A stretch of DNA of 64,000 nt, from assembly GCF_001761545.1 (NCBI RefSeq), contig NZ_CP017326.1, positions 310,001 to 374,000 of the forward strand. The letters are read 5' to 3'. The position numbers and the translations under genes are program-made. The notes under the pieces were generated by a model. It searched no databases and had not been told where the DNA came from. It saw nothing but the letters and a program-made list of their open reading frames with translations. Below, piece after piece: positions 1 to 64,000 of the stretch; position 1 is the first letter of the stretch, and each line of letters starts with the position of its first letter. This stretch comes from Weissella soli. GTDB lineage: Bacteria > Bacillota > Bacilli > Lactobacillales > Lactobacillaceae.

Positions 1-114
1 ATGGCTTTGCCTCCCCAGTACCTGCGCTGCAGCAGTGAAAGGTTGGGTCAATTGCACGAATATGAGACAGTTCTCTAGAATTCAGCAAAAAAAATATTCT
101 GGAGGACATGATTC
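1..114 (+). promoter_or_regulatory. Truncated 5' region of rpsD
   Basis: This is the untranslated region before rpsD, cut by the window edge. It ends in an A-rich stretch and a strong ribosome binding site (GGAGG at 101-105), 9 bases before the rpsD ATG. In Firmicutes S4 often represses its own mRNA through a leader structure. Too little is present here to judge whether such a leader exists. Confidence 0.4.
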
Positions 115-726
115 ATGTCACGTTATACAGGTCCTAAGTACCGTATCTCACGTCGTCTTGGTGTTTCTTTGTCAGGTACTGGTAAAGAAATCGCTAAGCG
201 TAACTACGCCCCTGGTGATCACGGTTCAGGCCGTCGTTCAAAGTTGTCAGACTATGGTGTACAATTGCGCGAAAAGCAAAAGGTTCGTTTCACTTATGGT
301 ATGACTGAGCGTCAATTCCACAACTTATTCAACAAGGCTGGTCAAGTTCGTAAGGGAACTCACGGAACTAACTTCTTGATCTTGTTGGAGCGTCGTTTGG
401 ATAACGTTGTTTACCGTTTGGGATTGGCTTCAACGCGTGCCCAAGCTCGCCAATTGGTTAACCACGGTCACATCTTGGTTGATGGTAAGCGTGTAGATAT
501 TCCTTCATACGAAGTGAAGGTTGGTCAAGAAGTATCAGTTCGCGAGAAGTCAGCAAAGAATGCTTACATCTTGGCGTCTGTAGAAGCACAAGTTGGTCAC
601 GTACAATACGTTGAATTCGACAAGGATGCCTTGAAGGGTTCATTGGTACGTTTGCCAGAACGTGAAGAAATCGATGGTGACTTCAACGAAGCGCTAATCG
701 TTGAATACTACAACAAGTTGGGATAA
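115..726 (+). CDS. rpsD: 30S ribosomal protein S4
   Basis: Small-subunit primary assembly protein that binds the 5' domain of 16S rRNA; in Bacillus it also represses its own translation. The 203-residue product has the usual length. The N-terminus begins [10 protein letters not shown], and an S4 RNA-binding domain lies at about residues 92-155. There is no N-terminal cysteine cluster, so this is the zinc-free (C-minus) form of S4. The start follows GGAGG with 9-base spacing. The gene stands alone, as rpsD does in many Firmicutes, and ends at a strong terminator. Identification is secure. Confidence 0.98.
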
Positions 727-775
727 TTCCATTAATATGGATTTAGCCAAACAGGCTTTGTAGCATTTATGAAAT

Positions 776-810
776 AAAGCTATCAATTCGTCAGAATTGA
801 TAGCTTTTTT
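776..810 (+). terminator. rpsD terminator
   Basis: A perfect 14-bp stem (776-789 with 794-807) closes on the four-base loop GTCA and runs into a T tract ending at 810. It lies 50 bases after the rpsD stop. Confidence 0.9.
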
Positions 811-1020
811 CTTTGGACGAACCCCTCAAAAGACTTCTTAAGAGACGGTTACTTTGCTTAGTAAATCACAGAATTGTTTAAGTATCATTAAAAGACTTTC
901 AATAAACGATAAAGGTCGGAAACTTCCAGTACGTTTGCCTGGTGCAAGTGATACATTAATCTTAGTTAATTCGCGAAATTAAGGAGTTTGAGCATGTGAC
1001 GACATGTTCAGTAAAAGAGT
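811..1020 (+). promoter_or_regulatory. ezrA leader with a start-stop mini-ORF
   Basis: This region must hold the ezrA promoter, but I could not pick a convincing -35/-10 pair. A good Shine-Dalgarno (AAGGAG, 981-986) is followed 7 bases later by ATG immediately followed by TGA (994-999). The ezrA ATG at 1021 has only a poor AAAGAG right beside it. An in-frame TAA at 1012-1014 rules out an earlier ezrA start. Translation of ezrA may therefore depend on ribosomes that stop at 999 and reinitiate 22 bases later. That last point is inference. Confidence 0.5.
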
Positions 1021-2730
1021 ATGGCAAATATCGGACATGTAGTCATTGGTTTGATTATTGTGGGGGCAGTAGCCTACATGATTATCTTTTTGGCCCAACA
1101 AATTATCGCTCGGCAAGTGGCAAAACTAATCATTCGTCTGGAACAATTGAAAAATATTCCAGTGCGTGATCGGTTAGTCGATGGTCGAAAAATGAGTTTG
1201 ACAGGTAAGTCGCTCAAACAATTCGAAGCCTTAGAGGCAAAGTATACAAAGCTTGAAATGACTGGCTTCGAAGCAATTAAGAAACAAGCCGACCAGGTTT
1301 TGTTTGATTCACAGGGCGTTAATTTTGTGAAGAGTACCCAATCAATGAAAGTCCTTCGTCAAATGGAAGCGGATGCCTCAAAAGACATCGACATTGTGCA
1401 ACAAGGGATGAATGACTTAGAGCAGTTGGATCGCGAGCACAAGCAAGCGGTCTTGGACTTGGAAGCTAAGTACAAAGAATTGCGCAAGATTTTGCTGTCA
1501 CAAAGTTTTAAATTTGGCCCAGCGTTAGATAAGTTAGAAGAAATTTTAGGCGCCTTGGAAGAGGATTTTTCGGAATTTGCCCGTATGACGGAAGAAGGGG
1601 ACCACGCGGCTGCGGCTGATATTCATGAGACATTGGCCATGGAAACCAATCAATTAGAAGAGCGCATTGCCCAAATCCCAGCGTTATATGAAGATTTGAA
1701 CGAAAAGATTCCGGCGCAATTGGCAGAAATTAGTGAAGTTTACACAGCGATGGCTGCCAAAGGCTTCCGTTTTGAGGAAGACTTCGTTGAACCAGCTTTA
1801 GCTGATTTGCAGAAGCAACGTAAAATTGGTTTGGATTTGCTCCAAGCATTGACTTTGAAAAAGGTTAATGATCAATTGAAGGGCTTGCATGAATCGATTG
1901 AATATCTGTATGCAACTTTGGAGAAAGAGGCCAAGGCCCAACAACGAGTGGCTAAGCAATTAAGTGAATTGTTAGAATTCAAGCACCATGTTTCACGACA
2001 AAACCATGATTTAAAGATTGAACTTGATCGCATGAATCAAGATTTTGTATTTAACAAAAACGAATTTGATCAAGTCCAAACGTGGACTAAACAGATTCAC
2101 AATGTGACAGAACATCTGAATGATGTGACACGCGAGATCGAGACACAAGAACTGATTTATTCAACTGTTGAAAACGGCTTGAACCAAGATCAAGATCTGT
2201 TAACCGCCGTTGAACATGATCAAGTCACCATGTGGGACAATTTGCAAAAATTGCCAGCGATTGTCAAGGTGGCCCGTACGCGTGTGACCCAACATGATGA
2301 AAAGATGCGGTTGATTCAACGCCGGGTTGAGCGGCAAAATCTGCCAGGGATTCCAACGGCTTACGTTGATTTCTATAATTCTGTTAATGAAGAATTAGGT
2401 CGCTTAATGCAACAATTGGATGCCACCCGGATTAATATTGATGACGCTCAGCGACAGTTGAGCATCGTGAGCGCAGATTTGGATAATTTGGAAGAACGAA
2501 CTAATCGCGTATTAGAAGATGCGGATTTGACGGTCCGGTTAGTGCGCAAGGCGTTTATGTTCCAGGATAACCAGGAAGTACAGCAGGCAGTTAACGAAGC
2601 AAAGTACTATTACGAGCAATCCTATGATTATGAATCAGCCACGCGCATTTTGGGCGACGTGCTAGATCAAATTGAGCCAGGTACGGTTGCGACTTTACGG
2701 CATCAATTTCAAACAGAAGTCACGGAATAA
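1021..2730 (+). CDS. ezrA: Septation ring formation regulator EzrA
   Basis: EzrA is a membrane-anchored division protein that binds FtsZ, restricts Z-ring assembly to midcell and links division to cell-wall synthesis. The 569-residue product matches the usual length of about 560-575. One N-terminal membrane helix (residues about 5-23) is followed by an entirely cytoplasmic, highly charged coiled-coil rod rich in Glu, Gln and Leu, the spectrin-like repeats of the family. In many Firmicutes ezrA lies next to rpsD, as here. The start is fixed by an in-frame stop just upstream but has a weak ribosome binding site of its own. Confidence 0.93.
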   Translation: MANIGHVVIGLIIVGAVAYMIIFLAQQIIARQVAKLIIRLEQLKNIPVRDRLVDGRKMSLTGKSLKQFEALEAKYTKLEMTGFEAIKKQADQVLFDSQGVNFVKSTQSMKVLRQMEADASKDIDIVQQGMNDLEQLDREHKQAVLDLEAKYKELRKILLSQSFKFGPALDKLEEILGALEEDFSEFARMTEEGDHAAAADIHETLAMETNQLEERIAQIPALYEDLNEKIPAQLAEISEVYTAMAAKGFRFEEDFVEPALADLQKQRKIGLDLLQALTLKKVNDQLKGLHESIEYLYATLEKEAKAQQRVAKQLSELLEFKHHVSRQNHDLKIELDRMNQDFVFNKNEFDQVQTWTKQIHNVTEHLNDVTREIETQELIYSTVENGLNQDQDLLTAVEHDQVTMWDNLQKLPAIVKVARTRVTQHDEKMRLIQRRVERQNLPGIPTAYVDFYNSVNEELGRLMQQLDATRINIDDAQRQLSIVSADLDNLEERTNRVLEDADLTVRLVRKAFMFQDNQEVQQAVNEAKYYYEQSYDYESATRILGDVLDQIEPGTVATLRHQFQTEVTE

Positions 2731-2748
2731 ATTCAATTAATTCATGCT

Positions 2749-2777
2749 AACCGGTTGTCGCTAGACAATCGGTTTTT
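2749..2777 (+). terminator. ezrA terminator
   Basis: An 11-bp stem (2749-2759 with 2764-2774, one G-T pair) with loop GCTA runs into a T tract. Confidence 0.85.
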
Positions 2778-2879
2778 GTATCAATTTTATATCATGCAGG
2801 GCATCAACGTACTGAACTAGTATTGTTTAAGCTTTTATGCTATCATAGAATAACTATTTTTTAAGGAGGTCCCCCTCGG

Positions 2880-5165
2880 ATGAGTGAACCGTTTGATTCA
2901 GAACAAGCACGTTTGGATGATGTCCTCGCGAAGATTCAAGATGCGAAGGTCCTAAATGATGCAAAATTAAAGCGGGCTGAAAAAGCCCAGGCAGAGGTGC
3001 ACAAGGGTTGGGATGACGTCCGCTTTAAGTCATCGACTTATTCTAGCCTTTTTGAAACGGCGATGTCGGTTCGTCAACAACAACAAATGTTGCAAGAACG
3101 GGAATTGGCCACTAATTCAGCTGAACATCAGGCGGTGATCTTGGATCGTTTGAAGGAGCGGCCATACTTCGCGCGGATCGATGTGCAAGAAAAGGGTGCG
3201 GCGGTCGCTGAACCGATTTATATCGGTTTGGCTTCATTTTCAGATTCACCAGACAATTTTTTGGTCTATGATTGGCGGGCCCCGATTTCTTCAATCTATT
3301 ATGATGCTGGGTTAGGTCATGTGCAATATGAAACACCTGATGGCCAACAAGAGGCACAAGTGTTACTAAAACGCCAATTTCAAATTGAAGAGGGTAAGGT
3401 CGTCACGATTTTTGATACCGATGAAGCGGTTGGTGATCAAATGTTGTTGAATGCCGTTTCAGGTGAATCAACAACCAAGATGAAGTCAATTGTGACAACG
3501 ATCCAAAAAGAGCAAAATAAGATTATCCGTAACACGAAGGCTGAATTACTCTTCGTTCAAGGTGCCGCCGGATCAGGTAAGACGTCGGCTGTTTTGCAGC
3601 GGGTGGCCTACTTGCTTTACCGTTACCGGGGCCACTTGACTTCTGGGCAGGTAGTTATGTTTTCACCAAACCAGTTGTTTAATGATTATATTGATCAAGT
3701 TTTACCTGAATTAGGTGAACAAAACATGGTGCAGATGACATACTATCAGTATGCCAGTCGGCGCTTACCAAAATTGAAGCTAGAAACCTTACAAGAGCGT
3801 TTTGAAGAGAATTTAACGGATGCTGAACAAGCCGTTGTTGATTTCAAAGGTACCAGTGTCTACTTTAAGGCGATGCAACGTTACGCAGCGTCATTGAACC
3901 AAAAGAATATCAAGGTCCGTCCCATCAAGTTCCAAGGGAAAGAGATTATCCCTGTTGATAAGATCACGGATATCTACTATTCATTTAACGAAAACTACAA
4001 GTTAGGGAACCGTCTCCAGGCCACGAAAGAACGTTTGATGCGGATGCTCCAAAGTCGTGTCGGGTCTGAAATGAGGGAACAATGGGTTGAAGATACCGTG
4101 CAATCTTTGTCTAAAGAAGAGTATGATACTTTGCTAGGTGACAACCCACGTGAATTTGCTTCGGATGAACAAGAGTTTAATACATTGGCACGGTTGATTG
4201 TGCAACAAGCGATGGCACCAATTGCAAAGGGTGTTAACCGCAACCGTTTCATTAATATTAATGCGCAATTTGTGCATTTCCTCAAGTCCGTACCGCAGTT
4301 GGTCGATTTATCGGCCCACCATATTTCAGCTGAACAGTGGCAAATATCTGTAACGGCAACCGTCAATGCAATGCGTCATGGTGAGTTGTCATTGGTTGAT
4401 ATGACACCGTTCATGTTGCTTTATGATTTGATCAAGGGGAGTCATGGTGAACGTGATATTCGATTTGTTTTCATCGATGAAATTCAAGACTACACCCCAT
4501 TCCAATTGGCATTCTTGAAATATAGCTTTCCTAAGGCGCGTTTCACGATGTTAGGGGACTTAAATCAAGCGATCTTTACCAAGGAAAATGCAGTTTCTTT
4601 GCAAAAAGAATTAGCGGCATTGTTTGATCCAGAACTATCTGAGTATATTCAATTAACACAAACCTATCGCTCAACCCAACAAATTACCGACTTCTCAAAG
4701 GCGGTCCTCATTAATGGGGCACAAATTGATGCGTTTGATCGGGTCGGTGAAAAACCAACGATGCGGGTCGTCGCAGATCAAGCTGAGCTAGTGCAAGCGA
4801 CCTTGACACAACTGGCACGCAACGATGCAGCCAAAGAGACGACTGCGATCATTACCAAGACTTTGGCGCAAGCTGAGGAAGCCTACGCGCAATTACGTGA
4901 GGCAGCTCAGGTGACGATTATCCGCACGGAGAATCAGCGTTTGGTACCAGGTACAATTGTTGTCCCTGCTTACCTAGCGAAGGGCTTGGAGTTTGACGCG
5001 GTGATCATGTGGGATGCTTCTGAGGAAACGTATCATGGTGATAATGAACGTCAGTTAGTGTACACGATTGCATCACGGGCGATGCATCAACTATCAATTT
5101 ACGGAGTTGGTAATATTACGCCGTTACTTGATGTTGATAAGTCACTATATATTGAAGAAAAGTAA
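2880..5165 (+). CDS. helD: RNA polymerase recycling motor HelD (UvrD/Rep-like helicase)
   Basis: This is a superfamily 1 ATPase of the HelD class, which binds stalled RNA polymerase, pries open its clamp and channel and releases nucleic acid. The 761 residues are close to the about 770 of B. subtilis HelD. The N-terminal 120 residues form a charged helical arm, Walker A is GAAGSGKT at 228-235, and Walker B is DEIQD at 533-537. A later block reading QTYRSTQQI resembles helicase motif IV, and the C-terminus carries the KGLEFDAVI motif V/Va. The start follows AAGGAGG. It is a single-gene unit between two terminators. Assignment to HelD rather than UvrD/PcrA rests on the N-terminal arm and the length. 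Confidence 0.88.
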   Translation: MSEPFDSEQARLDDVLAKIQDAKVLNDAKLKRAEKAQAEVHKGWDDVRFKSSTYSSLFETAMSVRQQQQMLQERELATNSAEHQAVILDRLKERPYFARIDVQEKGAAVAEPIYIGLASFSDSPDNFLVYDWRAPISSIYYDAGLGHVQYETPDGQQEAQVLLKRQFQIEEGKVVTIFDTDEAVGDQMLLNAVSGESTTKMKSIVTTIQKEQNKIIRNTKAELLFVQGAAGSGKTSAVLQRVAYLLYRYRGHLTSGQVVMFSPNQLFNDYIDQVLPELGEQNMVQMTYYQYASRRLPKLKLETLQERFEENLTDAEQAVVDFKGTSVYFKAMQRYAASLNQKNIKVRPIKFQGKEIIPVDKITDIYYSFNENYKLGNRLQATKERLMRMLQSRVGSEMREQWVEDTVQSLSKEEYDTLLGDNPREFASDEQEFNTLARLIVQQAMAPIAKGVNRNRFININAQFVHFLKSVPQLVDLSAHHISAEQWQISVTATVNAMRHGELSLVDMTPFMLLYDLIKGSHGERDIRFVFIDEIQDYTPFQLAFLKYSFPKARFTMLGDLNQAIFTKENAVSLQKELAALFDPELSEYIQLTQTYRSTQQITDFSKAVLINGAQIDAFDRVGEKPTMRVVADQAELVQATLTQLARNDAAKETTAIITKTLAQAEEAYAQLREAAQVTIIRTENQRLVPGTIVVPAYLAKGLEFDAVIMWDASEETYHGDNERQLVYTIASRAMHQLSIYGVGNITPLLDVDKSLYIEEK

Positions 5166-5172
5166 TCCCTTA

Positions 5173-5198
5173 AGCAGCATGTTTTTTGCTGCTTTTTT
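5173..5198 (+). terminator. helD terminator
   Basis: The stem AGCAGCA/TGCTGCT (5173-5179 with 5187-5193) has a T-rich loop and a following T6 run, 7 bases after the helD stop. Confidence 0.85.
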
Positions 5199-5306
5199 GT
5201 TTAGTGAAATTTTTCTCAAAGTTGGTGCGGTTTTCCTGGAATTTTCATATAATAGATGGAACAGGTTATACTTGTTGTAATATGTAGAGAAAATTGAGGT
5301 TTTAAG

Positions 5307-6254
5307 ATGACCACTGAAGTACCTATCAGCTATGAACGATTTACACGGGATGCCTGGGAACAGTTGACGACCCCGGTTAGTGATCGCGACCTTGAGCAAG
5401 TGACGCCCCGTGTGTTGGCGAATATTAAATCATTTAATGATGAGATTTCCATGGCTGACGTCACGGCTGTTTACGCGCCGTTGGTTGATTACATCAAATT
5501 AAACGTGGCGCAGTATGCGCGCAAACTCAGCGAGCAACGGCTTTTTTTGGGGCAAGCCCAACATGCCACGCCGTTTGTGATTGGCATAGCTGGCTCGGTC
5601 GCCGTGGGTAAATCAACGACCGCGCGTTTATTGCAATATATGTTACAAGCAGAATTTGGCGATGCGGCAGTCGCGTTAACAACGACAGATGGTTTTTTGT
5701 TGTCCAATGCGGAGTTGCGGGCGCAGGGATTGTTTAATCGGAAGGGTTTTCCAGAATCATACGATATGCGTGCTTTGATCGATTTCTTGGATGATGTGAA
5801 GGCCGGCAAACCAATCGTGCGGTCACCTAAATACTCACATGAGATCTCAGATGTTTTGGCTGGCGAGTACGATGAGTTTAACCGGCCCGAAATTTTCATC
5901 GTGGAGGGCATCAATGTGTTACAGGCCCCTTCGAATTCGAAGGTGTATGTTTCAGATTTCTTCGATTTATCAATTTACGTTGATGCGGAGACAGATTTAA
6001 TTGAGCATTGGTACTTGCAACGCTTTAACGCCCTATTGGATCGTACGTTGGCGGAGCAGGATCCAACTAATTTCTTTTGGTCATGGACGCAAATCCCACG
6101 TGAAAAGGCGGAAGAAATTGCCCGCCGTGTCTGGCGTGATGTTAATTTAGTCAATCTAAATGAGTATATTTTGCCAACGCGTGAACGGGCGGATATCGTC
6201 TTGCACAAGTCGGTGAACCACTTTATCAGTGAAGTTTGGTTACGTAAGTTCTAA
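5307..6254 (+). CDS. coaA: Type I pantothenate kinase
   Basis: CoaA phosphorylates pantothenate with ATP, the first and controlling step of coenzyme A synthesis. The 315-residue protein has the type I (bacterial CoaA, PRK/uridine kinase-like) P-loop GSVAVGKST at 96-104. It also shows the TTDGFL block just after it, the SPKYSHEISD segment and the EGINVLQ block, all typical of the family. The start follows GAGG with about 7-base spacing. A TATAAT at 5248-5253 probably belongs to its promoter, since helD ends at a terminator upstream. Confidence 0.96.
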   Translation: MTTEVPISYERFTRDAWEQLTTPVSDRDLEQVTPRVLANIKSFNDEISMADVTAVYAPLVDYIKLNVAQYARKLSEQRLFLGQAQHATPFVIGIAGSVAVGKSTTARLLQYMLQAEFGDAAVALTTTDGFLLSNAELRAQGLFNRKGFPESYDMRALIDFLDDVKAGKPIVRSPKYSHEISDVLAGEYDEFNRPEIFIVEGINVLQAPSNSKVYVSDFFDLSIYVDAETDLIEHWYLQRFNALLDRTLAEQDPTNFFWSWTQIPREKAEEIARRVWRDVNLVNLNEYILPTRERADIVLHKSVNHFISEVWLRKF

Positions 6255-6619
6255 AATGTAACTTTTCAATGTGACGCGAAAGTAACATTTTACGATGAAA
6301 CCCTAAATATCGGCCTTAGTTAGCGGTTTATCGTAGCCTAACATTACAAAAGTTCAATTAATTAACTGGTAAAGCAATTTATTAAATAGCCGTTTTTTAT
6401 AGGGTTTTGAGCGTGTTACATGCGTAACATTACAAAAATGTATCAACAAAACCGGGTGTGTCTTGATAAAAGAAGTGATTATGTTACTAAGGTGTAAAAT
6501 TCAACTGTTGTGAGTTGTTACAATTATGTATGTTGATTTGGCTGAGTTTTGCCAATCGAGTCGCCCTCGAACTTTCTCGGGGGCCGAATGTAATCTTCCT
6601 ACAGGAGAGTTAAATACCT
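6255..6619 (+). promoter_or_regulatory. Upstream region of the LysM gene with repeated TGTTAC/GTAACA motifs and a leader hairpin
   Basis: This 365-base gene-free stretch is rich in TGTAAC-type hexamers on both strands: TGTAAC 6257-6262, TGTGAC 6270-6275, GTAACA 6282-6287, an inverted pair TGTTAC-ATGC-GTAACA at 6414-6429, and TGTTACA at 6516-6522. Near the gene, a leader hairpin pairs GCCCTCGA (6563-6570) with TCGGGGGC (6577-6584). The hexamers resemble half-sites of the WalR cell-wall regulator (TGTWAH repeats), but the spacing is not the classical 5 bases. A regulatory role is inference. Confidence 0.45.
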
Positions 6620-7381
6620 ATGAATAGTAAAGTAAAAGAAACAGCACTAACAGTTGCAGGTTTAACTGCAGTTTTGGCCGGCGGACAACAAGTTGTGAAC
6701 GCCGCTACTACATATACGGTTCATCCAAATGATACTTTGAGCAATTTGGCTGCTAAGTTCAACACAACCGTTGAAGACTTAGTGAAGACAAATAACATCA
6801 GCAATGCTGACTTGATCTTCACTGATCAAAAGTTAACGATCGCTGATAGCGAAACTGACACAGCTACTTCAGTGGCTGCATCAGTCGCTCAAACTGCTGA
6901 CGAAGCTGCCTCAACAGCGGCTTCACAAGCCGCCTCATCAGCTGCTGCTTCAATTGCCGCTAGTTCAGAAGCTGCTGCCTCAACGGCGGCCTCATCAGCT
7001 GCGGCAGCGTCATCCGCCGCTGCTAAGTCATCAGCTGCCGCTAGTTCAGCCGCTGCCGCATCATCAGCAGCAACGACAACAACTGCAAGTTCAACGGCAA
7101 CCACGACGACTTCAACGTCGTCAACTTCTGGTTCAGTTTACTCACAATTTATCGCCGCTGGTGGTACAGATTCATTGTGGACGTACATTGTGTTGCCAGA
7201 ATCTGGTGGTGATCCTAACGCGGTTTCTGCAAGTGGTTATCATGGTCTTGGTCAAACCAAGCAATCATGGGGCTATGGGGACGTTGCCACGCAAACTGCT
7301 GGTTTAGTTAACTACGCGGTATCACGTTACGGTTCAATCGATGCAGCGGTTCAATTCCGTTTGTCAAACGGTTGGTGGTAA
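6620..7381 (+). CDS. Secreted LysM protein with a lytic-transglycosylase-like C-terminus
   Basis: This is probably an exported wall-bound protein that trims or remodels peptidoglycan. Residues 1-29 look like a signal peptide (cleavage near VNAA). A LysM domain covers about 31-75 and begins TYTVHPNDTL. Residues about 80-170 are almost pure Ser/Ala/Thr, a flexible wall-spanning linker. The last 80 residues contain LPESGGDPNAVSASGYHGLGQ, in which the Glu of ESGG matches the catalytic Glu of SLT-type transglycosylases, and the protein ends in NGWW. This layout is common in Lactobacillaceae (Apf- or LysM-type wall hydrolases). The ribosome binding site is AGGAG at 6603-6607. Enzymatic activity is inferred from the motif only. 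Confidence 0.85.
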   Translation: MNSKVKETALTVAGLTAVLAGGQQVVNAATTYTVHPNDTLSNLAAKFNTTVEDLVKTNNISNADLIFTDQKLTIADSETDTATSVAASVAQTADEAASTAASQAASSAAASIAASSEAAASTAASSAAAASSAAAKSSAAASSAAAASSAATTTTASSTATTTTSTSSTSGSVYSQFIAAGGTDSLWTYIVLPESGGDPNAVSASGYHGLGQTKQSWGYGDVATQTAGLVNYAVSRYGSIDAAVQFRLSNGWW

Positions 7382-7407
7382 AATACACCGAATAATTGCT
7401 TTTAAAT

Positions 7408-7440
7408 AGAGGATGTGCTGATCACACATCCTCTTTTTTG
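7408..7440 (+). terminator. Terminator after the LysM gene
   Basis: A 10-bp stem AGAGGATGTG/CACATCCTCT (7408-7417 with 7425-7434) is followed by TTTTT. Confidence 0.9.
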
Positions 7441-7488
7441 TCGTAAATTAGGTTATAATTGATATAACTAAGAAAGGTGGATAACACG

Positions 7489-7944
7489 ATGGATCTTGAA
7501 AATATGGACCCGCATGTGCAATCAGCCATGTATGGTACACCTAAAATAAACCCAGATGAACAGCGGCGCTACCTTGGCACCTTCCGTGAACGTGTCTATG
7601 CTGCTGAATATATTAAAGATATGCCCAATGAAGCTTATCACCCAATTTGGCGGGAAGTGTTACTGGCACATCCAGAGGCCACATTAATTATGAATGGTAA
7701 TCTGCCAATGGATGAGTTGGTACCATTTATGCAGTTAGCTAAGGCAACAAATGTCGCATTTTCCATGAAAAATGATGATTTTTACCTTGTTGCACCAGAC
7801 CGTTTGGGCCTAGTTTTAGCCGCAGATGAAGCAGTGAACATTGATGCAATTAATATTGCCAATATGGCAAGCAACGCTGATTCTGCACCGGTGGAGGAAA
7901 CAACGGCACAAAAAGTTCCTTGGTTTAAAAAGTTATTCAGATAA
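7489..7944 (+). CDS. YueI-family (DUF1694) protein
   Basis: Product of about 151 residues, of unknown biochemical role. The N-terminal part with PKINPDEQRRYLGTFRERV is the hallmark of the YueI/DUF1694 family, small cytosolic proteins conserved in Bacilli. I chose the ATG at 7489 because AAAGGTGG precedes it with good spacing; the GTG at 7477 lies inside that binding site. The last 30 residues are unlike the compact domain: a Pro/Glu/Ala/Thr linker ending in KVPWFKKLFR, a short basic-aromatic tail that could touch the membrane. It is followed at once by rarA, probably in one transcript. Confidence 0.8.
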   Translation: MDLENMDPHVQSAMYGTPKINPDEQRRYLGTFRERVYAAEYIKDMPNEAYHPIWREVLLAHPEATLIMNGNLPMDELVPFMQLAKATNVAFSMKNDDFYLVAPDRLGLVLAADEAVNIDAINIANMASNADSAPVEETTAQKVPWFKKLFR

Positions 7945-7957
7945 GAGGCGAATGGAT

Positions 7958-9244
7958 ATGGCATTACAACCACTAGCTTATCGGATGCGACCCCGCAATC
8001 TCGAGGAAGTTGTGGGTCAAGAGCATTTGGTGGGCGAAGGCAAAATTATTAATCGCATGGTCCAGGCCAAGATGTTATCGTCGATGATTCTATACGGACC
8101 ACCAGGCACCGGGAAAACGAGTATTGCCAGTGCAATCGCTGGTTCGACCAAGTATGCTTTTCGCATCCTAAATGCGGCGACAGATAGCAAAAAAGACTTA
8201 CAGATCGTGGCCGAAGAGGCTAAAATGTCTGGTACGGTTGTCCTACTACTTGACGAAATTCATCGGCTCGACAAAACCAAACAAGATTTTTTGCTCCCAC
8301 ACATGGAAAGTGGGCGGATTGTGTTAATTGGCGCGACAACGGAAAATCCGTATCTCTCAATTAACCCGGCTATTCGCTCACGAGCGCAAATTTTTGAAGT
8401 GAAACCTTTATCAGAAGAAGACATTCGCGTGGCGATTCGTCGAGCCATGGAAGATGCAGAACGTGGCTTAGGTGACTATCATGCGGTGTTGGCTGCTGAT
8501 GCCGAGAATCACTTGGTCTATGCGACGAACGGGGATCTGCGTTCTGCCCTGAATGGTCTTGAATTGGCCGTTAAATCGACCGCTCCGGACGCTGAGGGTG
8601 TGGTTCGCATAACTTTACCAATCATTGAAGAAACGGTCCAGAGGAAGGCTCTGACGGCGGATAAAGACGGTGATGGTCATTATGATGTTATTTCTGCGTT
8701 ACAAAAGTCGATTCGCGGTAGTGACGCCGACGCGGCCTTATATTATGTCGCCCGATTGATCGAGGCAGGCGATTTGCAGATTATTGCCCGGCGCCTGCGC
8801 GTCATTGCCTACGAAGATATTGGGCTCGCTAATCCAGCGGCAGTGGCCCGTGCAGTGACGGCAATTCAGGCCGCTGAACAATTAGGCTTCCCTGAGGCCC
8901 GTATTCCCATTGCGAATGCCGTGATTGAATTAGCGCTGTCGCCCAAGTCAAATTCTGCTTATACAGCGATTGATGCAGCGCTAGCAGACGTGCGTCGTGG
9001 TGGCCATGGGGATGTGCCAGATACGATGAAGGATGCCCATTATAAAGGTGCTGAGAAATTGGGCCATGGGGTTGAATATGTCTATCCACATGCCTATCCA
9101 GGTGATTGGATACCGCAACAGTATCTGCCAGACAAGCTGCAAGGGACCCAATATTGGCAGCCGAAGGGTAACTCAAAGGTTGAGCAAGCCTATGCGGATC
9201 AATATCAAAAATTGCGAGATGCCCAACAAAAGGGTTTGCACTAG
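7958..9244 (+). CDS. rarA: Replication-associated recombination protein A (AAA+ ATPase)
   Basis: RarA (MgsA) is a clamp-loader-like AAA+ ATPase that acts at stalled replication forks. The 428-residue product has Walker A GPPGTGKT at 47-54, Walker B LLLDEIHR, sensor 1 ATTENP and the conserved C-terminal tetramerisation region with QYLPD. An ATG at 7952 is also possible; 7958 is preferred because AGAGG at 7944-7948 sits about 9 bases before it. It overlaps no gene but starts only 13 bases after the YueI-family stop. A non-coding RNA gene follows, an arrangement known in Bacilli, where 6S RNA often lies near rarA. Confidence 0.95.
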   Translation: MALQPLAYRMRPRNLEEVVGQEHLVGEGKIINRMVQAKMLSSMILYGPPGTGKTSIASAIAGSTKYAFRILNAATDSKKDLQIVAEEAKMSGTVVLLLDEIHRLDKTKQDFLLPHMESGRIVLIGATTENPYLSINPAIRSRAQIFEVKPLSEEDIRVAIRRAMEDAERGLGDYHAVLAADAENHLVYATNGDLRSALNGLELAVKSTAPDAEGVVRITLPIIEETVQRKALTADKDGDGHYDVISALQKSIRGSDADAALYYVARLIEAGDLQIIARRLRVIAYEDIGLANPAAVARAVTAIQAAEQLGFPEARIPIANAVIELALSPKSNSAYTAIDAALADVRRGGHGDVPDTMKDAHYKGAEKLGHGVEYVYPHAYPGDWIPQQYLPDKLQGTQYWQPKGNSKVEQAYADQYQKLRDAQQKGLH

Positions 9245-9280
9245 TTTGGTTAGTTGACAAATTAGGTTGAATATACTTGA

Positions 9281-9309
9281 TTGTTTTTGTATCTTTAGGT
9301 GTTTATAAT
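9281..9309 (+). promoter_or_regulatory. Promoter of the putative 6S RNA
   Basis: TTGTTT (9281-9286), a 17-base spacer, then a perfect TATAAT (9304-9309). It faces a 230-base region without a reading frame that ends in a terminator. Confidence 0.75.
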
Positions 9310-9315
9310 AAAGAT

Positions 9316-9544
9316 ACAACGAATTCCTTGGACGTACGCGTGATTCATTATTCAGTAGTTTCTTTACAATCTTTGTCGATCGGGAATAGCGGAACGCTGG
9401 CGTGGCATGCCCTGTACATTCGGTAGCTGCAAACGCCGACTTAGTGCCCACTTTTAACCATCCGGAGACAACTCTGACGAATCAACTAACGGCGCCAATC
9501 AAGTGTTCGCCGCCCGCACATCCCTGATGTGTGGGTTTTTTTAT
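9316..9544 (+). ncRNA. ssrS: Probable 6S RNA
   Basis: No reading frame fits this region, yet it has its own sigma-A promoter and a terminator stem CCCGCACATC/GATGTGTGGG (9514-9523 with 9527-9536) followed by a T run. The resulting transcript of about 220 bases fits 6S RNA, which folds into a long hairpin with a central bubble, mimics an open promoter and sequesters housekeeping RNA polymerase. The position directly after rarA also fits 6S RNA in Bacilli. The central part (GGCATGCC region near 9403-9410) could form the long arm. I did not fold it in full, so the class is likely but not proven. tmRNA and RNase P signatures are absent. Confidence 0.6.
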
Positions 9545-9580
9545 TTCAGATGATCCAGTAACTCAAATGGGGAGAAAATG

Positions 9581-9859
9581 ATGATTGCATTCGTTTACGT
9601 CTTGTTCACGATCTTGATTCTCGGGATTGGCGTGACCTTACTAGTGAAGCGCAACGGTTTTATGGGTCTCACCGCCCAACAGATTCACGGAGTCGCCATG
9701 GGCTTTGGCATTTGGTTTGTCATACTGGGAATTGCGACCGGCATCAGTTTAGTACGCTATGGTGAGCAGCCTTGGCCAACGACGATTTTCGTCGTCTTAG
9801 CCACCTTATCGAGCACATTACTGTCGATGGCGCTTAGCCGTAAGTTGTTCCATAAATAA
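9581..9859 (+). CDS. Small membrane protein, unknown function
   Basis: I do not recognise this protein of about 92 residues. It has three hydrophobic segments: about residues 2-20, 38-56 and 66-84. Short basic stretches (LLVKRNG, LSRKLFHK) lie between and after them, consistent with a three-helix inner-membrane protein. GGGGAG at 9569-9574 favours the second of two adjacent ATG codons (9581); 9578 is the alternative. It stands alone between the putative 6S RNA and uspA, so context gives no hint of function. Confidence 0.65.
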   Translation: MIAFVYVLFTILILGIGVTLLVKRNGFMGLTAQQIHGVAMGFGIWFVILGIATGISLVRYGEQPWPTTIFVVLATLSSTLLSMALSRKLFHK

Positions 9860-9905
9860 TGTCAGTAACCATCCTCCTTGCAGATTTAACCGGTAATGTA
9901 ACAAA

Positions 9906-9956
9906 TTGAAATTGTTTTCAATAAACTTATGAATTCGCTTACATTTCTGTTATAAT
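9906..9956 (+). promoter_or_regulatory. uspA promoter region with inverted repeat
   Basis: An extended -10 element TG-T-TATAAT ends at 9956, with no good -35. Upstream lies the inverted repeat TTGAAA-N4-TTTCAA (9906-9921), and before it TAATGTAACA. The missing -35 suggests an activator or reliance on the extended -10. The untranslated leader (about 80 bases) can fold around CATAA/TTATG. Confidence 0.5.
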
Positions 9957-10043
9957 AGTATTTGTAAGAGGCAATGCGTACATAATGGTGCCGGCCTCAG
10001 ACGCGTCACATGACGTTATGCATACTTAGAGGAGGAACTTATT

Positions 10044-10490
10044 ATGACAGAATTGAACTACAACAACATTTTGATTCCTGTTGATGGATCAGTCGAAGCT
10101 GAAGCTGCCTTGGCAAAGGCGATTGAAGTTGCAAAGCGCAACGACCAAGCACATTTGCATATCTTGCATGTCATTGACACCCGCGCATTCCAAAATGTGG
10201 CTGATTTCAAGACAACCATGGTTGAGCAAGTTGCTGAAACTGCCAAGAAAACACTGGATGCCTACCTAGAACAAGCACATGCAGCTGGCCTTGAAAAAGT
10301 TGACTACACGATCGAATATGGTTCTCCAAAGGACATCATTGCCCATCAAGCACCTGAAAAGTTGAATATCGATTTGATTATGATCGGTGCCACCGGTTTG
10401 AACGCCATTGAGCGTTTGTTGATTGGATCAGTTACTGAGTATGTTACTCGGACAGCTAAAGTTGACACATTAATTGTGCGTGCTAAGTAA
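10044..10490 (+). CDS. Universal stress protein, UspA family
   Basis: Cytosolic stress-related nucleotide-binding protein of 148 residues. It has the family's beta-alpha fold markers: N-terminal NILIPVDGS and the C-terminal ATP-binding signature GATGLNAIERLLIGSVTEYV (G-2x-G-9x-G-S/T pattern). The presence of that signature suggests the ATP-binding subclass. The start follows GAGGAGG. It is a single-gene unit with its own promoter and terminator. The exact stress role cannot be read from sequence. Confidence 0.92.
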   Translation: MTELNYNNILIPVDGSVEAEAALAKAIEVAKRNDQAHLHILHVIDTRAFQNVADFKTTMVEQVAETAKKTLDAYLEQAHAAGLEKVDYTIEYGSPKDIIAHQAPEKLNIDLIMIGATGLNAIERLLIGSVTEYVTRTAKVDTLIVRAK

Positions 10491-10528
10491 CTTTAGATGA
10501 ATTAGAGCTTAAAAATTAAGAAATTACA

Positions 10529-10576
10529 AAAAAGTAGGTGTCTGCGTTAAAATGCGGGTCATCTACTTTTTGTTTT
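10529..10576 (+). terminator. uspA terminator
   Basis: A-rich 12-bp stem (10529-10540 with 10560-10571, one G-T pair) with a T-rich 3' side. Confidence 0.85.
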
Positions 10577-10667
10577 ATGCAAAATCCATCAGGTTGCGGT
10601 ATGATAGAGATTGAGTGAAGATTCACAGATCAATAAAAATAATAACCCATAGAAGGGTGGAGTGTTT

Positions 10668-11447
10668 ATGCAATTACCATTAGTCGCTACCGCATTATCA
10701 AATAGTTTAGGCACAAGTTTACTAGGAACGGTCGGTAATCCTAAAGCCATCGTCACTGTCACATTGCCAAGTGGCACCGAAATTCAACCGGGTGTTGATG
10801 TCACGGGTAATTTCGTCGTGGCCGTTAGCAAAAAGGATTCGATTGGAACCGCCACAGTGGTGGCTGTTTTACCGGATGATTTGGATTCTTGGACGAAGAC
10901 TGAAGTGGAGCTAAAGGCGCCCAAGCCAATTGTGACGGCTATTATTTCAACACATGGTAATACACGCAGTTTAGAGGGTTCCGTGAACCAATCCGGGTTG
11001 TTTGTGGAAGTGCAAGTTCCTGAAGACCCCCATCCAATTCAAGTCCCCATTGATGAACACTTAGAGTTTAAACTTCCCTTACCAATCGCCTTGCAACCAA
11101 AGGATTTGAAGGTCACTGCTTTAAATCCCTTATCGGGTGAGAAGATCGATGTTAAAGTTGAACTTGGGGTCACGACCAAGACGATGACGATTCCAATTTT
11201 GACGGAAGACATGATCGAGGATTATGCACGGCAAGCTGAAATGCGCCGCGCATCCAAGGTGGCCCATGATGAAGCTCTGATTAAGCAAGTGGCTGATAAA
11301 GAAGCATTTGTCACTTCTATTATTGACACCATCAGTGTGAACTCAGATGCGCCTGCAGTTATGACGGCGGCTGAACAACCTGAAGAAACAGTGGCTGCCC
11401 CTACCAAGAAACGTGGCTTTTTTGGTTGGTTGTTTGGGCGCAAGTAA
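10668..11447 (+). CDS. Unrecognised protein with two beta-sandwich-like repeats and a basic-aromatic tail
   Basis: I do not recognise this 259-residue protein. There is no signal peptide, so it is probably cytosolic. Residues about 1-85 and 90-170 look like two repeats of an Ig-like beta fold: each has a short GTV/GSV turn followed by alternating hydrophobic strands and a VTALNP or ATVVAVLP strand. A helical, charged region (about 185-225) follows, then a Pro/Glu/Ala linker and the C-terminal tail KKRGFFGWLFGRK, which could bind membrane. GAAGGGTGG supports the ATG at 10668. The tail resembles that of the YueI-family protein at 7489-7944. Function unknown. Confidence 0.7.
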   Translation: MQLPLVATALSNSLGTSLLGTVGNPKAIVTVTLPSGTEIQPGVDVTGNFVVAVSKKDSIGTATVVAVLPDDLDSWTKTEVELKAPKPIVTAIISTHGNTRSLEGSVNQSGLFVEVQVPEDPHPIQVPIDEHLEFKLPLPIALQPKDLKVTALNPLSGEKIDVKVELGVTTKTMTIPILTEDMIEDYARQAEMRRASKVAHDEALIKQVADKEAFVTSIIDTISVNSDAPAVMTAAEQPEETVAAPTKKRGFFGWLFGRK

Positions 11448-11534
11448 CGGCATTAAAAAAGAAACATGATCCACAAAGTGGTTCGTGTCAAAAATCTTGA
11501 ACCATCTGTTCGCATGAATAGGTGGTTTTTTGGT

Positions 11535-11576
11535 AAAAAAAGCACCCGATGCCTGCGAAATTCAGGCATCGGGTGC
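11535..11576 (-). terminator. Terminator of the minus-strand gene 11602-12402
   Basis: A perfect 14-bp stem (11542-11555 with 11563-11576) is followed, on the minus strand, by a T7 run. A weaker hairpin at about 11501-11530 may serve the + strand gene that ends at 11447. Confidence 0.9.
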
Positions 11577-11601
11577 ATAGTTTGGGTTACAAATAGGGAT
11601 A

Positions 11602-12402
11602 TTATTTTTTACTTGAAGAACTTGAAGTTGAATTAGTTGTGGTGATGGAGCTAGCAAACCAAGTGGTGAAGTTATTGTCAGTTTTGGCAAGGCCACCGGC
11701 AACTAAATTCTTGAACTTATTCTTGGTTGTCGTATCAAATGAATTATAAATGGCGGATTCCGCGAACTGATAACGACTGGCAGCGTTGATGAAGGTGACA
11801 TAGTCGATTTGATCAGCTGATAATGTCAAACCATGCTTCAATTGATCACCGCTCCATGAAGTGGCTACCCCAAATTGCGAGCCGTTGTTACCGGCAAGTT
11901 GCCGGGCAATGCGAATGGTTTTCACTGGGGTATCTTTGGTAGCTTGCAGTGCCAAAGTGGCTGCTTGTGCATAGGTATTTAGATAAGCACTTAAGTCTTG
12001 CAAAGCAGTGTTGTCCTTAAATGTCACTGTGGCAATAGAACCATTAACCAAGATAGATTGAATGGTCACCTTTTTTTTAATCGCTGTGTTAGTTAACAGC
12101 GCACTTTCCAGATTTTCGGCAAAAGTCGAATCTTGGATTAACGCTGACTCAGTTGAAGCAGTGGCGCTGTTGATATTTTTAGCAGCTGAAGCAACAGCAG
12201 CGGAGTGACTAGCGGCCCGCTTTTCAGAGACAGACTCGGCATGTTTGCGACTAGCCTTAGCAGCCCGCGCTTTGGAGGTGGCAACCGAGGCGGCTCGCTG
12301 GCTATGTTGCTGTTGCATGGTGAAGTTAACACTGGCGATGACAGCGATGATGGCGATTAAAATAACGGTCGCGCCTAATATTCGTTTCATTGTATTTTCC
12401 AT
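11602..12402 (-). CDS. Membrane-anchored extracellular protein, unknown function
   Basis: I do not recognise this 266-residue protein. A single N-terminal hydrophobic helix (about residues 6-26), without a lipobox cysteine, suggests an anchored protein facing outward. Residues 30-80 are rich in Ala, Ser, Lys and Arg and likely helical, giving a wall-crossing stalk. The C-terminal domain (about 90-255) has mixed alpha/beta character, and the end is a Ser/Thr run followed by KK. GAGAGG lies 14 bases before the first ATG, a long gap; a second ATG 12 bases further in is possible. It is monocistronic with a strong terminator. Confidence 0.7.
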   Translation of the reverse strand: MENTMKRILGATVILIAIIAVIASVNFTMQQQHSQRAASVATSKARAAKASRKHAESVSEKRAASHSAAVASAAKNINSATASTESALIQDSTFAENLESALLTNTAIKKKVTIQSILVNGSIATVTFKDNTALQDLSAYLNTYAQAATLALQATKDTPVKTIRIARQLAGNNGSQFGVATSWSGDQLKHGLTLSADQIDYVTFINAASRYQFAESAIYNSFDTTTKNKFKNLVAGGLAKTDNNFTTWFASSITTTNSTSSSSSKK

Positions 12403-12469
12403 AATTGAAGAAAAAACCTCTCATAATTATTTCTGTCACCCATTGTAACAGAAATGGGAGCGGCATTGC

Positions 12470-13120
12470 TTAGAATATTGAGAGGTAAATGCTGGCATAC
12501 ATCAAGCCAGTCCCAATTAGGACGAAGAGATGCCACCAAACGTGACCGAGAAAAATACGTTTATTCATATAGAAAATGGTGCCGACGGAGTAGGTTACAC
12601 CACCAGCGAAGAGTAGCCAAAAGGCAGTTGGTGACAGGGCACGCCAGAATTCTGGTAGGGCAAAGATGACAATCCAACCCATAATTAAATAGATTGTGAC
12701 CGATAGCCAAGGCCAGCGACCGACAAAAAACAAATCATAGACTAAACCAGCGACTGTTAAAAATGCCAACACACCCCACATGACATAACCGGTCGTATTA
12801 TGCAAAACGATCCAGGTGTAGGGGGTATATGTCCCGAGAATCACGAAATAGATGAACGAATGATCAAAGAACTGAAAGATTTTGGCAGCCCGTGTGAAGA
12901 CCAATGAGTGAAATAGCGTTGATGCGAGTAAAAATGAGATGACACCGATGATGTAAATAATAATGGCAGTGAAACTCATTGCCGAGAGATGATGCGTAAA
13001 TGCCTGATACACCATAAAGAGGGCGCAAATAATTGCGGCAAGGGTGCCAATACCGTGGGTCACGGCATTGAGGACTTCGTATAAGATGTTATGGCGAATA
13101 TTAGCTGGATTTTCTTTCAT
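12470..13120 (-). CDS. trhA: Hemolysin III family membrane protein
   Basis: Member of the HlyIII/AdipoR (PAQR-type) family of seven-helix membrane proteins; bacterial members (TrhA) affect membrane energy homeostasis, and the hemolysin name is historical. The 216 residues show conserved features: NAVTHGIGTLAA near the N-terminus, SLVFTRAAKIFQFFDHSFIYFVILGTYTP in the middle (a conserved His/Asp pair), and HVWWHLFVL near the C-terminus. The conserved His and Asp residues form the zinc site of the superfamily. The start follows AGGAG. It is divergent from mecA. Confidence 0.93.
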   Translation of the reverse strand: MKENPANIRHNILYEVLNAVTHGIGTLAAIICALFMVYQAFTHHLSAMSFTAIIIYIIGVISFLLASTLFHSLVFTRAAKIFQFFDHSFIYFVILGTYTPYTWIVLHNTTGYVMWGVLAFLTVAGLVYDLFFVGRWPWLSVTIYLIMGWIVIFALPEFWRALSPTAFWLLFAGGVTYSVGTIFYMNKRIFLGHVWWHLFVLIGTGLMYASIYLSIF

Positions 13121-13232
13121 GATATATTAGCTCCTGGTTAAATTAGTATTATCATAATCCGTTTATCTAGTTCTGTAAACTAGATAAAACGATTTTTGGT
13201 ATTTAATTTATCAGATCGTAGGGCGTAAACAG

Positions 13233-13260
13233 TTGTGAGAGCTGGTCTATATGCTATAAT
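13233..13260 (+). promoter_or_regulatory. mecA promoter
   Basis: TTGTGA (13233-13238), a 16-base spacer and an extended -10, TGC-TATAAT, ending at 13260. It lies about 44 bases before the mecA start. Confidence 0.7.
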
Positions 13261-13304
13261 GGTGTATTGAAATAAGCTCGATTTGGGCGAAGGAGGTACT
13301 CCCT

Positions 13305-14048
13305 ATGGAGATGGAACGCATTAATGATGATACGATTCGCGTGCTGGTCACAAATGATGACCTGGCGGACCGTAGTATTTCTGTTATCGATCTATTGGGA
13401 AACCAAGAAGAAATTGAAAAATTCTTCCGTTCAATTTTGGAGGAAGTGGATGTTGATAATGATTTTGCTGAGAACGAAGCAGTCACATTCCAAGTACTGC
13501 CAAATCGGAATGGCTTAGAATTGTTCATTTCTAAGAATGTCGAAAATAATAATCTGATGACGGATATGATGGAAAACATCATGGGTGATCGTGATAATGT
13601 TGAATCTAAGGATGATGTGACGGATACATTGCTAGAGCAATTGCTCGGTCATGATACCAGCGATGACCAACCCAAGCGGCCACGCCAAAAGGCCGGCAAT
13701 CGGGTCAATGATGCTACCTCAGTGACGGGTGGGCCTGAGAATGTCGTTGAAAAGACGATTAGCCCAGTTATCTTGAAGTTTGCGGATTTTGAAATGGTTA
13801 TTCAGCTAGCCCAAGCTTTACGTGGTAAGCATGTCTTTGAAGATTCAATGTTGATTGAATACCACAGTGAGTACTTTGTCGAATTGACATTAGATACCAC
13901 ACTACCAAAGGATGAATTAATCAACATCACGGCCATTGCCCGTGAATTTGGTACGTTAACACCAGTGGCAGCGGAAGTGTTGGCTGAGCATGGACGCGTC
14001 ATTTTTGCGAATGCCGCGATTGAATCAGTTTTGAAATATTTTAACTAA
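13305..14048 (+). CDS. mecA: ClpC adaptor protein MecA
   Basis: MecA delivers substrates to the ClpCP protease and controls competence and stress regulators in Bacilli. The 247-residue product starts MEMERINDDTIRVLV, typical of MecA. It has an N-terminal substrate-binding domain (about 1-80), an acidic variable linker (about 85-150) and a C-terminal ClpC-binding domain (about 150-247) containing FADFEMVIQLAQAL. AAGGAGG precedes the ATG by 8 bases. The gene is alone, with its own promoter and terminator. Confidence 0.95.
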   Translation: MEMERINDDTIRVLVTNDDLADRSISVIDLLGNQEEIEKFFRSILEEVDVDNDFAENEAVTFQVLPNRNGLELFISKNVENNNLMTDMMENIMGDRDNVESKDDVTDTLLEQLLGHDTSDDQPKRPRQKAGNRVNDATSVTGGPENVVEKTISPVILKFADFEMVIQLAQALRGKHVFEDSMLIEYHSEYFVELTLDTTLPKDELINITAIAREFGTLTPVAAEVLAEHGRVIFANAAIESVLKYFN

Positions 14049-14074
14049 TTGTGACTGCTTGAGGGCATTGCGGA

Positions 14075-14107
14075 AGGTCTACATGAGTTATCGTGTAGAT
14101 CTTTTTA
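14075..14107 (+). terminator. mecA terminator
   Basis: The stem AGGTCTACA/TGTAGATCT (with a G-T pair) around a 10-base loop is followed by TTTTT. Confidence 0.85.
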
Positions 14108-14181
14108 TTATTTAAAATATCACATGAATGTTCGCTAAAATCGCTTGCTGTCAAAACTAAAGAAATGATGGGACATAGGGA

Positions 14182-15183
14182 ATGAATAAAAAAGTATTAG
14201 GGGCCTTAGTACTGCTGGCAGGGACCTTGGTGGCAACGGGTGTCGCTGAAAAGATGACGGAAACGCGTGTCGCGAATGTCCCGACGGTGGGTGTTTTGCA
14301 ATTTATGTCACACCCAGCGCTGGATGCCATCTATGAAGGCCTGCGTGAAGGTTTGGAAGATAGCGGTTATCAAATTGGTCGGACGGTTAAAATTGATTTT
14401 CAAAATGCGCAAGGCGATCAGTCGAATTTGAAGACGATGGCCACGCGTTTTGAAGATGAGGATGCAGCGGTTTCAGTTGGTATTGCCACTCCCGCAGCGG
14501 TGGCAGTGGCCAATACGATCAAAGCGAAACCAGTCATTTTTTCAGCTTCAACCAATCCGATTGGTGCTAAGTTGGTTAAGACATACGCGCATCCTGGTAG
14601 CAATGTCACTGGTGTTTCTGACCAGGCACCGCTGGCAGCACATTTGAAGATGATGCGTGCATTAATGCCTGATTTAAAAACGGTGGGGATCATTTATACC
14701 TCATCTGATGATTCAGCAACAACTGAAGCCAAGAAATTCGAAAAATTAGTCAAGCAAGCCCATTTGCAAGTTAAGCTATACTCAATTGCCTCATCAAATG
14801 ATTTGAACCAAACGTCGCTGCAAATGGTCCAAAATCACAATGTTGATGCTGTTTTCGTACCGACTGATAACACCATTGCGGGGGCTATGACGACCTTAAT
14901 TAAGAATACCGACGAGGCCAACGTCCCGGTATTTCCAACAGTGGATACAATGGTTGCAGCTGGTGGGGTCGCCGCTGAGTCGATCAATCAAAAGCAAATC
15001 GGTATCATGACGGGTAAGATGATTGCCAAAGTCTTAAAAGGGGCAAAGCCAAAGACGATGCCGGTTCAATTTATGAAGCAGGGTACCTTGGTTATTAATA
15101 AGGCACAGGCTGCCAAGTTAGGTATTCATATTCCAGTAGAGTATGCTGCCAAGGCAAAGTTCGTGAAAAGTGAGGTGAAGTAA
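14182..15183 (+). CDS. trpX: ABC transporter substrate-binding protein, TrpX-like
   Basis: Extracellular binding protein of the PF04392 type, whose Firmicute members are thought to take up tryptophan or related aromatic compounds. The 333 residues start with a hydrophobic segment (about 5-22), then the fold GVLQFMSHPALDAIYEGLREGL, characteristic of this family. Unlike most Gram-positive binding proteins, the signal region LAGTLVATGVAEK has no cysteine, so there is no lipid anchor. The next two genes encode its permease and ATPase. No T-box leader is seen in the 133-base upstream gap. The substrate assignment is family-based. Confidence 0.85.
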   Translation: MNKKVLGALVLLAGTLVATGVAEKMTETRVANVPTVGVLQFMSHPALDAIYEGLREGLEDSGYQIGRTVKIDFQNAQGDQSNLKTMATRFEDEDAAVSVGIATPAAVAVANTIKAKPVIFSASTNPIGAKLVKTYAHPGSNVTGVSDQAPLAAHLKMMRALMPDLKTVGIIYTSSDDSATTEAKKFEKLVKQAHLQVKLYSIASSNDLNQTSLQMVQNHNVDAVFVPTDNTIAGAMTTLIKNTDEANVPVFPTVDTMVAAGGVAAESINQKQIGIMTGKMIAKVLKGAKPKTMPVQFMKQGTLVINKAQAAKLGIHIPVEYAAKAKFVKSEVK

Positions 15184-15184
15184 C

Positions 15185-16087
15185 ATGAGCGTAATTATTT
15201 CGGCAATTGGGCAAGGGCTACTTTGGGCGGCACTGGGCATTGGACTATTTTTGACATTTCGAATTTTGGATTTCCCTGATATGACGGTTGAGGGAACATT
15301 TCCATTGGGGGCGGCGGTGGCCGTGACGATGATCGCAAATGGTCTGAATCCAGTGGTGGCATCACTGGCGGCAGCGGCAGCGGGTGCGCTGGCGGGGTTA
15401 GTGACCGGTTTCTTGTACACAAAGGGGAAGATTCCCATTTTGTTAGCCGGCATTCTAACGATGACGGCCATCTATTCGATCAATTTACGCATCATGGGGC
15501 AAGCGAACCGCTCGCTGTTGGGTAAAATCACTTTATTTAACATGCCAACCCTCGACTTTTTACCCAAGAATTTTCCAGCCATTTTGGTGGGGTTGATTGT
15601 GATTACGATCATTACGATTGGCACCGCGCTCTTCTTGCAAACGGAACTGGGGCAATCGTTTATTGCCACCGGTGACAACCCCTCAATGGCCCGATCAATG
15701 GGGATCAATACGGATCGTATGACTAACATGGGATTGATGATTTCAAACGCGTTAATTGCCCTAGGAGGATCATTAGTAGCCCAAAATAATGGCTTTGCTG
15801 ATGTCAATATGGGGATTGGTATCATTGTCGTGGCCTTGGCGTCAATCATTATTGGCGAGGTGGCCTTTAACGATGAAATGAGTCTAACTGATCGGTTGAT
15901 CACGATTGTGATTGGATCAATCTTATATCGGTTTGTCTTGGTGGCCGTGCTAGCCTTAGGGTTCAACGCCAATGATTTGAATCTGTTTAGTGCAGTTATC
16001 TTGGGGCTAGCATTGTTATTACCACGGATGCGCAAACTGTTTCATTTGGAACGCATTCTTAAGAACGGGGTGAAGGCACATGGCTAA
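15185..16087 (+). CDS. trpY: ABC transporter permease, TrpY-like
   Basis: Integral membrane subunit of the same importer, 300 residues with about eight to nine hydrophobic helices. The family-typical FRILDFPDMTVEGTFPLGAAVA near the N-terminus places it with the branched-chain-type (BPD_transp_2) permeases that pair with PF04392 binding proteins. The start lies one base after the TrpX-like stop, and its end overlaps the ATPase gene by 8 bases, a tight operon. Confidence 0.9.
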   Translation: MSVIISAIGQGLLWAALGIGLFLTFRILDFPDMTVEGTFPLGAAVAVTMIANGLNPVVASLAAAAAGALAGLVTGFLYTKGKIPILLAGILTMTAIYSINLRIMGQANRSLLGKITLFNMPTLDFLPKNFPAILVGLIVITIITIGTALFLQTELGQSFIATGDNPSMARSMGINTDRMTNMGLMISNALIALGGSLVAQNNGFADVNMGIGIIVVALASIIIGEVAFNDEMSLTDRLITIVIGSILYRFVLVAVLALGFNANDLNLFSAVILGLALLLPRMRKLFHLERILKNGVKAHG

Positions 16088-16850
16088 GACGATTTTAGAA
16101 TTAATTGATGCCACGGTGACTGTGAATCAGGGGACTGCCGAAGAAAAGACTATTTTGAATCAAGTGAATTTAACAATCTCAGAGGGTGACTTTATCACCG
16201 TCTTAGGGTCCAACGGTGCAGGTAAGTCGACCCTGTTCAATGTCATTGCCGGGACCTTGATGCTTACAAGTGGTCAAATCCTACTAAATGGTGAGGACAT
16301 CAACAAAATGGATGAAACGGCGCGGACAAGTTTTTTGGCGCGGGTGTTTCAAGATCCTAAGTTAGGCACGGCGCCACGCATGACCGTAGCAGAAAATCTA
16401 TTATTAGCAGAGCGGCGTGGGTTAACCCGGCGTCTGAAAAATCGGGGCTTATCGGCTGCAAAGCAGGCCGAATTTGCTGCGGTGGCGGCCACCATGGGTA
16501 ACGGTCTAGATACGCGCTTGGATATGGCGACAGGGGACCTTTCAGGTGGTCAGCGCCAAGCGTTAAGCTTTCTTATGGCGACCCGGCGGCGGCCCAAACT
16601 ATTGTTGCTGGATGAGCATACAGCGGCGCTTGATCCAAAAACAAGTGAACAGCTGATGGCCGTAACTGATCAACGCATTAAAGAAGATAAATTGACGGCG
16701 TTGATGATCACCCATCATTTGGAGGATGCCATTCGCTATGGTAATCGTTTGTTAATCATGAATGATGGCCAGATTACGCTGGATGTCACTGGTCAGGATA
16801 AAGCCCAGCTGACGATCCCCGACTTATTGAACTATTTCCATATCTACTAA
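16080..16850 (+). CDS. trpZ: ABC transporter ATP-binding protein, TrpZ-like
   Basis: Energy-providing subunit of 256 residues. Walker A is GSNGAGKST, the Q-loop follows in VFQDPKLGTAP, the signature is LSGGQRQAL and Walker B is LLLLDEHTAALD, followed by the switch His in MITHH. The QDPKLGTAP segment is typical of ATPases that pair with this permease class. The start overlaps the permease by 8 bases (translational coupling). A terminator follows. Confidence 0.92.
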   Translation: MAKTILELIDATVTVNQGTAEEKTILNQVNLTISEGDFITVLGSNGAGKSTLFNVIAGTLMLTSGQILLNGEDINKMDETARTSFLARVFQDPKLGTAPRMTVAENLLLAERRGLTRRLKNRGLSAAKQAEFAAVAATMGNGLDTRLDMATGDLSGGQRQALSFLMATRRRPKLLLLDEHTAALDPKTSEQLMAVTDQRIKEDKLTALMITHHLEDAIRYGNRLLIMNDGQITLDVTGQDKAQLTIPDLLNYFHIY

Positions 16851-16879
16851 ATTAAGGCTATGATACTCATAGTTCAAAC

Positions 16880-16919
16880 GTTGTCACACGGCCATTGCGC
16901 AGTTGTGGCAACTTTTTTA
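16880..16919 (+). terminator. Terminator of the TrpXYZ-like operon
   Basis: GTTGTCACA (16880-16888) pairs with TGTGGCAAC (16904-16912), with one wobble, and T7 follows. Confidence 0.85.
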
Positions 16920-16963
16920 TTTGGGAAAATTGCGCAAAGCGGTGCATTCCAAGGCTGGTTGTG

Positions 16964-16977
16964 GTAAATTGTTTTAC
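16964..16977 (+). promoter_or_regulatory. LacI-family operator before the repressor gene
   Basis: GTAAATTGTTTTAC matches 12 of 14 bases of the perfect palindrome before rbsK (18104-18117). It lies 29 bases before the repressor start, consistent with autorepression. Confidence 0.65.
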
Positions 16978-17005
16978 AAACAAAAAAGGAATGGGAACTG
17001 AAATC

Positions 17006-17977
17006 ATGCCGAAAGCATCAATTCGAGACGTTGCCCAATTAGCGAGTGTCTCACCAACGACGGTCTCCCTTATTTTGAATAATAAAGGTGACCGTTTCCC
17101 ACAAGAAACGATCGATCGGGTGATCGCGGCGCGTGATGAACTGGGATACATCCCCAATAAAAATGCGCAAGGATTGCGGGGGACCCAAAAAACCATGATT
17201 GGCATTTTGGTGCCTAGTTTACGTAATCCATTTTTCGCCGATTTGATGCAAAGTATTCAAGCGCACGGCGGTCGGGACGTTGATTTGATTTTTCAATCAG
17301 CTGCTGATGATATGGTCGAAGAAAGTATCACCGCTTTGGTGGAACGGGGGGTCAATGGGTTAATTATTGCACGCCCTATCCCACATGCTGAAAAAGTGAT
17401 TCAATTTGTAAAACGTCGTGGCGTCGTGGCGGTGATGCTGGATCAAAGTGAAGATTTAGGCTTAACGGATATTGTCACAACCGATGAATCTCAAGGTGGT
17501 CGGTTGGTAGCTGAATTATTAGCGCGACAAGGCCATCAAAAGGTGGCCCTAGTGCGGCCATCACTGCTGACTCACAATATGACTCAGCGGATTAGGGGCT
17601 TTATGCAGAACTGGCCATATGAATTAGTGACGTTTGAAACGACACTTTCAAAGCATGGTGGCCTGGCTGTAGCCGAGAAGGTTAACCAAGCGGCTGTCTC
17701 AGCCGTGTTTGCCGTCAATGATGAATTGGCTATTGGGGTGCTCCGCGGGTTAGCTGACTTGGGCGTACGTGTGCCACAGGACATCAGTGTCGTCGGCTAC
17801 GATAATACTGATTATGCGGAATTTGTCATCCCCTCATTGACCACCGTGACGCAACCAGTATGGCAATTGGGCCAAAAGGCGTTGGATTTAGTCCTTCATC
17901 GGCTGGAAAATCCTCAGGCCGACTTGGTCACCGAAATGATGGCCGTGAAGTTAGTCGAACGCGAGTCGACAAAATAA
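17006..17977 (+). CDS. rbsR: LacI-family transcriptional repressor (RbsR-like)
   Basis: Sugar-responsive repressor of 323 residues. The N-terminal helix-turn-helix (about 4-25: SIRDVAQLASVSPTTVS) and hinge (YIPNKNAQGLRG) are standard LacI. Residues about 62-320 form the periplasmic-binding-protein-like effector domain, with GILVPSLRNPFFADL at its start. I chose the ATG at 17006, preceded by GGGAAC; an in-frame ATG at 16991 would add five residues. The neighbours rbsK and rpiA suggest ribose or a related pentose as signal. Two copies of one palindromic operator, one before this gene and one before rbsK, indicate that it controls itself and the kinase. Confidence 0.9.
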   Translation: MPKASIRDVAQLASVSPTTVSLILNNKGDRFPQETIDRVIAARDELGYIPNKNAQGLRGTQKTMIGILVPSLRNPFFADLMQSIQAHGGRDVDLIFQSAADDMVEESITALVERGVNGLIIARPIPHAEKVIQFVKRRGVVAVMLDQSEDLGLTDIVTTDESQGGRLVAELLARQGHQKVALVRPSLLTHNMTQRIRGFMQNWPYELVTFETTLSKHGGLAVAEKVNQAAVSAVFAVNDELAIGVLRGLADLGVRVPQDISVVGYDNTDYAEFVIPSLTTVTQPVWQLGQKALDLVLHRLENPQADLVTEMMAVKLVERESTK

Positions 17978-17989
17978 ATAATGTGAAAG

Positions 17990-18021
17990 GTCTAATTTGC
18001 AAGCGCAGATTAGGCTTTTTT
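17990..18021 (+). terminator. Terminator after the LacI-family gene
   Basis: GTCTAATTTGC (17990-18000) pairs with GCAGATTAGGC (18005-18015) through two wobbles, and T6 follows. Confidence 0.8.
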
Positions 18022-18058
18022 ATTTGTTTTCACACTGTTTACAGTGATTTCCCCAAAA

Positions 18059-18117
18059 AGAAAGCGCTTGCATTTTGGAATGATTACGCTTATATTCTAT
18101 ATTGTAAAACGTTTTAC
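18059..18117 (+). promoter_or_regulatory. rbsK promoter with CcpA cre site and LacI-family operator
   Basis: Three elements are readable. The cre-like site AGAAAGCGCTTGCA (18059-18072) differs by one base from a good CcpA consensus and overlaps the -35 TTGCAT (18068-18073). A 17-base spacer leads to the -10 TATATT (18091-18096). The perfect 14-base palindrome GTAAAACGTTTTAC (18104-18117) sits at the expected transcription start. This predicts catabolite repression plus repression by the upstream LacI-family protein. Confidence 0.8.
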
Positions 18118-18174
18118 GGAAACGATTTACCTTTAAATGAAATTAAGTTAGATAGGGATACTTGGGGGAGTATT

Positions 18175-19101
18175 ATGAAAAACATTGTCGTGATTGGTAG
18201 TCTTAATTTAGATGTCGTTGAAAAGATTGACAGCTTACCGTTGCAGGGGGCAACCGTACGAGTCGCAGGACGGGAAAACAATCTCGGCGGTAAGGGGGCC
18301 AATCAGGCCGTCGCGGCAGCCCGCCAAGGAGCTCACGTGAGTTTTATTGGGGCGGTTGGGGATGATGCAGCTGGGCAGATGTTTCGCGAAACATTAACGG
18401 CAGAACATATTGATGTCTCAGGCATTGTGACGAAATCAGTGGCTACCGGTACCGCAACAATCTTACTTGAAGCCGATGGCCATAATACCATTCTGGTTTT
18501 CGGTGGGGCTAATGCTGAATTAAATGCCGATGATGTCGTGGCTAGTGAACACTTAATTGCTCAAGCAGATATTGTGATTGCCCAATTTGAAGTGCCACAA
18601 ACGGCGGTTGCAAAAGCCTTTTATCTGGCAAAAAAATATGGTGCCAAAACATTACTAAACCCGGCGCCTATTATTAATCAAGCGGATATCATGCCAGAAA
18701 TTCTAGCATGCACAGACATTATTGTTCCAAATGAGACTGAAGCAGCCGCTTTGGTTGGGGCAGCTCCTTCAACAAACTTTGCAGATTTGTGTGCCATTCG
18801 TACGGCCATGCAACGACTAATGATTCCACGTTCGGTGATTACATTGGGTGAAGCCGGTGTCTTTACCGGGTTGAATAATGCAAGCCGCATGGTACCCGTC
18901 TTCCCAGTTAAGGCCATCGATACAACGGCAGCTGGTGATACCTTTATTGGGGCCATGGTAGCTGAATTACGATCAGATTTGAAAAATGAATACGATGCCA
19001 TCCAGTATGCATCGCGGGCTAGTTCTATTACAGTTCAGAGACCGGGTGCGATGAAGTCGATTCCGACGCGGCAAGAAGTTTTGACTGCAGGGAGGTTGTG
19101 A
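18175..19101 (+). CDS. rbsK: Ribokinase
   Basis: RbsK phosphorylates ribose to ribose 5-phosphate with ATP. The 308-residue PfkB-family protein has the N-terminal signature VVIGSLNLDVVEKIDSLP, the substrate loop GGKGANQAVAAAR and the catalytic motif DTTAAGDTF (usually DTxGAGD; the Asp base is kept). The ATG at 18175 follows GGGGGAG. Its TGA overlaps the rpiA ATG, so the two are translationally coupled: RpiA would feed the product into the pentose phosphate pathway. No ribose transporter lies nearby, so the ribose may come from nucleosides or from a transporter elsewhere. Confidence 0.93.
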   Translation: MKNIVVIGSLNLDVVEKIDSLPLQGATVRVAGRENNLGGKGANQAVAAARQGAHVSFIGAVGDDAAGQMFRETLTAEHIDVSGIVTKSVATGTATILLEADGHNTILVFGGANAELNADDVVASEHLIAQADIVIAQFEVPQTAVAKAFYLAKKYGAKTLLNPAPIINQADIMPEILACTDIIVPNETEAAALVGAAPSTNFADLCAIRTAMQRLMIPRSVITLGEAGVFTGLNNASRMVPVFPVKAIDTTAAGDTFIGAMVAELRSDLKNEYDAIQYASRASSITVQRPGAMKSIPTRQEVLTAGRL

Positions 19102-19790
19102 TGATGGAAGTGAACGCGCAAAAACAACAAGTTGGGGAATATGCGGCTTCCTTAGTACACGCTGACATGGTTGTCGGCCTTGGCACTGGTTCTACTGTCA
19201 AATATTTCGTGGAGGCTTTAGCGCGACGGGTACAGTTGGAAAGACTACCAATCAGAGGTGTTACAACTTCAAAGTGTACTGCCGAGTTAGCGCAACGTTT
19301 AGGAATGACAATTGTTGATATTGATGAGGTTGATCAAATTGACCTAACCATAGATGGCGCTGATCGGGTTAACAGACACCTTGAGGGCATCAAAGGTGGT
19401 GGGGCGGCCTTATTGTTTGAAAAAATTGTCGCCCGTAATTCAAAACGTAATATTTGGATTGTTGATGAATCAAAAGTTTGTGATGTCTTAGGAGGCTTCC
19501 CGTTGCCGGTTGAAGTAGTGCAATATGGCGTTGAACACCTGATGCAACTATTTACGGGAGCCCAGTTACAACCAGTTTTGCGCCGGGCATCTGATCAGCA
19601 ACCCTTGGTGACGGATAACGGCAACTATATTATTGATTTGCATGTGGCACAGATTAACCAACCGGCGGTATTAGCGGATTGGTTAGCCAACCAAGTCGGC
19701 GTGGTTGAGCATGGCCTGTTCTTAGACATCTGCGATGAGGTGATTGTTGGCGGTGAGACTATGCACATATTAACGGCGCAGTCTGTTTGA
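19101..19790 (+). CDS. rpiA: Ribose-5-phosphate isomerase A
   Basis: RpiA interconverts ribose 5-phosphate and ribulose 5-phosphate. The 229-residue product has GLGTGSTV (phosphate loop), TTSKCTAELA, DLTIDGADRVN and KGGGAALLFEKIVA. The catalytic Asp, Lys and Glu positions of E. coli RpiA are kept. The usual DGADEVD reads DGADRVN and KGGGGAL reads KGGGAAL, so it is a divergent form, perhaps a pathway-specific copy. GGGAGG at 19090-19095 can serve ATG 19101 or 19104. It is coupled to rbsK by a TGATG overlap. Confidence 0.92.
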   Translation: MMEVNAQKQQVGEYAASLVHADMVVGLGTGSTVKYFVEALARRVQLERLPIRGVTTSKCTAELAQRLGMTIVDIDEVDQIDLTIDGADRVNRHLEGIKGGGAALLFEKIVARNSKRNIWIVDESKVCDVLGGFPLPVEVVQYGVEHLMQLFTGAQLQPVLRRASDQQPLVTDNGNYIIDLHVAQINQPAVLADWLANQVGVVEHGLFLDICDEVIVGGETMHILTAQSV

Positions 19791-19829
19791 TTTGTAACAT
19801 CACTGCAAAAATCAAAATTGGTTGATATG

Positions 19830-20051
19830 TTATACTTAGGGCACGGATATGTTTAAGTTGAGTTGGACAATCAGCGACGTCATGGTGGTGCAAATGACGC
19901 AAAACTAACTTAAGTGCTCCCGTATATTTGTTCATGAAAATGGACCGTGGGTCAGCGTTAGCGACAGTTAAAGAGGTAATGAGAGTAATCCATTGCAAGT
20001 AAAGTGGTACCGCGTGTAGGCGTCTTTACTAGCAAGGGGTTGCTTTTTTAA
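19830..20051 (+). promoter_or_regulatory. T-box riboswitch controlling alaS
   Basis: An extended -10 (TG-T-TATACT, ending 19836) begins a leader that holds the T-box sequence TGGTACCGCG (20005-20014). The antiterminator stem TTGC-A-AGTAAAG/CTTTACT-A-GCAA surrounds it. The rival terminator AGCAA-GGGG-TTGCT plus T6 ends at about 20049, and the two structures share GCAA, as expected for a switch. Uncharged tRNA-Ala should stabilise antitermination. A candidate Ala specifier GCT lies at 19916-19918; this codon choice is tentative. Confidence 0.88.
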
Positions 20052-20079
20052 TTTATTTAAAAGAAGAGGTTTTATAAAG

Positions 20080-22725
20080 ATGAAGCAACTATCATCTGCT
20101 GAGATTCGCGATATGTTCTTGCGATTTTTCGAAAGCAAAGGTCACAGTATCGTCCCATCACAATCATTAGTTCCTAAAGATGATCCATCATTATTGTGGA
20201 TTAATTCAGGTGTCGCAACATTGAAGAAATATTTCGATGGCACTGTCATTCCTGAAAATCGCCGTATTACCAATGCCCAAAAGGCATTACGGACCAACGA
20301 TATTGAAAATGTTGGACACACCGCACGCCACCATACCCTATTTGAAATGATGGGTAACTTCTCAATCGGTGATTACTTCAAAGACGAGGTCATTCCTTGG
20401 GCCTGGGAATTATTGACGAGCCCAGAATGGTATGGCCTGGATCCAGAAAAGCTGTACGTCACGGTTTATCCGGCCGACACAGTTGCCAAGGAAAAGTGGT
20501 TGGAAGTCGGTATGATCCCATCACATATTTACGAAAATGACGATAATTTCTGGGACATCGGTGAAGGACCTTCTGGACCAGACACGGAGTTGTACTACGA
20601 TCGAGGCGAAGCATGGAACAACACTGAGCATCCTGAGGAAAACTACCCAGATGGGGACAATGAGCGTTTCTTGGAAATTTGGAACATCGTGTTCTCACAG
20701 TTTAACCATTTACCAGGATTGACCGATAACGCGACTTACCCAGAATTGCCACATAAAAACATTGATACTGGGTTAGGCCTTGAACGATTAGTCTCTGTCT
20801 TCCAAAATGCGCCCACTAACTTTGAAACTGACTTGTTCTTGCCAATTATCCGCAAGACAGAAGAGTTATCAGGGGCTAGGTATGGTGAAGACGCCACGCT
20901 GGATATTTCATTTAAGATTATTGCCGACCATGCCCGGTCAGTGACTTTCGCGATCGGGGATGGCGCCTTACCTTCAAATGAGGGTCGGGGTTACATTATC
21001 CGCCGTTTGTTACGACGGGCTGTTTTGCACGGCCGCAAGTTGGGGATCAATGGGCCATTTTTGAACCAATTAGTACCAGTGGTGGGTGAAATTATGCATT
21101 CATACTACCCAGAAGTGCAAGAAAATGCCGACTATATTGCATCAATTGTGACAGCTGAAGAGGCCCGTTTCAATAAGACATTGTCAGATGGGTTGTCATT
21201 GTTAGACGGCGTGATGGCTGATGCAAAGGCTCAGGATGGGATCATCGCTGGCGCTATTGCCTTCAAGATGTATGATACGTATGGTTTCCCTTACGAATTG
21301 ACCGAAGAGGCTGCCACTGACGCTGGGTTAACGGTAGATCGGGCGGGCTTTGATGCCGAGATGAAAGCACAACAAGAACGGGCCCGGGCTGCCCGTGGCA
21401 ATGCATCCTCAATGGGGGTTCAAAATGCCTTATTGACTGACTTAACGACCGCTTCAAAGTACGTTGGTTGGTCAGAATTGTCCGTTGAAGCCGCGCAATT
21501 GGAAAATATCATTGCTGATAATCAATTAGTTAATGTGGCTGAAACTGGTCAGGTCCAAGCCATCTTTGATATCACGCCGTTCTATGCTGAAATGGGTGGT
21601 CAAGTACCTGATAAGGGTACGGTGACGAATACCGCTGGTGACATTGTGGCAACGGTAGCTGATGTGCAAGTCGCACCAAATGGGCAACACTTGCACACAT
21701 TGGATGTCCAAGGTCCTTTGAAGGTGGGTGAAACCTATCGTTTGGATGTTGATCTGGCCTATCATGCGGCTATTTCAAAGAACCACACCGCAACGCACAT
21801 GCTTGACCAAGCGTTACGTAATATTTTGGGTGAACACACAACCCAAGCCGGTTCATTGGTGAATGATAAACTATTGCGTTATGACTTCACATACAACGGG
21901 GCGGTTTCAGAAGCTAAGCTCCAAGAAGTTGAAGATTTGGTCAACGCTAAAATTATCGAAAACTTGCCAATTTCATGGATTGAGACCGATATCGAGTCGG
22001 CCAAGCAACTCGGGGCCGTGGCGGTCTTCACTGAGAAATACGGTGAAAAGGTGCGTGTCGTTTCAATTGGGGACTTCAATATCGAATTTGATGGTGGCAC
22101 CCATGCTAAGACGACGGCCGAGTTAGGTATGTTTAAGATCGTTTCTGAGCAAGGTACGGGTGCGGGCGTTCGTCGGATTGAGGCCGTAACTGGTCAAGGT
22201 GCCATGAATTATGTCAAGGACCATGATGCTTTGTTGAAAAATGCGGCTAGTTTGGTGAAGGCCCCACAACTCTCAGAAGTGAGCGATAAGATTGAAGCTT
22301 TGCAAGCACAACTGAAAGAGGCTGAACGGCAAGTGGCCTCATTGGAAGCTAAATTGGCTAGTCAAGCAGCTAAGTCAGCCTTCAATGATGTGAAAACCGC
22401 TGGTAACTTCACATACATTACGACTGAATTAGCGGTTGAATCAATGGATGCCTTGCGTCAAACCGCTGATAACTGGAAGCAAAACCAACCATCAGATGTT
22501 TTGGTGTTAGCCGCGAACTTGGGTGAAAAGGTCAACTTACTTGTAGCGGTGGCGCCACAGGCCATCGCGGCTGGGGTGAAAGCCGGGGATTTGATTAAAG
22601 CCATTGCCCCTGCGGTTGGTGGTGGCGGCGGTGGTCGTCCCGATATGGCCCAAGCTGGTGGTAAGAATCCGGCTGGTATTCAAGAGGCCTTTGCGCAAGC
22701 GGTTACTTGGTTGGCAGCTAAGTAG
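20080..22725 (+). CDS. alaS: Alanyl-tRNA synthetase
   Basis: AlaRS charges tRNA-Ala and clears Ser- and Gly-tRNA-Ala by editing. The 881-residue length is normal. The catalytic core (1 to about 450) begins [17 protein letters not shown] and has the class II motif regions; the editing domain follows, with HTATH at 569-573, and the C-terminal C-Ala domain ends with a Gly-rich stretch near [13 protein letters not shown]. The second zinc motif, normally C-GGTH, reads FDGGTH, so the zinc-ligand Cys is replaced by Asp at residue 671 while His 675 is kept. Asp can sometimes bind zinc, so weaker but not absent editing is possible. The gene is T-box controlled. Confidence 0.97.
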
Positions 22726-22847
22726 TTTATTATGACAAACCTTTCATGTAATTGGCACTTTTTATTAATTTTTTATTAAGAAATTGTTGTATAATTAGAG
22801 CCAGAGAAGGATTTGTATTTAATTTCAGAATAAGAGGGGTAGACGAC

Positions 22848-23099
22848 ATGAGTGACTCAATTGATAACACAGCCGTTTTTGACCTTGGCCGTAAGGATAA
22901 CGATATCCGCCAGACATTGGAAATCGTCTACGGTGCCTTGGAAGAAAAGGGATATAATCCAATCAATCAAATTGTTGGATACATTATCTCAGGCGATCCC
23001 GCATACATTCCTCGTAATAATGATGCCCGTAATTTGATTCGCCGTTACGAACGCGATGAAATTATTGAGGCATTGGTGGAGGATTATTTAAAGAAGTGA
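22848..23099 (+). CDS. ireB: IreB family regulatory phosphoprotein (UPF0297)
   Basis: Small protein of 83 residues; in Enterococcus its homologue IreB is phosphorylated by the PASTA kinase IreK and restrains cephalosporin resistance. The [36 protein letters not shown] segment (one continuous family block, residues about 11-46) and [15 protein letters not shown] are diagnostic. The ATG at 22848 is preceded by GAGGGG with 8-base spacing. The stop overlaps the ruvX GTG by 4 bases. The alaS-ireB-ruvX-DUF1292 order is widely conserved in Bacilli. A TATAAT at 22790-22795 may give it its own promoter. Confidence 0.93.
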
Positions 23100-23557
23100 G
23101 AATATTAGGACTAGACGTCGGTTCACGGACGGTTGGAGTGGCAGTATCCGATCCAATGGGCTGGACCGCTCAAGGAGTGGAAATTATCCGTATCAACGAA
23201 GACGAAAAAGAGTTTGGCATTGATCGGATGAAGGAATTGGTTGAACAGTTTCAACCCGCTGGCTTCCTGCTGGGGTTGCCCAAGAATATGAACAACTCGT
23301 TAGGCCCTCGTGCAGAAGCTTCCCAGGCTTATGGTGACTTGTTAAAGGCAACGTTTGGCTTGCCAATTGATTATCAAGATGAACGCTTAACCACAGTCGA
23401 AGCGGAACGCATGTTGATTGAAGAAGCTGATATTTCACGTAAAAAGCGTAAACAGGTGATCGATAAATTGGCGGCTGAGCTCATTTTGCAAAATTATCTT
23501 GATCGTAAAGGCCCCTTGTTGACCAGTGGTGGTTCAACACGCATGACTTTTGATTAA
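23096..23557 (+). CDS. ruvX: Holliday junction resolvase-like RuvX (YqgF)
   Basis: RuvX/YqgF is an RNase H-fold nuclease linked to 16S rRNA 5' processing and recombination. The 153-residue protein has the family's [18 protein letters not shown] with its catalytic Asp, [16 protein letters not shown] and [13 protein letters not shown]. It starts with GTG, overlapping the ireB stop (GTGA), so the two are coupled. A terminator follows. Confidence 0.93.
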
Positions 23558-23562
23558 TATCG

Positions 23563-23599
23563 AAAAGCTCAAACAAGCATCCGCTCGTTTGAGCTTTTC
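23563..23599 (+). terminator. ruvX terminator
   Basis: A perfect 12-bp stem AAAAGCTCAAAC/GTTTGAGCTTTT (23563-23574 with 23587-23598). Confidence 0.88.
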
Positions 23600-23664
23600 T
23601 GTTGCTTGCAAACTCCTCCGGAACAAGTTAAAGTTATCGGAGAAGAAAATAGAGTGGGGCCGTC

Positions 23665-24075
23665 ATGATTAAAACGTTATACAGTAAATATCGAGAAGTT
23701 TTTTGGTACCTTGTTTTTGGGGTGCTCACGACCGTGGTGAATATCATTGTCTTTTGGGGCATGCATGAATTACAGTCACCCTATCAGGTATCTTATGTCG
23801 TGGCGTGGATTGCCGCGGTCTTATTTGCCTATATTACGAATCGCATCTGGGTTTTTGCCTCGCAAGCGCACCAAGCGAGTGCGATTATCAAAGAGATGCT
23901 GCAATTTTTTATGGCTCGTCTCGTCACGGGTTTGATTGGTTTTGGTATTTTAGCATTTGGAGTCAGCATGTTGCATCAAAGCGACTTGATTTGGAATGTG
24001 ATCCAAAATGGGTTCGTGATCATTTCAAATTATATACTGAGTAAGGTGATGATTTTTAAGGCGCCAAATAATTAA
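23665..24075 (+). CDS. GtrA family membrane protein
   Basis: Four-helix membrane protein of 136 residues. The start FWYLVFGVLTTVVNIIVFW and the later VAWIAAVLFAYITNRIWVF are diagnostic of GtrA/DPMS-like proteins, which are thought to move polyprenyl-linked sugars or help glycosylate wall polymers. No glycosyltransferase lies beside it, so its partner is unknown. It interrupts the usual ruvX-DUF1292 neighbourhood and has its own terminator, which suggests an insertion into a conserved cluster. Confidence 0.9.
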   Translation: MIKTLYSKYREVFWYLVFGVLTTVVNIIVFWGMHELQSPYQVSYVVAWIAAVLFAYITNRIWVFASQAHQASAIIKEMLQFFMARLVTGLIGFGILAFGVSMLHQSDLIWNVIQNGFVIISNYILSKVMIFKAPNN

Positions 24076-24086
24076 TTTTAAGGATG

Positions 24087-24123
24087 AAACCCTTCTGGTT
24101 AATAGACACCAGCGGGGTTTTAT
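24087..24123 (+). terminator. Terminator after the GtrA-family gene
   Basis: AAACCC pairs with GGGTTT and an inner CTGGT pairs with ACCAG; a short T run follows. Confidence 0.7.
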
Positions 24124-24184
24124 TAGATAATAGAAGCTACAGGCACCAAGGTGCTATAAAGTTAAAGATAATGAGGTTAATACC

Positions 24185-24463
24185 ATGAATGAAGAACAAG
24201 ATTTGATCACTTTGGTTGATGAAAAGGGAAAAGAGCAATTGTACGAAGTATTGTTCACTTTTGCTGAGGAGGACAAGTACAATAAAAATTATATCTTGAT
24301 GTATCCCGCTGGAGCTGGGGACGAAGACGATGTTGATGTTTTGGCATTCTCATTTGATCCAAATGAAGCCGATACAGAAGGTTCTTTGGAACAAATCGAA
24401 GACGATGAAGAATGGGTGATGGTCGAAGAACATTTAAACCAATACCTAGACGAAGCGGAATAG
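24185..24463 (+). CDS. DUF1292 (YrzB-like) protein, copy 1
   Basis: Small acidic protein of 92 residues, conserved in Bacilli after ruvX, function unknown. The pattern ITLVDEKGKEQLYEVLFTF, KYNKNYILMYPA and a C-terminal EEWVMVEEHLNQYLDE is typical of DUF1292 (UPF0473). The start follows GAGG. A second, divergent copy begins 8 bases after its stop. Confidence 0.9.
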   Translation: MNEEQDLITLVDEKGKEQLYEVLFTFAEEDKYNKNYILMYPAGAGDEDDVDVLAFSFDPNEADTEGSLEQIEDDEEWVMVEEHLNQYLDEAE

Positions 24464-24471
24464 GTCACGAC

Positions 24472-24759
24472 ATGAGCGATCAAGTAACGTTTACCTTGAT
24501 AGATGATGAGACGGAAGCAGAGTTTGTCTTCACGGAACTTTTCCGATTTGTAGAAGACACGAAGTTTAATAAGACTTATATTGTGTTATATCGGGCCGTT
24601 GAAGATGATGACGATGAAATTCAAGCCTTTGCTTTTGATGAAACTTTAACGAGTGAAGCGCTTGAAAATGGGTTGTTACCAATCGAAACTGAAGAAGAGT
24701 GGGAAATGGTCGAAGAGATGATTAACACCTTTTTTGATGAGCCTGAGATGAATAGCTAA
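24472..24759 (+). CDS. DUF1292 (YrzB-like) protein, copy 2
   Basis: A 95-residue acidic protein with the same layout as the gene before it: FTLIDDETEAEFVFTELFRF, KFNKTYIVLYRA, EEWEMVEEMINTFFDE. The two copies match in order and spacing but differ at many positions, so the duplication is not recent. I use the ATG at 24472; it has only a weak AGG, so translation may be coupled to copy 1. Most Bacilli carry one copy at this locus. Function unknown. Confidence 0.88.
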   Translation: MSDQVTFTLIDDETEAEFVFTELFRFVEDTKFNKTYIVLYRAVEDDDDEIQAFAFDETLTSEALENGLLPIETEEEWEMVEEMINTFFDEPEMNS

Positions 24760-24771
24760 TATGTTGGACGT

Positions 24772-24803
24772 AAACGGTGATTTTTATCACCGTTTTCTTT
24801 TTG
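24772..24803 (+). terminator. Terminator after the DUF1292 pair
   Basis: AAACGGTGAT/ATCACCGTTT (24772-24781 with 24786-24795), loop TTTT, followed by a T-rich run. Confidence 0.88.
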
Positions 24804-24864
24804 TATCGGTTAAGGAAGATATGGTAATATTTAAGTGATTACTATGGAAAAATAGGGGGCGCGC

Positions 24865-25803
24865 ATGAGTAAGCGAGCACGAATTATTTATAATCCCACA
24901 TCAGGTCGCGAAGCAATTCGTCGTGATTTGGTGGATATTTTGAACGTCTACGAACAAGCAGGGTATGAAACCTCAGCGTTTGCCACAACTGCAGCGCCAA
25001 ATTCAGCCCTGAATGAAGCGCGTCGTGCGGCACAAGCTGGCTTTGATCTTCTAGTAGCGGCCGGTGGCGATGGTACGATTAACGAAGTTGTCAACGGCAT
25101 CGCGCCATTAGAAAAACGGCCGATGTTAGCGATTATCCCGGCTGGTACAACGAATGACTATGCGCGGGCATTGCGGATTCCACGGGAAGACCCGCTCGAA
25201 TCAGCCAAGGTGGTGCTGCAAGGAAAGTCAGCGTTGTTGGATGTCGGTCGTGCCAATGACACTTATTTTATTAATATCGCGGCGGGTGGTTCCATTTCGG
25301 AATTAACTTACTCTGTCCCCTCTAAGCTAAAAACAATGTATGGTTACCTCGCGTATGTGGTCAAAGGTGCCGAGTTAATCACCCAAGTCAAACCAATGCA
25401 CTTACATGTGAAGTACGATGATGGGGAATATAACGGGATTGCGTCAATGTTTTTCGTGGCGTTGACCAATTCAGTTGGTGGCTTTGAATCGATCGTCCCG
25501 GATGCACAGTTAGATGACGGTAAATTCACACTGTTGATTGTCAAAACAACGAAGTTACCCGAAATCATTACATTAATTACTGAAGTGTTAAATGGTGGTC
25601 GGCATATCGACGATCCAAATTTGGTGTATGTAAAAACCGAACACATTGAAATCAAGCCAACGAATGACATGCAAGTCATGATTAATTTGGACGGTGAATA
25701 TGGTGGGGATGCGCCGGTGATTTTTGATAATTTTCAGCAGCACATCCGGATGGTGGCCAATGTAGATGACATGCCACCTGAATCTTTCTCGCAAGTGCTA
25801 TAA
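24865..25803 (+). CDS. dagK: Diacylglycerol/lipid kinase (DgkB/YegS type)
   Basis: Soluble lipid kinase of 312 residues. In Gram-positive bacteria DgkB phosphorylates diacylglycerol released during lipoteichoic acid synthesis back to phosphatidic acid. The N-terminus RARIIYNPTSGRE and the nucleotide-binding GGDGTINEVVNGI define the DAGK catalytic domain. The later IPAGTTNDYARAL and the C-terminal DGEYGGDAPV segment are also typical. The start follows GGGGGCG. It is a single gene between terminators. Confidence 0.92.
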   Translation: MSKRARIIYNPTSGREAIRRDLVDILNVYEQAGYETSAFATTAAPNSALNEARRAAQAGFDLLVAAGGDGTINEVVNGIAPLEKRPMLAIIPAGTTNDYARALRIPREDPLESAKVVLQGKSALLDVGRANDTYFINIAAGGSISELTYSVPSKLKTMYGYLAYVVKGAELITQVKPMHLHVKYDDGEYNGIASMFFVALTNSVGGFESIVPDAQLDDGKFTLLIVKTTKLPEIITLITEVLNGGRHIDDPNLVYVKTEHIEIKPTNDMQVMINLDGEYGGDAPVIFDNFQQHIRMVANVDDMPPESFSQVL

Positions 25804-25810
25804 AACCATG

Positions 25811-25850
25811 GCTTCATTAGTTCTTTTGTGCTAGTGAAGCTTATTTTATT
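25811..25850 (+). terminator. dagK terminator
   Basis: GCTTCATTAG/CTAGTGAAGC (25811-25820 with 25831-25840), followed by a T-rich stretch interrupted by A. Confidence 0.7.
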
Positions 25851-25930
25851 GGGCGACGATGCGTTAGGCAAACCTGCTGTGCGTCGGCGCCAAGCATGCT
25901 AAAATAAGGGAAACAGTTTGGGAGCAGTAT

Positions 25931-26422
25931 ATGGCATATCAAGTGGATTTTAAAACAGTTGCAACGACTGGTTTTGAGGACAGCCCCTTTGCAAAACAAC
26001 TCGCCGGATTACGAGCTAATGAAGCCCGTTATTTCTGGAATAAGTTTAAGGTGCCGTTCGTGGTGTACCCGATTGCTGAAAAACCAGCCCTATTTGATTG
26101 GTATCGGATGCTGATCAAAAGTGAACGCGGCTTGGAATTTGCGGCCACGCCCCTTGAAATTTCTGAGAATGTGGTTGATGTTGAAGGCAGTGGCTCAACA
26201 AGGTGGGTGCATGTTTTCTATGCTGAAGGCTTTTCGTTGAATGTCTTATATCCTTTGACACAGGCATCAAAGCGGGCAGTGGGCATCAAATTAGCTGAAG
26301 ATGCCCCGGTGCCGTCCGAGCTTGAAGCATTGGGCTTCAAGTTTGCCCGTCAAAAGTCAACACTGGCTGGTACGATTCGCGGGACCTATTTTAAAATCAA
26401 AGGTGACTATGAATCTAATTAA
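25931..26422 (+). CDS. Uncharacterised 163-residue protein
   Basis: I do not recognise this protein. It is soluble, without signal peptide or membrane helix, and mixed in composition. Aromatic residues are frequent in the middle (NEARYFWNKFKVPFVVYP, FDWYRMLIK, RWVHVFYAEGFSLNVLYP), suggesting a compact alpha/beta domain, perhaps binding a small ligand or nucleic acid. The start follows GGGAG. The C-terminal codons lie inside the stem of the shared terminator with the oppositely oriented permease gene. Codon use looks like that of its neighbours, so there is no sign of recent transfer. Confidence 0.65.
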   Translation: MAYQVDFKTVATTGFEDSPFAKQLAGLRANEARYFWNKFKVPFVVYPIAEKPALFDWYRMLIKSERGLEFAATPLEISENVVDVEGSGSTRWVHVFYAEGFSLNVLYPLTQASKRAVGIKLAEDAPVPSELEALGFKFARQKSTLAGTIRGTYFKIKGDYESN

Positions 26423-26469
26423 AAAAATGCGTACCCGTATTAACACGGGCACGCATTTTTTTAATTAGA
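26414..26469. terminator. Bidirectional terminator between convergent genes
   Basis: A very long stem spans both stop codons: 26414-26438 pairs with 26445-26469 apart from one mismatch, with an ATTAAC loop. A tracts on one side and T tracts on the other let it end transcription both ways. Confidence 0.92.
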
Positions 26470-27777
26470 TTAATGAGCAACAATGAATAGATAGACTAAG
26501 AAGATAATGGCCAAAGCCCACATCATTGGGTGCACTGACTTACCACGCTTAGTAGCTAACATTGTGATTGGGTAGACGATGAATCCCAATGCAATTCCGT
26601 CTGAGATTGAGTATGTCAAAGGCATCCCAATGACAATCAAGAAGGCAGGCGCCGCGATGGCAAAATCATCCCATTTGATATGACGTAAGTTCTCGGCCAT
26701 TAAGATACCGACAACAATCAACGCAGGAGCTGTGACTTGTGAAGTCACAACGCCAAGTAATGGTGAGAAGAACAAGGCTAGTAAGAACAAAATACCTGTC
26801 CAAACTGAGGTCATTCCTGAGCGACCACCAACTGCAATACCGGCTGAAGATTCAACATAAGCAGAAGTTGGTGAAGTACCAATGACAGCCCCAACGGTCA
26901 TACCAACGGCATCGGCCATCAAAGCCTTACCGGCACGAGGCATCTCGCCATCCTTCATGAAGCCAGCCTGTGTTGCCAAACCAATCATTGTACCGGCGGT
27001 GTCAAAGAAGGTCACAATAAGGAATGTCAAAACAACGGTTGCTAATTGGAATGAGTTGATATCACCAATGTGCTTGATTGACTCACCAAATGTGGGAGCC
27101 AATGAGGGTACAGTTGACACGATTGAACTTGGTAGGTCAATCAAGCCAGTTAGGATTCCCACGATTGCTGTTAAAATCATCCCAACGAAGATCGCAGCTG
27201 GTACCCGCCGTGAAATCAAAACTAGCGTCACGATGATGCCAAAAATTGATAGCAGTGAAGTACCTGATGAGAGATGGCCTAGTGAGACCATGGTGGCGTC
27301 ATTCGCAACAATCAAGCCGGCGTCAGCCAAACCGATGAAGGCAATGAACAAACCAATTCCTGAGGCAATGGCTACCTTTAAGTCCTGTGGAATTAAATTG
27401 ATGATGGCTTCACGAACCTTGAAGAAAGTCAAAACCAAGAAAATTAAGGCAGCGACCAAAACACCAGCCATCGCTGTTTGCCAAGGTACCTTCATACCAA
27501 TGACAACTGAGTAAGCAAAGAAAGCGTTCACGCCAAGCCCTGGGGCGATGGCGATCGGGTAACGGGCAACAAGGCCCATAAAGATTGTCGCAACGGCAGC
27601 GGCAACGCCAGTAGCGGTAAAGACAGCTCCCTTGTCCATACCAGCTGCGCCAAGCACAGATGGATTTACGAACAATATGTACGCCATTGAAACGAAAGTA
27701 GTCAAACCAGCGATAAATTCCGTACGATGATTGGTCTTCAATTCATCGAATTGGAAGTAACGTGCAAGAGTAGACAT
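26470..27777 (-). CDS. NCS2 family purine permease (AzgA/PbuG type)
   Basis: Membrane transporter of 435 residues with about 12-13 helices, of the AzgA branch of nucleobase:cation symporters. The N-terminus RTEFIAGLTTFVSMAYILFVNP and the later GTSPTSAYVESSAGIAVGGRSG are diagnostic. PbuG-type members import hypoxanthine/guanine. It is divergent from purA, and a PurBox-like site lies right behind its -35, which supports a purine substrate. The start follows AGGAG. Substrate specificity beyond purine is inference. Confidence 0.92.
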   Translation of the reverse strand: MSTLARYFQFDELKTNHRTEFIAGLTTFVSMAYILFVNPSVLGAAGMDKGAVFTATGVAAAVATIFMGLVARYPIAIAPGLGVNAFFAYSVVIGMKVPWQTAMAGVLVAALIFLVLTFFKVREAIINLIPQDLKVAIASGIGLFIAFIGLADAGLIVANDATMVSLGHLSSGTSLLSIFGIIVTLVLISRRVPAAIFVGMILTAIVGILTGLIDLPSSIVSTVPSLAPTFGESIKHIGDINSFQLATVVLTFLIVTFFDTAGTMIGLATQAGFMKDGEMPRAGKALMADAVGMTVGAVIGTSPTSAYVESSAGIAVGGRSGMTSVWTGILFLLALFFSPLLGVVTSQVTAPALIVVGILMAENLRHIKWDDFAIAAPAFLIVIGMPLTYSISDGIALGFIVYPITMLATKRGKSVHPMMWALAIIFLVYLFIVAH

Positions 27778-27817
27778 ATAAATGCTCCTAAAATAAGAAT
27801 ATTAACAAACAAGCCAT

Positions 27818-27864
27818 ATTATGCGGGTTAATTTTCTGAAAGTCAACATTAAAAGCGAACATTA
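27818..27864 (-). promoter_or_regulatory. Permease promoter with adjacent PurBox
   Basis: On the minus strand, TTGACT (27841-27846), a 17-base spacer and CATAAT (27818-27823) form a good promoter. On the plus strand AAAAGCGAACATTA (27851-27864) resembles the PurR box (CCGAACAWT core), 4 bases upstream of this -35. Confidence 0.75.
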
Positions 27865-27921
27865 AGTTTTTATATCTACACATTTTGAAGTAAATTACTA
27901 AGATTATTTATTGGTAGACTC

Positions 27922-27989
27922 TTGAAAATCACGAAAATTGTTGCTAGACTGTACAAGTAATAAAAACATTGAATTTATGTTCGTGTTTT
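27922..27989 (+). promoter_or_regulatory. purA promoter with second PurBox
   Basis: TTGAAA (27922-27927), 17 bases, TAGACT (27945-27950). A second PurBox-like site in the opposite orientation (TTATGTTCGTGTTTT, 27975-27989) lies about 20 bases into the expected transcript, suggesting PurR control of both divergent units. Confidence 0.65.
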
Positions 27990-28018
27990 ACAAGTAAACT
28001 ATCTTTTGGTTCAACTAA

Positions 28019-29350
<1,332 letters not shown>

Positions 29351-29369
29351 CTAGGAGTCGCAAAATAAA

Positions 29370-29906
29370 ATGAAAATGACTCTAGAACGGACGGTTTTAA
29401 GCCGTGAAGAAATCGAGGCCATGGTGACCCGGGTGGCTGCTGAAATTAATGAGGCAACCAAGGATGTTGACCGACCAGTATTCGTTGGGATTATGAAGGG
29501 CGCCTATATTTGGATGGCGGATATCTTGCGAGCACTTGAACGGGATGTCGAAACAGATTACATCGATGTTTCAAGTTACGATGGTGATAGTTCAACTGGG
29601 GTTATCACCATCAATCGTGATATTTCCAGCGATATTGTTGGCAAGACGGTGATTTTACTGGATGAAGTGATTGATACGGGGCTCACCTTGCATTATCTGA
29701 AGGAACTATTTCAAAAACGAGGTGCTGCCAAAGTGTATGTGGCAGTGGCCACAGATAAGCGCGAAGATTCATCAGTAGGCGGCATCCAAATTGATTTTCT
29801 TGGAGCCCGGGTACCGAATGAATTTTTGGTTGGTTATGGTATGGATTACAATAACCATTTTCGCAATCTCGATCGTGTTGCGGTCCTAAGTTTGAGCGAA
29901 GATTAA
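29370..29906 (+). CDS. hpt: Hypoxanthine phosphoribosyltransferase
   Basis: Salvages hypoxanthine (and probably guanine) with PRPP to IMP/GMP. The 178-residue product has the type I PRTase motif ILLDEVIDTGLT (acidic pair before the TG turn) and FVGIMKGAYIWMADILRAL at its start. The position beside purA and a purine permease supports purine rather than pyrimidine (PyrR) use. AGGAG lies about 13 bases before the first ATG; a second ATG two codons later is possible. Confidence 0.92.
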   Translation: MKMTLERTVLSREEIEAMVTRVAAEINEATKDVDRPVFVGIMKGAYIWMADILRALERDVETDYIDVSSYDGDSSTGVITINRDISSDIVGKTVILLDEVIDTGLTLHYLKELFQKRGAAKVYVAVATDKREDSSVGGIQIDFLGARVPNEFLVGYGMDYNNHFRNLDRVAVLSLSED

Positions 29907-29947
29907 TAAAAGAGGGTTATGCTGTGATAGGCATAACCCTCTTTTAT
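29906..29947. terminator. Bidirectional terminator hpt / membrane protein
   Basis: A perfect 17-bp stem (29906-29922 with 29931-29947) with an 8-base loop and A/T-rich ends, between convergent genes. Confidence 0.92.
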
Positions 29948-29954
29948 GGTTTGA

Positions 29955-30728
29955 TTATTTTTGTTGCAAAAATATGATTAAAACTGTGATGGCTTGTAGT
30001 ATCGAGAAAGTCGCCATGCGAAAGCGAGGGCGCAAATTCAAATTAATCAGGATCAGCCAGGTGAAAAATAGAATTAGCACCGCCGCGAGAGTCCAGATAC
30101 TCCAAGGTAGTGTTAATATATTGAGGAGTAACATAATGCCAAATGCAAGGGCCGTGAGCCGTTTGTTAGCCCCGCGGGGGATGAATAAACTCGTCATGAA
30201 AAACAAGTAACTGAGCAGTAGTGGCAATAAGCTCAGTAAAAAGGGTGTGGTTAAATACGTATTTTGCTGATAAAAAATAACAACTGGCAGCGATAGTGTT
30301 GAGAGACCAGAAAATAAGATTAACCCTAAAATATTTTGGAGATTCAACCAGCGAAAATGAATGAGGACTAACGCAGCTGGTAACAGGGCAAGTAAGACAA
30401 TTTGTTGACCAGTCATTTCTTGGTACATTGTATATAGCAAAATGAATGGTATCAATAAGAAAATATAATTAATGAGCCCCTTAAATTGGCGATGCAGGAC
30501 ACAGAAAATCGTCAAAGCCAAGAAAACAGAATAGGTTAGTAGCTGGGGGTTATTTTGCCATTGCCCTGCTGAAAGTTGCTTTGAGTAAATTGATGGGTAT
30601 ATCCACCAGATGGCTACCTGCGCGGCGACGGACAGCATCGCTGAGAACCAGGGGATGGCGGTTAATTGTCGGCCGCGTGATTCGCGCGTGATTTGTGGGG
30701 TGGGTACTGCTTGTGTTTGTTGTTCCAT
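29955..30728 (-). CDS. Multi-helix membrane protein, unknown function
   Basis: I do not recognise this 257-residue protein. After a polar N-terminus of about 25 residues it holds about eight hydrophobic segments with short loops and ends in FLQQK, so it is an integral membrane protein. No transporter signature or catalytic motif is visible. The ATG at 30728 follows AAAGGAA on the minus strand; the GTG one codon earlier is less likely. It lies alone between hpt and a HAD phosphatase gene. Confidence 0.7.
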   Translation of the reverse strand: MEQQTQAVPTPQITRESRGRQLTAIPWFSAMLSVAAQVAIWWIYPSIYSKQLSAGQWQNNPQLLTYSVFLALTIFCVLHRQFKGLINYIFLLIPFILLYTMYQEMTGQQIVLLALLPAALVLIHFRWLNLQNILGLILFSGLSTLSLPVVIFYQQNTYLTTPFLLSLLPLLLSYLFFMTSLFIPRGANKRLTALAFGIMLLLNILTLPWSIWTLAAVLILFFTWLILINLNLRPRFRMATFSILQAITVLIIFLQQK

Positions 30729-30866
30729 CACGACGGTTCCTTTTCTAATTCTAAAATTTTATCCTATTTAGTATTGTAACAAAATCATCGCGTCTCGGCA
30801 TTTGGTATAATGAATGACGTATGATTGGATGTGGACTAGATTCACAGATAACGAGAGGTGAGAGAA

Positions 30867-31694
30867 ATGGCAATTAAGTTGATTGCAACAGATATGGATG
30901 GCACATTGCTCCGTGATGATAAGACGTTTGACTATGACAAATTCGAGACGTTGCTGGATTTGATGGATGAACGCGGGATTACCATGGTGGCAGCAAGTGG
31001 TAACCAATTGAAGCAATTAAAAGCTTATTTTGCACCAGTGAATCCGGAACGGTTGACGTATATTTCGGACAATGGCGCTTTGGTCACGCGTGGCGATGAG
31101 GTTTTGGGTGAAGCAGCGCTAACCAAAGCACAAATCGCACGGGTGTTAAAATGGAATAGTGAGACGAAAGCACATATGGAAAATTTGATTGTGCTCTCTG
31201 GCCATGAAGGGGCCTACGTGTCAAATCATGCCACCGCCGAAATCATTATGGGCGTGCGCGAATTTTATCCCTCCGTGCACCAAGTCGAAAAGTTTTTGGA
31301 TATTGACGATGAGATTTTCCGACTATCATTAGTATGGCCACCTGAGGTTGATGTTCAAAAACAAGTGCGTGAATTGCGTGACATTTTTGGTTCTGAATTA
31401 CACGCTACCGGATCAGGCTTTGGATCTGTTGATATTTTGTCACACGGGACTAATAAACGGCGGGGACTCGAGGAATTAAGCCGTCGCTTGCATATCCAAC
31501 CGTCAGAAATGGCCGCTTTTGGTGATAATGGAAATGACTTGGAAATGCTCCGCTATGTTGGACTACCTTTTGTAATGCCAAATGCTGAGGATTTCATGAA
31601 AGTCCGGGTTGATAATATTGCTTTGAATGACAATAATCACAATGGGGTCGTCGATACCATTGAAGCTATTTTAGCGGGTGCATACGATAACTAA
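30867..31694 (+). CDS. Cof-type HAD-IIB phosphatase
   Basis: Cytosolic sugar-phosphate or nucleotide phosphatase of 275 residues. HAD motif I is DMDGTLL with both catalytic Asp residues, motif II is in VAASGN, and motif IV is FGDNGNDLEML, which defines the Cof-like class IIB. The true substrate cannot be predicted for this promiscuous family. The ATG at 30867 follows GAGAGG; the GTG at 30858 overlaps that site. uppS follows after 70 bases. Confidence 0.9.
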   Translation: MAIKLIATDMDGTLLRDDKTFDYDKFETLLDLMDERGITMVAASGNQLKQLKAYFAPVNPERLTYISDNGALVTRGDEVLGEAALTKAQIARVLKWNSETKAHMENLIVLSGHEGAYVSNHATAEIIMGVREFYPSVHQVEKFLDIDDEIFRLSLVWPPEVDVQKQVRELRDIFGSELHATGSGFGSVDILSHGTNKRRGLEELSRRLHIQPSEMAAFGDNGNDLEMLRYVGLPFVMPNAEDFMKVRVDNIALNDNNHNGVVDTIEAILAGAYDN

Positions 31695-31764
31695 TAGAAA
31701 TCTGATGGTAACATTGATACAATGTTATAGTTAGTCAGTTGATAAGTGAGACGGAGGACGTGTT

Positions 31765-32550
31765 GTGTTTTTCAAAAAGCGACAACCAAAAAATCAAATA
31801 CAGTTAGAGATCGACATGACCCGGATTCCGAACCACGTCGCCATTATCATGGATGGTAATGGGCGGTGGGCGAAGGCACGGAATTTGCCACGGATTTCAG
31901 GGCACCAGCGCGGCATGGAAGTCGTTAAAACAATTACCAAAGCTGCAAGTGATTTGGGTGTCAAGGTGTTGACCCTATATGCTTTTTCAACTGAAAATTG
32001 GAAACGACCAGAAGATGAAGTCTCTTTTTTGATGAAATTGCCAGGTAAGTTTTTCGATACGTTCGTACCAGAATTAATTGCCAACAACGTCCAAGTCCGT
32101 GTGATGGGGTATGTTGAGCAATTGCCTAAGGACACACAGGCTTCGGTCAAGGCAGCGATTGAACAAACCGCCCAAAACACGGGGATGATTTTGAACTTTG
32201 CGTTGAATTACGGCGGTCGTGCTGAAATTGTTTCAGGTGTGCAAACGATCGCGGCAGCCGTGGCGGCGGGTCAGATGCATCCCAGTGACATTAACGAAGA
32301 GATTATCAGTCAGTCGTTAATGACCAGTAGTCTGGGTGAGTATGCTGATCCGGATGTCTTGATTCGGACCAGTGGCGAAGAGCGGCTGTCTAACTTCTTG
32401 CTCTGGCAAATGGCATATAGTGAAATGGTGTTCTTGGATGAACACTGGCCGGAGATGGATGGCGAGGCGTTGAAAAAGGCATTGCTGATTTATCAAAGCC
32501 GGCACCGTCGTTTTGGTGGTCTGGCTGAAAATATGAGTGATAAAAAATAG
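31765..32550 (+). CDS. uppS: Undecaprenyl diphosphate synthase
   Basis: Makes the C55 lipid carrier for wall polymers from farnesyl and isopentenyl diphosphates. The 261-residue protein has NHVAIIMDGNGRWAK (catalytic Asp), the LTLYAFSTENWKRP block and the C-terminal DVLIRTSGEERLSNFLLWQ. It starts with GTG behind GGAGG; a short basic N-terminus, FFKKRQPK, precedes the domain. With cdsA and rseP it forms a conserved envelope cluster of Firmicutes. Confidence 0.95.
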   Translation: MFFKKRQPKNQIQLEIDMTRIPNHVAIIMDGNGRWAKARNLPRISGHQRGMEVVKTITKAASDLGVKVLTLYAFSTENWKRPEDEVSFLMKLPGKFFDTFVPELIANNVQVRVMGYVEQLPKDTQASVKAAIEQTAQNTGMILNFALNYGGRAEIVSGVQTIAAAVAAGQMHPSDINEEIISQSLMTSSLGEYADPDVLIRTSGEERLSNFLLWQMAYSEMVFLDEHWPEMDGEALKKALLIYQSRHRRFGGLAENMSDKK

Positions 32551-32584
32551 GGGAAATACTCACAGAAGTGAGTCGTTATAAATT

Positions 32585-33385
32585 ATGAAAACACGTGTTA
32601 TCACCGCTGTGATTGCGTTGGCCATTTTTGTGCCAACGGTATTCATGGGCGGATGGGTGCTCCAAGTTGTGGCGGCTTTGTTAGCGGCAGTGGCCTTGAG
32701 CGAAGTAGCCTTGATGCGTAAGCGGTTATTAGTATCCTTTGAGGCAGTTATTTCAATGATTGGGGCAGTGTTGATGACTTTACCCAGTGATGTCTGGCGG
32801 AGCATTGATAATAAGGTACCTGTACCCTTGCATGCGGAGTCATTACTATACATTTTTGTGTTGTTAATGTTGTTCCACACGGTCATTTCAAAAAACCATT
32901 TCAATTTTGAGGATGCGGGCGTCTTTACGTTGGCTATTTTATATGTTGGTATGGGCTTCCATTTCTTTGTACAAGCCCGTGAAGTTGGTACATCAACCTT
33001 ATTCTATGCCTTATTAATTGTTTGGATTACTGATTCAGGTGCCTACCTGATCGGTCGTCAAATCGGTAAGCATAAGTTGGCACCGCGTATCAGTCCCAAT
33101 AAGACTTGGGAAGGTTCAATTGGTGGCACCGTCGTTGCGGTGCTGGTCATGGCGATTTACACCCACTTCTTCCCACAGTATTATAGCTGGGGCTGGATGT
33201 TGGTGATGACGTTACTCCTTTCAATTGCTGGTCAATTTGGTGATTTAATTGAATCAGCCTTAAAACGTTATTACAAAGTGAAAGATTCGGGGACGATCTT
33301 GCCTGGTCATGGTGGTATCTTAGATCGTTTTGATTCCTTACTGATTGTCTTACCAATTTTATATTTATTGGGTGGTTTACAGTAA
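32585..33385 (+). CDS. cdsA: Phosphatidate cytidylyltransferase
   Basis: Converts phosphatidic acid and CTP to CDP-diacylglycerol, the branch point for phospholipids. The 266 residues hold about seven helices. The signature is the SPNKTWEGSIGG block and the C-terminal DSGTILPGHGGILDRFDSLL, with conserved Asp residues. It starts 34 bases after uppS. A terminator separates it from rseP. Confidence 0.95.
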   Translation: MKTRVITAVIALAIFVPTVFMGGWVLQVVAALLAAVALSEVALMRKRLLVSFEAVISMIGAVLMTLPSDVWRSIDNKVPVPLHAESLLYIFVLLMLFHTVISKNHFNFEDAGVFTLAILYVGMGFHFFVQAREVGTSTLFYALLIVWITDSGAYLIGRQIGKHKLAPRISPNKTWEGSIGGTVVAVLVMAIYTHFFPQYYSWGWMLVMTLLLSIAGQFGDLIESALKRYYKVKDSGTILPGHGGILDRFDSLLIVLPILYLLGGLQ

Positions 33386-33430
33386 AGTTCGCACAAGTTC
33401 GTTGGATAACGTATAATTATGAGTATGATC

Positions 33431-33460
33431 AAAAAGACACTGATGTTAGTGTCTTTTTTA
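33431..33460 (+). terminator. cdsA terminator
   Basis: A perfect 11-bp stem AAAAAGACACT/AGTGTCTTTTT with loop GATGTT and a T run. Confidence 0.9.
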
Positions 33461-33559
33461 ATATAGGTTGCAAAGATGGCAACGTGTACGTGCTTGCATC
33501 ACGGTTACCTGCGTGATGTGACTAAATGATAGAAACACCTGTGAGAGGAATTAAAAATT

Positions 33560-34819
33560 ATGATTGGTGTTATTGCCTTTATATTTGTGTTTGGTGTGGT
33601 CACGGGAGTGCATGAATTTGGGCACTTTTACACCGCTAAAAAAGCTGGTGTGCGTGTACGCGAGTTCTCAATTGGGATGGGATGGAAATTATTCCAGACT
33701 AGTCGTGGCGATACAACCTACACCATTCGTTTATTGCCAATTGGAGCATACGTGCGGATGGCCGGAAATGCGGAGATGGATGATCATCCCGTGCGCCCTG
33801 GGATGTCGGCCGTGGTCGTAGTGGCAGACGGTGTGGTACAACGGATCAACCTGTCTGATAAGGTTGAGTTGGTTGGTGGCCAAGCAATCATCATTGATAG
33901 CATTGATTTAGTTGATGATTTGCATATTGCGGGTTATTTGGCTGATGACGATACGAATTTAGTTCGTTGGCCAGTTGATCATGATGCGCATGTGATCGAA
34001 GAGGATGGTACCGAACTGATTATTGCACCGCGCGATACGCATTTTGAATCAGCTAAACTATGGCAACGGGCGCTGATTAATTTTGCCGGGCCTTTCATGA
34101 ACTTTGTGTTTGCAGTCCTGTTGTTTATTGGGTTAGCCTTTGCGATTCCTGGGGTCACAACGACAACGCTTGATACCGTCCAAAAAAATGCGCCGGCCTA
34201 TCAGGCGGGGTTACGCTCAGGTGATACGATCAAGAAAATTGATGGTACAACGGTGAAGACTTGGCAGGGCATGCAAGATACGATTCAGGCATTACCTGGA
34301 AAGACCGTCACCGTCACCTATGAACGTCAGGGTCAAACATTTAAAAAACAAGTCCATGTCAAAACGGTCAAGAGTGGGGCCACTAAGATTGGTCAAATCG
34401 GGGTGACCTCGAAGTTAACCAAGTCAATTGGGGCCCGGGTGCAATACGGCTTTGCAACAACGGGTCAAGCATTCACGCAATTGTTCCGGGCCATCAAGGC
34501 GCTCATCGCGGCACCTTCCTTGAATCAACTGGGTGGTCCGGTCTCAATTTACAAAACGACTGAGACTGTCAGCACCTTTGGCTTCCTAGCGCTGTTAAGC
34601 TTTATGGCCTGGTTGTCGGTGAACCTGGGATTGATGAATTTATTTCCGATTCCCGTATTAGATGGTGGTAAGTTAGCGTTGAATGCGGTTGAAGCGATTA
34701 TTCGACGCCCCATTTCTGAAAAAGTTCAAACGGGGGTTACCTTGATTGGAGTGGCATTAGTATTGATGTTGATGGTCGCAGTGACTTGGAACGATATCAT
34801 GCGCTACTTTATCAATTAA
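33560..34819 (+). CDS. rseP: RIP zinc metalloprotease RseP
   Basis: Site-2 intramembrane protease (RasP/Eep type) that cleaves anti-sigma factors, signal peptide remnants and peptide pheromone precursors. The 419-residue protein has zinc motif HEFGH at 18-22 in the first helix, a PDZ domain at about 190-270 and the second active-site motif NLFPIPVLDGG at 360-370, whose Asp is the third ligand. It has about four membrane helices. It is separated from cdsA by a terminator and ends at a terminator just before the tRNA gene. Confidence 0.95.
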   Translation: MIGVIAFIFVFGVVTGVHEFGHFYTAKKAGVRVREFSIGMGWKLFQTSRGDTTYTIRLLPIGAYVRMAGNAEMDDHPVRPGMSAVVVVADGVVQRINLSDKVELVGGQAIIIDSIDLVDDLHIAGYLADDDTNLVRWPVDHDAHVIEEDGTELIIAPRDTHFESAKLWQRALINFAGPFMNFVFAVLLFIGLAFAIPGVTTTTLDTVQKNAPAYQAGLRSGDTIKKIDGTTVKTWQGMQDTIQALPGKTVTVTYERQGQTFKKQVHVKTVKSGATKIGQIGVTSKLTKSIGARVQYGFATTGQAFTQLFRAIKALIAAPSLNQLGGPVSIYKTTETVSTFGFLALLSFMAWLSVNLGLMNLFPIPVLDGGKLALNAVEAIIRRPISEKVQTGVTLIGVALVLMLMVAVTWNDIMRYFIN

Positions 34820-34833
34820 TAATGTATATTGGT

Positions 34834-34863
34834 ATGCTAAGTTTGCGGACTTAGCATTTTTTG
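34834..34863 (+). terminator. rseP terminator
   Basis: ATGCTAAGT (34834-34842) pairs perfectly with ACTTAGCAT (34849-34857), and T6 follows. The six-base loop TTGCGG is also the -35 hexamer of the next promoter. Confidence 0.9.
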
Positions 34864-34871
34864 CATATAAT
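34843..34871 (+). promoter_or_regulatory. tRNA-Arg promoter
   Basis: TTGCGG (34843-34848), a 17-base spacer made of the terminator's 3' arm and T run, and TATAAT (34866-34871). The start would fall near 34879, about 10 bases before the mature tRNA. Confidence 0.75.
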
Positions 34872-34888
34872 AGAACGTATGCAAATTT

Positions 34889-34961
34889 GGCGTTATAGTT
34901 CAACGGGATAGAACAAGGACCTCCTAAGTCTTAGATCACAGTTCGAGTCTGTGTAACGTCA
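34889..34961 (+). tRNA. tRNA-Arg (anticodon CCT)
   Basis: The 73-base cloverleaf has acceptor arms GGCGTTA/TAACGTC (one G-T pair) and a D arm with GTTC/GAAC. The anticodon arm AGGAC/GTCTT surrounds the loop CTCCTAA, giving anticodon CCT at 34923-34925, which reads the Arg codon AGG. The T arm is CACAG-TTCGAGT-CTGTG and the discriminator base is A at 34961. The CCA end is not encoded, so it must be added by nucleotidyltransferase. It is a solitary tRNA with its own promoter. Confidence 0.93.
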
Positions 34962-34993
34962 TCGAGAATGGAAAGGGAGAGGGGTAAATCATC

Positions 34994-37057
34994 ATGACCG
35001 ATAAAGATACAGACGCTTACCGCGGTGAAATTTCAATTGATGATTTACAAGCATTATTACAGGGCAAATCGTTGACGGAGATGTTACCACCACAGCCGTC
35101 GATGGCAACTAGTGAGGCTAACGAAGCGGCACAGACGTCACAACCAGATCTAACGGAAACTGCGTCTGTGGCTCCGGTCACTACTGAACAGGCACTTAAT
35201 ACTGAGCTCGACGATGTGATTGAGGTAGCCATTGCAAAGGCTGAAGCAAAACCGATTGAAAAAGGCATCAAGGTGACAGAAGTCGAGGACACCTTTGATT
35301 ATCTAAACCATCGGGTGCGTGGTGAAACCAAGGTCGTGCGTGTCGTTGATGAAGAACTTTTAAAACAAGCGAACGAGGCGAAAAAGCGCACGCAGGCAAC
35401 AGAGGCACAACGCCGAACTGAGAAGGTGAGTGCCTCGGCAAATTCACGAATGCTCCGGGGGACGATGTGGATGACCATTGGTTCGATGACCTCACGTTTG
35501 CTCGGGGCGATTTACATCATTCCTTGGTTAATGATGATTGGTCATGCCTATACGAATCAAGCGAATTCACTCTATGCGCAAGGGTATCAAATCTACGCGG
35601 TGTTTCTACTGATTGCAACGGCTGGGTTACCAAATGTCCTGGCCCGGTTGGTGGCTGAATATAGTGAACGTCAGCAGTTTGGCCGCGTGCGCAGTGTTTT
35701 CCGGCAGTCGCTGGTCTTAGGTATTACAATGGGTCTGATTGCAGCTGGCCTGTTGTACGTCCTTTCAGGTATTTTGGCACAGGGTAATGCGAATGTGGTA
35801 CCCGTCTTGCAGTCATTGGCGGCGGCCGTTTTGATTATTCCCGTACTCTCAATGTTACGGGGGTACGTGCAAGGGTTTGAATTTATGGGCTTGTCCGCGC
35901 TGTCACAGTTCATCGAACAATTAGTGCGCGTGATCTACATGCTCGCGATGACAGCTTGGATTATGCTTGGTCAACACGGGGACTGGATCGATGCGGTGGT
36001 GCAATCCACTTTTGCCGCTTTCTGGGGTGCCTTGGCGGGTATCCTCGTGCTCTTACTGGGTATCTGGTTACGACGTGGTTATTTTGAAAGTCAGTATGTG
36101 TTGTCAGGCGCGTTGCACGAGGAAAGTGGCAGTGTCTTGCTCAAGATGGTGCGCCAGTCATTGCCCATCATTTTAGCGGGTTCGGCCATCTCATTGGTGC
36201 AGGTTTTGGATCAATATACTTTTTTCCACATCATGCAACAGTTGACGAAATTTTCATACAGTGCAATCGATCAAATGTTTGCCCAATTTTCATTTAACGC
36301 TAACAAATTAATCATGTTGACGGTCTCAATCGCAGTGGGGATGGCTGAAACAGCGTTACCCATGCTAGCCCGGGCCAAGACCAACGGGAACCCTTATGAA
36401 ATTGGTGATCAAATCGCGTATGCACTCAAGTTGTTAGCGTTCGTGATGATCCCGGCTTCATTGGGGATGGCCGCAGTTGCCCGGCCCTTGTATATCACCT
36501 TTTACGGGGCGGTTGATGTGACCAATGGTACATTGATCTTACAGTATTCAGCGTACGTGGGGGTCGTTTTTGGTGCCTATATGGTCGTGTTAGCGATTTA
36601 TCAAGGACTGGGTCGTTTACGCGAAACGCTCTGGATTCTGTTAATCGTCTTAGTTGTTAAGTCGATGGCACAAGTCCCAATGACGCTGTGGTTGGCAGGG
36701 ATGGGGCCTTTGGTCAGCACTTTGCTGGGCTTCATTGCGGGGTTGATTTTTGCGGTCGTCCGTTTAACGCGTAGTTACCCAATTGATTGGCTGTCATTAC
36801 AACGGACATTGGTTATGGTCATGTTTTGGTCATTAGTTATGTATGCCGTGGTGACCCCAATTGCCACGACCGGCGGTTACTTTACGGCTGATACCCGGAT
36901 GCAGCAGTTCATCTTGTTGATGATCACAGCCGCCATTGGGGGTGCCATCTATGGCGTAGCGGTATTGAAGTCGACGTTGGGCGTTGAGATGCTTGGCGAA
37001 CGGGCGACCCGCTTGGCGGCGAAATTACATCTTAAGTCGGCCATTGACCGGTCATAA
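34994..37057 (+). CDS. murJ: Lipid II flippase, MurJ/YtgP-like (MOP superfamily)
   Basis: Polysaccharide-type flippase; the Bacillus homologue YtgP moves lipid II across the membrane for peptidoglycan synthesis. The 687 residues are longer than the usual 530-560. The first 150 are a soluble, acidic, Ala/Glu/Thr-rich extension with no membrane segment; the flippase core of about 14 helices starts at 150 with RMLRGTMWMTIGSMTSRLLGA. RGYVQGFEFMG is typical of the YtgP branch. Its neighbours (uppS, cdsA, rseP) are envelope genes. It could instead be another polysaccharide flippase (SpoVB-like). GGGAGAGGGG lies before the ATG. Confidence 0.85.
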   Translation: MTDKDTDAYRGEISIDDLQALLQGKSLTEMLPPQPSMATSEANEAAQTSQPDLTETASVAPVTTEQALNTELDDVIEVAIAKAEAKPIEKGIKVTEVEDTFDYLNHRVRGETKVVRVVDEELLKQANEAKKRTQATEAQRRTEKVSASANSRMLRGTMWMTIGSMTSRLLGAIYIIPWLMMIGHAYTNQANSLYAQGYQIYAVFLLIATAGLPNVLARLVAEYSERQQFGRVRSVFRQSLVLGITMGLIAAGLLYVLSGILAQGNANVVPVLQSLAAAVLIIPVLSMLRGYVQGFEFMGLSALSQFIEQLVRVIYMLAMTAWIMLGQHGDWIDAVVQSTFAAFWGALAGILVLLLGIWLRRGYFESQYVLSGALHEESGSVLLKMVRQSLPIILAGSAISLVQVLDQYTFFHIMQQLTKFSYSAIDQMFAQFSFNANKLIMLTVSIAVGMAETALPMLARAKTNGNPYEIGDQIAYALKLLAFVMIPASLGMAAVARPLYITFYGAVDVTNGTLILQYSAYVGVVFGAYMVVLAIYQGLGRLRETLWILLIVLVVKSMAQVPMTLWLAGMGPLVSTLLGFIAGLIFAVVRLTRSYPIDWLSLQRTLVMVMFWSLVMYAVVTPIATTGGYFTADTRMQQFILLMITAAIGGAIYGVAVLKSTLGVEMLGERATRLAAKLHLKSAIDRS

Positions 37058-37088
37058 ATTACTTAGTATCATAATCTAAATTAGAGAT

Positions 37089-37119
37089 AAGCGTTTTTGC
37101 TGCGGCAGGCGCTTTTTTA
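37089..37119 (+). terminator. Terminator after the flippase gene
   Basis: AAGCG/CGCTT stem with an inner GC pair helix and T6. Confidence 0.75.
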
Positions 37120-37140
37120 TTATATGAAAAAGGGACCAGT

Positions 37141-37665
37141 ATGGATAAAGAAATTACAACTAGGCAGGCAACCACTGCAGATATCACGCGAATTTTAGAA
37201 ATTGTTGCCGGTGCACGTCAGAAGATGCATGCACAAGGTAATCCGCAATGGGGTCAGGCATACCCGGGACGGGTCGATTTTTTAACTGACATTGAACGGC
37301 ACCAGGGTTACGTGATTGAACTTGATGGTGAAGTGGTGGGCGTCTATGCGCTGGTAGCTGGTCCTGATATCAATTATGATAAGATAGAAGGTGCGTGGTT
37401 GCCGGCATCTGACGGGCAGTATTTTGCGATTCATCGCATTGCCGTCGATGTGCATAAACAGGGCTTGGGATTAGCAACGCATACAATGCACTTGATTGAA
37501 ACAATGGTCCAAACTATTTCTGGGCATGAGATGCGCATTGATACCCATGAAGTTAATGTCCCGATGCAAAAGGTGATTAAAAAAGCAGGCTTTACCTACA
37601 ATGGGATCGTCTACATGGTCGCAGATGGGACCCCCCGGTTGGCCTACTCAAAGATTTTGTTGTAA
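37141..37665 (+). CDS. GNAT family N-acetyltransferase
   Basis: Acetyl-CoA-dependent acetyltransferase of 174 residues, substrate unknown. The central FAIHRIAVDVHKQGLGLATHTM contains the acetyl-CoA pyrophosphate loop (Q-x-x-G-L-A/G pattern), and RIDTHEVNVPMQKVIKKAGF is the typical motif B region. The ribosome binding site is AAGGGA. It sits between the flippase gene and proS with no clear functional link. Confidence 0.88.
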   Translation: MDKEITTRQATTADITRILEIVAGARQKMHAQGNPQWGQAYPGRVDFLTDIERHQGYVIELDGEVVGVYALVAGPDINYDKIEGAWLPASDGQYFAIHRIAVDVHKQGLGLATHTMHLIETMVQTISGHEMRIDTHEVNVPMQKVIKKAGFTYNGIVYMVADGTPRLAYSKILL

Positions 37666-37699
37666 ATTTGAAATTATTAAGCTAGTCGAGATATGGTAA

Positions 37700-39457
<1,758 letters not shown>

Positions 39458-39466
39458 TCCTGACAG

Positions 39467-39497
39467 ACACATCCATTTTGGTGGGTGTGTTTTTTTG
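39467..39497 (+). terminator. proS terminator
   Basis: ACACATCCA (39467-39475) pairs with TGGGTGTGT (39482-39490), one wobble, then T7. Confidence 0.88.
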
Positions 39498-39623
39498 TTG
39501 ACCGCGATTGGGCCAGACAAGATCAATGCACCTGTGCTGGCGTAACCCTACGAGGAAACCCACATACAAAGGCCTTTAAATTTGATATAATAGAAGTTAA
39601 TACGTATAAAAAGAGGAGAGATA

Positions 39624-40319
39624 ATGTTCGCTAACTTACAAACAGAAATTGCGGATAGATATGGCATTCATTTTAATGACGTCGCCTTATTAGAAGAAGC
39701 ATTAACCCAAGCAAATTATATCAATGAGCATCCAAATTATACCGGTCATGATTACCAACGGTTGGAGTTTTTAGGTGACGCGGTGATGCAACAATCAACG
39801 GCGGTTTATTTATTCAAGCGCTACCCAGATTGGGATGAAGGTCGATTGACAGAGTTGCGTATCATGATGGTCCAAACCCGTTCATTTGCAGCTTTGTCAC
39901 GCGAGTTACATCTTGATAAGTATGTTCAATTAGGTCGTGGTGAAGAGTTATCAGGCGCCCGCATGCGGGATTCACTCCTTGAAGACTTATGGGAAGCTTT
40001 TATCGGTGCGTTGTATCTTGATCAAGGCCAACAAGCCGTGATGGACTTTTTGGAACAGACCTTGTTTGCCAAGGTTGATAGTGGCTTCTTTCAACAGTTC
40101 GTTGATTACAAGTCAAAGTTACAAGAATTCTTACAAAAAAATGGGGCTGTTAAGATTGTTTATGAAACTTTGGATGAAGTTGCCGAAGAAAACAATACCC
40201 AGATATTTACTGCTTCCGTCTCGTTGAACGGTGATGAATTAGCCCGCGGTACGGGGCATTCAATTAAGGAGGCCGAGAAAGCGGCTGCCCGCATCGCATT
40301 CGAGGCTTTGCAGAAATAG
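39624..40319 (+). CDS. rnc: Ribonuclease III
   Basis: Double-strand RNase that processes rRNA precursors and mRNA hairpins. The 231 residues hold the catalytic signature RLEFLGDAV, the second metal-site block DLWEAFIGALYLD and a C-terminal dsRNA-binding domain from about residue 158 (FVDYKSKLQEFLQK to the KEAEKAAARIAFEAL helix). It starts after GAGGAG and leads the rnc-smc-ftsY-ylxM-ffh operon. A TATAAT at 39586-39591 probably marks its promoter. Confidence 0.96.
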   Translation: MFANLQTEIADRYGIHFNDVALLEEALTQANYINEHPNYTGHDYQRLEFLGDAVMQQSTAVYLFKRYPDWDEGRLTELRIMMVQTRSFAALSRELHLDKYVQLGRGEELSGARMRDSLLEDLWEAFIGALYLDQGQQAVMDFLEQTLFAKVDSGFFQQFVDYKSKLQEFLQKNGAVKIVYETLDEVAEENNTQIFTASVSLNGDELARGTGHSIKEAEKAAARIAFEALQK

Positions 40320-40336
40320 TAGTTTAGGATACGCAC

Positions 40337-43300
40337 ATGAAGTTAAAGACATTAGAAATCAGCGGCTTTAAATCGTTCGCTAATCGCACAAAAATCGACT
40401 TTATGCCTGGTATCACAGGTGTCGTCGGCCCCAATGGGTCTGGAAAATCGAATATTATTGAAGCGATTCGCTGGGTGATGGGCGAGACTTCAGCTAAGGG
40501 GTTACGCGGTGATAAGATGGTCGATGTCATTTTTGGTGGTACCGATCTTCGTGCACCATTGAATCGGGCTGAAGTGATCATCACCTTTGATAATACTGAC
40601 CACTATTTAAACTCAGACTTTAATGAAATTCAAATTGCCCGTACGTTATATCGCAATGGTGAGTCAAAATACCAGCTGAATGGCAAAGTTGTCCGTTTGC
40701 GCGATATTCATGAATTATTTATGGATTCCGGATTAGGGCGTGAGAGTTTTTCCATCATTTCACAAGGACGGGTGGAACGCATTTTCTCCGCCAAGCCAGA
40801 AGAGCGTCGGAGCATTATTGAAGATGTGGCGGGTGTGTTTAAGTACAAGCAAAGCAAGGAAAAAGCCGAGAAAGAGTTAACCACCACGGTTGGTAATTTA
40901 CAGCGGGTTCAAGATATCTTATATGAACTCGAAGGACGGGTGGAACCGTTGGCAGAACAAGCCGCGCGGGCACAAGATTATGTCAATGCCAAAAATGAAT
41001 ATGACCGTCTGGATCAAATGCGGTTGGTGGTTGAATTGACGGATGCCTACTCCCAACAGGCCACTGTTAGCCAGCAAGTACAAATGGCGGAGGCTGCTAG
41101 TCAACGAGAAAACGCGCAGTTAGCTGAGCAAATGCAAACCTTGAATCACTTCAAAGTTGAACGGGCGGATTTAGAAAATCAACGCGATCATTTTAATCAA
41201 AAAATTTTAACTTTAACACAGCAAGTCGAACGGTTAACCGGTGAACAGAAGTTGGCGGTTGAACGAGCCGCGAACCGGTCATCAGTCAGCCAAGATTTGC
41301 ATCAGCAAATGAGCCGCGTTAATAAGCGCTTAGCTGAGTTGACCAGTCACCGAGTAGCCCGGCAAGCTGAGATGACGCAGGCTACCGAACAGTTGGAAAC
41401 ATTGCAAAGTGAGTTAACTAAACAAGCCGAGCAACACCCACGGCAAAAGTTAACGCTGAACGAGGAGGCGATTACTGACATCCGTAATCAACTCGTTGAC
41501 GCGATGCAGGCCTTGACTTCAGCTAAGAATGAGCAAGCCTATCTGGCCAAAACGTATCAACAAAATGATGCGGCGGCGAATCGTTTAGCCATCCGATTAA
41601 GTAGTTTGAATGAAAAACGGGTGACCCAAACGGCGATGATTGAGGAACTCACGCAAAAAAAGACCGTTATCGATGATCGGTTAACAATGATTCAAAATGA
41701 ATTGTTACAACAGCAGGCGGCTGGCCAGACGCTGACCGCCCAGCACAAGGAGGCACGGACCGTCTGGTTGGATGCGTTAGCAAATGTCGAGAAAGTGACT
41801 TCACGATTGCAAGCTCTCCAGCGGGTGGCCAATAACTACGACGGGTTCTACCAGGGCGTCAAACATTTAATGAACGCAAAGAGTCAGTTTGCCGGTATTC
41901 GAGGTGTCGTTGCTGAGTTGATTAGCGTGGAACAAAACTACGCCTTAGCGATTGAAACAGCTTTGGGAGGTGCCTTACAACAAGTGGTAGTTGATCAGGA
42001 AGCCACTGCCCAAGCAGCAATCAAGTATTTGACGCAACATCGCTTAGGCCGGGTGACCTTTCTACCACTATCAACGATTAAAGCCCGCCAGCTACCGCCA
42101 ACCCAATTGCAGCAAATGCAACAACTACCAGGATTTATCGGTGTCGCCAGCACATTAGTGACCACCGAACCTGCCTATACGGATATCATTAGTAATCTCC
42201 TTGGCGTGACCGTCATCGTTGATAATCTAGACCATGCCGTTCAAATTGGACAAGCGATGCAACACCGCGTCCGGCTGGTGACCTTGGATGGTCAGGTGAT
42301 GAACGCCGGTGGTTCGATGACTGGTGGTGCAGCGCGCAATTCAGGAAATGGGTTGTTGTCACAACAGACGGAACTTGAGAGCCTTGAAAAAACGTTAGCT
42401 GCATCCAAACGTAGTGCCACACAATTGGAAGCAAAAGTGCAGGACTTGGATGCCCAGTTAACTCGAGCGACTGAAGCATATACGACCCAACAAAATCTGG
42501 TGGTGTCGGTGACTAGTGAAGCTCAACAGATCGCTGCCGATTTGAGCTTGGCAGGCAACACCCTGGCGCAAACTGAACGTGAATACGAGGCGTTAAACTA
42601 TGAACTCAGACAGTCAACGAATGGCAGTGAATCACATGAGGCCGAGGTGGCCGATAATGCGGCGACACTGGCAAATGCGCAGGTCACCGTTGACCAGTTG
42701 CAGGGACAATTAAACACATTGAATGATCAACGGGCGGTGTTGATTACGCACGTTAACGAAGCCGACAATCACTTGACCGAGTTAAAAACGCAGGTGGCTG
42801 GCTTGACTGCAAATCGCGAAGCGCTGCAAGTCCGGTATCAAGATGTTTTGGAGCAAATCGCAAGCGAAGAAACGCGCTTAGCCGATTTGCAATCGCAATT
42901 AGCGAGTCTGAATACGAACCCAAGCAATGTCCAAGCGAAGTTACAGCAACAATTAACAGCGGTTGAGGAGGAGCTAACAACAGCTCAAACGCGTTTGGAG
43001 GTGTTGCAAACGCAATTAACAACCATGACGGAACAAATTACGGTCATGGAAGTTCAGGTGACTAGTGCACAAGCAAACCAACGTGAGACACTGACCAGTC
43101 TAAACGACTTGTCGGCCCGGCAAGCAGAAGTACGGACTCAGATTCAACAAATGGAACGTGCCCTGAGTGAGAACTACGCTCTCACGTATGAAGCGGCCCA
43201 GGCCGGCCAAACTAGCGTGGATTTGGCGGCTTTACGAACCCAATTGAAATTGCTTAAGTTGACGTTAGCTGATATTGGCACGGTTAACTTGGCGGCGATT

Positions 43301-43885
43301 GACGAGTATACTGAGGTTAAGGCACGTTATGATTTTTTGACCCAGCAACAAACGGATTTGTTAGCGGCCCAAGCTAATTTACGCGAAACGATGTCTGAAA
43401 TGGATGCAGAAGTTGAAATGCGTTTCAAAACGACGTTTGATCACATTGCCACCCATTTTGCCACGATTTTTCAAAAGATGTTTGGCGGCGGACAAGCTGT
43501 TCTAGAATTAACTGACCCAGATCATCTCCTCGCGACTGGTGTGGATATCAAGGCCCAACCGCCGGGTAAGAAATTCCAACAAATGTCATTACTGTCTGGT
43601 GGTGAAAAAGCATTAACGGCGATTAGCTTGTTATTTGCTATCCTAGAGGTCCGACCAGTGCCTTTTGCGGTATTGGACGAAACTGAAGCAGCTTTGGATG
43701 AAGCGAATGTGGATCGATTCGCGCATTATTTGCATGAAGTGAATGATCGGACGCAGTTCATTGTGATTACGCATCGTAAGGGTACAATGGTAAATGCGGA
43801 TGTATTATACGGGGTGACCATGCAAGAACCAGGTGTTTCAACGATGGTTTCGGTGAACCTTGAAAACTATGTTGCAACAACATAA
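40337..43885 (+). CDS. smc: Chromosome segregation protein SMC
   Basis: SMC is the condensin ATPase that loads at parS sites and extrudes DNA loops with ScpA/ScpB. The 1182 residues are standard. Walker A GPNGSGKSN is at 31-39, the first coiled coil follows to about 500, and the hinge at about 500-660 contains the conserved GGSMTGG. The second coiled coil runs to about 1010. The signature LSGGEK is at 1086-1091, followed by Walker B VLDETEAALDE. It begins 17 bases after rnc and ends 13 bases before ftsY. Confidence 0.97.
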   Translation: MKLKTLEISGFKSFANRTKIDFMPGITGVVGPNGSGKSNIIEAIRWVMGETSAKGLRGDKMVDVIFGGTDLRAPLNRAEVIITFDNTDHYLNSDFNEIQIARTLYRNGESKYQLNGKVVRLRDIHELFMDSGLGRESFSIISQGRVERIFSAKPEERRSIIEDVAGVFKYKQSKEKAEKELTTTVGNLQRVQDILYELEGRVEPLAEQAARAQDYVNAKNEYDRLDQMRLVVELTDAYSQQATVSQQVQMAEAASQRENAQLAEQMQTLNHFKVERADLENQRDHFNQKILTLTQQVERLTGEQKLAVERAANRSSVSQDLHQQMSRVNKRLAELTSHRVARQAEMTQATEQLETLQSELTKQAEQHPRQKLTLNEEAITDIRNQLVDAMQALTSAKNEQAYLAKTYQQNDAAANRLAIRLSSLNEKRVTQTAMIEELTQKKTVIDDRLTMIQNELLQQQAAGQTLTAQHKEARTVWLDALANVEKVTSRLQALQRVANNYDGFYQGVKHLMNAKSQFAGIRGVVAELISVEQNYALAIETALGGALQQVVVDQEATAQAAIKYLTQHRLGRVTFLPLSTIKARQLPPTQLQQMQQLPGFIGVASTLVTTEPAYTDIISNLLGVTVIVDNLDHAVQIGQAMQHRVRLVTLDGQVMNAGGSMTGGAARNSGNGLLSQQTELESLEKTLAASKRSATQLEAKVQDLDAQLTRATEAYTTQQNLVVSVTSEAQQIAADLSLAGNTLAQTEREYEALNYELRQSTNGSESHEAEVADNAATLANAQVTVDQLQGQLNTLNDQRAVLITHVNEADNHLTELKTQVAGLTANREALQVRYQDVLEQIASEETRLADLQSQLASLNTNPSNVQAKLQQQLTAVEEELTTAQTRLEVLQTQLTTMTEQITVMEVQVTSAQANQRETLTSLNDLSARQAEVRTQIQQMERALSENYALTYEAAQAGQTSVDLAALRTQLKLLKLTLADIGTVNLAAIDEYTEVKARYDFLTQQQTDLLAAQANLRETMSEMDAEVEMRFKTTFDHIATHFATIFQKMFGGGQAVLELTDPDHLLATGVDIKAQPPGKKFQQMSLLSGGEKALTAISLLFAILEVRPVPFAVLDETEAALDEANVDRFAHYLHEVNDRTQFIVITHRKGTMVNADVLYGVTMQEPGVSTMVSVNLENYVATT

Positions 43886-43898
43886 GTGAGGAATGAAG

Positions 43899-45083
43899 AT
43901 GGGATTATTTAATTCATTAAAGAAAATTTTTACAGGTGAAAATACACAACCAGCTGTGGTTGTCGAGGTCTTGCAACCACGTGTCATTGAAACGGTCGTG
44001 ACGCCAGAGCCAATCATCGTTGAAACTTTGACGCCACGACCAGGGTTGGCTGTGCCAATTGAGTTACCGGTGCGAGATGCGCCTGTGACCGCAGCCACTG
44101 ATCAAGAAGCAACTAACCCAAGTGCAGCAGCTGAGGTCACTGAAGTGACCTCAGCCACTAATTTAGCCACTGGTCTCACAAAAACGCGTAAAACTTGGTC
44201 ACAACGTTGGAATGAATTTATGGCCAACTTCCGTTCAGTCGATGAAGATTTCTTTGAGGATTTAGAAGAGACCTTAATTAAAGCTGATGTTGGGGCTGAA
44301 ACGGCCTTTAAGTTAACCGAAGAATTACGGCAAGAGGCAAAACTTGAAAATGCCAAATCACGTGATGAAGTCTCCCGGTTGGTGGTTGAAAAACTCGTTG
44401 CACATTATCAAACCCAGGGAATTGGGGAAGATGCTTCGATGCATTTTGCGCCTGCAGGTCCGACGGTTATCTTGTTCGTTGGAGTCAACGGGGTTGGTAA
44501 GACAACAACGATTGGTAAGTTGGCCGCACGCTATAAGGGTGAGGGTAAGAAGGTGCTGTTAGCAGCCGCCGATACTTTTAGAGCCGGTGCCACGCAACAA
44601 TTACAAGAATGGGGCAAGCGTGACGGTGTTGAAGTGATTGCGGGTGCTGCAAAAGCTGACCCAGCTTCAGTCGTTTATGATGGTGTTCGGGCGGCGATTG
44701 CTCAACAAGCTGATATCTTGTTTGTTGATACAGCGGGTCGTTTGCAAAATAACGTGAATTTGATGCAGGAATTAGAAAAGATGAAGCGCATCATCTCACG
44801 TGAATTGCCCAATGAACCCAGTGAAGTGTTGTTAGTATTGGATGCAACCACTGGCCAAAACGCATTGCAACAAGCCAAATTGTTTAAAAATTCGACGGAT
44901 GTTACCGGGATTGTGTTAACAAAGTTGGATGGGACAGCCAAGGGTGGGATTGTCCTGCCAATTCGTAACGAATTACACCTCCCAGTGAAGTGGGTTGGTT
45001 TGGGTGAGCAAGTCGGTGATTTGCAACCATTTGCTGCCGATGATTTCGCCAAGAGTTTATTCGGCGATTTATTGGAGAATTAA
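43899..45083 (+). CDS. ftsY: Signal recognition particle receptor FtsY
   Basis: FtsY receives SRP-bound ribosomes at the membrane. The 394 residues have a short amphipathic start, [13 protein letters not shown], that may target lipid, then an acidic low-complexity stretch to about residue 90, then the N and G domains. The P-loop is GVNGVGKTT at 195-203, G3 is DTAGR at 277-281 and [10 protein letters not shown] follows. I chose the ATG at 43899, 7 bases after GAGG; the ATG at 43893 abuts that site. ylxM follows with 1 base between. Confidence 0.95.
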
Positions 45084-45084
45084 G

Positions 45085-45426
45085 ATGGAGTTAGAAAAAA
45101 ATACGCGGTTAAATGCGTTGTTTGATTTTTATCGACCATTACTGACCGCCAAGCAAGCGGATTATTTGGAATTATACTATGCCGATGATTTCTCATTGGG
45201 GGAAATTGCGGAAGAATTTGAGGTTTCACGCCAGGCCGTGTATGATAACGTCAAGCGGAGTACGCAACTATTGGAAGATTACGAGACCAAGTTGCAGCTG
45301 TATGCGGACTATTTGAAACGCACTGCCGCAGCCGCAGCCTTGAGTCAATATATTGCCCAACATTACCGTGGTGACAATGAATTGGCACAATTAGCATATA
45401 AACTAGAAACATTAGAAGAAGAGTAG
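45085..45426 (+). CDS. ylxM: YlxM family DNA-binding protein (UPF0122)
   Basis: Small helix-turn-helix protein of 113 residues, conserved between ftsY and ffh in Firmicutes. In streptococci it binds SRP components and tunes SRP assembly. The pattern [21 protein letters not shown] and the HTH stretch [22 protein letters not shown] (about residues 41-63) are diagnostic. The start at 45085 follows GGAG inside the end of ftsY. Confidence 0.93.
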
Positions 45427-45438
45427 TGAGGACCTAAA

Positions 45439-46923
45439 ATGGCTTTCGAAGGACTAACTGAGCGTCTCCAAAACGCCTTGAGTGGTTTGCGTCGCAAGGG
45501 TAAGGTAACAGATGCAGATTTGCGTGAAACGATGCGTGAGATTCGGGTAGCGTTGCTTGAAGCCGACGTTAATTTTAACGTCGTCAAAGATTTTGTACGC
45601 AATGTGCGCGAACGGGCAGCCGGTGCTAAGGTACTGGATGGCTTGAATCCAGCCCAACAGATTGTTTCAATTGTTAATGAAGAATTGACGGCAATGATGG
45701 GTGAATCAGATGTACCTCTGAACAAATCACCTAAGATTCCAACGGTGATTATGATGGTTGGGTTACAGGGTGCTGGTAAGACGACCACAGCTGGTAAGTT
45801 GGCCTTGAAGTTAAAGAACGAGCAAAACGCCCGTCCATTGATGATTGCGGCCGACGTTTACCGACCAGCCGCCATTGACCAATTAAAAACTTTGGGTGAA
45901 CAAATTGATGTGCCTGTTTTTGAAATGGGTACCGATGTCAACCCGCGTGAGATCGTCCGTCAAGGGATGGCTAAGGCCGCAGAATTAAAGGCAGACTATG
46001 TCTTTATCGATGCCGCAGGGCGTTTACAAATTGACGAAGCGTTGATGCAAGAATTGGTTGATGTCAAAGAAATTGCCCAACCTGATGAAATTTTGTTGGT
46101 TGTCGATGCAATGACCGGTCAAAACGCGGTTGAAACGGCTGAAGGATTTAATGGCCGTTTGGATATTACTGGTGTCGTTTTGACAAAGTTGGATGGTGAC
46201 ACCCGTGGTGGTGCGGCCTTATCAATTCGTGCCGTGACAGGCAAGCCAATCAAGTTTGTCGGTCAAGGTGAAAAGATGACTGATTTGGATATTTTTTATC
46301 CAGATCGTATGGCCTCACGTATCCTCGGGATGGGTGACTTGCTCACATTGATTGAAAAGGCCCAAAAGGACTTTGATGAAAAGCAAGCCGAAGTCCAAAT
46401 GGAGAAGATGCGACAAAACACCTTCGACTTTAATGATTTTATTGAGCAAATGGAACAAGTGCAAAACATGGGGCCAATTGAAGACCTGATGAAGATGATT
46501 CCGGGGATGGCTAATAATCCTGCCTTAAAGAACCTGAAGGTGGATCCAAAGGACATCGCGCACATTAAGGCGGTGGTCATGTCAATGACCCCGGCTGAAC
46601 GCGAAGATCCTGAATTGCTGAAGCGGCCATCACGTAAGCGTCGTTTGGCAGCTGGTGCTGGTCGTCCAGTTGAGGAAGTGAATCGCATGTTGAAGCAATT
46701 CAACCAAATGAAGACCATGATGAGTAAGGTCATGAATGGCGATACTGGTCAAATGGAACAAATGATGAATGCCATGGGTGGCGGTATGCCAGGCATGGGC
46801 GGCTTACCAGGCATGCCAGGTATGGGTGGTAATGGTGGTGGCTTGGGCCAAAAGGTGCAACAAATGGCCATGAAGCGCATGGCACGCCAAATTCAAAAAA
46901 ATAAAAAGAAACGTAAGCGTTAA
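45439..46923 (+). CDS. ffh: Signal recognition particle protein Ffh
   Basis: GTPase that binds signal peptides and SRP RNA and docks with FtsY. The 494 residues comprise N, G and M domains. The P-loop is GLQGAGKT at 108-115, TKLDGDTRGG lies in the G domain, and a Met-rich M domain (about 300-494) contains the RNA-binding RPSRKRRLAAGAGRPVEEVNR segment. The tail is rich in GMPGM repeats and basic residues. The G3 motif reads DAAGR (191-195), where nearly all SRP GTPases, including the FtsY here, have DTAGR. It ends the operon. Confidence 0.96.
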   Translation: MAFEGLTERLQNALSGLRRKGKVTDADLRETMREIRVALLEADVNFNVVKDFVRNVRERAAGAKVLDGLNPAQQIVSIVNEELTAMMGESDVPLNKSPKIPTVIMMVGLQGAGKTTTAGKLALKLKNEQNARPLMIAADVYRPAAIDQLKTLGEQIDVPVFEMGTDVNPREIVRQGMAKAAELKADYVFIDAAGRLQIDEALMQELVDVKEIAQPDEILLVVDAMTGQNAVETAEGFNGRLDITGVVLTKLDGDTRGGAALSIRAVTGKPIKFVGQGEKMTDLDIFYPDRMASRILGMGDLLTLIEKAQKDFDEKQAEVQMEKMRQNTFDFNDFIEQMEQVQNMGPIEDLMKMIPGMANNPALKNLKVDPKDIAHIKAVVMSMTPAEREDPELLKRPSRKRRLAAGAGRPVEEVNRMLKQFNQMKTMMSKVMNGDTGQMEQMMNAMGGGMPGMGGLPGMPGMGGNGGGLGQKVQQMAMKRMARQIQKNKKKRKR

Positions 46924-46941
46924 GCTTTTTGTCACATGCAA

Positions 46942-46980
46942 AAAAGGGCAGTCACTCCATTCGGAATGACTGCCCTTTTG
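46942..46980. terminator. Bidirectional terminator ffh / nrdI
   Basis: A 13-bp perfect stem AAAAGGGCAGTCA/TGACTGCCCTTTT with A and T flanks lies between convergent ffh and nrdI. Confidence 0.9.
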
Positions 46981-46999
46981 CTGTATTGAAGGGCGCAGA

Positions 47000-47734
47000 C
47001 TAATCGCTAACTACCTCATGGGTCAAGGCAGCAGCTGGAAAGGCAAGTTTCTTGCCTTGAACTGGCCAGAGCCAATAGTGTTGAACAGAGATTAAATTGC
47101 CTTGCGCTGAGTAGACTTCTTCAGGGTGAACGACCTCAGTGATCTGAGTGAGTTCGCTGCAATCATGAAGGTCGGGCACCAAAATCTGTGATACCAAATG
47201 GTGCGTATCGTCAATGAGCACACCTTCACCTTGGACATGGTCCGCTAAACGCACTAGCCGTAAATCAGATGGACTTGGGGTATGCTCAGCTAGGTATTCT
47301 TTGATGCGATGCGTCATGTGAGCATAGACGCGCTCTAGATCACGGTTTGTACCACGTAATTCATATTCGGCAATCATGGGTGCATGAAACTCAACGGCAT
47401 ATCGCCGGGCTGTCAAAATGTATTGCGCGTTAAAGTTTTTGTTACCAGAGCCCACAACTCCAAGGAGTTTTTGTGAACCACGATTAAAGTCAATTTGATC
47501 GGAAAGCGCATTCGTCATGATTTCTTTGACGCCAGAGTGAATACCATTACCGCCATCTAAATAGGTTGGTACGAAGACGAAGAAAGGATCAGTTTCGATA
47601 TTATCGACGCTGGCATCAGAAATTTCGACAGGTTCAAACTCGTAGTCGCCGATTTCATTACCGTAGGTGGCTAGATTAGTGACGAAATGACGAGTATTAC
47701 CAGAGACTGAAATGTAGAGTAGGCGAATTTTCAT
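47000..47734 (-). CDS. nrdI: NrdI flavodoxin with C-terminal extension
   Basis: NrdI supplies the oxidant that builds the Mn(III)2-tyrosyl radical cofactor of class Ib NrdF. Residues 1-150 contain the FMN-binding SVSGNTRHF, the FVPTYLDGGNG loop and GSGNKNFNAQYILTARRYA followed by YELRGTNRD, all diagnostic. NrdI is usually 120-160 residues; this product has 244, with about 95 extra residues (from about 150) that I do not recognise, containing HVQGEGVLIDDTHHLVSQ and HYWLWPVQGKKLAFPAAAL. The ribosome binding site is AGGAAG. It is divergent from nrdE. Confidence 0.88.
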   Translation of the reverse strand: MKIRLLYISVSGNTRHFVTNLATYGNEIGDYEFEPVEISDASVDNIETDPFFVFVPTYLDGGNGIHSGVKEIMTNALSDQIDFNRGSQKLLGVVGSGNKNFNAQYILTARRYAVEFHAPMIAEYELRGTNRDLERVYAHMTHRIKEYLAEHTPSPSDLRLVRLADHVQGEGVLIDDTHHLVSQILVPDLHDCSELTQITEVVHPEEVYSAQGNLISVQHYWLWPVQGKKLAFPAAALTHEVVSD

Positions 47735-48101
47735 GAGGCAACTTCCTAAATTGGTTAAATTTCCATCAATTACAAAATGGCGTAATTAACGAATGAATAC
47801 TATTACCTTACACGGGTTTATTAGCGAGTGCAATGATTTTTATGTTACGTTTTATAAATAACGTTCTGTTACATTAATGTATTTGTAACATAGCGATTGA
47901 AATGCCCATATGACGCGGTAAATGGCTATTTTAAGGCGTTTATGCACTAAAATTATTTGTCGTCAAGACCTTGCATTGTGTTATTTTTATGATTATACTA
48001 AACATCAGTTTTAGCTATTTGCTAACAATGAAATATATGAAGATAAATGGCTGATATGACGAAGATTGTTCGTCATTTGGTAGAATGCGGAGGACGTGAC
48101 G
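47735..48101 (+). promoter_or_regulatory. Divergent nrdI/nrdE control region
   Basis: A clear promoter for nrdE is TTGCAT (47971-47976), 17 bases, TATACT (47994-47999). Its leader contains an 8-bp perfect inverted repeat ATGACGAA-GATTG-TTCGTCAT (48056-48076) shortly before the ribosome binding site. Further upstream TGTTAC occurs twice 24 bases apart (47843, 47867), with an inverted TGTAACA at 47884-47890. I see no canonical NrdR box pair. The binding protein is unknown. Confidence 0.6.
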
Positions 48102-50273
48102 ATGGCTTTAACAACGATTGATCAAGATAATGTGACTTATTTTGATTTGAATAATGAATTGAATATCCCAAAGAACAATAGTATCCAACTAGATAAGGAC
48201 CAGGAAGCCTTGGCAGCGTTCATTCGTGAAAATGTGGATCCAAATACCTTGCAATTTGATAATTTACGGGCGCGGTTCGATTACCTGATTGAAAACGATT
48301 TTGTCGATGCTGATATGGTCAATCGCTACCGGTTTGAGTTTATCGAGCGTTTGTATGACTACTTAAAGGTCCAAGATTTCCACTTTAAGTCATTTATGGC
48401 TGCCTATAAGTTTTACGCTCAATATGCCATTAAGACCAATGATAGTCAGTTTTACATTGAAAACTACATCGATCGGGTGGCCATGAATGCATTGTTTTAT
48501 GGTAACGGTAATGAAAAATTGGCCTTACAACTGGCTGATGAAATGATTCATCAACGTTACCAACCTGCAACGCCTTCCTTCCTGAATGCTGGTCGTTCTC
48601 GCCGTGGTGAATTGGTTTCTTGTTTCGTCCTCCAAGCGACTGATGATATGAATTCAATCGGTCGTACCATTAATTCTGCTTTGCAATTGTCAAAGATTGG
48701 TGGTGGTGTGGGTATCAACTTGAGTAACTTGCGCGAAGCAGGTGCCCCCATTAAGGGGATTGCCAACGCGGCTTCAGGTGTTGTGCCAGTGATGAAGTTA
48801 TTGGAAGACTCATTTACTTACTCAAATCAAATGGGGCAACGGCAAGGGGCTGGTGTGGTCTACTTATCCGTCTTCCATCCAGATATTATGGGCTTCCTTT
48901 CAACTAAGAAAGAAAACGCCGACGAAAAAATTCGTGTGAAAACCCTGTCACTTGGGTTGACAGTGCCCGACAAGTTCTATGACTTGATCCGCATGAATGC
49001 TGATATGTTCTTGTTCTCACCATATGATGTTGAACAAGTTTATGGTGAGCCATTCAATTATATTGACCTTACTAAAGAATATGACAACATGGTGGCCGAT
49101 CACCGGATTAAGAAGTACAAGATTCGGGCACGTGATTTAGAAAATGAAATTTCAAAGATGCAACAAGAATCAGGTTACCCATATATTATCAATCTTGATA
49201 CAGTGAACGCGGCTAATCCAGTTCATGGTAAAGTGGTGTCATCAAATCTCTGTTCTGAAATTTTACAAATTCAACGGGCCTCTGAGATTGGTAACATGCA
49301 AAACTATATCAAGATGGGTGCCGATATTTCATGTAACCTTGGTTCGACTAACGTGGTTAACATGATGGAGACTGACGATTTTGAGACCTCAGTTGACGCC
49401 ATGGTTCGGGCATTATCATTTGTTTCCGATAACTCAAAGCTAGATATTGTACCCTCAGTTGAACAAGGGAATCGTGAAATGCATGCCATCGGACTGGGTG
49501 CCATGGGATTGGCCGGCTTCTTTGCGAAGAACCACATGCACTACGGCGATGAAGAAGCTTTGGACTTTACGAATGTCTACTTCATGATGTTAAACTACTA
49601 CACCTTAAAGGCTTCAAACAAAATTGCCAAGGAACGCAAGGAAACGTTCTATGAATTTGAAAAGTCAGCTTATGCTGATGGTTCATACTTTGATAAGTAC
49701 CTGGCGCAAGATTGGGGTCCCAAGACACCAAAGGTCAAGGAAATCTTTGCCAAGCATGCTGTGCCAACAGTGTATGACTGGTCAGAATTGATGGCCTCAG
49801 TCCGTACGTATGGCTTATACAATGCATACCGGATGGCCATTGCACCAACCGGCTCAATTTCATATATTAACGATGCGACGGCGTCATTGCACCCAATCAT
49901 TAACAAGATTGAGGAGCGACAAGAAAAGAAGATTGGTAAGATCTACTATCCCGCACCATATTTGAGCAATGATACTCTGCCATATTACCAATCAGCGTAT
50001 GATATGGATATGCGACGCGTCATTGATGTTTACGCCACGGCCCAAGAGCATATCGATCAGGGGATGGCTCTGACACTATTCATGCGCTCATCAATTCCTG
50101 AAGGTTTGTACGAGTGGAAGAATGGTCGGACGGACAAAATGACGACGCGAGATTTGAATATTTTGCGGATGTACGCATATCACAAGAAGATTAAGTCAGT
50201 ATACTATGTCCGTACTTACACCGATGATGAACAAGAAATGGGTGTTAATGAATGTGAAAGCTGCTCAATTTAA
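48102..50273 (+). CDS. nrdE: Class Ib ribonucleotide reductase, alpha subunit
   Basis: Catalytic subunit that reduces ribonucleoside diphosphates under aerobic conditions. The 723 residues match the family. The TPSFLNAGRSRRGELVSCFVLQ block holds the first active-site Cys, NLCSEI and CNLGSTN follow in the barrel, and the C-terminus ends with the redox pair C-E-S-C. The ATG at 48102 is 8 bases after GGAGG; the GTG at 48096 is not favoured. nrdF follows after a hairpin. No nrdH is present here, so its electron donor is encoded elsewhere or is a thioredoxin. Confidence 0.96.
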   Translation: MALTTIDQDNVTYFDLNNELNIPKNNSIQLDKDQEALAAFIRENVDPNTLQFDNLRARFDYLIENDFVDADMVNRYRFEFIERLYDYLKVQDFHFKSFMAAYKFYAQYAIKTNDSQFYIENYIDRVAMNALFYGNGNEKLALQLADEMIHQRYQPATPSFLNAGRSRRGELVSCFVLQATDDMNSIGRTINSALQLSKIGGGVGINLSNLREAGAPIKGIANAASGVVPVMKLLEDSFTYSNQMGQRQGAGVVYLSVFHPDIMGFLSTKKENADEKIRVKTLSLGLTVPDKFYDLIRMNADMFLFSPYDVEQVYGEPFNYIDLTKEYDNMVADHRIKKYKIRARDLENEISKMQQESGYPYIINLDTVNAANPVHGKVVSSNLCSEILQIQRASEIGNMQNYIKMGADISCNLGSTNVVNMMETDDFETSVDAMVRALSFVSDNSKLDIVPSVEQGNREMHAIGLGAMGLAGFFAKNHMHYGDEEALDFTNVYFMMLNYYTLKASNKIAKERKETFYEFEKSAYADGSYFDKYLAQDWGPKTPKVKEIFAKHAVPTVYDWSELMASVRTYGLYNAYRMAIAPTGSISYINDATASLHPIINKIEERQEKKIGKIYYPAPYLSNDTLPYYQSAYDMDMRRVIDVYATAQEHIDQGMALTLFMRSSIPEGLYEWKNGRTDKMTTRDLNILRMYAYHKKIKSVYYVRTYTDDEQEMGVNECESCSI

Positions 50274-50308
50274 TTGAGTTAGTCATCTCATTGGCATGTA
50301 GTCACGCA

Positions 50309-50340
50309 AATAAGGAGATGGGGCTTCCTATCTCCTTATT
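50309..50340 (+). terminator. Intercistronic hairpin nrdE-nrdF
   Basis: A perfect 11-bp stem AATAAGGAGAT/ATCTCCTTATT without a T run, so probably an attenuator or mRNA-processing or stability element rather than a full terminator. It could set the nrdE:nrdF ratio. Confidence 0.6.
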
Positions 50341-50397
50341 GTCATATTAATATGTAATAAAGTAATAATTTTAAAGGAAATAGATGGAGAGCAACCG

Positions 50398-51363
50398 ATG
50401 ACGGATAAGTATATTGCAATCAATTGGAATGATATTGAGGACCGAATTGATAAAGCAACTTGGGAAAAATTAACAGAACAATTTTGGTTGGATACGCGTA
50501 TTCCGCTATCAAATGATTTAGATGATTGGCGTAAGATGACAGATGGCGAACACTACCTTGTTGGGCATGTGTTTGGTGGCTTGACATTGCTTGATACATT
50601 ACAATCACAAGATGGTATGTCATCATTGAAGGCCGCAGTGCGGACCCAGCACGAAGAAGCTGTCCTGAATAATATCGAATTCATGGAATCGGTGCATGCT
50701 AAGTCATATTCATCGATTTTTGAAACCTTAAATTCACCAGCTGAGATTGAAGAGATTTTTAACTGGACGGGTTCTGATGATTACCTGCAATTTAAAGCGC
50801 AACGGATTAACAATATTTACCAAACAGGAACTGATCTGCAAAAGAAAATTGCGTCAGTCTTTCTCGAAACATTTTTGTTCTATTCTGGTTTCTACACGCC
50901 ATTGTACTATCTTGGCCACAACAAACTGAACAACGTGGCCGAAATTATTAAGCTGATTTTGCGTGACGAGTCGGTCCACGGGACTTATATTGGTTACAAG
51001 TTCCAACTGGGCTTCAACGAACTACCCGAAACCGAGCAAGACAAGTTGAAGATGTGGATGTATGATTTGTTGATGGAACTTTATGCGAATGAAGAAAAGT
51101 ACACGCACGAACTATACGATGGCGTCGGTTGGACTGAATCCGTTTTGACCTTCATTCGATACAATGCGAATAAGGCATTAATGAATTTAGGGCAAGATCC
51201 GTTGTTCCCTGATGGCGCCGAGGATGTGAACCCAATCGTGATGAATGGTATTTCAACGACGACTTCAAATCATGATTTCTTTTCACAAGTTGGTAATGGG
51301 TACCGCTTGGGGCAATTGGAAGTCATGGAAGATGATGATTACAACTACGGTTTGAATGACTAA
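50398..51363 (+). CDS. nrdF: Class Ib ribonucleotide reductase, beta subunit
   Basis: Carries the dimetal-tyrosyl radical cofactor used by NrdE. The 321 residues have the expected ligands: Asp in LTLLDTLQ, Glu and His in FMESVHAKSYSSIF with the radical Tyr, a Glu in FLETFLFYSGFYTP and Glu/His in RDESVHGTYIGYK. The C-terminus (DDDYNYGLND) is acidic and aromatic, as needed to dock with the alpha subunit. NrdI, needed for its activation, is encoded next to nrdE. Confidence 0.96.
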   Translation: MTDKYIAINWNDIEDRIDKATWEKLTEQFWLDTRIPLSNDLDDWRKMTDGEHYLVGHVFGGLTLLDTLQSQDGMSSLKAAVRTQHEEAVLNNIEFMESVHAKSYSSIFETLNSPAEIEEIFNWTGSDDYLQFKAQRINNIYQTGTDLQKKIASVFLETFLFYSGFYTPLYYLGHNKLNNVAEIIKLILRDESVHGTYIGYKFQLGFNELPETEQDKLKMWMYDLLMELYANEEKYTHELYDGVGWTESVLTFIRYNANKALMNLGQDPLFPDGAEDVNPIVMNGISTTTSNHDFFSQVGNGYRLGQLEVMEDDDYNYGLND

Positions 51364-51414
51364 GCCATCGTGATCAGGGTCAGACTAGACGTTAATAAAT
51401 AGGTACTGATGATG

Positions 51415-51453
51415 AATATCGCCAGGAGCAGCTTGCTCGGGCGATATTTTTTA
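51415..51453 (+). terminator. nrdF terminator
   Basis: AATATCGCC (51415-51423) pairs with GGCGATATT (51440-51448), with an inner GAGCA/TTGCTC helix and a T6 run. Confidence 0.88.
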
Positions 51454-51562
51454 TTGCTGGGGAATTGGTCAGACGACTCTTTTCGATATGGTCACAAGGT
51501 AATAATTCAGTTAAAATAGAAGTGGGTATTGCGTCTATTTTTTAGAATACGAGGATAGGAAT

Positions 51563-52174
51563 TTGAAAAAGACACAATCAGTACGTCACTTGGTGTTAAC
51601 CGCATTATTTATTGCAATTATTCTATTACAGGCCATGGTACCTTGGTTAGGGAATCTGCCAATTAATCCGTTGGTTTCTGTGACAATCATTACCTATACG
51701 GTGGCCATCGGCGCGATGATACTCGGACCAAAGACCGGTCTGTTTTTAGGTTTTATTTGGGGCAGTTACTCCTTTTACAATGCTTGGGCTGCGGGCGTCT
51801 CGCTGGGGGCGTTGATGTTTCGTAATCCCATTACGGCGATTGTGCCACGGATGGCAGTTGGCTTGATCATTGGTTGGTTATATTGGCGTTTCGTTAAAAA
51901 CCGTCAAACTGCCCGGCGTCCTATTTTCTTGGCGGGGCTAGGGGCATTGGCCGCGTTGATTAATACGGCCTTGGTGGTCTTGTCGACTTGGATTGGGTTC
52001 AATGTGATGCATACCACATTTACGGGTATTCCAGCCGGGGGGGCTTCAGTGGCTTGGTTGTTACAAGTCGTCGTCGGTTTTAATGGTATTTTTGAAATGA
52101 TTGCGGGCGCCATTTTCGTGCCGGTGATTGGTTCGGTCGTGTTGCTAGTAGCTGATCGCTATAACTTTAATTAG
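51563..52174 (+). CDS. ECF transporter S component (vitamin uptake)
   Basis: Membrane substrate-binding subunit of an energy-coupling factor importer, 203 residues with about six helices. RHLVLTALFIAIILLQAMVPWLGNLPINP and GPKTGLFLGFIWGSYSF match the general S-component fold (PF12822). Pantothenate-type (PanT-like) members look similar, but specificity cannot be read safely. It must pair with an EcfAA'T module encoded elsewhere. It starts with TTG behind GAGG. It lies upstream of, not under, the TPP riboswitch, so thiamine specificity is not implied by position. Confidence 0.88.
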   Translation: MKKTQSVRHLVLTALFIAIILLQAMVPWLGNLPINPLVSVTIITYTVAIGAMILGPKTGLFLGFIWGSYSFYNAWAAGVSLGALMFRNPITAIVPRMAVGLIIGWLYWRFVKNRQTARRPIFLAGLGALAALINTALVVLSTWIGFNVMHTTFTGIPAGGASVAWLLQVVVGFNGIFEMIAGAIFVPVIGSVVLLVADRYNFN

Positions 52175-52263
52175 GTCGTACAGTTTTGGCATATTTTTGA
52201 TTGGTCATGTACGTTCTTGGCAACTTGTGCTATGCTAAATGCGTAAATTAAATATTATCTTTT

Positions 52264-52357
52264 TCACTAGGGGAGCCATTTGGCTGAGACGATGATTCGG
52301 ACCCTTTGAACCTGTTGAGTTAAGACTTGCGTAGGAAAGTGATGGGAGCACTAGGGA
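52264..52357 (+). promoter_or_regulatory. TPP riboswitch
   Basis: The THI element contains CTAGGGGAGCC, GGCTGAGA, the conserved GACCCTTTGAACCTG block and the 3' GTAGGAAAG. The thiamine diphosphate-bound form should favour the terminator that follows and switch off thiM-thiD-thiE-tenA. Confidence 0.95.
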
Positions 52358-52388
52358 AATACTCTGATTTAATAAGTATCTATTACCA

Positions 52389-52427
52389 AGGCTCTCGAAC
52401 CGCTTTTCAGGTTCGAGAGCCTTTTTG
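52389..52427 (+). terminator. Expression-platform terminator of the TPP riboswitch
   Basis: A 13-bp perfect stem AGGCTCTCGAACC/GGTTCGAGAGCCT (52389-52401 with 52410-52422) is followed by TTTT. Confidence 0.9.
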
Positions 52428-52461
52428 TGTCCCTTGTTGTTATTAGGATTAGGAGAATGTC

Positions 52462-53241
52462 ATGGAAAACTTATATAGCAAACTACAGGACCACAAACCG
52501 TTGGTGTTGAATTTAGCTAATATGGTCACACCACAACATGTGGCCGACGCAATTAACGTCATCGGGGGTTCACCGTTGATGACCCGCTCAATTGATGAAG
52601 TGGCCGAATTGGTGAGCATTGCGGGGGCGGTCGTGCTCAATATTGGCACTATCCGTGCAGATGAGTTCGCCCTGTTTGAAGCTGTTGGCCAAATGGCCAA
52701 TGCCCAAGGCAAGCCCGTGGTGTTGGATCCGGTTGCTGTGGGCATGCCATTTCGGGGTCAGTTCGTGACGCGCTTATTGGACAGTGTACAGGTTGATATT
52801 ATTCGCGGTAATGCAGCTGAAATTAGTTGGTTTGCACAGCAACAGACCGCGGGTCAAGGCATCGATGCCCTGACGGCGACAACCGATGTGGCAATGGCTC
52901 AAACCGTGGCTCATCGTACGGGGGCCATCGTAGTAGCCTCAGGGGCGACGGACGTCATTACCGATGGCAAGCAAGTGGCTTTGGTACAAAATAATGTGCA
53001 GTTGCTGGCGGTCAATGTTGGTGCTGGTGATATGTTGAGTGGCTTGATTGCGACATTTGCGGCGGTTACCAGTGACTATTATGGGGCAGCTTTATATGCC
53101 ACGGCGTTGCTGGGAGCAGCCGGCCAGCAAGCCACTGTTTCGGCGCAGGGATTGCCCGGCCGCTTTATGCCGGCCCTGTTTGATGAATTATCAGTGGCCG
53201 ATGACGCCTATATCACAAGGTATGCGGAGGTGACACAATGA
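52462..53241 (+). CDS. thiM: Hydroxyethylthiazole kinase
   Basis: Phosphorylates the thiazole moiety for thiamine salvage. The 259 residues show LVLNLANMVTPQHVADAINVIGGSPLM at the N-terminus, KPVVLDPVAVG, and the ribokinase-fold catalytic GAGDMLSG near the C-terminus. It is the first gene of the TPP-controlled operon; its stop overlaps the thiD start by 4 bases (ATGA). Confidence 0.96.
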   Translation: MENLYSKLQDHKPLVLNLANMVTPQHVADAINVIGGSPLMTRSIDEVAELVSIAGAVVLNIGTIRADEFALFEAVGQMANAQGKPVVLDPVAVGMPFRGQFVTRLLDSVQVDIIRGNAAEISWFAQQQTAGQGIDALTATTDVAMAQTVAHRTGAIVVASGATDVITDGKQVALVQNNVQLLAVNVGAGDMLSGLIATFAAVTSDYYGAALYATALLGAAGQQATVSAQGLPGRFMPALFDELSVADDAYITRYAEVTQ

Positions 53242-54035
53242 TTGAGGTACCACAGGTCGTGACGATTGCCGGGATTGATTCAGGCGGGGGTGCCGGCATA
53301 AATGCGGATTTGAAGACCTTTCATAACCAACGGGTATACGCCGCATCAATTGTGGTGGGGTTAACCGCCCAAAATACCTATGGTGTACAGGCCTTGTTAC
53401 CCACGCCCAGTGCATTTTTGCATGAACAATTTGAGAGTGTGGACGCTGATTTTGCGATCAAAGCAGTGAAGACTGGTGCCCTGTTTGATGCTGAACACGT
53501 ACATCAGGTGGTGCAGGAATTAGCTGATGTACATTTTGGCGCAGTGGTTGTCGATCCAGTGATGGTGGCCAAGGGCGGTGCGAAATTATTGACCAATGCG
53601 GCCATTGCACTTGTGAAAACTGAATTATTGCCACTGGCAACGGTGATCACGCCTAATTTAGAGGAAGCACAGGTGCTCCTTGACCGTTCGATTGAAACAG
53701 AGGCAGACATAATGCAGGCCGCGAGCGCTTTACAGGCGCTTGGCGCCAAGCATGTCTTGATCAAAGGTGGTCACGCTGCATCAGCGACGGTGGTGCGAGA
53801 CTATGCCTTATTTGCCGATGGATCATCCGCTTGGTACACGGCACCACGTATTGATACGGTTCGCACGCATGGGACCGGAGATACCTTGTCGGCTTACATC
53901 ACCGCCAATTTAGCCAAGGGACTTGATATCAAAGACATCCTTCCAGCAGCTAAACAATTCACCTATGAAGCAATCAAACAGAGTATCAACGTGGGGCACG
54001 GGCACGGCCCCCTCAATCATTGGGTGGAGGGTTAG
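53238..54035 (+). CDS. thiD: Hydroxymethylpyrimidine (phosphate) kinase
   Basis: Phosphorylates HMP twice to HMP-PP, the pyrimidine half of thiamine. The 265 residues begin VVTIAGIDSGGGAGINADLKTF, contain VVDPVMVAKGG and end with THGTGDTLSAYITA, the ribokinase-family anion hole and base. It overlaps thiM by 4 bases and is followed by thiE after 1 base. Confidence 0.96.
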   Translation: MIEVPQVVTIAGIDSGGGAGINADLKTFHNQRVYAASIVVGLTAQNTYGVQALLPTPSAFLHEQFESVDADFAIKAVKTGALFDAEHVHQVVQELADVHFGAVVVDPVMVAKGGAKLLTNAAIALVKTELLPLATVITPNLEEAQVLLDRSIETEADIMQAASALQALGAKHVLIKGGHAASATVVRDYALFADGSSAWYTAPRIDTVRTHGTGDTLSAYITANLAKGLDIKDILPAAKQFTYEAIKQSINVGHGHGPLNHWVEG

Positions 54036-54036
54036 C

Positions 54037-54699
54037 ATGCAAACAAATTACTTAGAACGTTACTTTATCAGCGGTTCACAAGATCTGCCAGGACATACGC
54101 TCACACAGTACATCGCCCAGGTTGAACGCATCATGGCTGCTGGCATTACAGCGTATCAGTTTCGTGAAAAAACAGGGGGCTTGACGCAAGCCGCATCCCG
54201 CCTAGCCTTAGCACAAACACTAAAAGAGATGGCACGGCACTACCACATTCCGTTTTTTGTCGATGACGATGTCGCCTTGGCTTTGGCAGTTGGAGCAGAT
54301 GGTATCCATGTCGGTCAGACGGACATGCCAATCACTGAAGTCATCGCCAGTGTACCAGCTGAGATGCTCATTGGGTTGTCAGTCCGAACAGTTGCAGAGA
54401 TGCGTGCGGCCCAACAATATACGCGGATTGACTATTTGGGCGTCGGCCCAGTCTATCCGACGATAACCAAAAAAGATGCCGCTATGGCCCAAGGTATTAG
54501 TGGTCTGCAAGCAATCCTTGCCGTGAACGAACAACACTTCCCAGTGGTCGCGATTGGTGGGATCACACTTGCGCAACTAGCAACATTGAAAGCCACTGGT
54601 GTGCAAGGTGTTGCGTTCGTTAGTATGGCGTTACAGGCGGATCAACCCGTTAGTTTAATGCAAGAAATGGAGCAAATTTGGCATGATGACAACGCATGA
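54037..54699 (+). CDS. thiE: Thiamine phosphate synthase
   Basis: Couples HMP-PP with thiazole phosphate to thiamine monophosphate. The 220 residues carry YQFREKTGG, the pyrophosphate-binding FVDDDVALALAVGADGIHVGQTDM segment, VGPVYPT and IGGIT. GGAGGG precedes the ATG at 54037. It overlaps tenA by 17 bases. With thiM and thiD this makes a salvage-only route; no thiC or thiG is seen. Confidence 0.95.
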   Translation: MQTNYLERYFISGSQDLPGHTLTQYIAQVERIMAAGITAYQFREKTGGLTQAASRLALAQTLKEMARHYHIPFFVDDDVALALAVGADGIHVGQTDMPITEVIASVPAEMLIGLSVRTVAEMRAAQQYTRIDYLGVGPVYPTITKKDAAMAQGISGLQAILAVNEQHFPVVAIGGITLAQLATLKATGVQGVAFVSMALQADQPVSLMQEMEQIWHDDNA

Positions 54700-55282
54700 A
54701 TGGTTAACAACCCAAGCAACCCCGCTTTTACATCAAATACAGCAGACAGCGTTTGTGACCGGTATTGGTACGGGTGAACTCACCCAGGCACAGCGGGATT
54801 ACTATGTTGCCCAAGATCATTACTATATTGAGCGGTTTACTCAGATGTGGCAGGCCATGGAACAGCAATTACCGCCCGAGCTGGTCGCACGGCAACCAAA
54901 AACACTGGGTGAAGCAGGTGCCCATGCGACATTGGAGCCAAGTGCAGCGGCTGCACAAATTAAACCAGGCCAACATAATCTTGATTATCTGGCACATATG
55001 GAGGCCCTGATCGCGCAAGGGGATGGCTTGACCAGTATGCTGGCATTACTGCCATGTACTGAATCATATCATTTGGTCGCCAAGCAGCTGGGGACGCGGG
55101 TAGCGCGGTTCCAAGGGTGGATTGATTACTACCGAGGACCTGAGTATCAGGCCATGACCGAGTGGTGCTGGCAGGTTGTTGATCACTTGACCACGCAACG
55201 CGCCATTACCCAAAGTGAACTAGCAGGTTACTTACGGGCCTATGAGTACGAGTTGCTATTTTGGGAAAAGCCAATGCACTAA
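54683..55282 (+). CDS. tenA: Aminopyrimidine aminohydrolase TenA (thiaminase II)
   Basis: TenA hydrolyses aminopyrimidine breakdown products of thiamine so that HMP can be salvaged. The all-helical protein of 199 residues has YYVAQDHYYIERF near the N-terminus and LLPCTESYHLVA, whose Cys is the catalytic residue. The family Glu near the C-terminus lies in LRAYEYELLFWE. It is the last gene of the TPP-controlled operon and overlaps thiE. Confidence 0.94.
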   Translation: MMTTHEWLTTQATPLLHQIQQTAFVTGIGTGELTQAQRDYYVAQDHYYIERFTQMWQAMEQQLPPELVARQPKTLGEAGAHATLEPSAAAAQIKPGQHNLDYLAHMEALIAQGDGLTSMLALLPCTESYHLVAKQLGTRVARFQGWIDYYRGPEYQAMTEWCWQVVDHLTTQRAITQSELAGYLRAYEYELLFWEKPMH

Positions 55283-55424
55283 GCGATGGGGAAATGCGAG
55301 CGTCAATCCCTGCCTTGATCGAACGAATATTTGGATTCCACAAAGAAATCGATCTGACACTGCTGATCGGTTGACGAATGTGGTATCTTAAAGATAAATA
55401 TTTCGTAGAAAAAGGGGATGGATG

Positions 55425-57389
55425 ATGGCAGAAATACACGAGTTGCCGGATATCCTTGCAAACCAGATTGCCGCTGGTGAGGTGATCGAACGGCCGGCGT
55501 CGGTAGTTAAGGAATTGGTAGAAAATGCGATTGATGCACACGCTGGACAAATTGATGTTCTCATTGAAGAGGCTGGTGTGCAGTCCATTCGCGTCATTGA
55601 TAATGGTGATGGTATTGCATCGGACCAAGTTGCTAAGGCGTTTTTACGACATGCGACATCCAAAATTAGTAATCGACATGATTTGTTTCGTGTCCATTCC
55701 TTAGGGTTTCGGGGTGAGGCGCTACCTTCGATTGCATCAGTCGCGGATGTGACCCTGGAAACAGCCATCGCGGGGGCTTCAGAAGGCACCTTGATTCATT
55801 TCCGGGGCGGTGAACTCATCGAGCAAACTGGGACGAGTGCTCGGCAGGGTACCGATATTACTGTGCGGGATATCTTTTTCAATACACCAGCCCGCCTGAA
55901 ATATTTAAAATCACAGACGACCGAGTTGTCAAAAATTGTTGACGTCCTCAATCGATTATCATTTAGTCATCCAAAGGTGGCTTTCCGGTTAAGTCATAAT
56001 GGGCGCGAAGTTCTCCGTACGACGGGTAATGGCAATTTACAGCAAGTCATTGCCGCGGTGTATGGGATTAATCAGGCCCGTGAAATGGTGGCCATTACCG
56101 GTCAAGATAATGATTTCAAGGTGACAGGGCTGATGTCACTTCCTGAATTAACCCGTGCGAATCGGAGTTATATCTCGATTTTAATTAATGGCCGGTATAT
56201 TAAGAATTATCCCTTGGCCAATGCATTGATTAAGGGATATGGCACGCGTTTAATGGTCGGGCGTTTCCCAATTGCGGTTTTGTCGATTGAAATGGATCCA
56301 CTTTTGGTCGATGTCAATGTCCATCCCCAAAAGCATGAGGTTCGTTTGAGTAAAGAACACCAATTAACGACATTAATCGAACAAATCGTGCGAGATCGAT
56401 TTGCCAAGACGAATTTAATTCCGAATGCGTACGCAAATTATATGGGTGAGAAAATTGAAAAAGAGCGGTCGACGGACGATTTTTTGACTAAGCTCAGTGA
56501 TGCTTCGCAACCATATCTAGTCGACCATCCAGCACCCCAAACTGTGGCTGATTATGAGCAAATTACCCAGAATTTTGATGTTAATGACGTGCAAGCGACC
56601 ATCATCCATGACCAGACTGACTTGGAGCACGTCAATTTTGGGGCCAAGTATCAGGGTGATACGCCAGCATTGCCATTTGGTGATGAGGGTGTCAAAATGG
56701 CCGCTGATCAAACTGAACTTGACGTCTCAGATGAGACCGTCACGGCAACGGATGTACATGGCCAAGGTTTCCCAACGCTCGATTACATCGGCCAAATGCA
56801 TGGCACTTTTTTATTTGCCCAATCGACTGCGGGTTTGTTTTTGATTGACCAACATGCAGCCCAAGAACGGGTCAAGTATGAATATTATAAGGAAGAAATC
56901 GGTAAAGTTGGGTTGGAGTCACAAAAACTACTCGTTCCCATTACCTTGGAATATTCAACGTCAGATATGTTAAAAATTGCCGCGCATGAGTCGGAGCTGG
57001 CCCAGGTAGGATTACACTTGGAGCCGTTTGGTTCAAATACGGTGATCGTGCGAGAACATCCTGGTTGGTTTGAACCAGGGCAAGAAGAGGAGACGATGCG
57101 GGAGATGATCGATTGGTTGTTGCGTGATGGTCAGTTATCGGTCGCTGATTTCAGGGAACGGACGGCGATTATGATGGCCTGTAAGCGTTCAATTAAGGCG
57201 AATTGGTCGTTGAATGATGTTGAGGCGCGCTCACTGATTGATCAGCTGGGGCATACTGAAAATCCATACAATTGCCCTCATGGCCGCCCCGTGGTCGTTG
57301 AATTTTCATTGAAAGATATGGAAAAGATGTTCAAACGCATTCAAGATGCACACGAATCATGGATTGAATATGACAATCACCCCTTTTAA
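55425..57389 (+). CDS. mutL: DNA mismatch repair protein MutL
   Basis: MutL couples MutS mismatch recognition to strand incision. The N-terminal GHKL ATPase has ELVENAIDA, DNGDGI and GFRGEAL. The C-terminal endonuclease motif DQHA-x2-E-x4-E begins at about residue 475, and ACKRSIKAN and CPHGRP complete the metal site, so this is the nicking type found in bacteria lacking MutH. The 654 residues are normal. The ATG at 55425 is 7 bases after AAGGGG (55422 is possible). mutS, its usual neighbour, is not adjacent. Confidence 0.95.
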   Translation: MAEIHELPDILANQIAAGEVIERPASVVKELVENAIDAHAGQIDVLIEEAGVQSIRVIDNGDGIASDQVAKAFLRHATSKISNRHDLFRVHSLGFRGEALPSIASVADVTLETAIAGASEGTLIHFRGGELIEQTGTSARQGTDITVRDIFFNTPARLKYLKSQTTELSKIVDVLNRLSFSHPKVAFRLSHNGREVLRTTGNGNLQQVIAAVYGINQAREMVAITGQDNDFKVTGLMSLPELTRANRSYISILINGRYIKNYPLANALIKGYGTRLMVGRFPIAVLSIEMDPLLVDVNVHPQKHEVRLSKEHQLTTLIEQIVRDRFAKTNLIPNAYANYMGEKIEKERSTDDFLTKLSDASQPYLVDHPAPQTVADYEQITQNFDVNDVQATIIHDQTDLEHVNFGAKYQGDTPALPFGDEGVKMAADQTELDVSDETVTATDVHGQGFPTLDYIGQMHGTFLFAQSTAGLFLIDQHAAQERVKYEYYKEEIGKVGLESQKLLVPITLEYSTSDMLKIAAHESELAQVGLHLEPFGSNTVIVREHPGWFEPGQEEETMREMIDWLLRDGQLSVADFRERTAIMMACKRSIKANWSLNDVEARSLIDQLGHTENPYNCPHGRPVVVEFSLKDMEKMFKRIQDAHESWIEYDNHPF

Positions 57390-57448
57390 TTGGTAAAATG
57401 AGTGTGATGATAACATAAGTAAAACCATAAAAGGGGATGAATGAAACA

Positions 57449-57907
57449 ATGAAGGCGCGAGTGCTTTTTGCAACGATTACAGGGAATAATGAAGATGTCG
57501 CCGACATCATTGTTGATGAATTTGAAAAGGCTGGCGTTGACACCACCAAAGAAGATATTATTGACGTTGATGCCATGGATATCAACCCAGCAGAGACGGA
57601 TATCTTGGTCGTCGTCGCCTACACCTTTGATAAGGGCACGTTGGCGGATGAGGCCCTCGATTTTTATGACGACATGCAAGACGTGAATTGGACTGGGTTA
57701 ATCTACGGGGTGGCTGGGTCAGGTGATGTGTTCTACGGTCAGGATTACGGGGTGGCGGTCGATTTGTTGGAGCAGCATTTTGATGCGTTTACCGGGGCTA
57801 CCCGTGGTGCAGCAGGTGTTAAAGTTAATTTGAGCCCTGATGCCGAAGCCACAAGCGCCTTACGCGCGTTTGCCCAGCAGTTGCTTGTCGCCGCCCAAAC
57901 CAATTAA
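57449..57907 (+). CDS. Flavodoxin
   Basis: Small FMN electron carrier of about 152 residues. The N-terminal phosphate-binding loop reads ATITGNNEDVADII (T-x-T-G-N-x-E pattern), and VVVAYTFDKGTLAD and YGVAGSGDVFYG form the isoalloxazine loops. The ATG at 57449 lies 12 bases after GGGG; an in-frame ATG at 57437 overlaps the binding site. The partner enzyme is not evident; flavodoxins in lactic acid bacteria often feed oxidoreductases or radical enzymes. Confidence 0.9.
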   Translation: MKARVLFATITGNNEDVADIIVDEFEKAGVDTTKEDIIDVDAMDINPAETDILVVVAYTFDKGTLADEALDFYDDMQDVNWTGLIYGVAGSGDVFYGQDYGVAVDLLEQHFDAFTGATRGAAGVKVNLSPDAEATSALRAFAQQLLVAAQTN

Positions 57908-57990
57908 AAGTGCTGTTGGTGGTGCCTGAGGCTGAGTAGCTACGCGCTTGATGCCAAATTAAAGGGCCACGCAGCAGGCGTAAAAAGCGC

Positions 57991-58256
57991 TTGCCCCACC
58001 GGGGTGTTGGTGTATAATGGAAACATAGAAAACGTTGATGAAGACACGTCTAACACCCATTTGATAGTAATTAGAGACATTGTGGTTGGTGAAAACAATG
58101 ATCAAAGGTGCCGGATACTACTTCTGAGTGGCTGGTAAATCGGCTCCGTATGCTCGCGTTAAGAGCTTTCGAGGATAGTCAATGGCTATCGAATTCAGGT
58201 GGTACCGCGTGTGAACGTCCTGATAGAGCATTTTTATGTTCTATCAGGACGTTTTT
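57991..58256 (+). promoter_or_regulatory. T-box riboswitch controlling thrS
   Basis: TTGCCC (57991-57996), a 16-base spacer and TATAAT (58013-58018) start a leader of about 230 bases. It contains AGAGACA (58071-58077), the T-box AGGTGGTACCGCG (58197-58209) and a strong terminator AACGTCCTGATAGA/TCTATCAGGACGTT (58214-58227 with 58240-58253) with a T run. Thr specifier candidates ACT lie at 58117-58119 and 58120-58122. Uncharged tRNA-Thr should allow read-through. Confidence 0.93.
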
Positions 58257-58319
58257 CGTTTTCACAAGGTTTAATTGCAAGAGATATTATATTTATCACA
58301 TTTATAAGGAGTTCGTTTC

Positions 58320-60263
58320 ATGGCAGATGTTAAAATCACATTTCCCGATGGTGCAGTGAAGGAATTCGCTGATGGTGTTACGCCAATGGCCATCGCTGAG
58401 GGAATCTCAAAGTCATTGGCAAAAAAGTCAGTGACGGCAAAGTTAGATGGTGCCTACGTCGGTATGCATGATGCCATCCATCAAGATGGTACCTTTGAAT
58501 TGGTCACGAAAGACCAACCAGAGGCTTTGGATTTATTGCGTCATTCAACTTCACACTTGTTGGCGCAAGCTTTGAAGCGTCTATACCCAGACATGCACTT
58601 TGGGGTGGGCCCATTTATCAGTAACGGTTTCTACTACGATACGGATAATGCTGAAGGCCAGGTTTCAGTGGAACAATTCCCAGAAATTGAAAAGGTCATG
58701 AAAAAGATTGTCGCTGAGAACTTGCCCATTGTTTCTCGTGAAGTTTCACGTGCGGAAGCTTTGGACATGTTTAAGGACGATCCATACAAGGTTGAATTGA
58801 TCAATGATTTACCAGCCGATGAAAAGATTACCATTGCGGTGCAGGGTGAACACGTCGAATTGGATCGTGGTGGTTTGGTACCATCAACCGGTTGGATTAA
58901 GTTCTTTAAGTTAACGTCAGTCGCTGGTGCATACTGGCGTGGTAAGTCATCTAACCCAATGTTGCAACGTATCTATGGTACGGCATTCTGGTCACAAGAA
59001 GATTTGGACGCTGAAATGGTCGCCCGGGCTGAGGCTAAAGAACGCGATCACCGTAAGATTGGTGCTGATCAAGACTTGTTCTTTACCTCGCAAGAAGTGG
59101 GTTCAGGCTTGCCAGTTTGGATGCCAAACGGTGCTGCCATTCGCCGGACGTTGGAGCGTTACATCATTGATCGTGAATTAGAAGATGGGTACCAACACGT
59201 TTACACACCCGTTTTGTCAAACTTGAACTTGTACAAAACCTCTGGTCACTGGGATCACTATCATGATGACATGTTCCCACCAATGGATATGGGTGATGGT
59301 GAATTCTTGGAATTACGACCAATGAATTGCCCATCTCACATTATGGTTTATAAGCATCACCCACGCTCATATCGCGAATTGCCATTGCGCATTGCCGAAT
59401 TGGGAATGATGCACCGTTATGAGAAGTCAGGTGCCTTGACTGGTTTGTCTCGCGTGCGTGAAATGACGTTGAACGACGGGCACACATTTGTCATGTTGGA
59501 TCAAATTGAAGAAGAATTTAAAAACATTTTGAAGTTGATGATGGCCGTCTATAAGGACTTTAACATCACAGACTACCGTTTCCGTTTGTCATACCGTGAC
59601 CCTGAGAATACTGAAAAGTATTTCGATGATGATGAGATGTGGGAGCGTGCGCAAAAGATGTTGAAGGCTGCCATGGATGACCTTGGCTTGGAGTACTTCG
59701 AAGCTGAAGGAGAAGCTGCCTTCTACGGACCAAAGTTGGATGTTCAGACTAAGACAGCTTTGGGTGGTGAAGAAACTTTGTCAACCATCCAATTGGACTT
59801 CTTGTTGCCACAACGCTTTGACTTGAACTATGTTGGTGCGGATGGTGAGCAACATCGTCCAGTCATGATCCACCGTGGTATTATCGGTACGATGGAACGC
59901 TTTACGGCCTATGTCACTGAGATGTACAAGGGGGCCTTCCCAACTTGGTTAGCACCACATCAAGTCCGGATTATTCCGGTTAACCGTGAAGCACATGGTG
60001 CATATGCGGCGGCCTTAGCGGACAAGTTGAAGAAGCAAGGTGTGCGTGCTGAGTACGAAGGCCGTAACGAAAAATTAGGGTACCTCATCCGTGATGCCCA
60101 AGCGTTGAAGATTCCATACACGTTGGTCATTGGTGATGAAGAGACAAACAATAATACAGTCACTGTCCGGCGTTTTGGTTCAATGGATACTGAAGTGAAG
60201 AGTTACGAACAATTTGAAGCTGATCTCTTGGCTGATATTGCGAACTTCTCAAAAGAGGCTTAA
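58320..60263 (+). CDS. thrS: Threonyl-tRNA synthetase
   Basis: ThrRS charges tRNA-Thr and normally clears Ser-tRNA-Thr with its N2 domain. The 647 residues show an N-terminal TGS domain (1-62), the N2 domain with H75 and H79 in [12 protein letters not shown], a class II core with motif 2 near [17 protein letters not shown], the zinc Cys in RPMNCPSH, and the anticodon domain. The other N2 catalytic segment, normally D-L-C-R-G-P-H-V, reads ELDRGGLVP: Asp 182 and Leu 186 replace the Cys and His. Editing is therefore probably weak or lost. The start follows AAGGAG. Confidence 0.97.
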
Positions 60264-60279
60264 TAAAATAAAGTTTTAC

Positions 60280-60312
60280 AAAACGTTTGAAAAAAATTCA
60301 AACGTTTTTTTT
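60280..60312 (+). terminator. thrS terminator
   Basis: AAAACGTTTGAA/TTCAAACGTTTT (60280-60291 with 60297-60308), then more T. Confidence 0.9.
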
Positions 60313-60647
60313 ATGTTTGAACATAAAAAAACGATAAAACTAAGCTAACCAAGCAAGGCGGCGGTCTAGATAACTTGACAAAAAGCGGTTAATTGGGTCG
60401 TTCGAAACGCCATATTCTTTACAGAAAACGATAGAAATGTCGGGCTGATTTTGGCTAATTTTAATTCACAATAATATTGTGTTTAAGAAGTTATCCGAAA
60501 ATAAATCGTGTTGCGGATTGTTTATGTTTTTTTAAGATGAAGTGTTGAGAATTCTATAATTAATGGGATAATAAGGTATAGAACGTTCATTGATTGAATA
60601 AATTTTTTGCTTATAAAAAATATTAGCCACAGGAGAATTAAAAATAA
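60313..60647 (+). promoter_or_regulatory. AT-rich upstream region of the Mga-like regulator
   Basis: A long stretch with no gene. It contains the perfect 15-base palindrome CACAATA-A-TATTGTG (60467-60481) and a possible promoter TTAAGA (60532-60537), 17 bases, TATAAT (60555-60560). AGGAG sits about 13 bases before the gene. The strong AT richness compared with neighbouring gaps is typical of regulator loci bound by DNA-bending factors; autoregulation is a guess. Confidence 0.45.
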
Positions 60648-62228
60648 ATGTATGATAAGACAAATGACTGGATGTTAACGAAAAATGCTCGTCAATTGAT
60701 CGAATTAGATGACTTGATGATTTCGGGACACCAGGACGAATACTCTATCGAAGAAATTGAGCGCGTAACTGGCTGGTCACGGTACTTGGCAACCAATAAT
60801 CTCGGCCTGCTGATTGACCATATTGCACGCTACATGCCTGAACAAAATCAGATGATTGAATGGGTCGAACCACAAAAGGTGGCTCGCGTTAATCGGAATC
60901 ATTATCCCTTTCCAAGTTATTTGCGTTATACCTTCTTCAAGCAATCAGCTGGTGCAGTCTACTTATACATGATCATGACGGAAACGTTCACGACGGTTGA
61001 AGATTTTGCACATCGGATGAACTTGAGTACGACTAAGATTCGCCAAGTTATGCATGAAGTTGATGAAGAGCTTGCTAAGTCCAACATTCAAGTTGATCAA
61101 CACTACCGACTCATCGGGGATGAAATTCAAATTCGCCATTGGTCACATGCTATTTTGTATCAAATGTTAGCGGGTAATGAGGTCTTTATGGCCTCGATTA
61201 AGCCGCAATTGTCAAAAGCTGATGATTTACGAGAAATGGTCGCACGCCTTTTTGTCAGCTTTAATCGGACGATGACAGCCGCCCAAAAAGCCAACATCGG
61301 CTACCTGATGGCTATTTTAGACTTACGTTACCGGGGCCGCCACATCGCTGACCTGAGCCGACAGGTCGACTGGACAATTGATGAAACGAAGCTTTCTGCC
61401 AAATATCTTGGTTACCTGAGTACCATTCGAGAAACACTAAATACGGCCTATCCTTACCTGACTTTTAGTCAGGTAGAAACTGAGTCAATGTATATCTTGA
61501 TTAATGTCTTGTTGATCGTCGATGATCCTAAGATGCATGATTTTTGGGCCGATACGCCCAGCGAGAAGCACTTTGAAAGCACATTAGACTTTATTCAAGA
61601 GGCTTACACGGACTTCTTTGGCCTAATTATCGCGCGCAATCAGTTGGCACAAATGCGTGAGTTATTGTTCCAACCCGTGATGTACTATAGCTTGTATGGT
61701 AGTGCGCAGAATATGTATTCATGGCACAGTGAGGTTGTTTCCACCGAGTACCCTATCGTGGCTCAATTTACGCACGCGGTTTTGGAACGGCGCGCTGAAG
61801 CGTTAAATGACGACGTGAACCACCTGCGGGATGCCTTATATATGGAATTCTTTTCAACTTTTATCCAAGTATTGAATGTTCGTCAATTGTTGGCACCGGT
61901 TAAAATTTTAATTTCATTTACTGGCTTATCCGCCTTGAAGAAGTATGTCATGGATCGAATCAATGGCGTTGGTGGTGTCTTGGTTGAATTTACGGATGAT
62001 TATGATGCGGATATTGATTTTGTTATCTCGGATACATCATTGGGTAATCCAACGGCCGTTGAAACTTTTGTGTGGCACACCATCCCCAATGAGGATGAAT
62101 GGCAACGGTTTATCAAGCATGCTGTCAGTCGTTCAGTACTTAAATTTAATGTCACCTATGGGCACACTATTCAGCAAGAAGTGCCAGTCTGCACGATGAC
62201 TGATGAATCTCCAGCTGAAGAGGCGTAA
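60648..62228 (+). CDS. Mga-like transcriptional regulator
   Basis: A 526-residue soluble protein whose layout fits the Mga/AtxA/PRD regulator group. Two N-terminal helix-turn-helix units are visible (about residues 34-55, SIEEIERVTGWSRYLATNN, and about 117-140, VEDFAHRMNLSTTKIRQVM), followed by a long helical PRD-like middle and a C-terminal alpha/beta part (about 420-510, PVKILISFTGL) resembling a PTS EIIB-like domain without an obvious catalytic Cys. Such proteins control virulence or metabolic genes. The target is not evident from neighbours thrS and purB. Confidence 0.7.
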   Translation: MYDKTNDWMLTKNARQLIELDDLMISGHQDEYSIEEIERVTGWSRYLATNNLGLLIDHIARYMPEQNQMIEWVEPQKVARVNRNHYPFPSYLRYTFFKQSAGAVYLYMIMTETFTTVEDFAHRMNLSTTKIRQVMHEVDEELAKSNIQVDQHYRLIGDEIQIRHWSHAILYQMLAGNEVFMASIKPQLSKADDLREMVARLFVSFNRTMTAAQKANIGYLMAILDLRYRGRHIADLSRQVDWTIDETKLSAKYLGYLSTIRETLNTAYPYLTFSQVETESMYILINVLLIVDDPKMHDFWADTPSEKHFESTLDFIQEAYTDFFGLIIARNQLAQMRELLFQPVMYYSLYGSAQNMYSWHSEVVSTEYPIVAQFTHAVLERRAEALNDDVNHLRDALYMEFFSTFIQVLNVRQLLAPVKILISFTGLSALKKYVMDRINGVGGVLVEFTDDYDADIDFVISDTSLGNPTAVETFVWHTIPNEDEWQRFIKHAVSRSVLKFNVTYGHTIQQEVPVCTMTDESPAEEA

Positions 62229-62357
62229 TAATTGATTTAAAGTTCGGAAATTGTGATTATTTTAAAGCGTTTCCTTTTTTTTATACGCATTTTAGGGTAA
62301 ACTAGAGATAACGTCATGGATGTTATTAAGAATGTCCGTAATCAGAAAGGATCAATC

Positions 62358-63656
62358 ATGATTGAACGTTATACGCGCCCCGAGATGGCACAAATTTGGT
62401 CAATGGAAAATCAATACCAGGCTTGGTTAGATGTTGAAATTGCGGTTACCGAAGGTTGGGTTAAAGAGGGGCTGGTTCCCGAAGCTGACCTGCAGGCCAT
62501 TAAAGAGAAGGCATCATTTTCTGTTGAACGGATTGCCGAAATTGAAGAAGTTACGCACCATGATATCGTGGCATTTACACGTAATGTTTCAGAATCCTTG
62601 GGTGACGAGCGTAAGTGGATACACTATGGTCTGACTAGTACCGATGTGGTGGATACTGCACAAGCTTTACGCTTACGAGATGCAAACAATATTATCAAAG
62701 CTGATTTAGTCGCTTACCGTGACGCTTTGAAGGCAATGGCTTTGAAGTACAAAGATACAGTGATGATGGGACGGACGCATGGTGTCCACGCTGAACCGAC
62801 CACGTTTGGCCTGGTCTTTGCACGTTACTACCAAGCAGCGGTCCGTGATATTGAACGCTTTGAACGGGTTGCAAAGGCGATGGCAACGGGTAAGTTATCT
62901 GGTTCCGTGGGGACTTTTGCCAATGTCCCACCACGAGTTGAAGAAGCTGCCATGGCTAGTTTGGGGTTAGAACCACAACCCATTGGTTCCCAGGTATTGC
63001 CACGTGATTTGCATGCTGATTATCTGTCAACCATCGCATTGATTGGCGCGACTTTAGAAGAAGTGGCCGTCGAAATTCGTGGTTTGCAACGTTCAGAAAT
63101 TCATGAAGTTGAGGAAGGTTTCGCCAAGGGACAAAAGGGTTCTTCATCGATGCCCCACAAACGTAACCCCATTGGTTCTGAAAACGTTGTGGGCTTGACG
63201 CGCGTGTTACGTGGTTATGCAGTGACCGGACTAGAAAATGTGCCACTGTGGCATGAACGGGATATTTCACATTCATCAGCTGAGCGCATGATTTTGCCAG
63301 ATGCGACTGCGACCCTGGATTATATCTTGCATCGCTTGACGGGAATTATCACTCACTTGGGTGTCTTTCCGGAGACCATGAAACAAAATATGACGCGTAC
63401 CTATGGCTTGATTTACTCACAACGCTTGATGTATGCGTTGATGGATGGAGCTGGCTGGTCACGTGAACAAGCATATGACACTGTGCAACCTCTGACAGCA
63501 CGTTCATGGGATGAACAATTACAGTTCCGTGATTTGGTTGATGCGGAAGCAAAAATTACTGATGTCTTAACTAAGCAACAGATTGATGATGCCTTTGATT
63601 ATCACTGGCATTTACGGCATGTGGATGATATTTACAAGCGGATCGGCTTAGCCTAG
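62358..63656 (+). CDS. purB: Adenylosuccinate lyase
   Basis: Cleaves adenylosuccinate and SAICAR, acting in both IMP and AMP synthesis. The 432 residues contain the superfamily signature GSSSMPHKRNP at 261-271 and the catalytic His region GRTHGVHAEPTTFG. The start at 62358 follows AGAAAGGA. It completes the AMP route with purA (28052-29350) but lies far from it. A weak cre-like site (62262-62275) and possible -10 (TAAACT, 62299-62304) lie upstream. Confidence 0.96.
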   Translation: MIERYTRPEMAQIWSMENQYQAWLDVEIAVTEGWVKEGLVPEADLQAIKEKASFSVERIAEIEEVTHHDIVAFTRNVSESLGDERKWIHYGLTSTDVVDTAQALRLRDANNIIKADLVAYRDALKAMALKYKDTVMMGRTHGVHAEPTTFGLVFARYYQAAVRDIERFERVAKAMATGKLSGSVGTFANVPPRVEEAAMASLGLEPQPIGSQVLPRDLHADYLSTIALIGATLEEVAVEIRGLQRSEIHEVEEGFAKGQKGSSSMPHKRNPIGSENVVGLTRVLRGYAVTGLENVPLWHERDISHSSAERMILPDATATLDYILHRLTGIITHLGVFPETMKQNMTRTYGLIYSQRLMYALMDGAGWSREQAYDTVQPLTARSWDEQLQFRDLVDAEAKITDVLTKQQIDDAFDYHWHLRHVDDIYKRIGLA

Positions 63657-63673
63657 TTTATATAGAAGAAAAC

Positions 63674-63706
63674 AAAAAGCATGCTCATTGTGCGGCGTGC
63701 TTTTTT
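63674..63706 (+). terminator. purB terminator
   Basis: AAAAAGCATGC (63674-63684) pairs with GCGTGCTTTTT (63695-63705), one wobble. Confidence 0.88.
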
Positions 63707-63829
63707 GTGTCGTCATGAGAATGTAATATTTCATGATGTGCTGCAACCACAGCCCCATTGTTACGTCTGTCACAGGTAACGAAATGATTGCAAGGGTGGC
63801 TGGCTGAAGGGCATTTGTTGTTTGAAACG

Positions 63830-63889
63830 TTGACAAGATACTTCGAACGATTTAATATACACTTATCGAATATTTCGATAATCGAAATA
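63830..63889 (+). promoter_or_regulatory. fab operon promoter with FabT-like operator
   Basis: TTGACA (63830-63835), a 17-base spacer and TAATAT (63853-63858). Just after the expected start lies the perfect palindrome TATTTCGAT-A-ATCGAAATA (63871-63889), which resembles FabT boxes that repress fatty acid synthesis genes in Lactobacillales when acyl-ACP is high. Confidence 0.8.
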
Positions 63890-63909
63890 CTTTTGAAAGG
63901 AGGTTACAC

Positions 63910-64000
63910 ATGACAGTTCTTTCAACTACAGAAATTATGGCATTGATTCCAAATCGTTATCCCATCCTTTACATGGATAAGGTGATTGATATGGTGCCAG
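63910..64000 (+). CDS. fabZ: 3-hydroxyacyl-ACP dehydratase FabZ (5' end only)
   Basis: Only the first 30 codons are in the window, reading MTVLSTTEIMALIPNRYPIL and on. The IPNRYPILYMDKV block is typical of Lactobacillales FabZ/FabN, which dehydrate 3-hydroxyacyl-ACP in fatty acid elongation. The catalytic His and Glu lie beyond the cut. It follows AAAGGAGG and a FabT-like operator, so it probably opens a fab operon. Confidence 0.8.
   Translation, partial: MTVLSTTEIMALIPNRYPILYMDKVIDMVP

Follow-up and report, generated by a model that had tools for sequence, protein, structure and literature searches.

The alanyl-tRNA synthetase (AlaRS) of Weissella soli is probably an active enzyme with a rebuilt editing metal site, in which the ligand set has changed from Cys-His3 to Asp-His3. 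This reading, drawn from sequence comparison, is favored by a strict two-state pattern of Cys or Asp at residue 671, by fixation of Asp at the level of genera and by several separate changes from one state to the other. It is further favored by accompanying changes at residues 633 and 464, by continuing constraint on the editing domain and by the lack of a free-standing AlaX protein. In the proposed mechanism, Asp671 would replace Cys as a metal ligand, and the metal would grip a misattached serine, as in known enzymes, with Ser-tRNA(Ala) still hydrolyzed in cis. Trp or Ala at 633 and Trp at 464 would re-fit the pocket around the carboxylate. An Asp variant of the AlaRS editing site is new to the literature searched, in which a C666D AlaRS was not found. 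Open-licence work on AlaRS editing in Leuconostoc and Lactobacillus, and on loss of threonyl-tRNA synthetase (ThrRS) editing in lactobacilli, likewise held no report of it.

Architecture of W. soli AlaRS and Its Editing Site

The window, a 64,000-nucleotide stretch of a 1.68 Mb genome, carries a complete alaS gene (20080–22725, + strand) encoding 881 amino acids. The PF01411 catalytic domain, the SAD domain (PF07973) and the C-Ala/DHHA1 domain are all found in one chain, all above their curated cut-offs, as in bacterial AlaRS. Its identity to full-length AlaRS in the searched genomes of the family is 53–79%. The editing domain, comprising about residues 459–710 (21454–22209, + strand), was delimited by comparing a predicted model with AlaX structures: AlaX-M and AlaX-S superpose on model residues 459–709 with Z scores of 20–23 and an rmsd of 2.1–2.8 Å.

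Alignment with AlaS of E. coli MG1655 identifies all three editing-site His ligands expected of a bacterial AlaRS. The HTATH motif (residues 569–573; 21784–21798, + strand) supplies the first two, His569 and His573 (E. coli His564 and His568), and His675 (codon 22102–22104, + strand) corresponds to the fourth ligand, His670. In addition, Gln589 matches Gln584. The remaining ligand, Cys666 in E. coli, is replaced by Asp671, encoded by GAT (22090–22092, + strand), such that the canonical HxxxH...CxxxH site with Cys is absent from W. soli AlaRS. The preliminary description, which had read F-D-G-G-T-H at this motif with HTATH and His675 intact, was therefore correct.

Upstream of alaS, at about 19960–20060, AAGTGGTACCGCG is followed by a possible terminator, an arrangement resembling the end of a T-box leader. 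Rfam returned no match at its threshold for the region upstream of the gene.

Asp671 Is Fixed in 11 of 40 Sampled Genera

Among 155 AlaRS sequences, residue 671 is Cys in 118 and Asp in 37, with no other residue observed, and the three His ligands are invariant. This set includes some near-duplicates; the set used for the tree consists of 103 distinct rows, 70 with Cys and 33 with Asp. A DNA pattern for E-[LF]-D-G-G-x-H, run against 301 Lactobacillaceae genomes, matched 100. Six of these matches (G032, G144, G177, G224, G230 and G291) lie away from the AlaRS gene and were dropped, leaving Asp fixed in 11 of 40 sampled genera and present in 94/301 genomes. Those of the 94 that belong to an 80-genome subset were located inside AlaRS; the remainder were assigned to AlaRS because both their genera and their motif are shared with the located ones. 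Within the genus of W. soli, the motif is found in all 15 genomes and Asp in every AlaRS read, so Asp671 is not a chance substitution.

The Asp carriers include Leuconostoc lactis, L. palmae and Weissella viridescens; Lactiplantibacillus plantarum and L. nangangensis; and Lacticaseibacillus manihotivorans, nasuensis, jixianensis and camelliae. Cys is carried by, among others, Pediococcus, Levilactobacillus, Ligilactobacillus, Limosilactobacillus, Apilactobacillus, Companilactobacillus, Enterococcus and Streptococcus. The Asp pattern gave no match in 397 further genomes across the phylum; the Cys version of the same pattern matched 85 of 119 phylum genomes. No Asp-type AlaRS was found outside Lactobacillaceae in the order and class samples, leaving out four matches (G895, G883, G1065 and G1011). 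Two further matches from these samples (L236 and L240) were read and are not AlaRS, and another two (L241 and L242) have no motif-bearing open frame longer than 60 amino acids. The suggestion in the preliminary description that the change might be lineage-wide thus holds, and its reach is wider than proposed, extending to 11 genera and several origins.

One AlaRS gene, from a draft genome of genus g8 that is 91% complete (L219; G007, contig C11), is broken by stops and frame changes, through either sequencing error or real damage.

Repeated Origin of the Asp State

We built an AlaRS tree from an alignment with the trait columns taken out. Asp requires four changes on this tree: in the Weissella/Leuconostoc clade, in Lacticaseibacillus, in genus g33 and in Lactiplantibacillus. 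Grouping every Asp row in a single clade is rejected (AU p = 1.6e-5), as is a clade uniting Weissella/Leuconostoc, Lacticaseibacillus and g33 without Lactiplantibacillus (p = 0.006). All ten outgroup rows are Cys, so the likely direction is Cys to Asp, and on these sequences the switch apparently arose several times. Four changes are likewise required on trees built from either domain, editing or catalytic, by itself, although support from a single domain is weaker; spread of Asp by swapping of the editing domain alone is therefore not supported.

The switch from Cys (TGY) to Asp (GAY) takes two base changes. None of the residues reached in one step (Gly, Tyr, Ser, Arg, Phe and Trp) occurs at 671 in the 155 AlaRS, and both Asp codons are in use (GAT 29, GAC 8). 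Both features are as expected under selection on the residue itself.

Residues that Change with Asp671

The most marked accompanying change is at residue 633 (Trp in W. soli, codon 21976–21978, + strand; E. coli Thr628). This position is Thr in 113/118 Cys enzymes and in 0/37 Asp enzymes, which instead carry Trp (32) or Ala (5). Residue 464 (Trp in W. soli, codon 21469–21471, + strand; E. coli Tyr461) is Tyr in all 118 Cys enzymes and Trp in 31 of the 37 Asp enzymes. Ser566 (21775–21777, + strand), three residues ahead of HTATH, is present within the family in 89% of Asp enzymes versus 4% of Cys enzymes. Lacticaseibacillus offers a graded series, from A633/Y464 to W633/Y464 to W633/W464, and its Trp changes at the two positions appear to have arisen separately from those of Weissella/Leuconostoc. 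For the co-change at 633 there are three independent contrasts; nearly all run in one direction, but their number is too small for significance (p = 0.25). Archaeal AlaRS have Trp at the 633 position, so Trp here does not conflict with retention of the remaining ligands of the editing domain.

In the catalytic domain, most Asp enzymes, and none of the Cys enzymes of the family, have a short insert at about residues 213–216 (within GLTDN; 20716–20727). This insert is probably a clade marker.

The Editing Domain Remains Constrained and Has No AlaX Backup

Divergence of the editing domain relative to the catalytic domain has a ratio of 1.29 in Asp-type AlaRS and 1.18 in Cys-type AlaRS. For ThrRS the corresponding ratios are 3.68 where the editing site is lost and 1.51 where it is intact. 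The Asp-type editing domain is thus still constrained, its ratio being near that of the Cys enzymes and far below that of site-lost ThrRS. The slightly faster divergence of the Asp-type domain nonetheless counts against a remodeled site.

AlaX was not detected in any of the Asp genomes examined, W. soli included, which leaves these genomes with no backup from the AlaX family against Ser-tRNA(Ala). Compensation by AlaX is accordingly rejected for these Asp genomes; AlaX-like genes are confined to three Cys genomes. In these Cys-type Lactobacillaceae they lie at L220 (G035), L221 (G077) and G040:C19:261486, one of them in an open frame of 372 amino acids.

ThrRS Has Taken a Different Course

The preliminary description had also noted that a ThrRS in the same window lacks its editing Cys. 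This is so, and the last His is missing too: the motif of W. soli ThrRS (58320–60263) is LDRGGLV, against LCRGPHV in intact enzymes. In ThrRS of W. soli and its Weissella/Leuconostoc relatives, editing residues 75–79 and 182–186 show HSxxH retained, Cys changed to Asp and His changed to Leu (HHDL). This arrangement is conserved in 12/12 sequences read, and with a ratio of 1.57 the domain is not faster-evolving. The HHDL site may possibly be a second remodeled site rather than a product of plain decay.

All Lactobacillaceae sampled outside the Weissella/Leuconostoc clade (L123–L140 and L232–L234) have a destroyed ThrRS editing site. All four ligands are gone in nearly all of them, and the domain evolves at 3.7 times the core rate. 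The predicted outcome is a family-wide loss of Thr/Ser proofreading outside that clade. Genus g19 (L223 and L224), the sister of the W. soli genus in the AlaRS tree, has a complete HHCH site in ThrRS, unlike all sampled relatives in the family, together with an Asp-type AlaRS. Pediococcus and Levilactobacillus show the reverse, with a Cys-type AlaRS and a destroyed ThrRS site. The two states are unlinked across genera, so the AlaRS and ThrRS changes cannot be treated as one event, and the connection drawn between them in the preliminary description fails.

Alternative Readings of Asp671

Several bodies of evidence bear on what the Asp enzymes do. In E. coli, the C666A substitution abolishes deacylation of Ser- and Gly-tRNA(Ala) by AlaRS (PMC8857464), so Cys at this position matters, and this counts against a working Asp site. 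The same observation favors the view that Asp671 marks a dead site, with proofreading relaxed or lost in the Asp lineages, as do the slightly faster editing domains of the Asp enzymes and the tolerance of this family for some loss, ThrRS editing being gone in most members. We consider a dead site quite unlikely nevertheless, because Asp is the sole substitute, no other ligand varies, the editing domain diverges at a near-normal relative rate, compared with 3.7 for dead ThrRS domains, and the Asp state of AlaRS does not track the state of ThrRS. In naturally editing-dead synthetases of the Mycoplasma type (ThrRS, LeuRS and PheRS), several catalytic residues are missing from the editing site and the domain diverges freely; these do not provide a match, since here a single ligand is changed, and always to Asp. 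Relaxed proofreading, as raised in the preliminary description, is therefore not supported, with the three His and Gln589 conserved and ratios of 1.29 versus 1.18. Its further suggestion, that zinc binding by Asp may allow partial function, is consistent with these data. It is highly improbable, in turn, that Cys was removed to shield editing from peroxide. Several lactic acid bacteria make peroxide, which speaks for such an oxidative adaptation, but Streptococcus and other lineages, some of which produce peroxide too, keep the Cys in AlaRS. Genus g19 combines an Asp-type AlaRS with the sensitive Cys in ThrRS. According to work cited in PMC8857464, E. coli ThrRS loses editing once Cys182 is oxidized, whereas peroxide oxidizes Cys666 of E. 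coli AlaRS to sulfenic acid and leaves editing unaffected (PMC8857464). The case for oxidative adaptation made in the preliminary description is weak on this account.

Two other readings concern how an Asp site would work. As a special case of the remodeled site, Asp-His3 might be tuned to manganese or iron rather than zinc. Asp-His3 is the ligand set of the Mn/Fe superoxide dismutases, several Asp genera accumulate manganese, and loss of a thiolate lowers preference for zinc. However, Cys genera such as Pediococcus accumulate manganese as well, and a search of the manganese literature yielded nothing usable. We regard this metal switch as unlikely. The wider idea that a Cys-His3 zinc center has repeatedly been turned into an Mn/Fe Asp-His3 center in Lactobacillaceae, tying proofreading to an unusual metal economy, is doubtful to the same degree; the manganese/iron version is speculation resting on general knowledge of the family. 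It is very unlikely that the target of editing has shifted, for example toward weaker activity on Ser- and stronger activity on Gly- or D-Ala-tRNA(Ala). Three points would suit a shift: the role proposed for the editing-site metal in recognizing the serine hydroxyl (PMC8857464), the additional activity of T. thermophilus AlaRS on D-Ala-tRNA(Ala) (PMC6765224) and the change of residue 633 together with Asp. However, the W. soli genome encodes a DTD, an enzyme reported in T. thermophilus to remove Gly-tRNA(Ala), so there would be little need for stronger Gly editing.

Loss of AlaRS proofreading is regarded as costly, and the editing Cys is considered critical. E. coli C666A cells grow poorly, and the authors of that work doubted that AlaRS editing is lost in nature, whereas ThrRS C182A is harmless (PMC6918089). 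The split within this one family, with the AlaRS site kept and apparently rebuilt and the ThrRS site discarded, agrees with the greater harm of losing AlaRS editing in E. coli. If a remodeled, working site is correct, its recurrent fixation in common food bacteria, along with co-changing residues, would amount to a natural experiment on the roles of the Cys and the metal. It would also reveal the additional substitutions that allow Asp to be tolerated at this site, and whether a proofreading site can swap one metal for another.

Comparison with Known Systems

W. soli AlaRS shares with E. coli AlaS (His564/His568/Cys666/His670) its domain order, fold, three His ligands and the equivalent of Gln584, but has Asp for the Cys ligand, Trp for Thr628 and Trp for Tyr461. 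It is about 55–65% identical over the whole chain to the Cys-type AlaRS of related genera. The archaeal enzymes (A. fulgidus, 3wqy; P. horikoshii, 2zze) are alike in editing fold and in Trp633, but they retain the metal-site Cys (QACGGTH) where W. soli has Asp. Free-standing AlaX proteins (1wnu, 2e1b and 9iuw), which superpose on the editing domain as described above, have a site of the HxxxH...CxxxH type; in contrast, the W. soli domain lies in cis within AlaRS and carries Asp for Cys. A parallel to the change itself is the homologous editing domain of Weissella/Leuconostoc ThrRS, in which Cys is replaced by Asp at the matching position; there the last His has been lost as well, making the HHDL site a different and more severe change than that in AlaRS.
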